A stretch of 40,064 nucleotides of DNA from Acidobacteriota bacterium (GTDB lineage: Bacteria; Acidobacteriota; Terriglobia; Terriglobales; Acidobacteriaceae). Position 1 is the first letter of the stretch. Each line of letters starts with the position of its first letter. The notes beneath the pieces were generated by a model that saw only the letters and a list, made by a program, of their open reading frames with translations, was not told the origin of the DNA and did no database searches. Below, piece after piece: positions 1 through 40,064 of the stretch. The stretch covers positions 1-40,064 of the forward strand of contig QIAN01000061.1 in NCBI GenBank assembly GCA_003225005.1, written 5' to 3'. The translations under genes were made by a program, and so were the position numbers.

Positions 1-350
1 CGTTTTTAGTTCCTCGGTTATCCAGTTCTGAATCCAACGGTAGCGACTGGTTTTGAATCTGCGATGCGCCCAGACCCGATTCTCAGCGCCTGCGTCTGTG
101 CTTATCGGCGGATGAAGGCCGTGGCATTTCGTAATGCCAATGCGAGTCAGCGCAGTGACGTCCCGGCGCTCGAAAGCCTCTTGTGTCTTGCTCGGCACAG
201 GGACATTTTCGGGTGATTGCTCTACTGCTGTGAAGGTCACGAACTACTGATAACTTTAGTCACCCGGTGATAGCTTCTGTACTATCGGCACCGTTTTGAG
301 CGATTTCTAGCGGAACGGTAGGGTTTGTTCTCTATAAGTTATAGAGGCTG
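1..350. other. Left-edge sequence without a recognised gene
   Basis: No recognisable gene was found. On the minus strand an open frame runs from a GTG at 238-240 to the window edge (80 codons, no stop, includes WAHRRFKTSRYRWIQNW). It has no clear ribosome binding site and I do not recognise the product. It could be the start of a gene beyond the edge or chance. Confidence 0.25.
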
Positions 351-811
351 CTAGGGGCTTAGCCGTTCTTTGTCCACCCAGGTTCCTCTGGAGTTGCAAA
401 TGTCAGTTTTGAGCGAAGGCCATGAGGTCAGCGTGCGCCCACTAGCGGCGTCGACCTCGACTAAGGTCCACGGTCCGTGGCAGATCGCCGCTACGGGCTT
501 GCCTGCTTCAAAAAAATGCTTCGCAAACGCACGGCGTCGGGGTTCATGCGAAGGGGGTCAGCATTCATGACTCCGCCGGGCAACAGCAGCGCGTCATACC
601 TTGACGGATCCACAGAGTTAAGCCGGCACGTCGACGGGCCCGTCGTCGCCCCAGTCTGTGTGATTCCAGCCCTTCACCTTGCCATCGACCGGCGAGACAA
701 CTTGCGTCTGCGCTCCCGCTTCGTCGAGGGCCTGCCTCGGCTCAAGCAATTCTGATTGCTCGAATCCATTGCCACTAATATTGATTTTTCTCCTTGGGGA
801 GTGTTAGCCAT
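351..811 (-). pseudogene. PfpI/DJ-1 family (type 1 glutamine amidotransferase-like) pseudogene
   Basis: The minus strand encodes recognisable pieces of a PfpI/DJ-1 superfamily protein in three frames. A start ATG at 811-809, preceded by a GGGAGG ribosome binding site, gives MANTPQGEKSILVA. One base appears lost, and the next frame gives GFEQSELLEPRQALDEAGA and KGWNHTDWGDDGPVDVP. One extra base then leads to YDALLLPGGVMNADPLRMN. A further lost base leads to FFEAGKPVAAICHGPWTLVE, which contains the nucleophile-elbow Cys of the family (AICHGP), then SWPSLKTDI and WVDKER. The usual last ~25 residues are missing. Intact relatives are about 180 aa and act in protein repair or as deglycase/protease-like enzymes. 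The order of pieces is certain; whether the indels are real or sequencing errors is not, but the missing C-terminus favours a true pseudogene. Confidence 0.85.
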
Positions 812-1016
812 GGTGTTTCCTCCCATTTAACAGTTCACGACCCATGCTAGGCCCGCTTTCCTAAGGAGGTTTAGCCGTTTGGATGCCCGCCCGGAACCAT
901 GTGGTTGTCATTCCACAGGATGGAAACGCGCCTCGGACTTGCTGTTCAGCGGCAGTTTCCAAGTGTTTCGGGGTCCATTGCCGGTTTTATGTAGGGTCAT
1001 TTAAAGTGGTTGCCGG

Positions 1017-1946
1017 ATGTCAACTACGGGAGAACGTTTCGAGCGCACGGTCGCCATCATGGAGCGCTTGCGCGCGCCAGGCGGATGTCCTTGGGATCGA
1101 GAGCAGACTTTCGATTCCATCAAGCCTTATACACTTGAGGAAACCTACGAAGTTCTCGAAGCCATCGACAATCGCGATTGGGCCGAACTGGCCGGCGAAC
1201 TCGGGGACCTGCTGTTGCAAGTCGTGTTTTATTCGGAAATGGCCAAGGAGCAGGGATCGTTTTCCATCGATGACGTCCTTGATCGGCTCTCAACAAAGCT
1301 CGTGGACCGGCATCCTCACGTATTCGGCGATGTGAAAGCTGATACATCCGCGAAAGTGCTGCGAAACTGGGAAGCCCTGAAGGCGGAAGAACGAAAGAAG
1401 AAATCCGGCGCCACTGGCGACAATGTCGCGCACGATCGGGTCACGGAGTCGGCGCCGAAGGCCCATGATGACCGTCATTCGGTATTGGCAGGCGTCTCTT
1501 CGGCCATGCCCTCGCTGCTCGAAGCCTATAAGCTCAGTTCTCGTGCCGCCCAGGCTGGGTTCGACTGGCCAAACATAGACGGCCTGTTCGACAAACTGAA
1601 TGAAGAGACGGAGGAATTACGCCAGCAGCTTGTGGAATATCCCGCGCCGGGACCCCGGCCGCACAGCCGAGGCATAGCAAGCTCAGGCCGTTCGAGCGTC
1701 TCGGAAGCCTTGCATCGGCGGCTCGAAGAGGAGGTCGGCGATCTGTTCTTCGTGTTGGTTAATATTGCACGTTACTTGTCGCTCGATCCTGAGTCCGCAT
1801 TGCGTAGGACAAATCGGAAATTCAAACGACGGTTCCAATGGATGGAACAGCAACTCCGCCAAAGCAATCGCACTCCCGAGAAGATATCCATGGAAGAGCT
1901 TGAATCACTTTGGCAGCAAGCGAAGCAGCAGGAGAAGCAGGTGTGA
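1017..1946 (+). CDS. mazG: MazG-family nucleoside triphosphate pyrophosphohydrolase
   Basis: All-alpha NTP pyrophosphatase that hydrolyses (d)NTPs to (d)NMP and PPi, a cytosolic house-cleaning enzyme. The family opening LRAPGGCPWDREQT lies near residues 19-32. It is followed by the metal-binding helix LEETYEVLEAI and by ELGDLLLQVVFYSEMA. A second MazG repeat is visible near residues 190-275 (LNEETEELRQQ and LEEEVGDLFFVLVNIARY). At 309 aa it exceeds the usual ~260. Part of the excess is a Pro/Ser/Arg-rich insert of about 25 residues between the two helices of the second repeat, and there is a long linker between repeats. The downstream acetyltransferase starts inside its stop codon region, so the two are probably translationally coupled. 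Confidence 0.93.
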   Translation: MSTTGERFERTVAIMERLRAPGGCPWDREQTFDSIKPYTLEETYEVLEAIDNRDWAELAGELGDLLLQVVFYSEMAKEQGSFSIDDVLDRLSTKLVDRHPHVFGDVKADTSAKVLRNWEALKAEERKKKSGATGDNVAHDRVTESAPKAHDDRHSVLAGVSSAMPSLLEAYKLSSRAAQAGFDWPNIDGLFDKLNEETEELRQQLVEYPAPGPRPHSRGIASSGRSSVSEALHRRLEEEVGDLFFVLVNIARYLSLDPESALRRTNRKFKRRFQWMEQQLRQSNRTPEKISMEELESLWQQAKQQEKQV

Positions 1947-2722
1947 GCCCTGGCCCCGTCGCGATTCGCCACTGCCACGGCTTAGACGAACTGCGCGCGT
2001 GCGTTGCGCTGCAGAAAGAAGTATGGAACTTCACCGACGCTGAGTTGATCCCGCTTCGCATGTTCGTGGTAGCGGAAAAGGTTGGGGGCCAAGTCATGGG
2101 GGCGTTTGACGGCACAGGATTGGTGGGCTTTGCGCTTTCCGTGCCCGGTACACGCTCCGGCCATATCTATTTGCACTCACACATGCTGGCGGTGCGCAAG
2201 GATCATCGGAACAGCGGCCTCGGCCGTCGCCTGAAGTTGCTCCAGCGCGAAGACGCACTAGCACGGGGAATCGAGCTGATCGAATGGACGTTTGATCCGC
2301 TGGAGATCAAGAATTCCTACCTCAACATCGAGAAGCTGGGTGCGATTGCACGGCGATACACCATCAATCAATATGGCATTACTTCTTCGCCGCTACAGGG
2401 CGGATTGCCCAGCGACCGGCTGATCGCGGAGTGGTGGTTGAAGTCAAAGCGCGTGGAAACGCTGTTGGCTACCGGCAAGAACCCACCGTTCAGCAGTGAG
2501 ACATTTGTCGAAGTCCCAGCACAGATTTACGACTGGAAGGCCGCTAACGAAACCCGAAATCGCGCCCAGCAGGTCCAGGAACGCAATTGTGAGCAGTTTC
2601 TGCGGTCGTTCGAGGCGGAACTCGCTGTACTGGGCTACGAACGCGACTCGGAGGGTAACGGTAAGTTCCAGCTGGGACGCTGGGAAGAGAAGTGGTCCTA
2701 TGCTTCGGAAGAGACTGCATGA
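1943..2722 (+). CDS. GNAT-family acetyltransferase, COG3375 type
   Basis: Predicted N-acetyltransferase of the GNAT fold. The chosen start is GTG 1943, whose last two bases overlap the mazG TGA; an in-frame ATG at 1910 lies inside mazG and is less likely. The acetyl-CoA loop looks like VRKDHRNSGLGRRLK (about residues 80-94), and WTFDPLEIKNSYLNIEKLGA is characteristic of this family. The C-terminal third is helical and charged. The substrate is unknown. The gene sits between mazG and menC with short gaps, an order I associate with acidobacterial genomes, which hints at, but does not prove, a link to menaquinone metabolism. Confidence 0.85.
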   Translation: MSPGPVAIRHCHGLDELRACVALQKEVWNFTDAELIPLRMFVVAEKVGGQVMGAFDGTGLVGFALSVPGTRSGHIYLHSHMLAVRKDHRNSGLGRRLKLLQREDALARGIELIEWTFDPLEIKNSYLNIEKLGAIARRYTINQYGITSSPLQGGLPSDRLIAEWWLKSKRVETLLATGKNPPFSSETFVEVPAQIYDWKAANETRNRAQQVQERNCEQFLRSFEAELAVLGYERDSEGNGKFQLGRWEEKWSYASEETA

Positions 2723-2752
2723 TTCCTAAAAGATTCGTCAGGTTTTAACCAG

Positions 2753-3868
2753 ATGAAAGTTGAAGCTGTCACTCTGCGCGAGATCCAAATGCCGCTCGTC
2801 AATTTCTTTGAGACCAGCTTTGGCCGTACTTACAGTCGTCGTATCGTTCTGGTCACCGCCCATTGTGAGGGTGTGAATGGATGGGGCGAGTGCGTGGCGG
2901 GCGAAGACCCCTTCTACAGTAGCGAGTGGATAGACAGTGCCTGGCCTACCATGACGCGCTATCTCGCCCCTGCGGTGCTGGGTCGCGAGTTCGATTCCGC
3001 ACGCGAGTGGGTTGGACTGTGTGCCAAAGTACGCGGCCATCGTATGGCCAAAGCCGGACTGGAAAATGCCCTCTGGGATGCCGAAGCAAAGCAAAAGCGG
3101 CAGCCATTGTGGAAGCTGCTCGGTGGCTCCAGGCACGAAATTGCGTGCGGAGTTTCCATCGGCATTCAGGATTCGGTCGAGCAACTATTAGACAGAATCC
3201 AGACTGAACTCGCCGCGGGTTATCGGCGGATCAAGGTGAAAGTGAAACCGGGGTGGGACCTCAATGTGCTTGAGAAGATTCGTTCTCGCTGGTCAGATAT
3301 TGTATTGAGCTGCGATGCGAACTCGGCTTACACGCTCGATGAGGTCGAGCATCTGCGTAAGTTCGACCAGTTCAATCTGCTGATGATAGAGCAACCCCTT
3401 TGGGACGACGAAATTTATTACCACGCCCGCCTTCAAAGAGAGCTGCGCACTGCAATCTGCCTTGACGAGTCGATCGTTCATGCGCGTAGTGCAGCGTTTG
3501 CCATCGAGAGTGGCGCTTGCCGAATTATCAATATCAAAGTCGGGCGAGTAGGCGGGTTCACCGAAGCCAAGAAGATCCACGACATGTGCCAGTCGCAGAA
3601 AATCCCGGTGTGGTGCGGTGGGATGTTGGAGTCGGGGATCGGCCGGGCGCATAATATCGCCCTCTCAACGCTGGAGAACTTCTCGCTTCCCGGAGACGTT
3701 TCTGCTTCCAAGCGCTATTGGAGGGAAGACATTATTGATCCAGAGGTTGAAGTTTCCTCTGAAGGAATGATTAAAATCTTCGACCAGCCGGGCGTGGGCT
3801 ACCAGGTGAGAGAAGATCTGATTGAGAAACTGACGGTGAAGAAAGAAACGCTGCGCGCCCCAGCCTAA
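2753..3868 (+). CDS. menC: o-Succinylbenzoate synthase (enolase superfamily)
   Basis: Dehydrates 2-succinyl-6-hydroxy-2,4-cyclohexadiene-1-carboxylate to o-succinylbenzoate in menaquinone synthesis; cytosolic. At 371 aa it matches the Amycolatopsis-type OSBS/N-acylamino-acid racemase group. The catalytic set is complete: KxK at K161/K163 (RIKVKVKPGWD), metal ligands D188 (SCDAN), E213 (MIEQP) and D238 (CLDES), and the second acid/base K262 (INIKVGRVGG). These positions lie within one residue of the characterised Amycolatopsis enzyme. It follows the acetyltransferase by 30 bp, probably in one operon. This subgroup often also racemises N-acyl amino acids, so dual activity is possible. No other men genes are in the window. 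Confidence 0.92.
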   Translation: MKVEAVTLREIQMPLVNFFETSFGRTYSRRIVLVTAHCEGVNGWGECVAGEDPFYSSEWIDSAWPTMTRYLAPAVLGREFDSAREWVGLCAKVRGHRMAKAGLENALWDAEAKQKRQPLWKLLGGSRHEIACGVSIGIQDSVEQLLDRIQTELAAGYRRIKVKVKPGWDLNVLEKIRSRWSDIVLSCDANSAYTLDEVEHLRKFDQFNLLMIEQPLWDDEIYYHARLQRELRTAICLDESIVHARSAAFAIESGACRIINIKVGRVGGFTEAKKIHDMCQSQKIPVWCGGMLESGIGRAHNIALSTLENFSLPGDVSASKRYWREDIIDPEVEVSSEGMIKIFDQPGVGYQVREDLIEKLTVKKETLRAPA

Positions 3869-3897
3869 GCCTCGGCCACCGCGTAAGCTGTTACGAG

Positions 3898-4830
3898 TTA
3901 CCTTCGCTCTGCTGTTTCTGTCTTGTCGTTTTGTGCCTGTGCCGATCTGACTTCCTGGCTCTCCAGCAATTCCACCCCCTGAGCCATCGTCATGCTCTCC
4001 GGGACTCGCCAAAAATCGCTGAAACGCTCGTCAGTCTTGATATTCAGACTTTTCAGCAGAAGGATCTTCCCGGTGAAATTAAGCACCATACGGGTCACAT
4101 CCCACGTCCCATCGGTAACCTCAGCCTGCTGAACCATGAAGTGGCCACCCTTGTCGAGATGCCCCAGAATGTCCCAACCGAAGGCAACCTCTTTGAATAG
4201 AGTACCGTCAATCCTGGCTATGCGATGGCATTGAGCGTCGATCAGCAATTCCCCGTGCATACCGGTCAGCACTTGTTCCACATGTGAAGGCGGAGCGAAA
4301 GTGGGGTTGGGACGAAACTTCAATCGCAACAGTTTATCGCCGATCCTACCCACGTCGTCGGTTCCGTCTTGAGTCCCATCATACTCGTAGAGAAAAGCTT
4401 CGGGCAAAGCCCTGACGATGCGTAGCGTATGTTCGGTGTCTTCTTTCTCTTGTTTTTGTCTACGGTGGAGTTGGTCGGGATCCTTGATCTGACGCTGAAG
4501 CCGGCTCTTTTCCGCCTGCATTTGCTCAGCGGAGGCGGGCTGGTCATTGTACGCGACCACCATGCCGAGCATTGCATCGCGTGTCTCCACGTATATTTTG
4601 GTTTGCGAACCGTGACCCGTTTCTCTGCGGGAACGAAAACGATGCTTGACCGACGCGCGTTCGGCAGCGGCTACTTCCTGTGCGACTGTCAAACGCACTA
4701 GTTCCGCTGGCGGAAGGTTCTCTGGAGTATTTGCCGGCATCCCGAACAACGGATTCGCCGCGGCCAGGATAACAGAGGCGACCAGGGTACCAGCGGTGCA
4801 TAGCGGGAAATTGGGATTTTGCCGTCTCAT
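3898..4830 (-). CDS. Exported protein of unknown function
   Basis: About 310 aa with an N-terminal signal peptide (hydrophobic core LCTAGTLVASVILAAANPLF, then a small-residue cleavage region). I take ATG 4830; an ATG at 4854 adds eight residues. The mature part begins with a charged helical stretch rich in Gln, Glu and Arg. It continues into a beta-rich half with FRPNPTFAPPSHVEQVL and GELLIDAQCHRIARIDGTL. The second half resembles LolA-like or outer-membrane lipoprotein sorting folds in texture, but I see no diagnostic motif. It faces menC tail to tail with a 29-bp gap. Likely periplasmic; function unassigned. Confidence 0.7.
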   Translation of the reverse strand: MRRQNPNFPLCTAGTLVASVILAAANPLFGMPANTPENLPPAELVRLTVAQEVAAAERASVKHRFRSRRETGHGSQTKIYVETRDAMLGMVVAYNDQPASAEQMQAEKSRLQRQIKDPDQLHRRQKQEKEDTEHTLRIVRALPEAFLYEYDGTQDGTDDVGRIGDKLLRLKFRPNPTFAPPSHVEQVLTGMHGELLIDAQCHRIARIDGTLFKEVAFGWDILGHLDKGGHFMVQQAEVTDGTWDVTRMVLNFTGKILLLKSLNIKTDERFSDFWRVPESMTMAQGVELLESQEVRSAQAQNDKTETAERR

Positions 4831-5075
4831 CTGGTTCTCTTTCGCATGTCTCATGCGATTCTTTGGATGCCAGTTTTCGCAATCAGAGTTTACTATTGGC
4901 GTCCGACCTTTTCTCTACAGTTCATCCGGTACACTGTTGCACCAACACGGCAGCTTGCCGCGCGCATGCGGCGTTCAGTATAGTCAAGGGAGCGGTGCGA
5001 CCCTCGGGTTTGCCTCCGGAAGCTCATTTCGAACACATTTGTTTGGTATGAATCCCGCTTTGCTAGGAAAGGATT

Positions 5076-5450
5076 ATGGCTATGCCGGTGTCTGGCGAGT
5101 TGGCACAACTTGGGAAATCGGTGGTGATCAAAGGCGAGCTCTCGGGCAGCGAGGATCTGTATGTGGATGGCCAAGTCGAAGGCAGCATCACCCTCAAGGG
5201 TAATAATCTGACGGTGGGGCCTAACGGCCAGGTTAAAGCCAACGTCGAAGCAAAAGGTGTCGTTGTGCAGGGGAAGCTCGAAGGTAATATCCACGCCAGC
5301 GACCGGGTTGAATTGCGCAAAGCTGCGAGTGTCACTGGAGATGTCACGACCCAGCGTATTTCCATCGAGGAAGGCGCGTACCTGAAAGGCAAGGTCGACA
5401 TTCAGAAGCTCGAGGGAAAGCCGGAGGCGAAGGCCGCGCCCGCGAAATGA
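5076..5450 (+). CDS. Bactofilin
   Basis: Cytoskeletal polymer-forming protein of 124 aa. The central right-handed beta-helix shows the bactofilin repeat pattern, with GELSGSEDLYVDGQVEGSI near residues 20-38 and regularly spaced Gly, Val and Ile up to about residue 110. A short Pro/Ala/Lys-rich tail follows. Bactofilins polymerise without nucleotide at the inner face of the membrane and scaffold cell-wall, polarity or motility factors. The start is supported by the upstream AGGAAAGG. The stop overlaps the start of a 30-codon ORF, and a methyltransferase follows, so the three are likely cotranscribed. Confidence 0.93.
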   Translation: MAMPVSGELAQLGKSVVIKGELSGSEDLYVDGQVEGSITLKGNNLTVGPNGQVKANVEAKGVVVQGKLEGNIHASDRVELRKAASVTGDVTTQRISIEEGAYLKGKVDIQKLEGKPEAKAAPAK

Positions 5451-5539
5451 GCTCTTGGAAGAATGATTGGGAGTCGGTCGCGGCGTTAGGGGTCAGTGAG
5501 GCCTGGGCATTGGCATTCGGGCAGGGAACCCGGAAGTAA
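5447..5539 (+). CDS. 30-aa ORF coupled to bactofilin
   Basis: Begins at the ATG of an ATGA overlap with the bactofilin stop and ends two bases before the methyltransferase ATG. It thus fills the gap between the two genes exactly. The predicted peptide contains two Trp pairs in an acidic, Ala-rich context (SSWKNDWESVAALG, SEAWALAFGQG). It may be a real micropeptide or only a device that carries ribosomes from one gene to the next. No homologue is known to me. Confidence 0.4.
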   Translation: MSSWKNDWESVAALGVSEAWALAFGQGTRK

Positions 5540-5541
5540 GG

Positions 5542-6264
5542 ATGGCGTCTGTAGTACAGAACTTCATGAAATTGTTTCGCGGCTCATCGGGCGGATCTGA
5601 GACCACAACTCCGGCGCAGGCCTCGCAAAAGCTCACCCGCCGTTCTAGCGGACTGGGGGAGGCTGCGCGCTCCTGGGACACCGAGCAGACCTTATGCATT
5701 CTTGATCTTGGAGCAACCTCCGCAGCAAACATTCGGTACTTTACCGAACGCGGACACAAGATTTACAGCGAAGACTTGCTCACGGCGTCCACCGAGCCCT
5801 CGCTGATTACGAAGGACGATCAGGGCAATACTGTTTTAGACAGTCGCCGGTTTCTAGCCGATAATTTGGTCTATCCGGCCGCACACTTCGACGTGGTTTT
5901 GTGCTGGAATCTTCCCGACTATCTTGACGAGAGTTTAGTTAAGCCTGTCGTGGGGCGGCTGTGGTCAGTGCTCAAGCCTGGCGGCATGTTGCTCGCGTTC
6001 TTTCATACGCGCGATGCAGGACCGGACTCTCCGTGTTACCGATTTCATATCATCAGTCCCGATACACTTGAAATGCAGCGCATTGTCCTGCGCAAGGAAA
6101 CTCGCCGCGGCCAAACTGGCGCCGTGCCTACCGCGGTTAGCGATGGCTTCCGTCTTCAGCGTGTGTTCAACAACCGCCACATCGAAAATCTCTTCCGCGA
6201 TTTTATCTCCATAAAGTTTTTCCTTGCCCGCGACAATGTTCGTGAAGTGCTGGTCGGGCGTTAG
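5542..6264 (+). CDS. Class I SAM-dependent methyltransferase-like protein
   Basis: 240 aa. Motif I of the Rossmann fold is LCILDLGATSAANIRYFTERG near residues 51-71, with GAT replacing the usual GCG. It is followed by DVVLCWNLPDYLDE (motif post-III/IV) and the LKPGGMLLAFFH strand. The N-terminal ~45 residues are Ser/Thr-rich and probably disordered. The substrate is unknown. Close coupling to bactofilin suggests a role near the cell envelope or cytoskeleton. A ribosome binding site (GTAAGGATG) overlaps the preceding stop. The 3' end overlaps the convergent gene by 4 bp. Confidence 0.8.
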   Translation: MASVVQNFMKLFRGSSGGSETTTPAQASQKLTRRSSGLGEAARSWDTEQTLCILDLGATSAANIRYFTERGHKIYSEDLLTASTEPSLITKDDQGNTVLDSRRFLADNLVYPAAHFDVVLCWNLPDYLDESLVKPVVGRLWSVLKPGGMLLAFFHTRDAGPDSPCYRFHIISPDTLEMQRIVLRKETRRGQTGAVPTAVSDGFRLQRVFNNRHIENLFRDFISIKFFLARDNVREVLVGR

Positions 6265-6995
6265 AGCATGGGGCGGTCTCCCGCCGTTTGTTCAGGCCGG
6301 ACAAGTCTGTCCGGGCTCGGTTCCTTCCACAGAATGACCGCCATGCGAAAAAGATAGTGGCGAGAGATTTCCAGTCGGGGTGCCTTCTCAGAGGGAAACG
6401 CGCACGAAAGTATTCGCCGAATCTCATCCGGAACATACGCCCGGCGCACCGATGCCAGGCCGTCGACTCGCGAAATGTACGTGCGCATTAGAGGAAAACC
6501 GGCATAGACCAAGGCAAGGTGCAAGGGATGCCGAATCAGATCATTGATCAGCACGGCGCGACGGCTGACTCGCAGCGCATCGCGTACGAAGTGTACCAAC
6601 TGGGGTGGGTCAAGGTGGTGCGCAAACAAATTGCAGCTGACCAGGTCGAAGGCTGCATCGCGGAAAGGGAGGGCGAGCGCATCGGCGACTACGGCTCGCG
6701 ACCGGGTAGGCAAATGTGATCGAGCGCGGTCGAGCAGCGCAAAGTCGAGCACAACACCTCGTCGCGCCAGACGCTTCGCCGTGGTCCTGGGAGCTTCCCC
6801 AAATCCGGCGGCGACCTCCAACAAAGATAGGTGCTTTGTCCCTGTCGCCGCCACTACCCGCTCCACCATCGAGTAGGTAGTAGCCACGCCGCCAAACCAA
6901 CGATTCATCCGGCAAAGGTCCTGCAGGGAGGCTTGAATGTCGCGAGGAGAGCCAGCGTCGGAATCGAGAAGTTCGAGAGTGTTGGTCCGCTGCAT
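6261..6995 (-). CDS. Class I SAM-dependent methyltransferase
   Basis: 244 aa. Motif I is LSLLEVAAGFGEAPRTTAKRL near residues 56-76; the acidic pair at the end of strand 2 is replaced by LLDRA. ADALALPFRDAAFDLVSCNLFAHHL is the post-I/motif II region, and LINDLIRHP follows. The layout resembles small-molecule O/C-methyltransferases found next to polyketide-type genes, but no such partner is present here. Convergent with the bactofilin-linked methyltransferase, sharing four bases at the stops. Upstream on the same strand lies the ABC exporter at an 80-bp distance. Confidence 0.82.
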   Translation of the reverse strand: MQRTNTLELLDSDAGSPRDIQASLQDLCRMNRWFGGVATTYSMVERVVAATGTKHLSLLEVAAGFGEAPRTTAKRLARRGVVLDFALLDRARSHLPTRSRAVVADALALPFRDAAFDLVSCNLFAHHLDPPQLVHFVRDALRVSRRAVLINDLIRHPLHLALVYAGFPLMRTYISRVDGLASVRRAYVPDEIRRILSCAFPSEKAPRLEISRHYLFRMAVILWKEPSPDRLVRPEQTAGDRPML

Positions 6996-7074
6996 GAAGC
7001 GCTGGATATGCAGGAATCCCTCTACTAGTCCAAATCACAACGACACTACTATACGCTCGGATGGCTTCGCTGAT

Positions 7075-8814
7075 TCAGACCTCTGCCAGTTCCTCTTCCA
7101 GCAACTGTTTGTTATACAGGTCTGTATAGTACCCGTTCAACGCCAGGAGTTCGTCGTGCGTGCCCAGTTCGACGATACGCCCGCCGTGCAGGACGGCGAT
7201 GCGATCGGCGTTGCGCACGGTCGAGACTCGGTGGGAAATGAAGATGGTCGTGCGTCCCCGCATGACGTCGCGCAGGTGATTGAGAATTTTATCTTCGGTG
7301 TGGGTATCGACGCTGGAGAGTGCGTCATCCAAAATCAGGATCCGCGGATTCCGGATAAGCGCGCGGGCAATGGCGGCCCGCTGCTTCTGTCCTCCAGAAA
7401 GCGTGATGCCACGTTCTCCAACCATCGTGAGATATTGTTCGGGGAAACTCTCGATGTCCGCCGCAATGTTGGCGGCTGTGGCGGCCTCATGAATTTGCTG
7501 GTCTGTGGCAGAGTCCACCCCTAGCGCGATGTTTTCGCGCATGCGGTCGCTGAACAGAAATGTCTCCTGGGGCACAAAACCAATGTTCTTTCGCAACGAC
7601 GCCAGTGAGTAGTCGCGGATCGGACGGCCGTCAATCAAGACCATGCCGGGCTCTGCATCGTAAATACGAGGGATAAGGTTAACCAACGTCGTCTTTCCGG
7701 AGCCCGTGGGACCAACAATCGCCAGACTGCTGCCCGGCGGAATGCGCAGATTGAGATTGTGCAGCACCGGCTTTCCGTTGTAGCTGAAGTCAAGGCCGCG
7801 GAACTCGATTTCGCCCGTTATGGGCAAGTCGCAGGCTTGAGCGGCATCCCTTATTTCGGACTGTTCCACCAGGATTTCATTGATGCGTACCATCGACGCC
7901 GTGCCCCGCTGGAAAATGTTGACTACCCAGCCCAGGGCGATCACCGGGAAGGTAAGCTGCACCATGTAAATGTTAAACGCGGCGAAACCGCCGATTTTCA
8001 TATGGCCCAGTAATACTTCGCGTCCGCCAATCCACAGAACCAAAACGACCGCTACGCCGAGCATCAGTTCCAGCGTGGGCCAAAGCATGCCCATGAGCCT
8101 CACCAGCTTCAGGCTGCGCGCAATATATTCCTGGTTGGCTGTTTCAAAGGACGCAATCTCCGCCTGCTCCTGGACGTAGGCCCGGATCAACCGCGCTCCG
8201 GAAAAGTTCTCCTGCGCGCGGGCGGAAATGTCGGAAAACATCGCCTGAATTCTTTCGAAGCGCTCGTGAATGCGGCGTCCGAAATACTGAATCACTACGC
8301 TGACTACGGGGAGCGGCAGAAAAGCGTAGAAGGTCAGCTTCGGACTGATCGCCAGCATGAACGCCAGCGCGCCGGCCGTGAATACGATGGTGTTCGCTGA
8401 ATACATGATGGCGGGGCCCAGCAGCATGCGCACGGCATTGAGATCATTGGTTGCCCGCGCCATGATGTCGCCGGTGCGCATGCGCTGGTAGTAAGAGTAC
8501 GGAAGGCTTTCAAGATGGCGGAAGAAATCGTTGCGCAGGTCGAACTCAATGTCGCGGGAAATGCCTATGACGATCCAGCGCGTCAGGAATAAGAAAATGT
8601 TGCGGACAGCCGCTATGGACAACAGCAGCAGAGCAAAGTGCTGGAGCTTGTGAAGCGTAATTCCGGTATAGAGATCGTCAACAGCCCGGCGAATGACCTG
8701 GGGAAAAACCACCCACGCGCCGTTGTTCAGAAAAACGCAAACTGTCCCCGCCGCATAGCCCCAGCGGTATCGCTTGAGATAGGGCAGCAGCGGACGCAAG
8801 CTCTTAGGCAACAT
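7075..8814 (-). CDS. ABC exporter half-transporter (permease fused to ATPase), MsbA-like
   Basis: 579 aa from ATG 8814; an upstream TTG at 8853 is less plausible. Six predicted membrane helices occupy about residues 15-315 (type I exporter fold). The nucleotide-binding domain has Walker A GPTGSGKTT (about 368-376), Q-loop FVPQETFLF, signature LSGGQKQR (about 472-479), Walker B ILILDDALSS (about 490-499) and the H-loop FISHR. It works as a dimer in the inner membrane and exports lipid, peptide or drug substrates. The single gene without a partner suggests a homodimer. Substrate cannot be told from sequence. Confidence 0.92.
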   Translation of the reverse strand: MLPKSLRPLLPYLKRYRWGYAAGTVCVFLNNGAWVVFPQVIRRAVDDLYTGITLHKLQHFALLLLSIAAVRNIFLFLTRWIVIGISRDIEFDLRNDFFRHLESLPYSYYQRMRTGDIMARATNDLNAVRMLLGPAIMYSANTIVFTAGALAFMLAISPKLTFYAFLPLPVVSVVIQYFGRRIHERFERIQAMFSDISARAQENFSGARLIRAYVQEQAEIASFETANQEYIARSLKLVRLMGMLWPTLELMLGVAVVLVLWIGGREVLLGHMKIGGFAAFNIYMVQLTFPVIALGWVVNIFQRGTASMVRINEILVEQSEIRDAAQACDLPITGEIEFRGLDFSYNGKPVLHNLNLRIPPGSSLAIVGPTGSGKTTLVNLIPRIYDAEPGMVLIDGRPIRDYSLASLRKNIGFVPQETFLFSDRMRENIALGVDSATDQQIHEAATAANIAADIESFPEQYLTMVGERGITLSGGQKQRAAIARALIRNPRILILDDALSSVDTHTEDKILNHLRDVMRGRTTIFISHRVSTVRNADRIAVLHGGRIVELGTHDELLALNGYYTDLYNKQLLEEELAEV

Positions 8815-8923
8815 GCAGTTTTGTAGATGAGATTTTAGCAGGCGAGGGTGCAAGTTGTTGCGGGTGTTGGTCCGATGAGGGCGGTGCTCCTGGCTGAAGC
8901 GCGGGTTTGAGTCGTGGAGAGGC

Positions 8924-9076
8924 TTACGGGCGAGGAGGCAACTCGGATGTGGAACCTTGTCGTGCTTGCGCAGGCGTGAAGAAGTCTTTTCCGAAGACGG
9001 CCCAGGTGCTCGCCAGCAGCACTATCGCCCATGCGCCGAAAAACAGCCATGAAAGATCGAAAAGAATTGCTTCACT
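8924..9076 (-). CDS. Small single-span membrane protein, probably frameshifted at its start
   Basis: In one minus frame a protein of about 50 aa is visible: FDLSWLFFGAWAIVLLAST forms a transmembrane helix and FGKDFFTPAQARQGS a short polar tail. Taken literally it must start at GTG 9076 with no good ribosome binding site. A better start is ATG 9086, preceded by TGAGG at good spacing, but that ATG is out of frame by one base. The frames meet at a run of five T (minus strand; five A in plus near 9059-9063). With four T the protein would read MQLSEAILFDLSWLFFG. Either a slippage-prone tract, a sequencing error or a recent frameshift. Confidence 0.5.
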   Translation of the reverse strand, partial: SEAILFDLSWLFFGAWAIVLLASTWAVFGKDFFTPAQARQGSTSELPPRP

Positions 9077-9194
9077 GAGTTGCATACTGAACCTCAGGAG
9101 AAGTTAACGGGCAAGACATGACCGGCGCGGGCTGCTGGCAGAGTAGGAGCTGAGCCCGCGCCGGTGCAATGAAAATCATGAGACTTTCGTACGG

Positions 9195-9686
9195 CTACTC
9201 CTCTGGCGGACCCGATGGGGCTTGGCTCATGCGCTTCTGCATGCGGGCCTCATGGCGGGCCTCAAATTCTTTCATCTTGGCCTGCTGGTCGGGCGTGAGC
9301 ATTTGAAACAGTTCGGAGTGAATGCGGGTCTTTTGTACAGTCAGTTCGGTCACGGTCTGACTTTCCTGCGCCGCGACCGCGCGCACCTTGGCTTCATCAT
9401 AAGCTCCTTCTTCATACTGCCGGAGCTGTTGATGAGTCTGGTGGAGCTGCTGCACCAGAGGTTTCAGAGTGGCGTGCTCCTTAGCTATAACTGCCTTCAT
9501 CTGAGTCTGCTGGGCATCGCTCAAGTTGAGGTAGTCGGCGAAGAAACCCATCATATGATCGCCGAATCCAAATTCATGATGGTGCATGGCCGCAGCCTGG
9601 GTATCAGCAGACTGCGACTTGGCCACCGTAGCGGCAAATACAACAGCCATCGCGGCAACCAATAATCGAATACGTATTGATTTCAT
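9195..9686 (-). CDS. Spy/CpxP-like periplasmic protein
   Basis: 163 aa from ATG 9686, chosen because AGGAGT lies seven bases upstream and a clean signal peptide follows (MKSIRIRLLVAAMAVVFAAT). The mature protein is alpha-helical and carries two LTxxQ-type motifs, LNLSDAQQTQM and LTPDQQAKM, the hallmark of the Spy/CpxP family of envelope-stress chaperones. A His/Met-rich stretch (AMHHHEFGFGDHMMG) near the mature N-terminus could bind metal. It is divergent from a CpxR/CpxA-like two-component pair, as expected for a feedback inhibitor or target of that system. Confidence 0.85.
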   Translation of the reverse strand: MKSIRIRLLVAAMAVVFAATVAKSQSADTQAAAMHHHEFGFGDHMMGFFADYLNLSDAQQTQMKAVIAKEHATLKPLVQQLHQTHQQLRQYEEGAYDEAKVRAVAAQESQTVTELTVQKTRIHSELFQMLTPDQQAKMKEFEARHEARMQKRMSQAPSGPPEE

Positions 9687-9877
9687 TGCTTGACTCCTCA
9701 TCGGTTCCGCTTGGGGATCCGGGTGTTTGGGTACATTTATAGGAACACGATTCCGAGGAAAAAGGCGTAAAGAGTCGGTCAACCCCGAGTAAAGTTTTGT
9801 CAGCCACCACAGGCCAGGCTTGACAATTGTTTACCCATGCTTTGTGCCGAGTGTTGCACAATGAGGATAGGAACTAA
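9687..9877. promoter_or_regulatory. Divergent regulatory region between spy-like gene and two-component system
   Basis: The 191-bp gap carries three GTAAA-type half sites: GTAAA at 9767-9771, GTAAA at 9789-9793 (22 bp, about two helical turns, from the first) and its reverse complement TTTAC at 9830-9834. CpxR of enterobacteria binds GTAAA repeats, so autoregulation by the adjacent CpxR-like protein is plausible. A TTGACA-like -35 lies at 9820-9825 but no strong -10 was found at standard spacing. Confidence 0.4.
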
Positions 9878-10591
9878 ATGGAACGCATTCTGGTCATTGA
9901 CGACGACGTCGAGCTCTGCGGTCTGATTGCGGAGTATCTTCAGGCCGAGGGCTTTGGGGTCGATTGCGTACATGACGGCGAAAGCGGGCTGCAGAAGTCC
10001 AAGGAGGGCGACTATCTGCTCGCCGTGCTCGATGTCATGCTACCTGGGATTAACGGCTTCGAAGTGCTGCGTCGAGTAAGGGCAGTTTCGCGACTGCCAG
10101 TTCTCCTGCTCACAGCCCGGGGTGAAGAGGTCGATCGAATCGTTGGTCTTGAGATTGGCGCCGACGACTACCTTCCGAAACCTTTCAACCCGCGCGAACT
10201 GGTAGCCCGGATTCGTGCCATCCTACGGCGCACACACGGTGAAGGAAAATCGGCGGCTTCCTTGCCCGAGGTTCTCCGTGTCGGCGAGGTCGAACTCGAC
10301 CCAGCCACCCGCACAGTGCTTCGCGATGGCAAACCCGTTGACCTGACGTCGGTGGAATTCAATCTCTTGGAAGTGCTTCTACGCGAGGCTGGACGCGTGG
10401 TCCCGCGCGAGAGGCTGGTGAATGCCGTGCTCAGCCGCAAGTTTTCCCCCTTTGACCGCAGCATTGATATGCATGTCAGCAAGGTACGCAAAAAACTGGG
10501 CGACACTGACAGTGACGAGCACATCAAAACGGTGCGAGGCGTGGGCTACATTTTTGCGCGGCCGCGTGAGGCCAAAACGGGCACACCATGA
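9878..10591 (+). CDS. OmpR/CpxR-family response regulator
   Basis: 237 aa. Receiver domain 1-120 with the acidic pocket (D8-D10 region, VIDDD), phosphoacceptor D52 (AVLDVMLPG), T/S switch (LLLTARG) and K101 (YLPKPFNP). The C-terminal winged helix (about 135-230) shows the OmpR signature, including VEFNLLEVLL and VSKVRKKLG followed by VRGVGYIFA. Binds DNA as a phosphorylated dimer and controls envelope stress or related genes. The stop overlaps the kinase start by ATGA (4 bp), so the two are translationally coupled. A Spy-like gene is divergent, matching a CpxRA-type role. Confidence 0.93.
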   Translation: MERILVIDDDVELCGLIAEYLQAEGFGVDCVHDGESGLQKSKEGDYLLAVLDVMLPGINGFEVLRRVRAVSRLPVLLLTARGEEVDRIVGLEIGADDYLPKPFNPRELVARIRAILRRTHGEGKSAASLPEVLRVGEVELDPATRTVLRDGKPVDLTSVEFNLLEVLLREAGRVVPRERLVNAVLSRKFSPFDRSIDMHVSKVRKKLGDTDSDEHIKTVRGVGYIFARPREAKTGTP

Positions 10592-12006
10592 AAAGCCTAT
10601 TCCTGAAAATCTTCCTTTCGTTCTGGCTGGCCATCGCGTTGTTCGTGGTGCTCGCGATTTTAGCGGTCATGGTCTTTCGCCCGCAGCGCAATCCCACCTG
10701 GGAGTCGTTGCGCAGCACCGTCCTGGCTGACGCTATCAGTGCATACGAACACGGAGGAGAATCTAAAGTTCGGGAATACTTGGACAACCTGGACGCCACG
10801 CAGCACGTTCACGCTCATGTTTTTGATGAGCAAGGGAAGGAGATTTCAGGTCGCGCCGCTCCGGGATGGGTGCAGCACCTGGCCATGGGGATGTCGCATG
10901 CGCCGCACCAGGGTCTCCTCAGTCCGGCTCCGCGGGTTTTGACCGAGTCTCGCGCCTCTTCAGATGGTCATCATCGCTTTACGATTGCACTGGTGTTGCC
11001 GCCGGGCCCGCGTGTGTTCTTCGGCCCCCGTGGGTTTCCCGTGACTGGCTTGCTCATCCTGGTCATTTCCTCGGGATTGGTCTGCTACTTTCTGGCGTGG
11101 TATTTGACTAAGCCGGTGATTCGACTCCGTGCTGCTACGCGTCAACTTGCCGCCGGAGATCTCTCCGCCCGCACTGGCGCCCCTGCCAGTCGCCGCCGCG
11201 ACGAAATCTCAGGCCTGCTACGGGATTTTGATGCGATGGCGGAGCGGCTCGAGACTCTGGTCAACGCGCAATCGCGACTACTCAAGGACATCTCCCACGA
11301 ACTGCGCTCACCGCTTGCGCGTCTGAATGTCGCTCTGGGACTGGTGCGCCAACGGTCCGGTGCTGAGAGCGCTAATATGCTCGACCGCATCGAGCTCGAA
11401 GTCAGCCGTCTCAATGAACTGATCGGACGACTCCTTACTCTGGCCCGCATCGAGGATGGCCAGCAATCTGTCCCGCGCATACCGGTCTCGCTCGACGAGT
11501 TGGTGCTGAATGTGGCAGAGGACGCCGAGTTTGAAGCACAAGCCCGTCATTGCCACGTGCGTAGCGTAATTCCGCCGGGAGAGTGGCGCGTGCGGGGAGA
11601 AGCATCCTTATTGCACAGCGCCATCGAAAATGTCGTGCGCAACGCCATACGCTACACCCGCGAAGGCACGACGGTGGAGATCCATCTCGTAAGGGCCGAA
11701 ACTCCTGGTGGGGCAGAGGCAGCGGTAAAGGTTACAGACTGTGGTCCTGGCGTCCCGCCCGATACCTTGGAAAAACTCTTTCAGCCTTTCTACCGCCTCG
11801 ATGACGCGCGCGGCCGGCAGACCGGAGGGGTCGGTCTCGGTCTTGCTATTACCGAGCGCGCCGTACGTTTTCACGGAGGCAGAGTGGCTGCTTCCAATCG
11901 TGCCGAAGGTGGTTTGGAAGTTGAGCTTCGTTTGCCGCTTGTAGCTGTAACAGCCGCCGCCCCCGCAAAAATGGTTCAGCCAGTTCCGGCTGGACGTACT
12001 GATTAA
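10588..12006 (+). CDS. CpxA-like sensor histidine kinase
   Basis: 472 aa inner-membrane sensor. TM1 at about 5-30, a periplasmic domain of about 120 residues rich in His (HVHAHVFD, GMSHAPHQG, SSDGHHRFT), TM2 at about 153-173, and HAMP at 174-228. The HisKA dimerisation helix has phosphoacceptor H237 (LLKDISHELRSP). The ATPase domain has N box ENVVRNAIRYT, G1 DCGPGVP, F box PFYR and G2 GGVGLGLAI. The His clusters in the sensor region suggest metal sensing or binding; this is inference. It phosphorylates the response regulator encoded immediately upstream. Confidence 0.92.
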   Translation: MKSLFLKIFLSFWLAIALFVVLAILAVMVFRPQRNPTWESLRSTVLADAISAYEHGGESKVREYLDNLDATQHVHAHVFDEQGKEISGRAAPGWVQHLAMGMSHAPHQGLLSPAPRVLTESRASSDGHHRFTIALVLPPGPRVFFGPRGFPVTGLLILVISSGLVCYFLAWYLTKPVIRLRAATRQLAAGDLSARTGAPASRRRDEISGLLRDFDAMAERLETLVNAQSRLLKDISHELRSPLARLNVALGLVRQRSGAESANMLDRIELEVSRLNELIGRLLTLARIEDGQQSVPRIPVSLDELVLNVAEDAEFEAQARHCHVRSVIPPGEWRVRGEASLLHSAIENVVRNAIRYTREGTTVEIHLVRAETPGGAEAAVKVTDCGPGVPPDTLEKLFQPFYRLDDARGRQTGGVGLGLAITERAVRFHGGRVAASNRAEGGLEVELRLPLVAVTAAAPAKMVQPVPAGRTD

Positions 12007-12237
12007 ATTCAAGCTGGAGCTTCAAATCATAAGAGTTTCCGACATCAGAGCTCGAGCCTGTATCTTTAAATTTCTTCCCCGAGGCAACTTCCTGGGCCCG
12101 CATAGGTTCCAATAACTCTTCGTGGGAGTTTGCTCTTCCTGTGCTTTCCTGATACACAAATGTGAGGGATTTCACGCCTCTTTTAGGGTGCAGGAACTCG
12201 GTTTCTACCCCGCGGGCCATACTCAATCACGTAAATC

Positions 12238-13521
12238 ATGGAGAGAAGACTAAGAATGCCGACACGGTTCGCCTGGCTACTCGCACTTCTGGTTCTGTTT
12301 TTTGTTGGCTTCTTGGTGGCCTGCGGCAGTCATTTTTCTCCTTCATCCGACGGTTTATTACTTGTTCCCAGCCTGGGTTCCGCAGTGGTCCAAACGTTCA
12401 GTTTCAATCTTAGCAGCGGGCACTCGTCTTCGATCAACAACCCGCCGCCAATTCCGGGCCCCCCTTCTCAAGGTTCGGTCGCGTCAATTATTTTGGACCC
12501 GGCAGGAGCATTTGCCTACCTAACCACCAGCGATACTCCGAACCCGGTCCAGTCCCCGTGCACCACAACCAACTCCTTGGCGACGTACAAAGTAAATTCT
12601 AACGGTACTCTCAGCGCGATCGGCACAACAACTCTCGGATCAAATCCGCCTGCGGCCTTGGCGATGGACTCGGCTGGCAAGTTCTTGTTCGTTGCTAACA
12701 GTGCGACATGCGCTCTACCTGGTACCTCGACCATGGCGGGAGCGATTTCTGTCTTCTCCATCGGTAGCAACGCCAGCCTGACGGAAGTCACAGGCTCACC
12801 ATTTCCTATTCCGGCCACGCTGGGGGGGGGCCCAGCCAATCCGGTGGCGCTTGCCATCACACCCACCATCTTCCCGGCCCTGCACGCCGCGTGTTCCGGC
12901 ACCGCAGCACCCACAACCGCATACCTCTACGCCGCTGACGCAGCCAACGACGCTCTTTGGGAGTTTTCCGTCGACACTTCTTCAGGAGTCTTAGGAAAGC
13001 CTCCGAATTACTCTTCGGTACCGAGTTTCGCCACCGGCTCAGTGCCTTCGGGTATTGCCGTGGACGCGTGCAACAAATTCGTTTACGCAGCCAACCAAAA
13101 TTCAAACAATGTCAGTGCCTATACCATCTGCAATGGAGGTCCTGCCTCCTCGGCAGCTTGCCAGAGTTCTGATGGCAGTTTGGTTCCCGTGCCTGCTTCG
13201 CCGTTTGCTGCGGGCAACGGGCCCGATGCGGTCGCTGTCGATCCATTCGGCAACTTCGTCTATGTTTTGAATAAGCTGGCGAACACGCTTTCCGGCTATC
13301 GCATCAGCCCGGCTAGCGGCAGCTTAGGCAATGCGTCTACCGTCAGCACCGGTTCTACGCCTGTCTCTATCGCGATTCGTAGTGATGACAACTGGGTTTT
13401 TGTGACGAACTACGGTTCCGCCAACGTTTCCGAATACTCTCTCACGCCGGCCACGGGAGTGCTTTCCCCGCAGGCGCCGATCACGACGGACAATTTTCCC
13501 TTTGGAGTTGCGGTTAAGTAG
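12238..13521 (+). CDS. Lipoprotein with YVTN/lactonase-like beta-propeller
   Basis: 427 aa. A lipobox ends at LVAC followed by GSHFS, so the mature protein is lipid-anchored. The start may be ATG 12256 instead of 12238. Repeated propeller blades carry the motif GxFxYVxN: GKFLFVANS, NKFVYAANQNSNNVSAY, GNFVYVLNKLANTLSGY and NWVFVTNYGSANVSEY, each followed by an A/V-x-x-xG-xL turn. This is the seven-blade fold shared with 6-phosphogluconolactonase-like proteins; enzymatic activity is not implied for surface lipoproteins of this kind. A run of nine G (12822-12830) lies in the coding sequence. The 230 bp upstream hold no other gene. Confidence 0.82.
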   Translation: MERRLRMPTRFAWLLALLVLFFVGFLVACGSHFSPSSDGLLLVPSLGSAVVQTFSFNLSSGHSSSINNPPPIPGPPSQGSVASIILDPAGAFAYLTTSDTPNPVQSPCTTTNSLATYKVNSNGTLSAIGTTTLGSNPPAALAMDSAGKFLFVANSATCALPGTSTMAGAISVFSIGSNASLTEVTGSPFPIPATLGGGPANPVALAITPTIFPALHAACSGTAAPTTAYLYAADAANDALWEFSVDTSSGVLGKPPNYSSVPSFATGSVPSGIAVDACNKFVYAANQNSNNVSAYTICNGGPASSAACQSSDGSLVPVPASPFAAGNGPDAVAVDPFGNFVYVLNKLANTLSGYRISPASGSLGNASTVSTGSTPVSIAIRSDDNWVFVTNYGSANVSEYSLTPATGVLSPQAPITTDNFPFGVAVK

Positions 13522-13632
13522 AGTTGAGGTTTGCAGCAGCTTCCTCTATTACGTCGCTGGCTCACGAGAAAGTCACTAGCATCTTCGAAGGAAATTTAGA
13601 ATTTCAGGATTATTGAGGGCGACTGCTAGTGT

Positions 13633-15960
13633 CTAGGTGGGTACCTTCAAAATCAGATATCCCCCCAACATCATGAAGACGAGATCCGGTGACCAGGCGG
13701 CGATCGCTGGCGGTAACTGGCTCAAGTCGCCCATGGCTTCGAATAGCCGCGATACGACGGTGTAGACCACGGCAATTCCTACTGCCACAGCCACGCCCGT
13801 GACGGCACCCTTTTTTCCGGAAGAAAGCGCAAAGGGCACAGCCAGAATCGCCATGACCAACGTAATAAGCGGGTAGGAAAGCTTCTTGTGCAATTGCACT
13901 CTCAGCCGAACTACATCAAATCCACTTTGCTGCAAGTCGCGAATGTAACGCCGTAGTTCCTCGTAATTCATCTCCGAGTACTGCTTCACTTCTTTCTTGA
14001 AATATGACGGCGTCTCGCTAAGGTCGGCATAAGTCGCAACCTCAAAAGAATGGTAATTGGCGATGGCAGTGCGGTGCAGGTCACGCTCCCAGCCTCGTTC
14101 ATAAACCCACCGGCTCAAATTGTCCGACCAGTGTACCCTCTCCGCATGTATCCGCCGGGTGATGGTAAAGTTAACCGGGTCCAGTTGAAAGACGGTAATA
14201 CGGGCGAACTGGTCTCGATCGGCATCAAAAAACTGGTAATAGTAAATGTCGTTATTCTGTCCAAAGATCCACTTGCGATCCGGGCGAAGATAGGTTTGCG
14301 CCGGCTTGCCTTTGATCTGGTTGTGCAGCGCCTCCTGCCGTTTGTTGGTATGCGGCAGATAGAATTGGTCGGCGAAGAAAAGTCCGACCGCGAGCAAGCC
14401 CGCGGCCACCACAACCGGGGTAACAATGCGATAGATGCTCATGCCGGTAGCTTTCACCGCCGTGATCTCATTGCTGCGTTGCATCAGGCCGAAGGTGATC
14501 AGCACCGCCAGCAATACCATCAGCGGTGCCACGCTATACAGCAAATAAGGGGCGACATTCAGCAGATATTCCGCCACGATGATGGCCGGCGTCTGGTTGC
14601 GCAGAATGTCCCCTAACAATTCGAAGAGAGTAAAAACCAGCACCAGCACCAGGAATGTCGCCAGAATCATGCCAAGATAGACAAAGAAGTCTCGCAACAC
14701 GTAGTCGTCGAGAACGGTTGGAAAGCTAGCGCTGAACACACGCCGCCGCGTCGAAGCACGTTCAAAGGCATTTTCGCGGCGGCTTCGTCCGAAGGTAAGC
14801 CCACTGCCGTTCTGCAACGGCTGAAGGTGCTTCCAGGGGAGCCGGAAGCTGGCGAGTTCGAATGGACGTCTTTCCGCCCGCCATAGCAGGAACAAGCCAC
14901 CCGCGAGACATACCAGATTCGCCAGCCATGCTCCCAATGCTGGCGATACCTTACCCTCTCGGGCAAGCGAAACTCCAATCACTGAGACAGAGTAGTAACC
15001 GAATACCAGCACGATAGTCAGCACGAATCCCGCAGACTTTCCTCCCTTCTTCGAGGACAGTCCTAACGGAACTCCCAGCAACGCCAGCATCAGACACGCT
15101 GTCGGCAGAGCAAAGCGGCGGTGAAACTCGATCAGGTACCAGCGCGCCAAGACGGGGTCAGCACGCCGTGCCTGGTTGCGCAGGGTCCAGGTGCTCATCG
15201 TACCGAGGGGTATGGGTTCGTCCGATTTGTTCTCGGTCGCTGGCAACTCGATGGGAATGTCGGTTTGGTCAAACGTTGAAATCTGATAGTTATTCGGCTG
15301 CTGAGGATCGGTCTCATGGGTCGATCCCTCCGTCAGGTGCAGGTGCAGGCGTTCTGAATTCTCGCTTACGAGGATTCCTTGCCGAGCCAGCGTGACTCGC
15401 GGATTCGCGGCATCGGAGACATCGGCCAGAAACACACCTTCCCACGCCGCGGCACCCTGTGCAGTGTGTACGTCATGCACATAGAGAACGAGCTTGGGAA
15501 ATCCTTCGTAGAAGACCCTGGGCTTGACTTCAAACGAGATCTGCGAACCCTTCAGCTGGTCTTCCAGCCGTCCTAGCGCCGCCTGTGATTTCGGTGCCCA
15601 ATACAGGCCGTTGGCCAGTGCGATCAGCCAAGTCCCTACCGCAAAGATGGAAACTATTCTTAGGAAACTCCACACGCCGAGGCCGCTGGCGCGCATAGCC
15701 GTGATTTCACTGTCGGCCGCGAGACGGCTCAAACCGATCAGGATCCCCACCAGGACACTCATGGGCAGGGTGTAGGTGAGCGCAAGCGGCACGGTGTAGA
15801 AGAAAATCTCCGCAACGCTGGGTAGGGGAGCGCTCGCTCGTACCACCAGTTCCAGGATGCGCCCCAAGTCACGGGTGAACAGAACGAAGGTAAAGATCGC
15901 CGCACCGATCAAGGCGTGCGAGGTCACTTCACGCAGAATGTAGCGAGTCAGAATCCGCAT
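13633..15960 (-). CDS. LptF-LptG fused permease (lipopolysaccharide export)
   Basis: 775 aa containing two complete YjgP/YjgQ-family permeases. The first (about 1-365) opens with MRILTRYILREVTSHALIG, carries the periplasmic jellyroll segment and ends with TM helices around GVPLGLSSKKGGKSAGF. A linker of about 60 residues rich in Arg and Ser (365-425) joins it to a second copy that opens with LDDYVLRDFFVYLGMILA and ends with VPFALSSGKKGAVTG. LptF and LptG normally are separate proteins that pair with LptB2 to pull LPS from the inner membrane to the LptC/A/D bridge. A single chain would supply both halves in fixed 1:1 ratio. No frameshift is seen; the fusion looks natural. lptB is not in the window. 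Confidence 0.9.
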   Translation of the reverse strand: MRILTRYILREVTSHALIGAAIFTFVLFTRDLGRILELVVRASAPLPSVAEIFFYTVPLALTYTLPMSVLVGILIGLSRLAADSEITAMRASGLGVWSFLRIVSIFAVGTWLIALANGLYWAPKSQAALGRLEDQLKGSQISFEVKPRVFYEGFPKLVLYVHDVHTAQGAAAWEGVFLADVSDAANPRVTLARQGILVSENSERLHLHLTEGSTHETDPQQPNNYQISTFDQTDIPIELPATENKSDEPIPLGTMSTWTLRNQARRADPVLARWYLIEFHRRFALPTACLMLALLGVPLGLSSKKGGKSAGFVLTIVLVFGYYSVSVIGVSLAREGKVSPALGAWLANLVCLAGGLFLLWRAERRPFELASFRLPWKHLQPLQNGSGLTFGRSRRENAFERASTRRRVFSASFPTVLDDYVLRDFFVYLGMILATFLVLVLVFTLFELLGDILRNQTPAIIVAEYLLNVAPYLLYSVAPLMVLLAVLITFGLMQRSNEITAVKATGMSIYRIVTPVVVAAGLLAVGLFFADQFYLPHTNKRQEALHNQIKGKPAQTYLRPDRKWIFGQNNDIYYYQFFDADRDQFARITVFQLDPVNFTITRRIHAERVHWSDNLSRWVYERGWERDLHRTAIANYHSFEVATYADLSETPSYFKKEVKQYSEMNYEELRRYIRDLQQSGFDVVRLRVQLHKKLSYPLITLVMAILAVPFALSSGKKGAVTGVAVAVGIAVVYTVVSRLFEAMGDLSQLPPAIAAWSPDLVFMMLGGYLILKVPT

Positions 15961-16057
15961 GCGAAACGGCGCTTTTCTGCGAGGATATCACGCTGTGAGT
16001 CGTGAGCGAGTCCGCAAAATGCCCCTCTCGACGGCGCAGCACGGTAAACGCAACCAC

Positions 16058-17980
16058 TTACTCACGTTTCAGAAACAGCGCGCCCAGCGGAGGCAGTGTC
16101 AGCCGTAGTGAATAAGGACGGCCATGAACTGGTTCGGCATCGGCGTGCGCTCCGCCAAGATTGCCTATGCCGCTCCCACCGTATTCGCTGGCGTCGCTGT
16201 TGAGCAATTCGCGCCAGTAGCCATCCGCGGGCACGCCGACGCGGTAGCCAAGACGAGGCACAGGCGTGAAGTTGCACACAATCAGCACAGTGTCTTTGGA
16301 GAACTCGCTCTTGCGCAGCAGAGAGATGGTGCTGGTCGCGTTGTCATTGCAGTCCACCCACTCAAAGCCAGCAGGATTGTTGTCCAGCACGTGCATGGCA
16401 GGTTCGCTACGATAGAGACGGTTCAACTGCTCCATCCAGCTCCGCGCACCGCGATGGACCGGGTACTGCAAGACGTCCCAGTCCAGGCTTGAGTCGTGCG
16501 CCCATTCGCGGACTTGTCCGAACTCGCAGCCCATAAATAGCAATTTCTTGCCAGGCTGGGCGTACATGTAAGCAAATAGCAAACGCAGATTGGCGAAACG
16601 CTGCCACTCGTCGCCGGGCATCTTGCCGATCAACGATCCCTTCCCGTGGACGACTTCGTCGTGCGAGAGGGGGAGCACGAAATTCTCGTGAAAGGCATAG
16701 ATCATGCGGAAAGTGAGTTCGTTATGGTGATACTTGCGATGAATGGGATCGTTCTGGAAATACTTGAGCGTGTCATGCATCCATCCCATATCCCACTTCA
16801 TGCCGAAGCCGAGACCACCCAAATAGACAGGCTTTGACACCATCGGCCAGGAGGTGGACTCCTCGGCGATGGTCTGGACGTCGGGATGCTCTTTGTAGAC
16901 TTCCTGATTGAAGCGGCGGAGGAAGTCGATGGCATCGAGGTTCTCGCGTCCGCCGTATTTGTTGGGAATCCATTCGCCCTGTTTGCGCGAATAATCGAGA
17001 TAGAGCATGGAAGCGACCGCATCCACGCGTAGGCCGTCGATGTGATACTTATCAAGCCAGAGCATCGCGCTCGACATCAGGAAGCTGCGCACTTCGTTGC
17101 GGCCATAGTTGAAGATGTGCGTCTTCCAATCAGGATGAAAGCCCTGCCGCGAATCGGAGTGTTCGTATAGATGCGTGCCGTCGAAGTAGGCCAGACCGTG
17201 TGCGTCAGAAGGGAAGTGTGAAGGCACCCAATCGAGAATCACGCCGATGCCGTGCTGATGCAGATAGTCGACCAGGTACATGAAGTCTTGCGGCTTGCCG
17301 TAACGCGAGGTAGGCGCGAAGTATCCAGTGGTTTGGTAACCCCAGGAGCCATAGAACGGATGCTCCATCACCGGTAAAAACTCCACGTGAGTGAAGCCCG
17401 TGCGGCTGAGATATTCGGCGAGTCGAGAGGCCGTCTCGCGGTAGGTGAGCGGGCGATTATGCTCTTCGGGCACGCGCATCCACGAGCCCAGATGAACTTC
17501 ATAGATGGAATGCGGCGCCCGTAGCGAGTTGCGCGCAGCCCGTTTTTCCATCCATTCGCGATCACCCCATTCGTACTCTAAGTCCCACATAACCGAGGCG
17601 GTCCGGGGTGGCTTTTCGTGCAGCAAACCAACCGGGTCGGCTTTGTCTACGCGATACCCGTGGCGTCGTGACTCGATATGAAACTTGTACAGCGCTCCTT
17701 TGGTTACGCCGGGAACAAACCCTTCCCAGATGCCCGACGACCCCCGCGGTTCGAGGCGGTGTGCTTGCGGGGCCCAGTCGTTGAAGCTGCCAACGACAGA
17801 GACCTGATGAGCATTAGGCGCCCACACACTAAAACATCCCCCGGATTGGCCGCTGCGAGTGATAAGGTGTGCGCCCATCTTTTCGTAGATACGGTAATTG
17901 CTGCCCTCGTTGAAGAGGTACAGGTCCTGCTCAGAAAGCAGGAGCGAACGAGCGCTAACCACAAGTGGGGAGTCAGGCAT
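16058..17980 (-). CDS. glgB: 1,4-alpha-glucan branching enzyme
   Basis: 640 aa GH13 enzyme that forms alpha-1,6 branches in glycogen. CBM48 at about 20-130 ([21 protein letters not shown]), catalytic barrel at about 150-510, C-terminal all-beta domain to the end. Catalytic residues: nucleophile D320 ([10 protein letters not shown]), acid E373 (IAEES) and D441 ([11 protein letters not shown]). Length matches the shorter GlgB class lacking the extra N-terminal N1 module. It is divergent from a GH57 glycosidase with a 211-bp shared upstream region, consistent with a glycogen-metabolism locus. The LptFG gene lies 97 bp downstream on the same strand. Confidence 0.95.
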
Positions 17981-18191
17981 TTTTGTCTAGTTACGCCTTC
18001 ATTGGCGATAAAAGTCCAACGGATATGAGTGTACCCGAGACTAGCATCGATCGCGTCCTCCCTAAATGGGTAGTCTGGCTGAGACAGGAGTCCGGGCACT
18101 GGTTCCGCTGACGGCCATTCCAGCTAGGATAACCACATGCTAGACTTTCTGACATCCCAATGAACTGCAGCATGCCAAGGTCCAGCCGCTA

Positions 18192-20465
18192 ATGCCCGCC
18201 CTGCGTCTGATTCTGCTGTGGCATCAGCACCAGCCCTACTACAAGGACCTCGTATCAGGCGAGTACCGTCTACCCTGGGTCCGATTGCACGCTCTCAAAG
18301 ATTATTACGGCATGGTCAAATTGTTGGACGAATTTCCTAATGTTCATCAGAGCTTCAATATTGTGCCGTCGTTAATGGTGCAAATCCAGGACTACGTTGC
18401 CGGAACGGCACAGGATCCTTTTCTGCGCGTGGCCGCGAAGCCCGCTAAAGAGCTGACGCTTGCCGAGCGCCAGTTTGCGCTGCAATATCTTTTTCAAGCG
18501 AATCCCGCCAACCTGATTGGGCGTTACCCGCGCTACCGCGAGTTGTGGGAGCGTTTTCTCGAGCACAAAGCCTTACCGGAACGTGCTGAAAAATATTTCC
18601 AATCGCAGGATTTCACTGACCTGCAGGCCTTGTCGCAAATCGCATGGTGCGACGAGTTTTTCCTGGAAGATGCCGACATGGCGGCGCTGGCGCAGAAGGG
18701 CCGCCAGTACTCGCTCGATGACCAATGTTTTGTGATCGCTCACGAAAGGGAAGTGCTGGCGAAGGTTTTGCCCGCGTATGCGGCAGCGGCAAAAGTAGGA
18801 TCGATCGAAATCTCCACGACGCCCTTCTACCATCCCATTCTGCCGCTCATCTGCGATACCAACGTGGGAGCCGTGTCTTCACCGGGTTTACCTCTGCCGC
18901 AAAACCGATTTCGCCATCCTGAGGACGCGCGCGAGCAACTGCGGCGCGGACTTGATCTTCACGAGACAGTATTCGGCATTCGCCCGAAGGGCGTGTGGCC
19001 GTCTGAGGGCAGTGTTTCCGAAGAAGTGCTGGCGATTGCACATAGCCTGGGCGTGGAGTGGATGGCCACTGACGAGGGAGTGCTCGGACGCAGCACGGGA
19101 GTCTCCTTTGTGCGCGATGGCAATGGGCGGCTGTCCACGCCCTTGGCCGAGCAGTTGTATAACATCCACCGTTATGAAAATGGCTCGACGACGATGCATA
19201 TGGTCTTTCGCGACCATACAATCTCAGATCTGATTGGATTCGTTTACTCCGGTATGCCCGCGGCGGAAGCGGCGACCCACTTGATCCAAAACATCAAGAA
19301 CGCGGCGGCACCGGTTTTAGCGCAAGGACGTGATGCTGCCGTCTCGGTGATTCTCGACGGCGAGAATGCATGGGAGTATTACCCACGGTCGGGACGCGAG
19401 TTTCTGCGTCGCTTCTACGATGCTCTGCAGCACGATCAGAGCATTGAGGCCGTCAGCATCTCGGAAGCGATCGCGCGCCATCGGGATTTTGGGCGCCTTC
19501 CAACGCTTGTTCCGGGATCGTGGATTAATGCCAACTTCAACGTGTGGATCGGCGCCCCGGAGGACAACCGTGCCTGGGATTACCTTCATCATGCCCGCGA
19601 GTTCTACAACCAGAATGCGTCCCGCGCGAGCGAGGCGCAACGTAAGCTGGCGTTTGAGGAAATCTTGATTGCCGAGGGCAGCGACTGGAACTGGTGGTAC
19701 GGCCCAGAGCACCATTCTGCGAACGACCGCGACTTCGACGAGCTTTATCGCAAGCATCTCTCCAACGTGTATCAGATGCTGGGAGCGGTGCCGCCAGATT
19801 ACCTGGCGCAGCCGATCGTCGGCGGCGAAGTCCGGCCGTCATTCACCCCGCAGACGGCGTATATTCATCCGCGCATCACGGGCGACAAGATGCGTTACTT
19901 TGAGTGGATGGGGGCGGCAGTTTACACGTCCAACCATCGCGCCGGGGCTATGCATGGCAAACAGTTTCTGCTGGATTCGGTTCATGCAGGAATTGACAAC
20001 ACCTATGTGTATGGGCGGCTGGACTTCAAAGACAAAATGCCTGACAAGGATTTTGATTTGGTCGTGAATCTGGAGTCATGGGCCTCCAGCGAACCGCGCC
20101 CGCGGCGGTCGTTGAGGCTGGAGACGATGGTCCAGGAGAAAATGATTCGCGAGTGGAAAGTTGAAGGCGCCTCTGAAGAGCCTGCCCTAGCGTCCTCGAA
20201 GAAGAGTCACGAGGACGTGAAGATCGTCCTGCGCAGGAATTTTGAGTTCAAGCTGCCGCTGGCTTGGTTGCTGGCGACACCTGCAGCGAACTCAACCAGC
20301 ACAGCAGGTGGACACAAGGCAGGCATCGCAGCCCTCACCGCTACTAGCAGGTTGCGTCTGCGCTTTAGTTTGTGGCAGAACCGATTGCCGGTAGATGCGT
20401 TACCGGTCCAGGGATGGATCGAGCTGCAGCTACTGAGTGAAGCGGAGTTGATGTCGGGAATGTAG
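18192..20465 (+). CDS. GH57 family glycoside hydrolase / glucanotransferase
   Basis: 757 aa, COG1449-type. The family N-terminus LILLWHQHQPYYKD (conserved region I) is followed by the nucleophile E272 in KGVWPSEGSVSEE and the acid D389 in VILDGENAWEYY. WMATDEGVL (region near 290) is also typical. The C-terminal ~150 residues look like a beta domain. GH57 enzymes act on alpha-glucans as amylases, 4-alpha-glucanotransferases or branching enzymes, and which applies here cannot be told. Divergence from glgB supports a role in glycogen turnover. ATG 18192 is the first in-frame start next to the motif. Confidence 0.9.
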   Translation: MPALRLILLWHQHQPYYKDLVSGEYRLPWVRLHALKDYYGMVKLLDEFPNVHQSFNIVPSLMVQIQDYVAGTAQDPFLRVAAKPAKELTLAERQFALQYLFQANPANLIGRYPRYRELWERFLEHKALPERAEKYFQSQDFTDLQALSQIAWCDEFFLEDADMAALAQKGRQYSLDDQCFVIAHEREVLAKVLPAYAAAAKVGSIEISTTPFYHPILPLICDTNVGAVSSPGLPLPQNRFRHPEDAREQLRRGLDLHETVFGIRPKGVWPSEGSVSEEVLAIAHSLGVEWMATDEGVLGRSTGVSFVRDGNGRLSTPLAEQLYNIHRYENGSTTMHMVFRDHTISDLIGFVYSGMPAAEAATHLIQNIKNAAAPVLAQGRDAAVSVILDGENAWEYYPRSGREFLRRFYDALQHDQSIEAVSISEAIARHRDFGRLPTLVPGSWINANFNVWIGAPEDNRAWDYLHHAREFYNQNASRASEAQRKLAFEEILIAEGSDWNWWYGPEHHSANDRDFDELYRKHLSNVYQMLGAVPPDYLAQPIVGGEVRPSFTPQTAYIHPRITGDKMRYFEWMGAAVYTSNHRAGAMHGKQFLLDSVHAGIDNTYVYGRLDFKDKMPDKDFDLVVNLESWASSEPRPRRSLRLETMVQEKMIREWKVEGASEEPALASSKKSHEDVKIVLRRNFEFKLPLAWLLATPAANSTSTAGGHKAGIAALTATSRLRLRFSLWQNRLPVDALPVQGWIELQLLSEAELMSGM

Positions 20466-20546
20466 GAGTGGCCACTCCAGAGTCCTGGTTCTGAGTTCTC
20501 ACTTATGGAGTGACGACATGAAGAACCGCAAATTGAGAACTGCTCT

Positions 20547-21176
20547 CTACTGGCCGACGCTGGGTGAACTCATCATCAGCGGACGGTCAAGTTCCAGAGT
20601 CAGCTCTGTGCCAGCTGGAAGCGTTGCCGAGCGGTGCTTTCCCAACCAGTGAGATACCGTGGCAGTGGCGCCGACTAGGCCACCGACCAGAACGCCCTTG
20701 GCCCCGCCGATCAGTCCTCCCACAAGCATTCCGCCGCCTGTACCGAAGACAACTTCCTTGTTGTCTCGGCTGTCGCGCCCTTTACCTTTGAACTGGCCTT
20801 CGCGGTTCACGTCAAAGCCGCGACCGGCATTGGTATCAACCATGGTGGCGCTCAGCGTATAGCGTTCGCCATTAGCCAGCACAACCGTTTCAGGAAAAAT
20901 GCCAATGGTCGGTTTACCGGCAATGCGCCGCGGTTCGCTGACTTTCGTGACATGGCCCAGAACTGTCGCTCCCACTGGGATCAGCGTCTTGCCGTTGAGG
21001 GTAACGGGTTGCGTGATGCGGCCCTGAAATGGATCGCCAGATTTATTGCTGAAAGTTGCGAGAGTGGTTTCGAGCTTGACCATCATCGCAGTGCCTGCCG
21101 GCAATGACATGTTGCTTTGTGCCACAGCCATGCCCGCCAGTAGCAGCATGCAGAGTAGATCCATCCACTTCTTCAT
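20547..21176 (-). CDS. Exported protein with glycine-zipper segment, VirB10/TrbI-like texture
   Basis: 209 aa from ATG 21176, preceded by GGAGG at seven bases. Signal peptide MKKWMDLLCMLLLAGMAVAQ. The mature part opens with LPAGTAMMVKLETTLATF and continues through GDPFQGRITQPV and LIPVGATVLGHV, a beta-rich pattern seen in VirB10/TrbI-like domains and in many acidobacterial exported proteins. A glycine-rich hydrophobic stretch (GGGMLVGGLIGGAKGVLVGG) follows. The end repeats the opening theme (LPAGTELTLELDRPL). Probably periplasmic or outer-membrane associated. No secretion genes are adjacent, so a secretion role is not implied. Confidence 0.72.
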   Translation of the reverse strand: MKKWMDLLCMLLLAGMAVAQSNMSLPAGTAMMVKLETTLATFSNKSGDPFQGRITQPVTLNGKTLIPVGATVLGHVTKVSEPRRIAGKPTIGIFPETVVLANGERYTLSATMVDTNAGRGFDVNREGQFKGKGRDSRDNKEVVFGTGGGMLVGGLIGGAKGVLVGGLVGATATVSHWLGKHRSATLPAGTELTLELDRPLMMSSPSVGQ

Positions 21177-21355
21177 TGCGCCTCCAAATTTGTTCACGAT
21201 TGTTGTCTCGACTGTAGACCCACGGCGCGAGCAGCACAATATGGGATGAGAGCGGGGGAACCAGCGGAGATAAGATACGAGCTCTAAGAGTTGCCGGTTC
21301 GGGGAATCCACGGATGTCTCCAGCGGCCGCTCACATTCCAGCGCTCTTCATCCGA

Positions 21356-21361
21356 TATAAT
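21356..21361 (+). promoter_or_regulatory. Possible -10 element for eno
   Basis: A perfect TATAAT lies 147 bp upstream of the enolase start. No good -35 was found 16-18 bp before it, so this is a weak promoter call. Confidence 0.3.
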
Positions 21362-21501
21362 CCAGAGTCTCGAAACGAACACGATGGTCACGTTCACGTC
21401 CCTTCCGCCCCACGGGACGCCGCTTGAACCTCGTACCGAATGACCCGTTGGCGGAAGTGCACGATAACGCAGAACTTGCCACAGCACGGAAGGAAAAGTA
21501 A

Positions 21502-22797
<1,296 letters not shown>

Positions 22798-22946
22798 GAT
22801 ACCTATAGAAAGAGAGGCCCCAGTTCAAGCTTTCGTTCGAGTGGACATAGCTCTCCGTTGATTGTGGATCCAATCCTCAAACGCTACCCTCACGATGTAA
22901 TCTGTTGATCGTATAAATCTTGACGTCAATACGCTGCCGAACCCTT

Positions 22947-24557
22947 ATGCCTAGACCAAAGCCACTCATCCTCATCATCCTAGACGGATGGGGCTACCGC
23001 GCCGAGACCAAAGCCAACGCTATCGCGCTAGCGCGCAAGCCCACATACGACCGGTTGTTGCGCGAATATCCCAACACACTCATCCACACCAGCGGTCCCC
23101 ATGTTGGCCTTCCCGAAGGGCAGATGGGCAACAGCGAGGTGGGGCACCTCAACATCGGCGCCGGACGCATTGTACTCATGGATAGCACTCGCATCGAGTT
23201 GATGATTCAGAACGGCAATTTTTTTTCGGATCCCACGCTGCTGGCTGCTATGAAGAATGCTCGTTCCGGCGGGCGGCAGTTGCATCTGTTGGGTTTGGTT
23301 TCTGACGGTGGCGTGCATTCACATCAAACCCACCTTTACGCCCTTCTGAAGATGGCGAAGCAGAATGGTGTGGACCGCGTCTTCGTGCATGCATTCATGG
23401 ATGGGCGCGATACGTTGCCTACCAGCGGCGCCGGCTACCTGGAGCAGTTGCTGCAGAAGGTGCGCGAGTACAACACGGGTAAGATCGCGAGCGTGAGTGG
23501 ACGCTACTACGCGATGGATCGTGACCGCCGGTGGGAGCGAATCGCCAAAGCCCTCAATGCCATGGTATTCGGCGATGGCGAAGGCGGGAGGTATGCCGAT
23601 CCCGTGCAGGGCGTGAAGGATTTCTACAACAAAGGTGTGACCGATGAATTCATAGTGCCGTTCGTTCGCGTGGATAAGCAGGGGCAACCGCTGGCGACCA
23701 TCCGCGACAACGACTCCTGTATCTGCTTCAACTTTCGAGCTGACCGCGTTCGCCAGATTACCCGCGCCCTCGCCGGCAATAGTGGGCTGAATGAAAAAGG
23801 AGGCCGCGATCTGCCGGGGGCAGACGATCTCGACATGACAATTCCACGCGATCGGGTGCCCAAGAACCTGCATTACGTGTGCATGACGCGGTATGACAAA
23901 AACTTCCGTCTCCCCGTCGTGGTTCCGCCCGAATCATTGAGCAACATTCTGGCCAATGTAATGGCTGGAACGAAGATGCGTAATCTACGGGTGGCCGAAA
24001 CCGAGAAATACGCGCACGTCACATACTTTTTCAACGGAGGTATTGAAGAGCCGTTTCCCGGAGAAGACCGCGTGCTCGTGCCTTCGCCCAAAGTTAGTAC
24101 GTACGATCTGAAGCCCGAGATGAGCGCGGCGGGAATCGCCGATGCAGTCGTAAAAGCCACCGAAGAGGGGACATTTGATGTGATCATCGTCAACTTCGCG
24201 AATGCGGACATGGTTGGACACTCAGGCAAGATCGAACCAACAGTGAAAGCAGTCGAAACTGTGGATGCTTGTCTGGCACGCATCGAAACTGTAGTGCGCA
24301 CGAAAGGTGGCGCCATCCTTATCACCGCCGATCACGGCAATGCAGAAATGATGATTGATCCCACGACGGGTGGGCCACACACGGCGCATACTACTAATCC
24401 CGTCCCTTTCATTATGGTCGCCGAGAACAGCAAGCCGTTCAGGTTGAGGCCGGGCGGATCGTTACGCGATATCTCGCCGACGATGCTGGGTATGCTGGGT
24501 ATCGATGAACCGCAAGAGATGACAGGACAAGACCTGCGGTTAGCGAAGGAAAGCTAA
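22947..24557 (+). CDS. gpmI: Cofactor-independent phosphoglycerate mutase
   Basis: 536 aa. Interconverts 3- and 2-phosphoglycerate using two Mn2+ and a phosphoserine intermediate. The nucleophile is S63 ([17 protein letters not shown]). [12 protein letters not shown] gives the first metal Asp, ADHGNAEMM the late metal motif, and [25 protein letters not shown] and [12 protein letters not shown] are family signatures. ATG 22947 is chosen over an in-frame TTG at 22920. Pairing with eno makes a lower-glycolysis operon. The length is slightly above the usual 510-520. Confidence 0.96.
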
Positions 24558-24580
24558 CCACAGGAGACACTGGGGCGTGC

Positions 24581-24601
24581 AGAGCAACCGACAGTTGCTC
24601 T
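24581..24601. terminator. Short perfect hairpin after gpmI
   Basis: An 8-bp perfect stem (24581-24588 with 24594-24601) encloses a 5-nt loop, 23 bp past the gpmI stop. No T-run follows, so Rho-independent termination is doubtful; it may instead limit read-through or protect the 3' end. Confidence 0.3.
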
Positions 24602-24626
24602 ACTCCGTGGTCAAGTCTTCGACACG

Positions 24627-25599
24627 ATGAAGCTGCTAATTGTTGTCTATCACGCCCCCATGGTTTGCAGAGAGGCTACGAAAAAGACTTTCCGCGTATG
24701 GAGATTGTTCACCTCACCAGCTATTCTATGAGGGAGTTGAAGAACAGTTGCGCGACTCCGAGATCGTCTTCACGATCTCGTTGCGTCCGGAGCAGTTTGC
24801 CATGGCGAAAGAATTGCGCTGGATTCACGCGCCCGCCGCGGCGGTCCATCAGTTGCTGATTCCGGAAGTGGTAAACAGCCATGTGTTTGTGACGAATGCC
24901 CGCGAGGTCCACGGACCCGTGGTCGCTGAGCACGTGATTGCTCTGGTTTTCGCGTTAGCCAAAAAAATTCCACAGGCCGTTCGACTACAGCAACGGCGCA
25001 TTTGGCGACAAGAGTTAATTTGGAACGACCGCCCCAAGCCCTGCGAGTTGGCAGGCGCCACCCTCGGATTGATCGGGCTGGGTAGCATCGGACGCGAAGT
25101 TGCGGCAAGAGCCTCCGCTCTGGGGATGCGGGTTATGGGTGTGCGCGAGCACGCAGAGAGGGAAAAGCCGCCCCGGATCGATGAAGTCTTCAGGTCGGAC
25201 CGGCTCGACCAGATGCTGGCGCAGTCTGATTACGTGGTGCTTGCAGCTCCGCTAACCCCGGCCACGCGTGGCCTGATGAACGCCAAGCGTCTTGCATTCA
25301 TGAAGCCCGATGCGTACGTGATCAACGTTGGCCGCGGACCCCTTATCGACGACGCTGCCCTCATCGAGGCTCTGACTGAGCGACGCATTGGAGGAGCTGG
25401 GATAGACGTTTTTGAGCAAGAGACCCTGCCGGAAGACTCACCGTTATGGAATCTCGACAATCTGCTGATCACTCCTCACACTGCGGCACTGACGGAAAAA
25501 CTGTGGCAGCGGCACTACGATCTTTTCTCTCAGAACCTGCGGCGCTACGTAGAGGGCGAGCCGTTGCTTTTCGTTGTGGACAAGCAAAAAGGGTACTGA
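24627..25599 (+). pseudogene. D-2-hydroxyacid dehydrogenase with frameshifted 5' end
   Basis: NAD-dependent D-isomer-specific 2-hydroxyacid dehydrogenase. From about 24735 on the frame is intact: nucleotide fold LGLIGLGSIGREVAARA, catalytic Arg in NVGRGPLIDD, Glu in GAGIDVFEQETLPED and His in LLITPHTAAL. The first ~100 bases carry the N-terminus in three frames: MKLLIVVYHAP from ATG 24627, then WFAERLRK, then DFPRMEIVHLTSYS, then YEGVEEQLRDSEIV. This implies three single-base indels, two in runs of C and A. A literal reading must start at TTG 24640 and gives a jumbled N-terminus. So it is either a fresh pseudogene or a sequence with local errors. Gene order suggests cotranscription with gpmI. 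Confidence 0.8.
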
Positions 25600-25662
25600 G
25601 CCCAGGATTGGAAAGGGTAACCCTTTGGCGGCGATGGAGGGAGCGAAGCGCACCCGCGCTTC

Positions 25663-27033
25663 ATGCTACAGTTTTCTCGGCGAAATTCCATGGAACCTCG
25701 GCTTATTCTCATTCAACTCCTGGTTAAGCTGGGCGTGGCGGCCGCGGTGTCGAGCGCCCTGGTACGGTCGGTTGAGTTCAAGTCTTTGCTGTTTCGCGAA
25801 GAACGTACGTTGCGGCAGAAGATTTACCTCGTCTTGTGGTTTGGACTGCCCATCGCGACGGGTGTGTGGATCCGGTTTTCCGCCCAGAGTTTTCTCGCCG
25901 GAGATCTAACATTTGAAACTGCATTGTTGCTGGGCGTCATCGGTGGACGGTGGGCGGGTGTTTTGGGTGGTGTGTTGCTCGGGCTTCCGGCTCTTCTACA
26001 CGGGGAATGGGCCACGATGCCTTTTGGCATTCTCTGTGGCTTCATAGCAGGGCAACTGCGCACGCTTGCGCTGGATAAAGAGGAGATCTGGTCGTTTTCT
26101 CCGTTTATCGATCTCAGCGTTTACCGCTGGATACGCCGCAACCTGCCTAGGCCGCGGCTATTCGACTGGCAGTTCATGTTCTTTGTCACGATCGTAGCGC
26201 TTCGTTTTGTCCACGCCGAACTGACACACTTTTTTCCGCGCACAACTTTCAGTCTGGAGAGCCCAATCCCGTGGGTAGAAGCGGTCATTTACGCCGCCTC
26301 GGCGACGGTGATCGGTATTGAGCTGAAGATCTTTAACAGCGTGCGCACTCAGATCAAACTGGAGGAGCAAGAACGTCTGTTGCTTCAGGCACGCATGGAG
26401 GCACTGCAAAATCAGATCAATCCCCATTTTCTGTTTAACACTCTAAACTCGGTCTCGTCGCTCGTGCGATTCGACCCCGATACCGCTCGCGAATTAATTT
26501 TCAAACTTGCCACGATCCTGAGGCGACTACTGAGCAGCAGCGAGGCTTTCGTTCCTCTGCGCGAGGAAGTGGACTTCATCGACAATTATCTCGACATTGA
26601 AGTGGTTCGCTTCGGACAAGACAAACTCCGGGTGATAAAGGAATTGGGTTCCGACTCGTTGGAAGTAATGGTTCCCAGCATGTTACTGCAGCCCCTGGTT
26701 GAAAACTCCATCAAACACGGACTTTCATCAAAAATAGATGGGGGGAGCATCTATCTGCGCAGCCGCATCGCGGATTCCATGCTCGTTATCGAAGTTGAGG
26801 ACGATGGTGTGGGCATGACTGCTGCACAGAGTCATGGCGGTTGGCAGGGAACAGGCATCGGCATGGCTAATGTTTCGGAGCGGCTGAAGGTACTCTACGG
26901 TGATACGGCAGTCATGACGATTGAGAGCCATGAAGGGAAGGGAACGCTGGTCCGAATTCGTTTGCCCTTGTTACAGTCGGCGGGAACGGTCCCGGAAGCT
27001 TTTTACGAAGAACGCTCCAGTACGCGCCGGTAG
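25663..27033 (+). CDS. LytS/YehU-type membrane sensor histidine kinase
   Basis: 456 aa. Several hydrophobic helices fill about residues 10-220 (LILIQLLVKLGVAAAVSSAL, LVLWFGLPIATGVW, LLGVIGGRWAGVLGGVLLG), resembling the 5TM-LYT sensor layout. The His_kinase domain has phosphoacceptor His in LQNQINPHFLFNTLNSV near residue 257, the N box PLVENSIKHGL and G box VEDDGVGM with GTGIGMANV. The usual partner is a LytTR response regulator, which is absent from the window. Its last 31 bp overlap the convergent bshA. An alternative start is ATG 25690. The signal sensed is unknown. Confidence 0.88.
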   Translation: MLQFSRRNSMEPRLILIQLLVKLGVAAAVSSALVRSVEFKSLLFREERTLRQKIYLVLWFGLPIATGVWIRFSAQSFLAGDLTFETALLLGVIGGRWAGVLGGVLLGLPALLHGEWATMPFGILCGFIAGQLRTLALDKEEIWSFSPFIDLSVYRWIRRNLPRPRLFDWQFMFFVTIVALRFVHAELTHFFPRTTFSLESPIPWVEAVIYAASATVIGIELKIFNSVRTQIKLEEQERLLLQARMEALQNQINPHFLFNTLNSVSSLVRFDPDTARELIFKLATILRRLLSSSEAFVPLREEVDFIDNYLDIEVVRFGQDKLRVIKELGSDSLEVMVPSMLLQPLVENSIKHGLSSKIDGGSIYLRSRIADSMLVIEVEDDGVGMTAAQSHGGWQGTGIGMANVSERLKVLYGDTAVMTIESHEGKGTLVRIRLPLLQSAGTVPEAFYEERSSTRR

Positions 27034-28148
27034 AACTCCTCATACTGCGGGACAATTTTGCTGGCGCAGAAACGGGATTTGGCCATAACCCTTGCCTCGC
27101 GGCCCATTTCACGCAATCGCGGTTCGTCATTGAGCAGTTCGATGGCGTAACGCGCCATAGTATCCACGTCTCCGACGTCAGCCAGGTAACCGCCCTTGCC
27201 GTGTTCGATGACTTCAGGAACACCGCCGACACGCGTAGCAATCGGCACGACTTCGCAAGCCATTGCCTCGAGCGCAGCCAGACCGAAAGATTCCAATTCG
27301 CTCGGCATCAGCATGATGTCGGCGGCCGCAAGTTTCTCCTGCACCTCATCCTGCTTACCCAGGAACAAAACATCCTCGTGAATTCCTTTTTGTACCGCCA
27401 GCCACTCAGCTACGGAGCGGTCTGGCCCGTCGCCGATTAACAGCAGCCTTGATGGCACCTGCTTCCGCACGCGGTCGAAGATCTCGATTACGTCCGTAAC
27501 TCGCTTCACCGGGCGGAAGTTCGAAAGATGCACCAAAAGGCGCTCATGGTTAGGTGCGTACTCCGCGCGAAGTTCGGCGGCGGCTTCTGGATTTCGACGG
27601 TACACATCACAATTCACCGAGTTATAGATCACCTCGATGGGGTTCTTTACGTCGAAGACCCGCATCGTGCGATCGCGCAAGTAATTGGAAATGGCAGTGA
27701 CGCCGTCGCTCTGATCAATCGAATATCGGGTGATCGGCAGGTAAGAACGATCCAAGCCAACGAGCGTTATGTCGGTCCCGTGAAGGGTGGTCACAAACGG
27801 AAGCCGGCGCCCGCGAGGACCATCCGCAAGCATCTGGCGGGCGAGCAGGGCGCTCACTGAATGGGGAATCGCATAGTGCACGTGCAGCAGGTCGAGGTCG
27901 TACAACTGTGACACCTCGGCCATCCGGGTAGCCAAGGCCAGATCGTAAGGGGGATAGTCAAACAGCGGGTAACGCGAAACCTCGACCTCGTGATAGTGAA
28001 TGTTTGGTTCGGGACCCCTCAACCGAATGGGTTGGGCATAGGAAATGAAATGAATTTCGTGTCCGCGCTGGGCTAATTCCAGGCCAAGCTCAGTGGCAAC
28101 AACTCCGCTGCCGCCGTAGGTGGGATAGCAAGTAATCCCGATTTTCAT
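27003..28148 (-). CDS. bshA: N-acetyl-alpha-D-glucosaminyl L-malate synthase
   Basis: 381 aa GT4 glycosyltransferase that joins UDP-GlcNAc and L-malate, the first step of bacillithiol synthesis; cytosolic. Signatures: KIGITCYPTYGGSGVVATEL at the start, HFISYAQPIRL, LDLLHVHYAIPHSVSA, the FRPVKRVTDV donor-domain opening and the ESFGLAALEAMACEVVP motif with the catalytic EX7E pair. These match BshA rather than general sugar transferases. bshB and bshC are not in the window. The end overlaps the convergent kinase gene by 31 bp. Confidence 0.9.
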   Translation of the reverse strand: MKIGITCYPTYGGSGVVATELGLELAQRGHEIHFISYAQPIRLRGPEPNIHYHEVEVSRYPLFDYPPYDLALATRMAEVSQLYDLDLLHVHYAIPHSVSALLARQMLADGPRGRRLPFVTTLHGTDITLVGLDRSYLPITRYSIDQSDGVTAISNYLRDRTMRVFDVKNPIEVIYNSVNCDVYRRNPEAAAELRAEYAPNHERLLVHLSNFRPVKRVTDVIEIFDRVRKQVPSRLLLIGDGPDRSVAEWLAVQKGIHEDVLFLGKQDEVQEKLAAADIMLMPSELESFGLAALEAMACEVVPIATRVGGVPEVIEHGKGGYLADVGDVDTMARYAIELLNDEPRLREMGREARVMAKSRFCASKIVPQYEEFYRRVLERSS

Positions 28149-28265
28149 TAGGCAGATCCGCCCTCTCGAGGGTTATGTGGATTCGATGGCGCCGAGAGAT
28201 AGTGGATGCAGATTCTACGTGTGTGGCGGATGTATTTCGTGGCTCCGTCCGAGGGTACGTGGCCT

Positions 28266-28946
28266 TTACCCGGTGGATTTTGGTCCTTGGGACGACATTC
28301 CTTGATCAATTTTGTCCAAGTGGGCCTGGAAACGATTCTTGGAATCTTCGGTCAGCCCTGTAAATTCGATTCCCATGCCCACTCCGGGATCACGAGCTCG
28401 AACCACTGCGGACGCCGAAATGTGTTCTTCCTCGATCCAAAAGTCGATCTTCAAAGTTGTAGTCACAGGCAAAGGCATAACTGTCTCAACATAACAACCG
28501 TTACCACTGATGTCAGTGGCGTTCACTCTCATGGGCGTGTTGACACGTTCGTCCCGCAATTCCAAAGGGAAGGAGATTCTGCGACGGACAAACTTTCGGC
28601 GATTGTCATGCCGCGGAGCCGGCATATTTGACTGCACGTCCAACGACAATTGCGTAGTCCATGGACAGTCCTGACCAGCCACTAGCTGCACACCGACCTG
28701 GGTTTTCTTTAACCCCCCAGCATCGACGACCCAGACAACTTTGCAACGCGCCTTTTTATTCTGGTACTGAACCCCGATGATATCGCTCACCTTTAATTCA
28801 TGTTCGATGCCGTAAATGCAGGCGCCGGTGGCACTCACGTTTTGTGCTGTGGCGTTCTGGAAAAAAGGATGGTCATCGGCGCCCATACCCCAAACACGAA
28901 CCGTCAGATCAAGAGTGGAACGCGGAGCTGGTGCGGAGACGAACAT
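28266..28946 (-). CDS. Tandem PilZ-domain protein
   Basis: 226 aa with two PilZ-like beta-barrels. The second (about 115-220) has a full c-di-GMP binding set: RRKFVRRR (RxxxR) and ATDISGNGCYVET (DxSxxG). The first (about 8-100) keeps NVSATGACIYG but has no clear RxxxR, so it may have lost ligand binding. No other effector domain or membrane segment is seen. Such proteins relay c-di-GMP to motility, pili or polysaccharide systems. It lies between bshA and the deacetylase on the same strand with 110-150 bp gaps. Confidence 0.85.
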   Translation of the reverse strand: MFVSAPAPRSTLDLTVRVWGMGADDHPFFQNATAQNVSATGACIYGIEHELKVSDIIGVQYQNKKARCKVVWVVDAGGLKKTQVGVQLVAGQDCPWTTQLSLDVQSNMPAPRHDNRRKFVRRRISFPLELRDERVNTPMRVNATDISGNGCYVETVMPLPVTTTLKIDFWIEEEHISASAVVRARDPGVGMGIEFTGLTEDSKNRFQAHLDKIDQGMSSQGPKSTG

Positions 28947-29098
28947 GAGCTACAGCCTCTTTTCTAAGAATTCCCTATACGATACCCGTGGATATTAACT
29001 CCATAATACTAGTGGGGGCGGTTTGCGAAGGTTACGACAGTACCCTAAGGCTTTCGTCCGTACGACGGTGACAACGAACGCCGCGGTTCCAGGAGCAT

Positions 29099-29980
29099 TT
29101 AGCGCGGTCTCAAGTCTTGGTATGAGATGAGCTTAATTCCTTCCTGTGAAAGCAGTTGCCGGGCTTCAGGCCGAGTCAGAACCGCTAGTTCGGTTTCCCG
29201 TGACTCGCGCAATCGGGTCCGGGCTGTCCGAAGATCCTCATCGTTATAGTCCGGGTGGCAGACGAACTCCCAAGTGCCCTCGGGAATATTTTCCGCAAGG
29301 GCACGAAACAGCTTCTCATCCAGCGCTCCGGTTACGACGATTCCCAGCGTGCCATCTGGGGTGACAAAACCTTCCCGATCTACCGCAGTTCGAAATTTGT
29401 TGGCAAAACCGCGCAGAATGCGAACTTCGGCGTAGCGCGTCCATAAGCCGGGCCGTGCAAAAAGTTCGTGCGACCGCAAGCGTCGGCGGGATCCGAAAGG
29501 ATTACGCACAGCGCGAACACCGCAAGCCGCGGCCGCCCGCAACAACGGACGCAGCACGGCGGGGAATAGGTGTGTATGTTTGTGCGTATCGACGTGTGAA
29601 ACAGAAATGCCAGCCGACTGAACCTTGCGAATCTGCGCGGATGCTTCAGCCTCAATCTCGTCGGGGTCAAGCCGGCCGGTGAGAGCGAGCGCTGCAAAAG
29701 ACTTCAGACCATCACGAAAACGCGCACTGCCGGATACGTGGGACACCAGAGTGCGAATATTGTGAGTATCGAGTACTGGTTCGCCATCGAGGAGGACGAT
29801 GTGGCACCCAACACTTAGGTTGGGAGCCGTCTTTGCCATCTGAGCGGCGTGCTCAAAAGCAGAGCCGTTTGCCATCAAAGTGGACGAGGTCACCACTCCG
29901 CTGGTATGAGCTTCGACAATGGCCCGGTTCACGCCGCGGGTGAAACCGAAATCATCCGCATTTACGATCAGACGACGCAC
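29099..29980 (-). CDS. YdjC/ChbG/HpnK-family carbohydrate deacetylase
   Basis: 293 aa. The opening RRLIVNADDFGFTRGVN holds the Asp pair of the family, and the metal His residues lie in VGCHIVLLDGEPV and VSHVDTHKHTHLFP. Members remove acetyl from N-acetylated sugars such as chitobiose or, as HpnK, from hopanoid glycolipids. The C-terminal part WEFVCHPDYNDEDL is typical of HpnK-like proteins. No hopanoid genes are in the window. Placed two genes from bshA; a link to GlcNAc-malate deacetylation is only a guess, because BshB normally belongs to another family. Confidence 0.85.
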   Translation of the reverse strand: MRRLIVNADDFGFTRGVNRAIVEAHTSGVVTSSTLMANGSAFEHAAQMAKTAPNLSVGCHIVLLDGEPVLDTHNIRTLVSHVSGSARFRDGLKSFAALALTGRLDPDEIEAEASAQIRKVQSAGISVSHVDTHKHTHLFPAVLRPLLRAAAACGVRAVRNPFGSRRRLRSHELFARPGLWTRYAEVRILRGFANKFRTAVDREGFVTPDGTLGIVVTGALDEKLFRALAENIPEGTWEFVCHPDYNDEDLRTARTRLRESRETELAVLTRPEARQLLSQEGIKLISYQDLRPR

Positions 29981-30161
29981 GGCGCCAGTCTAGCAGGGGG
30001 CAGTGCGGCCGACCCACAGCGCGACGGAAATCGCTAAAGGCTGCGCCGTTTATCTCCTCCTTAAAATGTGCTGGGCATGGACGGAATCGACAAAGTGGGC
30101 CTTGCATACGGTGGCGAGCGTTTCGTAAGCAACGAGACGACGCAACGGCCGGCCGCGGCCT

Positions 30162-30191
30162 TTGACCATATTTTCGCGGCTCACGTATACT
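30162..30191 (+). promoter_or_regulatory. Promoter of the truncated tRNA-Val gene
   Basis: TTGACC at 30162-30167 and TATACT at 30186-30191 with an 18-bp spacer. It lies about 75 bp upstream of the tRNA-Val 5' end and points into it. The match to sigma-70-type consensus is good. Confidence 0.6.
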
Positions 30192-30195
30192 CACT

Positions 30196-30220
30196 GAGGG
30201 GCGGTTCGCGGATGCCCCTC
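30196..30220 (+). other. Leader hairpin upstream of tRNA-Val
   Basis: A perfect 7-bp stem (30196-30202 with 30214-30220) with an 11-nt loop sits at the expected transcription start, between promoter and tRNA. It may be a processing signal or chance in GC-rich DNA. Confidence 0.35.
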
Positions 30221-30266
30221 GTCGAATCCCGACCGGCGCGGCGAGTCGGTCGCGCAAAGAGTGCGA

Positions 30267-30307
30267 GGGCGGTTAGCTCAGCTGGTTAGAGCGCCTGCCT
30301 TACAAGC
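30267..30307 (+). pseudogene. tRNA-Val(TAC), 5' half only (copy 1)
   Basis: The sequence matches a tRNA-Val from position 1 through acceptor 5' strand, D arm and anticodon loop (CTTACAA, anticodon TAC) and stops after position 40, two bases into the 3' side of the anticodon stem. The T arm and 3' acceptor strand are absent from the window, so this copy cannot make tRNA. A good promoter precedes it. The same 41 nt recur at 32095. Confidence 0.85.
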
Positions 30308-30605
30308 GGGCCCAAATTTCATCTAAGTCGTTGCTTCGGTTGCGGTTACTGAGTTCCAGCCATCCTTGGCCTGCTCCAAAGTTGATCCAAAACTACAAAC
30401 TACGTCTGATACACGTGCGCGGGATGCGACGAAAGGGGCATCCCTATCGACAGCGACAGATTTCAGCTGAAGAAAGCGGCGCAACAGATCAAAATACTGA
30501 GGAGGTATCGACCGACCAGGCCATCGCCGATTGGCAGTACTTGGGTTGCACAAGGTTACCTCTTCTGAATCTCGCGGCCCGGACCTGCAAGTTACGCAGC
30601 ATTCC
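30308..30605. other. Sequence between the tRNA-Val half and the intron end, no gene
   Basis: About 300 bp. Open frames on both strands are short and lack recognisable motifs. Taken as remnant or spacer sequence at the island edge. Confidence 0.4.
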
Positions 30606-30680
30606 GCCGGGTAACCGAGCGGCCTTGCGACCGCTCAGTCCCCTAAGAACCGGACTTGAAAGTTTCCCTTCATCCGGCTC
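30606..30680 (-). ncRNA. Group II intron domain V and VI (orphan 3' end)
   Basis: Plus 30680 down to 30647 gives on the minus strand a 34-nt hairpin with every domain V feature. It begins GAGCC with the AGC catalytic triad, has an 8-bp lower stem including the G-U pair, a 2-nt bulge at positions 25-26, a 6-bp upper stem and a GAAA tetraloop, and ends CCGGTTC. Right after it, a 10-bp stem with a GCAA loop (about 30638-30615) fits domain VI, and the 3' end reads TTACCCGGC, close to the usual YTACCCGAC. No reverse transcriptase ORF or full domain I is present upstream, so only the 3' end of the intron survives. A GTGCG at 30777-30773 could be a 5' end after a large internal deletion; that is weak. 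Confidence 0.8.
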
Positions 30681-31422
30681 GAGCACTCAATAACGCCCCC
30701 TAAAAAGACCCGAGGACGCAGCCTCATTCCATTACAAAATAAGACCTACTCGATACGGGTTTGCGGCCAACTCGCACGGCGATGGATAAATCCACCAGCC
30801 GTGTGTGAAGCTGCACCAACAGCTTGCGCCATCGAGCAACCTTCTCCACAAATTTAGTGGCTTTAGACCGCCGAATTAAAAATCGGCGTTTCGCAACAGG
30901 CTTAGCTTGGCGATTTCCCCAAGATGTGCTCCAGGAGCAACAGGGGAAAGTGGGGGTAGGGCTGAATTGTTACGAATGGCGGACGGAAGGCTTTACATAA
31001 TACCTGTTGTAGCGCGTTACCGGACACTGGCGCGAGTTACAGTTTTACTACAGTGTTTCGGGCGAGCGGGAGATCTTGGCCCCTCGGGTGGAAGCACCGT
31101 GTTTATGCCAGCAATTCTCAATCCGCGTCCTCGCTCTCCTCGCTCAGAATCGCTTGCCGCGCGTTTCCCCCCGGGGTAACATGATGGGGAAGGTCAACCA
31201 CAACGACGCGAGCGAATCGGCCCATGCGCAGAAAATATCAGAAATGACTCGCTTTGCGACCACCTTCGCCCACATTTACGGCTCGGGATCGGTCGCATTC
31301 CCACATTGGGCGCGAAAACTAGCAAACGTCCCGTCCGTCCCCGCTTTTCCCGCTGCTTCTATGAACTTTTGGGGCGAAGTGAACAGGGTGGCTCACCCCT
31401 CTGTGAGGAGTAATTCGGTTTG
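30681..31422. other. 740 bp without a recognisable gene
   Basis: Only short frames without motifs. It holds a CGCCGA...TCGGCG hairpin near 30870-30890 (stem 6 bp, followed by TTT) and a GC-rich upstream region of the acyltransferase remnant with GAGGAG just before its ATG. Probably debris of the island. Confidence 0.4.
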
Positions 31423-32073
31423 ATGGGTCCCGCAGTACGTGTCATACGCAGCCCGCAGAGCGGCTTTCGGCCCGATATCGAAGGCATGCGGGGAATCGCA
31501 GTGCTGCTGGTGGTGCTGTTCCATTGCGGGGTGCCCGGCTTTAGCGGCGGGTTCACTGGGGTGGACGTCTTTTTCGCCCTCTCCGGCTACCTGATGACGG
31601 GACTGATTGTCGCCGAGGTCGAGCGCACCGGAAAACTGAGCTTGCGCAATTTCTACGCGCGCCGGGTACGGCGTTTGTTGCCCGCTTCCGGGTTGCTGGT
31701 GGTGGGAACACTGTTGATGGGTTGGGCGGTGTATTCGCCGATCGAGATGGCTAGGTATGCGAAGTCGGCCTATTACACCTCGTTGTACGCCAGCAACTTC
31801 CTGTTCATGCACGATGCGGTCAACTACTTTGCCAGCGATGTGGCGACGAACCCGTATTTGCATACCTGGTCTTTGGCAGTGGAAGAACAGTTTTATCTTT
31901 TCTGACCGGCGTTGATTATGCTGGCGCAGTATCGCACCCGGTCGCGGCGTGCGGTGGCGGTGGTCCTGCTCGGGCTGTGCGTGGTTTCGCTGGCGTTGTG
32001 CGTTTGGCTTACCCAGGTGCGGCAGCCGTGGGCTTTTTTCAGTTTGCCGGCGTCAATATGTACGTGGTTGTGA
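31423..32073 (+). pseudogene. Acyltransferase-3 (OafA/YrhL-like) pseudogene
   Basis: Begins at ATG 31423 with a GAGGAG ribosome binding site. FRPDIEGMRGIAVLLVVLFH and GGFTGVDVFFALSGYLMT are the defining start of membrane O-acyltransferases that modify surface glycans; HTWSLAVEEQFYLF is also conserved. The codon after FYLF is TGA (31903-31905) where relatives have Trp. Reading on gives PALIMLAQYR and VRQPWAFFSLPA, then homology ends where ARAWE would follow. So there is one in-frame stop, and about two thirds of the usual 600+ residues are missing. Non-functional as it stands. Confidence 0.85.
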
Positions 32074-32094
32074 AATAATGGAGTTGTCAAGGAT

Positions 32095-32135
32095 GGGCGG
32101 TTAGCTCAGCTGGTTAGAGCGCCTGCCTTACAAGC
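32095..32135 (+). pseudogene. tRNA-Val(TAC), 5' half only (copy 2)
   Basis: Identical over 41 nt to the half gene at 30267-30307, again starting exactly at tRNA position 1 and ending after position 40. Flanks on both sides differ from copy 1. It follows the acyltransferase remnant by 21 bp, and no good promoter was seen. No 3' half is found nearby. Confidence 0.85.
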
Positions 32136-32948
32136 ACGATCCTTCTTTCCACTACTTCCATCTCCTGCTTTCGTTTCCAATGTTTTCAACAATTGGGGGA
32201 ATCTGCTTCTCGCTCAAAGCTAACCCTCACGACATGAAAACGTTGCATTCATGCACAGTTCGTGCACGGCGATTTGAAGGTGGACGTCTCCTTAGACATA
32301 GTGCGTACGCGTACTGCTGGACTCTTGCCCACCTCTTCAGAAGTGTCCCACCAAGACGGCCTTTGGCGCAGCTCTTCCAAACCCGGTCGGTGTGCCCCTT
32401 CGTTTCGCGGAAAACGATGCAGACGGGCAAGGAACCCGTCAACGTTTCCCTTCGGCTCGCTGCGCTCGACCTCTGACTGAACCCTTGTCCGTCTGCTGAA
32501 GAACCTCCGCTAGAAAACGAAGGCACACAATCGAAACCCATTAACCAAAAACTTCGATTGACATCACACCGCCTTCTGATGCTGGGAAAACAACAATGAA
32601 GTTAGGCCATTAAGAGCAAAACCTCAAAGACGCAGTCGGATTAGGCGACAGCTCGGCAACGGTCTAGCAGGGTGGAGAACTCCGCTGTCCTTTCAATAGC
32701 TCCTCCCTATGAAATCAGGACGAAGAAGTCTTGGACTCTTCTGGTCTGGCCCGCCTACTCTCAGCCAGAACTTGTATTCATGCCAGAGAAGGAGACGCCA
32801 GGGGATAAGGAAACGCCACTGGCCCATGAGCGTCTTCTATTGCTTCCTGCTCTTCACCAGATTCTCGGCCTGACCATCTGGGTCGAGCGCAAGCTCTGGC
32901 TCGGCGATACCGGACGAAAACTCAAACACCTCGATCAGGAGGTACATA
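32136..32948. other. 800 bp with no convincing gene
   Basis: An ORF at 32672-33001 (109 codons, includes LLLLPALHQILGLTIWVERK) overlaps the next gene by 53 bp and lacks recognisable motifs; it may be real but is doubtful. The remainder shows no tRNA 3' half, no clear hairpins and no protein similarity that I can recognise. Confidence 0.35.
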
Positions 32949-33386
32949 GTGGACAAAATGAACTCTCAGCCGAAATCCTCGAACGCTTCGGTCGGCAGTG
33001 ACCAGCCCATCGAAGTTCCTGACACCAACCAGCCCTCGAACGCGTCGGAAGAACCTCAGCATCACGGTGAACCAGCTCGCCCAGCTCGACCGACTCCCTC
33101 TGCAGACCGCCGAGAATCCGCGCCGCATGACGAGCCGCCCCGTCGCAGTCGTCGCTACTACGACGATTCTGACGACATGATTGAACGGGTTCGGCGAGCC
33201 AGGGAAGCGTTTGACAGAAAAGCCAATGCTTTCCAAGGTCCCGATTGGCCCTATTACGACAAACGCATCATTGTGGGCAAAAAGAAAAAGCCAACAACTG
33301 GCTCCGAGGGCGCGGGGGCAACCCAGGACTCGCAGTCTCAGAATTCCACCTCGGCCTTACCTGCCGAACCCAAGGCCAAAGAGTAA
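32949..33386 (+). CDS. Small disordered charged protein at head of mobilization block
   Basis: 145 aa from GTG 32949, supported by a perfect AGGAGG six bases upstream. The first ~75 residues are rich in Pro, Ser, Glu and Arg and probably disordered. A short ordered part follows (DSDDMIERVRRAREAFDRKA, then GPDWPYYDKRIIVGKKKK). The function is not recognised. It lies just upstream of the relaxase-like gene and is probably cotranscribed with it. Confidence 0.6.
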   Translation: MDKMNSQPKSSNASVGSDQPIEVPDTNQPSNASEEPQHHGEPARPARPTPSADRRESAPHDEPPRRSRRYYDDSDDMIERVRRAREAFDRKANAFQGPDWPYYDKRIIVGKKKKPTTGSEGAGATQDSQSQNSTSALPAEPKAKE

Positions 33387-33442
33387 CCGTGCGACTTGAT
33401 CTCGAATTTCCGGACGAGCGGCGACGGCCAAGGGAGTTGGAA

Positions 33443-34423
33443 ATGCCCGAGGTTCCAGTCTCAGATGGGATTGCGGAAGTACCTCCGCCACCCCCGCCTG
33501 ACGCTCTCGCCCTGCGGATGGAGCGCAACGAGGAACTATCCAACGTGAATTCGTTTCCGAAGATTCCGCTCCCGCCCCACGAACGGAACCAGAAACCTCT
33601 GGACATCGCCGATCCTCCGCGCGTCGAGCACAGGCCGCGGAGGGACCGCGATCCCAGAAATGATGTCGGCATTGGAATTCATCTTAGACCGCAAGAGATC
33701 AAAGCCCTATCTGAAGTCGGGCGCTTCCGAGTTGTGGCGGTGCGCGACCTCGCTGAAACCGTCTATGGCGGCGACCGCAGCGCACTGGCGCGGGACCTCC
33801 GATATCTGGAAGAGAAAGGCATTGTGTCGCTGCGTTCCGTCAACGCACGCCGCGACGGTTCCTGGCGTCAACCGGAACGAATTCAGGTCGTCACGTTGAC
33901 CCGACCCGGTAAGAAGATCGTGCGTCAGGTTGGGAGTTTCCGTCAGGATCAGCAGCTCTACGCAGGCCTGGTAAAGCCGCGAGAGGTGGAGCACGATACC
34001 CAAATCTATCGCGCCTACCTCAAGGAAATGGACAGAATTGATCGTCTCGGCGGCTCGAATCCACGCGTGGTCCTCGACTTTGAAATTAAGCGCAACGTGC
34101 AACGGGCAATCTATGGCCAACGCAAAGCCGACCCTGACCGAGATCTTAACGAGATCAAGGAGCAAGTCGCCAACGAATTCAATCTGCCCTACGTTGACAA
34201 CCAAATCCAGATCCCGGACGCCCGCATCGAGTACGACCTCGATCAGGGCTCGCGCGTTGGTTCATCGGACATCGAGGTAGTGACCGGCGCTTACCGTCCT
34301 GGCCACTTGCGAAGCAAGGCTCAGGCTGGCTTCCGCCTGTATGCCGGAGCCCGTGATCGAGCTCGGCTAGGCAGGGATATCGAAGACGAACACCACATGC
34401 TGCACGAGATTTTGGACCTGTAA
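33443..34423 (+). CDS. Replic_Relax-like (MOBC-type) relaxase or replication-relaxation protein
   Basis: 326 aa from ATG 33443, chosen for AGGGAG six bases upstream; GTG 33389 is an alternative. A Pro-rich head (10-70) precedes a winged helix (about 80-165: LRPQEIKALSEVGRFRVVAV, LARDLRYLEEKGIVSL). The C-terminal domain has EHD (183-185), VLDFEIKR, and IPDARIEYD (P258-D259) followed by SDIEVVTGAYRPGHLRSK (D276, E278, K292). This is a PD-(D/E)XK-like nuclease pattern, as described for the CloDF13 MobC relaxase class. If so, it nicks oriT without a Tyr. Neighbours fit: a coupling-ATPase remnant and a DNA-binding-like protein. Family assignment is by pattern only. The stop overlaps the next ATG (TAATG). 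Confidence 0.6.
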   Translation: MPEVPVSDGIAEVPPPPPPDALALRMERNEELSNVNSFPKIPLPPHERNQKPLDIADPPRVEHRPRRDRDPRNDVGIGIHLRPQEIKALSEVGRFRVVAVRDLAETVYGGDRSALARDLRYLEEKGIVSLRSVNARRDGSWRQPERIQVVTLTRPGKKIVRQVGSFRQDQQLYAGLVKPREVEHDTQIYRAYLKEMDRIDRLGGSNPRVVLDFEIKRNVQRAIYGQRKADPDRDLNEIKEQVANEFNLPYVDNQIQIPDARIEYDLDQGSRVGSSDIEVVTGAYRPGHLRSKAQAGFRLYAGARDRARLGRDIEDEHHMLHEILDL

Positions 34424-35445
34424 TGTCTGCCTTCGACCCCATTCCGGACATTGAGAGACTCGGCTACACCCCGAGAGAAGCCGGCTTCCTGGCGCTCGTC
34501 GCCGCGCACTCCGGCTTCTTCCTCGGTCGCCATTTCAACCATTACCTCCATAAAGAGGATGGAGGGCTGGCCCACAGCTTTCTGACCAAGGCGCTCAAGA
34601 AGAAGCATGTTCAGTTACTCCCATTTGAGCAGCGGCGCTTTGTGTTTCATCTCTGCTCCCGCATTCCCTACCGCCGCTGCGGAATCACAGAGTCTCAGGA
34701 TCGCCGGATCAAGAGTGACCAGACCATCAAAACCATGTTGCTCTCCCTCGACTATGTCCTCGACCACCCCCACCAGCACTTTTTCCGGACAAAGCAGCAG
34801 AAGCTCGAATACTTTCGTGACATGCTTCACATCTCCCTGGATGAGCTGCCGAGTCTTGACCTGGTGACGCCGACGGCCGGCAAGCATCGCTGCTACTTTC
34901 CAGATCGATTTCCGATCTCGATTCTCCGTGAAACCGAAACGCAGCCGCGAAGGATCTCGCTTTGTTTCGTGGATGACGGAATCGAAACCCTCGGCCCATT
35001 GTGGCGTTTTTGGCTCCGTCATGAGCAGGTACTGCGCTCACTTCCTAGCTCGGAGATTGTTTACGTGGCCGAAACCAGGAGGCATTTTCTCGATGCCGGG
35101 CGCATGCTCTCCCGTGCCTTTCCAAGGCTCGATACCACCACTTTCGCGGCGCGCGAGTGCCCGCGCGGCGTTCATCACTTCCTTAGCTACCTCGAAGCTC
35201 GCCAGATTTTCGAGGAAGGTCTTGTCTCACCAACCTTCGAGCAGTCGCGAATTCTTACCGAGGGCAGGAACATTTACAAGACAGTCGCTCACGATCATCT
35301 GTTCGACGCTTGGATGAACGACGACATCACTGACGACGAAATTGTCGCCCGATATTCGGAAAAACGAATCAACATTTCTATTCGTGGTTACGTCATTCGT
35401 GCCGCGTTTCCCCAGAACGGCCCCAAATATCGGGGAGTGGAGTAG
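34423..35445 (+). CDS. Unknown 340-aa protein of the mobilization block
   Basis: Starts within the TAATG overlap with the relaxase-like gene, so it is translationally coupled. The first ~75 residues look like a winged helix (GYTPREAGFLALVAAHSGFF then LAHSFLTKALKKKHVQLL). A middle helix reads IKTMLLSLDYVLDHPHQHFF. A later beta-rich part has RISLCFVDDGIETLGPLWRF and EIVYVAETRRHF. I do not recognise an enzyme motif. The strict coupling suggests it works with the relaxase-like protein, perhaps in DNA recognition. Confidence 0.65.
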   Translation: MSAFDPIPDIERLGYTPREAGFLALVAAHSGFFLGRHFNHYLHKEDGGLAHSFLTKALKKKHVQLLPFEQRRFVFHLCSRIPYRRCGITESQDRRIKSDQTIKTMLLSLDYVLDHPHQHFFRTKQQKLEYFRDMLHISLDELPSLDLVTPTAGKHRCYFPDRFPISILRETETQPRRISLCFVDDGIETLGPLWRFWLRHEQVLRSLPSSEIVYVAETRRHFLDAGRMLSRAFPRLDTTTFAARECPRGVHHFLSYLEARQIFEEGLVSPTFEQSRILTEGRNIYKTVAHDHLFDAWMNDDITDDEIVARYSEKRINISIRGYVIRAAFPQNGPKYRGVE

Positions 35446-35552
35446 TTCGATGATCCTCGTAACATACCTCGGGTCTAGACTCGGTCCTCAGAATCGCAAG
35501 CTACTGCGTCACAAACAGATGCCAACGCAGGTGGGTGAAGAAAAAATCGGCA

Positions 35553-35619
35553 AAAGGGCGGGAACGACCCCGCCTTTGGCTGCCGCGCGGTGCAGGCGCG
35601 CTGGTCGTTCCCGCCCTTT
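35553..35619. repeat. Inverted repeat IR1 (17-bp perfect arms)
   Basis: Arms 35553-35569 and 35603-35619 are perfect reverse complements (GGGCGGGAACGACC core), with a 33-nt GC-rich spacer. It lies between the unknown 340-aa gene and the DNA-binding-like gene, 28 bp left of a second inverted repeat. Candidate oriT, operator or strong terminator. Confidence 0.75.
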
Positions 35620-35646
35620 GGCTACCGAGAACGAACCAAAACAGAT

Positions 35647-35692
35647 ATCGGTATCGGATCAGTTCGAAATATCGACCTGATCCGATACCGAT
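35647..35692. repeat. Inverted repeat IR2 (16-bp perfect arms)
   Basis: Arms 35647-35662 and 35677-35692 are perfect reverse complements (ATCGGTATCGGATCAG) around a 14-nt AT-richer loop. It ends 28 bp before the start of the small DNA-binding-like gene, so binding here could control that gene; with IR1 it forms a twin-hairpin block. Confidence 0.75.
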
Positions 35693-35720
35693 CTTTGACT
35701 AACTTAGGAAGGAGAGGTTC

Positions 35721-36026
35721 ATGGGCAAGTTCAAGATCGAAAAGGGCGCAAGTCGTATTGGTCGTGTGAAGCTCCAGGCAACAATCGAGGAGTCAATTGC
35801 TGCAGACTTATCCCTCATGTGTGACTGGTCGAACAACGACAAGAATTACGTTGTTAACGAACTTCTGCGCTTCGCAGTGTCGGAGGACAAGGAGTTTCAG
35901 GCCTACAAACAGTCTCTTGCTTCCTTGGGTCCGGAACTAAAGGAGGCTGTGGCCACTCCTTCGGCAGGATCGCGGAGTATATGCCAGACGACCACGACAC
36001 AGCCGAATTCTGGCGGGCGCCTGTAG
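35721..36026 (+). CDS. Small DNA-binding-like (ribbon-helix-helix type?) accessory protein
   Basis: 101 aa with a strong ribosome binding site (GGAAGGAGAGG). VKLQATIEESIAADLSLMCDW followed by NYVVNELLRFAVSEDKEFQA fits a beta-strand, helix, helix plan like Arc/MetJ or mobilization accessory proteins. The last ~30 residues are low complexity. It sits right after two perfect inverted repeats, a likely binding site. It ends 11 bp before the coupling-ATPase remnant. The fold is inferred, not proven. Confidence 0.55.
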   Translation: MGKFKIEKGASRIGRVKLQATIEESIAADLSLMCDWSNNDKNYVVNELLRFAVSEDKEFQAYKQSLASLGPELKEAVATPSAGSRSICQTTTTQPNSGGRL

Positions 36027-36036
36027 GAGTCGGAGC

Positions 36037-37091
36037 ATGGTTCGCGGTCTAAAATCAAGGTTGAAAATGCTTTTAAGAGTTTTCGTCCGAAATCGGTTTC
36101 TGCTTTCGGTAGGACTGAGTGTCGCCACCGGCTTGGCTGTCAGATCTGTGTTCCAGATCCCGGATAGCGATCCGCTGCTGCGGTATGCGGCGTTTGAACG
36201 CCCGGCAATATACCAGGCTTTCATCGTCAGCTATGCGCTGTTTGGGTTCACGACTCCTTATTGTTTTGCTTTCGATGTGTCTCTCTCTTCTCTACATCCA
36301 TTTTTATGAAGAGCAGATCCAGCGGGCTGCCGGTGTGACACCGCCCTATCCCAAACCTGACTTCCGAAAAGACCTGTTCCTGATCCTGGGTGAACTGCAT
36401 GAGCAAGTCGAACCCGTTCCTGCCGCGCGTCCGAAATGGCTCAACGTTCCCGAGCGCGGTCTCTATACCGGCATTGCCGTGTTGGGCGCTATTGGTTCTG
36501 GCAAAACTCGAGGGCTGAGCCTCCCCGCGATGAGACAACTATTCGGATATGAAGCTCAAGATTCGGCGAAAAAACTGTCCGGTATCGTTCTCGAAGTTAA
36601 AGGAGATCTCTGCCGACACCTGCGGCGAATCTTGAAGGAGTTTAGGCGCGAAGAGGACTACATCGATGTCAGCCTCGATTCGGACATTCGCTACAACCCG
36701 CTGAACAACAACCTTGATCCATACGCACAGGCCTTCAATATCGCTTCGATCATCACGTCCATCTGGGGCAAGGGAAAAGAACCGTTCTGGCAACAGTCCT
36801 ACACGGATCTGGTTCGATACGTCATCGTCCTCCACCGAATTCAATCGGCATACGTAACGCTGGTGCACATCTTCCGTACCGTGATCTCTTCGGGGCAGTT
36901 GGAAAAGCTGCTAGGGGAAACGAGTCTCCGCTTTAGCGGAAGCGCTTACCTCGCAGTTTCCCAAGAAGACTTTGCGGCCTACAGCAAGCAGCTGATGCAG
37001 TTCGGATTCTCGCGGGACGGCACTTCGGATCGATATATAGCTGAACACTCCCAGCAGCTAGAAGCGTTTTTGGAGGAAGACACCCACATCA
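36037..37091 (+). pseudogene. VirD4/TraG-type coupling ATPase, frameshifted and truncated
   Basis: Starts at ATG 36037 (GGAG upstream). Two membrane helices come first (NRFLLSVGLSVATGLAV and AFIVSYALFGFTTPYCF). A one-base insertion near 36270 shifts the frame; the other frame continues with MCLSLLYIHFYEEQIQRA, then YTGIAVLGAIGSGKTRGLSL (Walker A), GIVLEVKGDL and YNPLNNNLDPYAQAFNIAS. The plan of TM pair plus Walker ATPase, with PFWQQSYTDLVRYVI, matches type IV coupling proteins. Homology stops near 37090, before Walker B, where IS110 sequence begins. About half the usual 600-700 residues are lost, so the element cannot transfer itself with this copy. Confidence 0.75.
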
Positions 37092-37245
37092 GTGCGATGG
37101 TCTATTCACCGAAGCGGTTATCTGACGATCAGCAAAGATCTCACTCGGGTAATGAATCGAGTGAAGGCTCTGTATCGCAGTTGGGGAATTTTGTGTGGGG
37201 GGCAGCAAGTCTACGCCCCGCGTCATCGCACAGAGTGGTTGAACA
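37092..37245 (+). mobile_element. IS110-family transposase internal fragment
   Basis: One frame reads GYLTISKDLTRVMNRVKALY, then RSWGILCGGQQVYAPRHR and TEWLNKI, a middle stretch of IS110-family transposases (DEDD recombinases). Both sides are cut: coupling-ATPase sequence ends at about 37091 and heme-peroxidase sequence begins by 37249. The N-terminal part that would precede it lies on the opposite strand at 39738-40064. Confidence 0.75.
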
Positions 37246-37248
37246 AGA

Positions 37249-38175
37249 TTGGAGCGCAACGAGCAAGGGCTCGCTCTGGTTGGGGACGCACGCAATGATA
37301 CTCACCTGTTCATTTCTCAATTGCACTTGGCATTCCTGCATTTTCACAACCGCGTCGTTGACGCAGTACGGCAGAAGGGTGCAGTGGCAGCCCAAGTCTT
37401 CGACCACAGTGCGCAGCTCGTTCGTTGGCATTATCAGTGGGTCGTGCTGCACGAATTCCTCCCACTCACCGTCGGCGATGACCTTGTCTCCGAGTTGCTG
37501 CAGTCGGGCCCGAAAATTTGCCGATTCGAGAACCGGCCATTCATTCCGGTTGAATTCTCCGACGGGGCTTACCGCTTTGGACACGCTCAGGTTCGGAGCA
37601 AGTACGACGTAAACGACCGCGTGCGCGACGTGCCGTTATTCCCCGATCTTGTCGGCATCTGCCCGGTCACGCCGGAGCGTCAGGTCGATTGGAAGCGCAT
37701 GTTCCGGTTTAAGGATGGTGTTCCGCCGCAGGCCAGCCGCCGGATCGGCCCACTGCTGGTACCGGCATTGATGAAACTTCCCGAAGCCCTGGTCGGCCAT
37801 GCGGAGAGGCCAGAATTCAGCTCGCTTGCATCGCGCGACCTGTATCGCGGCCACGCGGTCGAGATCCCGTGCGGCGAAGCTGTCGGCCGCGCCATGGGAA
37901 TTGAACCGTGTACGGTCGCAGAACTGAAGACCGAAGACTCGAAATTGTCTGGCGGAACACCACTCTGGCTTTACGTGCTCGCGGAAGCCGAAGCTCAGCA
38001 CAACGGAGAATATCTAGGCGAGGTCGGGGGAAGGATCGTAGCAGAAGTGATCTTCGAATTGCTGCGGCACGATCCGGATTCGATTTTGAACCAGCGAGAC
38101 TGGGCGCCGGAGCTCGCGGACTCGCCGGGCAAGTTTGGAATTGCTGATCTGCTCAAGTTCGCCGGCGTGGCTTAA
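37249..38175 (+). pseudogene. Animal-type heme peroxidase, N-terminal half missing
   Basis: The frame from 37249 to the stop at 38175 reads LVGDARNDTHLFISQLHLAF, then FHNRVVDAVRQ, and AYRFGHAQVRSKYDVND with the proximal heme His, then PLFPDLVG and LYRGHAVEIPCGEAVGRAMG. This is the C-terminal ~300 aa of bacterial peroxidases of the myeloperoxidase/cyclooxygenase superfamily (usually 500-600 aa). The distal part with Asp-His (FIDHD-type motif) is gone. The first codon is TTG with no start signal. The 5' side joins IS110 sequence directly. The remaining frame is undamaged, which suggests recent truncation. Confidence 0.85.
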
Positions 38176-38205
38176 GATCGCCTGCCGTAAGGAGTCCCAC
38201 CGGAA

Positions 38206-38784
38206 ATGCACAAAGGACGTTTGGAGGCATTCAGCGACGGAGTCCTGGCAATCTTGATCACGATCATGGTTCTGGAGCTGCACGTGCCCAAGGGACAGGA
38301 CCTCAGCGACCTTCTGCAGGCGCTGCCTCTGATCGCCGTTTACGCGCTCAGCTTCATCTTCCTGGCAATTTATTGGAACAACCATCACCACATGTTCCAG
38401 GCGGCTCAAAGAGTCAGCGGTGGCGTCCTTTGGTCCAACGCACACCTGCTGTTTTGGCTGTCCTTGGTACCGTTCACGACCGCGTGGATGGCTCAGCACG
38501 CCTCGGCCCCGTGGCCAGTGGCCGCCTACGGCATCAATCTGCTGCTGTGCGCGATTGCTTACTACGTTCTTTCGCATCGCTTGATCGCGCATCATGGGAA
38601 GGAGTCGCCACTCGCCATTGCCTTCGGCCGGGATCGCAAGGGGAAAATCTCGCTGCTCATCTATATTGTTTCGATTCCCCTGGCCTTTTATCGTCCGGCC
38701 CTGTCGTATGCCTGCTTCATTGCCGTGGCTATCATCTGGCTGGTGCCTGACCGCCGGATCGAGCGGGCTTTAAGGATCGAATAA
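38206..38784 (+). CDS. TMEM175-family (DUF1211) potassium channel-like membrane protein
   Basis: 192 aa with six predicted helices. RLEAFSDGVLAILITIMVLE carries the FSDGVxAI motif of the family in helix 1; YWNNHHHMFQ and WSNAHLLFWLSLVPF are also typical. Bacterial members form tetrameric K+ leak channels in the inner membrane. Ribosome binding site TAAGGAG. It lies 30 bp after the peroxidase remnant and seems intact. Confidence 0.9.
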   Translation: MHKGRLEAFSDGVLAILITIMVLELHVPKGQDLSDLLQALPLIAVYALSFIFLAIYWNNHHHMFQAAQRVSGGVLWSNAHLLFWLSLVPFTTAWMAQHASAPWPVAAYGINLLLCAIAYYVLSHRLIAHHGKESPLAIAFGRDRKGKISLLIYIVSIPLAFYRPALSYACFIAVAIIWLVPDRRIERALRIE

Positions 38785-38893
38785 CCCGGAACTCAGCCTC
38801 TGGATCTGATCGATCGTCAATCATCAAGGAACCCACGATTTCCAATCCTCTTGTTAAACAGAGAGTAGACGTTTCTACAGTAAGTTATTGATT

Positions 38894-38948
38894 TGGCGTC
38901 CCCGGCGGGATTTGAACCCGCGTCGTCGCCGTGAAAGGGCAATGTCCT
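38894..38948 (-). pseudogene. tRNA-Glu(TTC), 3' part only
   Basis: Minus strand from about 38948 to 38894 gives the anticodon arm with loop CTTTCAC (anticodon TTC), a perfect T arm (GCGGG/CCCGC around TTCAAAT) and the 3' acceptor strand CGGGGACG followed by encoded CCA. The matching 5' acceptor strand (GTCCCCG) is not upstream; a degenerate D-arm-like stretch reaches to about 38962. The remnant has the form of an attachment-site leftover. Confidence 0.8.
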
Positions 38949-39181
38949 GTTGGATCACGTAGTAATTGCAAGGCACCGGTCGCACCGTAACGCCCTGCAA
39001 AGAGCCGTAGGGAAGACATAGGAGTGGACGCTCTGTATATCGTCTGTGTATGGCGCACGATGGGCCGAAAACGGCCGATCCCATACTTGCGCCTTTCCGC
39101 TCCGCATTCGTCCCAACATTCCGCGAAGACAGCCAACAGTGCGCGGTTGCTGGTCACAATTCCCGACCCTCGCCTGGATCG

Positions 39182-39586
39182 CTAGTTTTTGCGGCGGCGT
39201 GTGGTTCCCGAAGGCCGACCTTGCCCAATTGCCTCGTGGGCATCGTCCCGCACTTCGGCCACCATAGACTCCAGATGACCTTCGAGGAAGGTGCGGCCGT
39301 TCCGCCGAACACAGCGGCCATTCGGGTCCGGATTCAGGATCTCAAAGCCAAGCATTTGCAGATCTTCTAACTGCGCGTGCCGTGGTATGGGGCCTGGGAT
39401 CGGATCCGTTCCTGCGCGCAGGATGAGTTCAGCCCGTGCGTCCCCTGGTTCATATCCTTCGTACTGGATGTGGTAGCTTTCCGCCGTCCGCCCCGTTCTA
39501 GCCAGAATGAACCAGTCTTCATCATGGTCATCGGTCGTCACCCAATATAGGTTAACGATGCTGCCGGACTTTTCTGTCTTTGCCAT
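39182..39586 (-). CDS. Unknown acidic protein
   Basis: 134 aa. NLYWVTTDDHDEDWFILART and AESYHIQYEGYEPGDARAEL suggest an alpha/beta globular domain; the tail is Arg-rich (RPSGTTRRRKN). AGAGG lies upstream of the ATG. I recognise no motif. It lies between the tRNA-Glu remnant and the IS110 fragment and may be island cargo. Confidence 0.55.
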   Translation of the reverse strand: MAKTEKSGSIVNLYWVTTDDHDEDWFILARTGRTAESYHIQYEGYEPGDARAELILRAGTDPIPGPIPRHAQLEDLQMLGFEILNPDPNGRCVRRNGRTFLEGHLESMVAEVRDDAHEAIGQGRPSGTTRRRKN

Positions 39587-39704
39587 CCATTGACCTCTGA
39601 CTCATGGCCAGACTGCCTACGAAAACTTTACCCTTCCGCATACCCATTGGAAAGGGCTCGGTCTGACGTGGAAGCCCTGAGGCACAACGAAGAGAGGCGA
39701 TTCT

Positions 39705-39730
39705 ATCTTGGGCTGGAATCTTGGGCTGGA
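39705..39730. repeat. 13-bp tandem duplication
   Basis: ATCTTGGGCTGGA occurs twice head to tail (39705-39717, 39718-39730), immediately left of the point where IS110 similarity ends. Confidence 0.8.
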
Positions 39731-39737
39731 GTGCGCA

Positions 39738-40064
39738 CGGCCGTTCTCTCCATGGTAAACTGCGCGCAGATATCCGCCGCGCAACAGATTGGCGAGCTTG
39801 CGCGCGTCAATCTTGTCGCTCTTGTTGCCTTCCTTCATCAGCGCGTTTTTCCGCGGATCGCAGACTACCAGCTCCGTGACGTGTGGCTTCAGTAGGTCAT
39901 ACAACCAAGCTGCCCAGGTTCCTTCTTCAAAGGTCACATGTAAATCACCGCGTATCCCCTGGATAGACTGCAGGATCGTGCTCGCCTTGGTTTCGATGAT
40001 GGACTCCATCACCAGCTTTCCGTCGTCGTTCATCACCGCGATCGAAATGGTTTCTTTGTGTACG
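39738..40064 (-). mobile_element. IS110-family transposase, N-terminal part
   Basis: The minus strand enters from the right edge with VHKETISIAVMNDDGKLVME, then VTFEEGTWAAWLYDLL, VVCDPRKNALMKEGNKSDK, IDARKLANLLRGG and AVYHGENG, the RuvC-like DEDD domain of IS110 transposases (catalytic Glu in FEEGT, Asp in IDARKLA). Similarity stops after YHGENG at about 39738, and the frame continues into unrelated sequence to a stop at 39617. The first catalytic Asp (GLDV) lies beyond the window. Incomplete at the 3' end, so inactive here. Confidence 0.82.

Follow-up and report, generated by a model that had tools for sequence, protein, structure and literature searches.

Within a 40,064-nucleotide stretch of Acidobacteriota bacterium DNA (assembly GCA_003225005.1, contig QIAN01000061.1; hereafter the window), we identified a block at positions 32858-37120 that is probably (we estimate a probability of about 0.6 for the joint reading) a decayed MOB module of Acidobacteriota mobile elements, in which the protein p340 would bind a palindrome, HP, a second protein, relax, would nick DNA, and HP would be the oriT. 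The block is slightly larger than the 32949..37091 given in an earlier note made from the sequence letters, and holds these features:

p109 tail, 32858..33001, + strand: C-terminal 47 residues conserved, 5' part non-homologous (cut)
orf145, 32949..33386, + strand: small variable protein, present in ICE-like relatives of the family
relax, 33389..34423, + strand: wHTH plus PD..E..K protein, candidate relaxase, distant Replic_Relax/MOBC relative
p340, 34423..35445, + strand: Replic_Relax-like protein whose catalytic residues are not conserved, candidate partner for binding the origin
HP palindrome, 35546..35626, no strand: candidate oriT, matching covariance model R1 at 64.6 bits (the window copy belongs to the training set of R1)
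Second palindrome, 35642..35697, no strand: between HP and 'rhh', arms 35642-35667/35672-35697
'rhh', 35721..36026, + strand: small conserved protein, named from its look
VirD4-like coupling ATPase pseudogene, 36037..37120, + strand: frame change, then truncation

A decayed block in the window

Every feature named in the earlier note was found, comprising twin hairpins, an overlapping gene pair, a nuclease-like ORF, a small ORF and an ATPase remnant. Its reading of the region as a compact mobilisation system stands in that the module is of mobilisation type and has a conserved linkage to coupling ATPases, but what remains in the window is a relic, truncated on either side, and not a working system. 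The first gene (p109) is truncated, the coupling ATPase has decayed into a pseudogene and VirB genes are missing; because the genes at both ends are cut, we rejected a complete mobilisation system in the window. Compared with the close relative L002, orf145 had a dN/dS of 0.41; relax had 0.13 across 268 codons, and two segments of p340 gave 0.09 and 0.18, low values which indicate that relax and p340 were under purifying selection.

Matches to p109 were found in 14 searched loci, with query residues ~63-109 alone conserved in most (tblastn), and the sequence of intact homologues suggests a small membrane-protein-like gene. An iterated HMM search detected orf145 and 'rhh' in 12/19 loci each. 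The small protein had been proposed to be DNA-binding; the ORF at 35721-36026 is indeed conserved in relatives, but Pfam and NCBIfam gave no match to it, leaving a DNA-binding or RHH fold without library support. The supposed coupling-ATPase remnant was borne out as a VirD4-like pseudogene, with an N-terminal ORF at 36037-36309, a frame shift, and homology that stops near 37120, after which the frame runs into a haem-peroxidase gene. Aligned with ATPases from 11 loci, the pseudogene shows 55-61% identity across 257-285 residues, and 44.5% with that of L035; its intact homologue in L023 has T4SS-DNA_transf and TraG-D_C domains.

relax and p340

We place the start of relax at GTG 33389, where homologues open with MRxD..P. 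The numbering in the earlier note fits ATG 33443, 18 aa downstream, so its residues P258-D259, D276, E278 and K292 become P276-D277, D294, E296 and K310. Reference lists of relax and p340 sequences excluded L002, L121, L123, L124 and ORFs <240 aa, and alignments A3 and A4 contain 39 of the 46 listed relax and 44 of the 49 listed p340 sequences, respectively, with the window counted extra. P276, D277 and E296 are invariant in 39/39 relax homologues, position 294 carries D in 32 sequences and N in the other 7, and position 310 is K in 29/39 and another residue in 10/39.

Using hhalign, relax matched a profile of 14 Replic_Relax proteins with a score of 54.5 (prob 91.8), compared with at most 19.4 for the 11 control families and reversed profiles, a match carried mainly by the wHTH, which is a common fold. 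Forced global alignment of the two pairs H, PD, E and K. These results suggest that relax is distantly related to Replic_Relax (MOBC) and make it a candidate relaxase. The proposal of a MOBC-like relaxase thus holds for remote homology and the invariant PD..E, but not for membership of PF13814 by score: none of 15 relax homologues matched this family at E values up to 10, nor did any of 18 p340 homologues. Searches with relax against Pfam and NCBIfam yielded nothing but weak, unrelated matches, and its PDB profile search reached MarR-type wHTH alone (E 0.02). None of the profile searches placed relax in an unrelated non-nuclease family. No relatives were found in viral contigs with the relax profile, and tblastn of plasmids with the window relax and one f47 relax gave no match.

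The start of p340 at 34423 overlaps the relax TAA by one base. The 340-aa ORF described earlier is real, but p340 is not without relatives: it resembles Replic_Relax (hhalign 38.2, prob 45; 11 controls at most 20.5), including a wHTH-like N-terminal part. At the positions aligned to Replic_Relax, E and K were each present in 0/44 sequences, and P and D together in 19/44. We consider p340 a likely second Replic_Relax-like protein, lacking the catalytic E and K and with a weaker match than relax. Direct hhalign of relax against p340 gave nothing, so the kinship between the two runs through Replic_Relax only. Pfam, NCBIfam and PHROGs gave nothing but weak, unrelated matches to p340, and its PDB profile search found no relative; there were also no relatives in viral contigs (p340 profile and one IME-type p340), and no tblastn match in plasmids (window p340, one IME-type p340 and one f47 p340) or phages (window p340).

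A palindrome that accompanies p340

The hairpins noted earlier correspond to two inverted repeats, and one of these, HP, tells more about the locus than any other feature. Its arms (35550-35569/35603-35622) are 20 nt long and 95% complementary, with a core GARCGACC...GGTCGYTC that in the window reads GAACGACC...GGTCGTTC. The second palindrome, with 26-nt arms that are 88% complementary, is possibly an operator. The twin-palindrome region folds with a z-score of -9.4, and 0/200 shuffles were as good. Alignment A8 comprises 37 palindromes, including three below the filter (L022, L030, L111) and omitting L094, L096 and L125-L129, which pass it. In the HP stem, 13/20 pairs were changed on both sides, a compensatory pattern that a protein binding symmetrically to double-stranded DNA could also produce, and a count that leans towards pairing, as the filter required paired arms. 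Only 16/675 paired stem cells were G-U, which is few for an RNA stem. HP was rejected as an intrinsic terminator, there being no terminator-like site, and as an Rfam family, none scoring above its cut-off. A GGGTCA motif lies upstream of HP in 11/20 and is too weak for a nic-site call.

In 44/49 loci, HP follows p340 at a distance of no more than 400 bp on the downstream side, and it is present in ICE-like, IME-like and relax-less elements. Among 347 genomes, p340 was found in 31, HP in 33 and both in 30, while 313 of the 316 genomes without p340 also lacked HP; 25/1,354 control windows passed a looser HP filter. HP tracks p340 and not relax, as judged from 20 further p340 loci, in all of which relax was undetected and in 8 of which HP was absent. 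In G121, G383 and G406, no contig carried both an HP match and a p340 match. From its placement and co-occurrence, we read HP as a candidate oriT and p340 as its putative adapter; the p340 loci that lack HP, and the solo copies described next, count against this reading.

In G376, G168, G181 and some other cases, copies of HP have no element genes around them and resemble dispersed repeats, and the genome of the window itself has several such solo copies. HP alone was also found near integrases.

Relatives in Acidobacteriota elements

The survey of gene order in Acidobacteriota, which the earlier note had called for, showed full-length VirD4 and VirB genes flanking many relatives. The order p109-(orf145)-relax-p340-rhh-virD4 recurs, and in L023 it joins virB3-B4-B9-B10-B6-B8 and virB11. 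These relatives are ICE-like in that VirB/VirD4/VirB11 clusters hold the module; of the genes of such clusters, the window keeps the VirD4 pseudogene alone. Among 35 loci found with the relax profile, p340 was in the same element in 32 and adjacent in 26. A recombinase lay 0.5-2.6 kb from p340 in 10 of 14 relax and p340 loci without a T4SS, giving these ten the layout of an IME (mobilisation genes and an integrase, no mating-pair genes), and in the examined stretch of 2/31 T4SS-bearing loci; the recombinases of L107 and L109 were confirmed by Pfam. PF03432, PF08751, PF03389 and PF07514 had no match in any p340 locus of the 20 genomes searched. The family takes an ICE-like form in VirB/VirD4 clusters, a compact IME-like form with relax, p340, HP and an integrase, and a form near integrases that has p340 and HP or only HP.

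Proposed mechanism and alternatives

We propose, tentatively and with rather less confidence than for the joint reading given at the outset, a split relaxosome in which relax would cut, the catalytically dead p340 would read the origin and HP would serve as a portable oriT. In the mechanism that belongs to the joint reading, p340, having a Replic_Relax fold and no active site, would bind HP just downstream of its own gene and bring in relax, a MOBC-like metal-dependent nuclease, which would nick at or near HP; 'rhh' may assist, VirD4 would hand the strand to the T4SS, and elements without relax could borrow it in trans. Binding, nicking, metal use, transfer and the identity of HP as oriT are all inferred.

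HP could alternatively be a regulatory site, either an operator or a structure in the mRNA, that serves p340 or the downstream virD4-virB11, with p340 mainly a transcription factor and relax perhaps still a relaxase acting on an oriT elsewhere. In ICE-like loci HP has p340 on one side and virD4 on the other, which would fit this, as would the wHTH-like part of p340 and the persistence of HP with p340 where relax has moved. However, compact loci that have no virD4 downstream retain HP, which also occurs alone beside integrases, and the scarcity of G-U pairs and the absence of a terminator-like site or Rfam family speak against an RNA or terminator role. We regard regulation as unlikely. Rather less probable still is that relax, p340 and HP form an initiator and origin for replicating an excised circle: Replic_Relax is named after replication-relaxation and compact loci have the module beside an integrase, but its VirD4/VirB neighbours are constant in ICE-like loci, and a passage of PMC5357655 treats PF13814 as the MobC relaxase family. 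Replication and transfer roles could coexist.

The solo copies would be expected if HP were a dispersed REP-like repeat lying near p340 by chance, yet its position in most loci, close to p340 and on the same side, its rarity in control windows and its absence from nearly all genomes without p340 make this very improbable. We give least credence to a T4SS that exports proteins with relax as an unrelated nuclease; many T4SSs lack a known relaxase, and protein export is often argued to be their function, as a section of PMC3158045 has it, but relax and p340 also occur next to integrases where no T4SS gene is present, and relax is similar to a relaxase family.

Significance

According to the same section, whether T4SS clusters without a recognisable relaxase use unknown relaxases or export proteins is an open question (PMC3158045). 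If the split relaxosome is true, a relaxase family has been missed by curated profiles, some of the Acidobacteriota T4SSs that appear 'MOBless' would be accounted for, and the elements would fall into tiers of relax, p340, HP and T4SS; relax, p340, HP and integrase; and hitchers with p340 and HP, or HP alone, plus an integrase. The relaxase-like pair has diverged too far to be recognised with the libraries searched; our alignments of it and the covariance model R1 of the candidate oriT can be used to search other genomes. Among the matches listed in a search of the open-licence literature, there was no paper on the relax/p340 pair or HP. To our knowledge, a relaxosome in which a dead relative reads the origin would be a new design.

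Comparison with known systems

MOBC relaxases, grouped in Pfam as Replic_Relax (PF13814), include TraX of pAD1 and MobC of CloDF13; the CloDF13 record has no protein annotated MobC and was left out of the comparison. Like these relaxases, relax has an N-terminal wHTH followed by H, PD, E and K in order, an E-to-K spacing of 14, and a link to VirD4 in conjugative elements. Unlike them, it has no PF13814 score and ends soon after K, and its locus encodes a catalytically degenerate relative, p340, next door and carries the HP palindrome with ~20-nt arms. For TraX, an excerpt of PMC12857230 reports binding to five direct repeats that lie at a distance from nic. The RHH relaxosome auxiliary proteins described there resemble 'rhh' as small conserved proteins encoded beside a candidate oriT, whereas 'rhh' has no RHH family match.

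Streptococcal IMEs, in the portion of PMC5357655 that describes them, combine a MobC (PF13814) relaxase with a serine integrase and their own VirD4. The IME-like loci here share this compact relaxase-integrase layout but carry p340 and HP, with VirD4 not found in the examined stretch. Finally, with HP as a candidate oriT, a copy of HP that stands by itself close to an integrase resembles an oriT-only element of the kind outlined for iOriT hitchers in a part of PMC11389934.

A candidate mobilization block near a seemingly decayed contig end

The window is a complete contig (C376, 40,064 bp) of a 7.9 Mb genome in 550 contigs, and the block begins with the remaining tail of a truncated gene (32858) and closes at 37120, where a broken coupling-ATPase gene ends; beyond that, the reading frame continues into a haem-peroxidase gene (PF03098). 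The ORFs and coupling-ATPase remnant that an earlier note had described were confirmed as real in the sequence. The residues it named in the candidate relaxase (relax) are also present, but their numbering is off by 18, as homologues place the start at GTG 33389.

33389..34423 (+), relax
34423..35445 (+), p340, a 340-aa partner gene whose start overlaps the relax stop by one base
35550-35622, HP, a palindrome and candidate oriT, first of the window's twin hairpins (core GAACGACC...GGTCGTTC)
31420-31905, acyltransferase gene (PF01757), N-terminal part only, with an early stop
37249-38175, animal-type haem peroxidase gene fragment (PF03098) immediately after the broken ATPase, its start seemingly lost at the junction
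38206-38784, TMEM175-type potassium channel gene (PF06736)
39620-40063 (-), part of an IS110-type transposase (PF01548) that continues past the contig end

Judging by the acyltransferase fragment and the other gene fragments, the contig seems to be decayed at this end. In comparison with the close relative L002, relax has a dN/dS of 0.13, and two segments of p340 have values of 0.09 and 0.18.

Relationship of relax and p340 to MOBC relaxases

Pfam and NCBIfam searches with relax gave no useful model match. Using hhalign, relax aligned with 14 proteins matching PF13814 (Replic_Relax, the MOBC relaxase family) with a score of 54.5 (probability 91.8) from the winged helix to a conserved H, with 11 unrelated control families and reversed profiles scoring ≤19.4. 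The winged-helix match alone is unspecific since winged helices are common; in a forced global alignment the PD, E and K of relax fell on those of Replic_Relax, and one protein (G138:C13) was matched by both PF13814 and the relax profile. Across 39 aligned relax sequences, H202, P276, D277 and E296 are invariant (39/39), while K310 is K in 29/39, the ten exceptions all coming from T4SS-less loci. The suggestion that relax is MOBC-like is supported as a remote match with aligned PD, E and K, but relax does not score as a PF13814 member in Pfam. A section of PMC12857230 describes MOBC relaxases as kin to PD-(D/E)XK restriction endonucleases and pAD1 TraX as having an N-terminal winged helix. Relax could thus act in the way a MOBC relaxase does. 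Among the 39 aligned relax sequences, C-termini tend to carry a short conserved tip (...ILxL, ...EEFL, ...EELW), preceded by a linker that varies and is often rich in glycine; the tip may serve as a signal for docking or export.

Library searches with p340 gave no useful match, and direct comparison of relax with p340 found nothing. Against the same Replic_Relax set, p340 aligned colinearly over 202 columns (score 38.2, probability 45; P = 2e-4, for one comparison), with 11 control families scoring ≤18.3. At the aligned positions P and D occur together in 19/44 p340 proteins, the catalytic E is never E (0/44; Y, F or C instead) and the catalytic K never K (0/44). These alignments favour seeing p340 as related to the relaxase fold but catalytically dead.

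Gene order and element types

p340 was present in 12/100 sampled same-family genomes, the window's own counted. The proposed conserved linkage to coupling ATPases was borne out, with the order p109-(orf145)-relax-p340-rhh-virD4 recurring around same-family p340 matches (p109, membrane-protein-like; orf145, variable; rhh, conserved and named by look; all small). Besides the window, relax lies beside p340 in 15/17 same-family loci (two partial or broken) and not in L036 or L037. The L023 cluster runs virB3-B4-B9-B10-B6-B8 through to virD4-virB11, its gene names backed by Pfam or NCBIfam except 'virB5' and 'rhh', for which neither gave support. Two ICE-like (VirB/VirD4-bearing) loci, L023 (7249-7902) and L024 (oriented, 4861-6483), have DNA-methyltransferase-like ORFs, recognised by eye only, in the interval from virB8 to p109.

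More widely, the relax profile matched 27/347 phylum genomes, and p340 was in the same element in 32 of the 35 loci it fetched, directly adjacent in 26. In five loci of family f47, relax precedes p109 and virB3 and p340 lies between virB8 and virD4; the genes are likewise apart in L110, and p340 is at the contig edge in L099. No p340 was found within the stretches fetched for L121, L123 and L124, the L123 protein being a PF13814 protein. In families other than that of the window, 14 loci with relax and p340 lacked any T4SS gene across the stretch fetched. In ten of these a recombinase, serine or tyrosine, lies at a distance of 0.5-2.6 kb from p340, compared with 2/31 T4SS-bearing loci having one in the fetched stretch (L035 and the degraded L036). 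Pfam confirmed two recombinases used, one serine and one tyrosine (L107, L109). The compact T4SS-less loci resemble integrative mobilizable elements (IMEs). In 20 further loci found via p340 alone, the 39-sequence profile detected no relax at E 1e-3; three (L164, L174, L175) have the order p340-HP-tyrosine integrase.

The HP palindrome follows p340

A GARCGACC...GGTCGYTC core lies 3' of p340 in loci of all three kinds: ICE-like, IME-like and relax-less. In 41/49 loci a simple filter found HP in the 900 bp that follow p340; the filter was passed by 25/1,354 other 900-bp windows and 9/1,000 shuffles. Searching 94 sources (1.4 Mb, E up to 0.5) with the HP covariance model, R1, found 47 places, 45 of them within 400 bp downstream of p340 (44/49 loci plus L002) and two, in L098 and L102, ~4 kb away. 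R1 found no HP in L034 (contig end), L103 or L110, nor in the PF13814 loci L040-L059, which span only 2-4 kb. In 37 aligned copies, mostly chosen by a filter favouring paired arms so that pairing counts are biased upward, 92.1% of cells pair (slid controls ≤47.7%), 13/20 stem pairs show both-sided changes and G-U makes up 16/675 paired stem cells; the position and presence tests therefore weigh more.

Among 347 phylum genomes, p340 occurs in 31, HP in 33 and both in 30, with HP in 3/316 genomes without p340 (G168, G181, G376); G201 has p340 without HP at the genome-scan threshold, although the locus-level search did find its copy. Of the 31 p340 genomes, 14 contributed no copy to the training of R1 (G254, which nearly duplicates a training genome, is left uncounted), and 13 of these 14 have HP, but in G121, G383 and G406 no contig carries both an HP and a p340 match. 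Eight of the 20 further loci have no HP, one of the eight ending at a contig edge; in 11, HP lies ≤330 bp downstream (weakly matched in one, E 0.03), and in the remaining locus it is 4.3 kb off. Among 60 genomes of the same family, HP occurs in seven, identical to the seven with p340, all of which trained R1, so that the informative part is the 53 blank genomes. In the f47 loci, where relax has moved off, HP remains with p340. Together, co-occurrence and f47 placement tie HP more tightly to p340 than to relax.

What chiefly weakens the oriT reading is that HP copies of G376, G168 and G181 look like dispersed repeats, none of the searched element genes being found near HP in the four G376 loci or the G168 and G181 loci. 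A recombinase lies within about 6 kb in 9/19 fetched loci that have HP without p340, including an L107-family serine recombinase at 0.6-0.8 kb in L192, L193, L196 and L202, but as 262 kb of control DNA also gave five matches to such genes this enrichment is suggestive only. The window's own genome has further copies on C420 (two), C116, C405 (two, adjoining a tyrosine-integrase-like ORF) and C181 (adjoining a Pfam-confirmed serine recombinase).

Other inverted repeats recur near HP. One, often with a GTCAAGG...CCTTGAC-type core, lies 0.1-0.4 kb away in several integrase-bearing loci (L101, L105, L108, L109, L112, L113, L164, L169, L174, L194, L196, L198) and is possibly an integrase site or second transfer site. 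Another has arms GGGGGAACAC...GTGTTCCCCC (L097, L192, L195, L196, L197).

Other relaxases in p340 genomes

In 20 p340 genomes we detected PF03432 in seven, PF08751 in nine, PF03389 in three and PF07514 in three (one above cut-off), none inside p340 loci by coordinates, although draft contigs may hide neighbours. The nearest match was about 21 kb from relax (G201:C3), and eight genomes had no match to PF03432, PF08751 or PF03389. A PF01076 search gave no match, its control being equally silent.

Proposed mechanism and known systems

Gene order, homology, residue conservation, HP conservation and co-occurrence are shown by the analysis, and a MOB module would be the simplest account of relax, p340, HP, the small protein and VirD4. 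On this account, in which binding, nicking and metal use as well as transfer are inferred, relax would cut DNA, p340 would read the palindrome and recruit relax, the small protein ('rhh') would assist, and VirD4 would couple to the T4SS. T4SS-less elements would use a helper's channel, and relax-less elements would borrow relax as well.

Among the matches listed from the open-licence literature searched, we found no report of the relax-p340 pair or the HP palindrome. T4SSs without a nearby relaxase are termed MOBless in a passage of PMC3158045, which offers unknown relaxases as one explanation, and elements carrying only an oriT are termed iOriT in a passage of PMC11389934.
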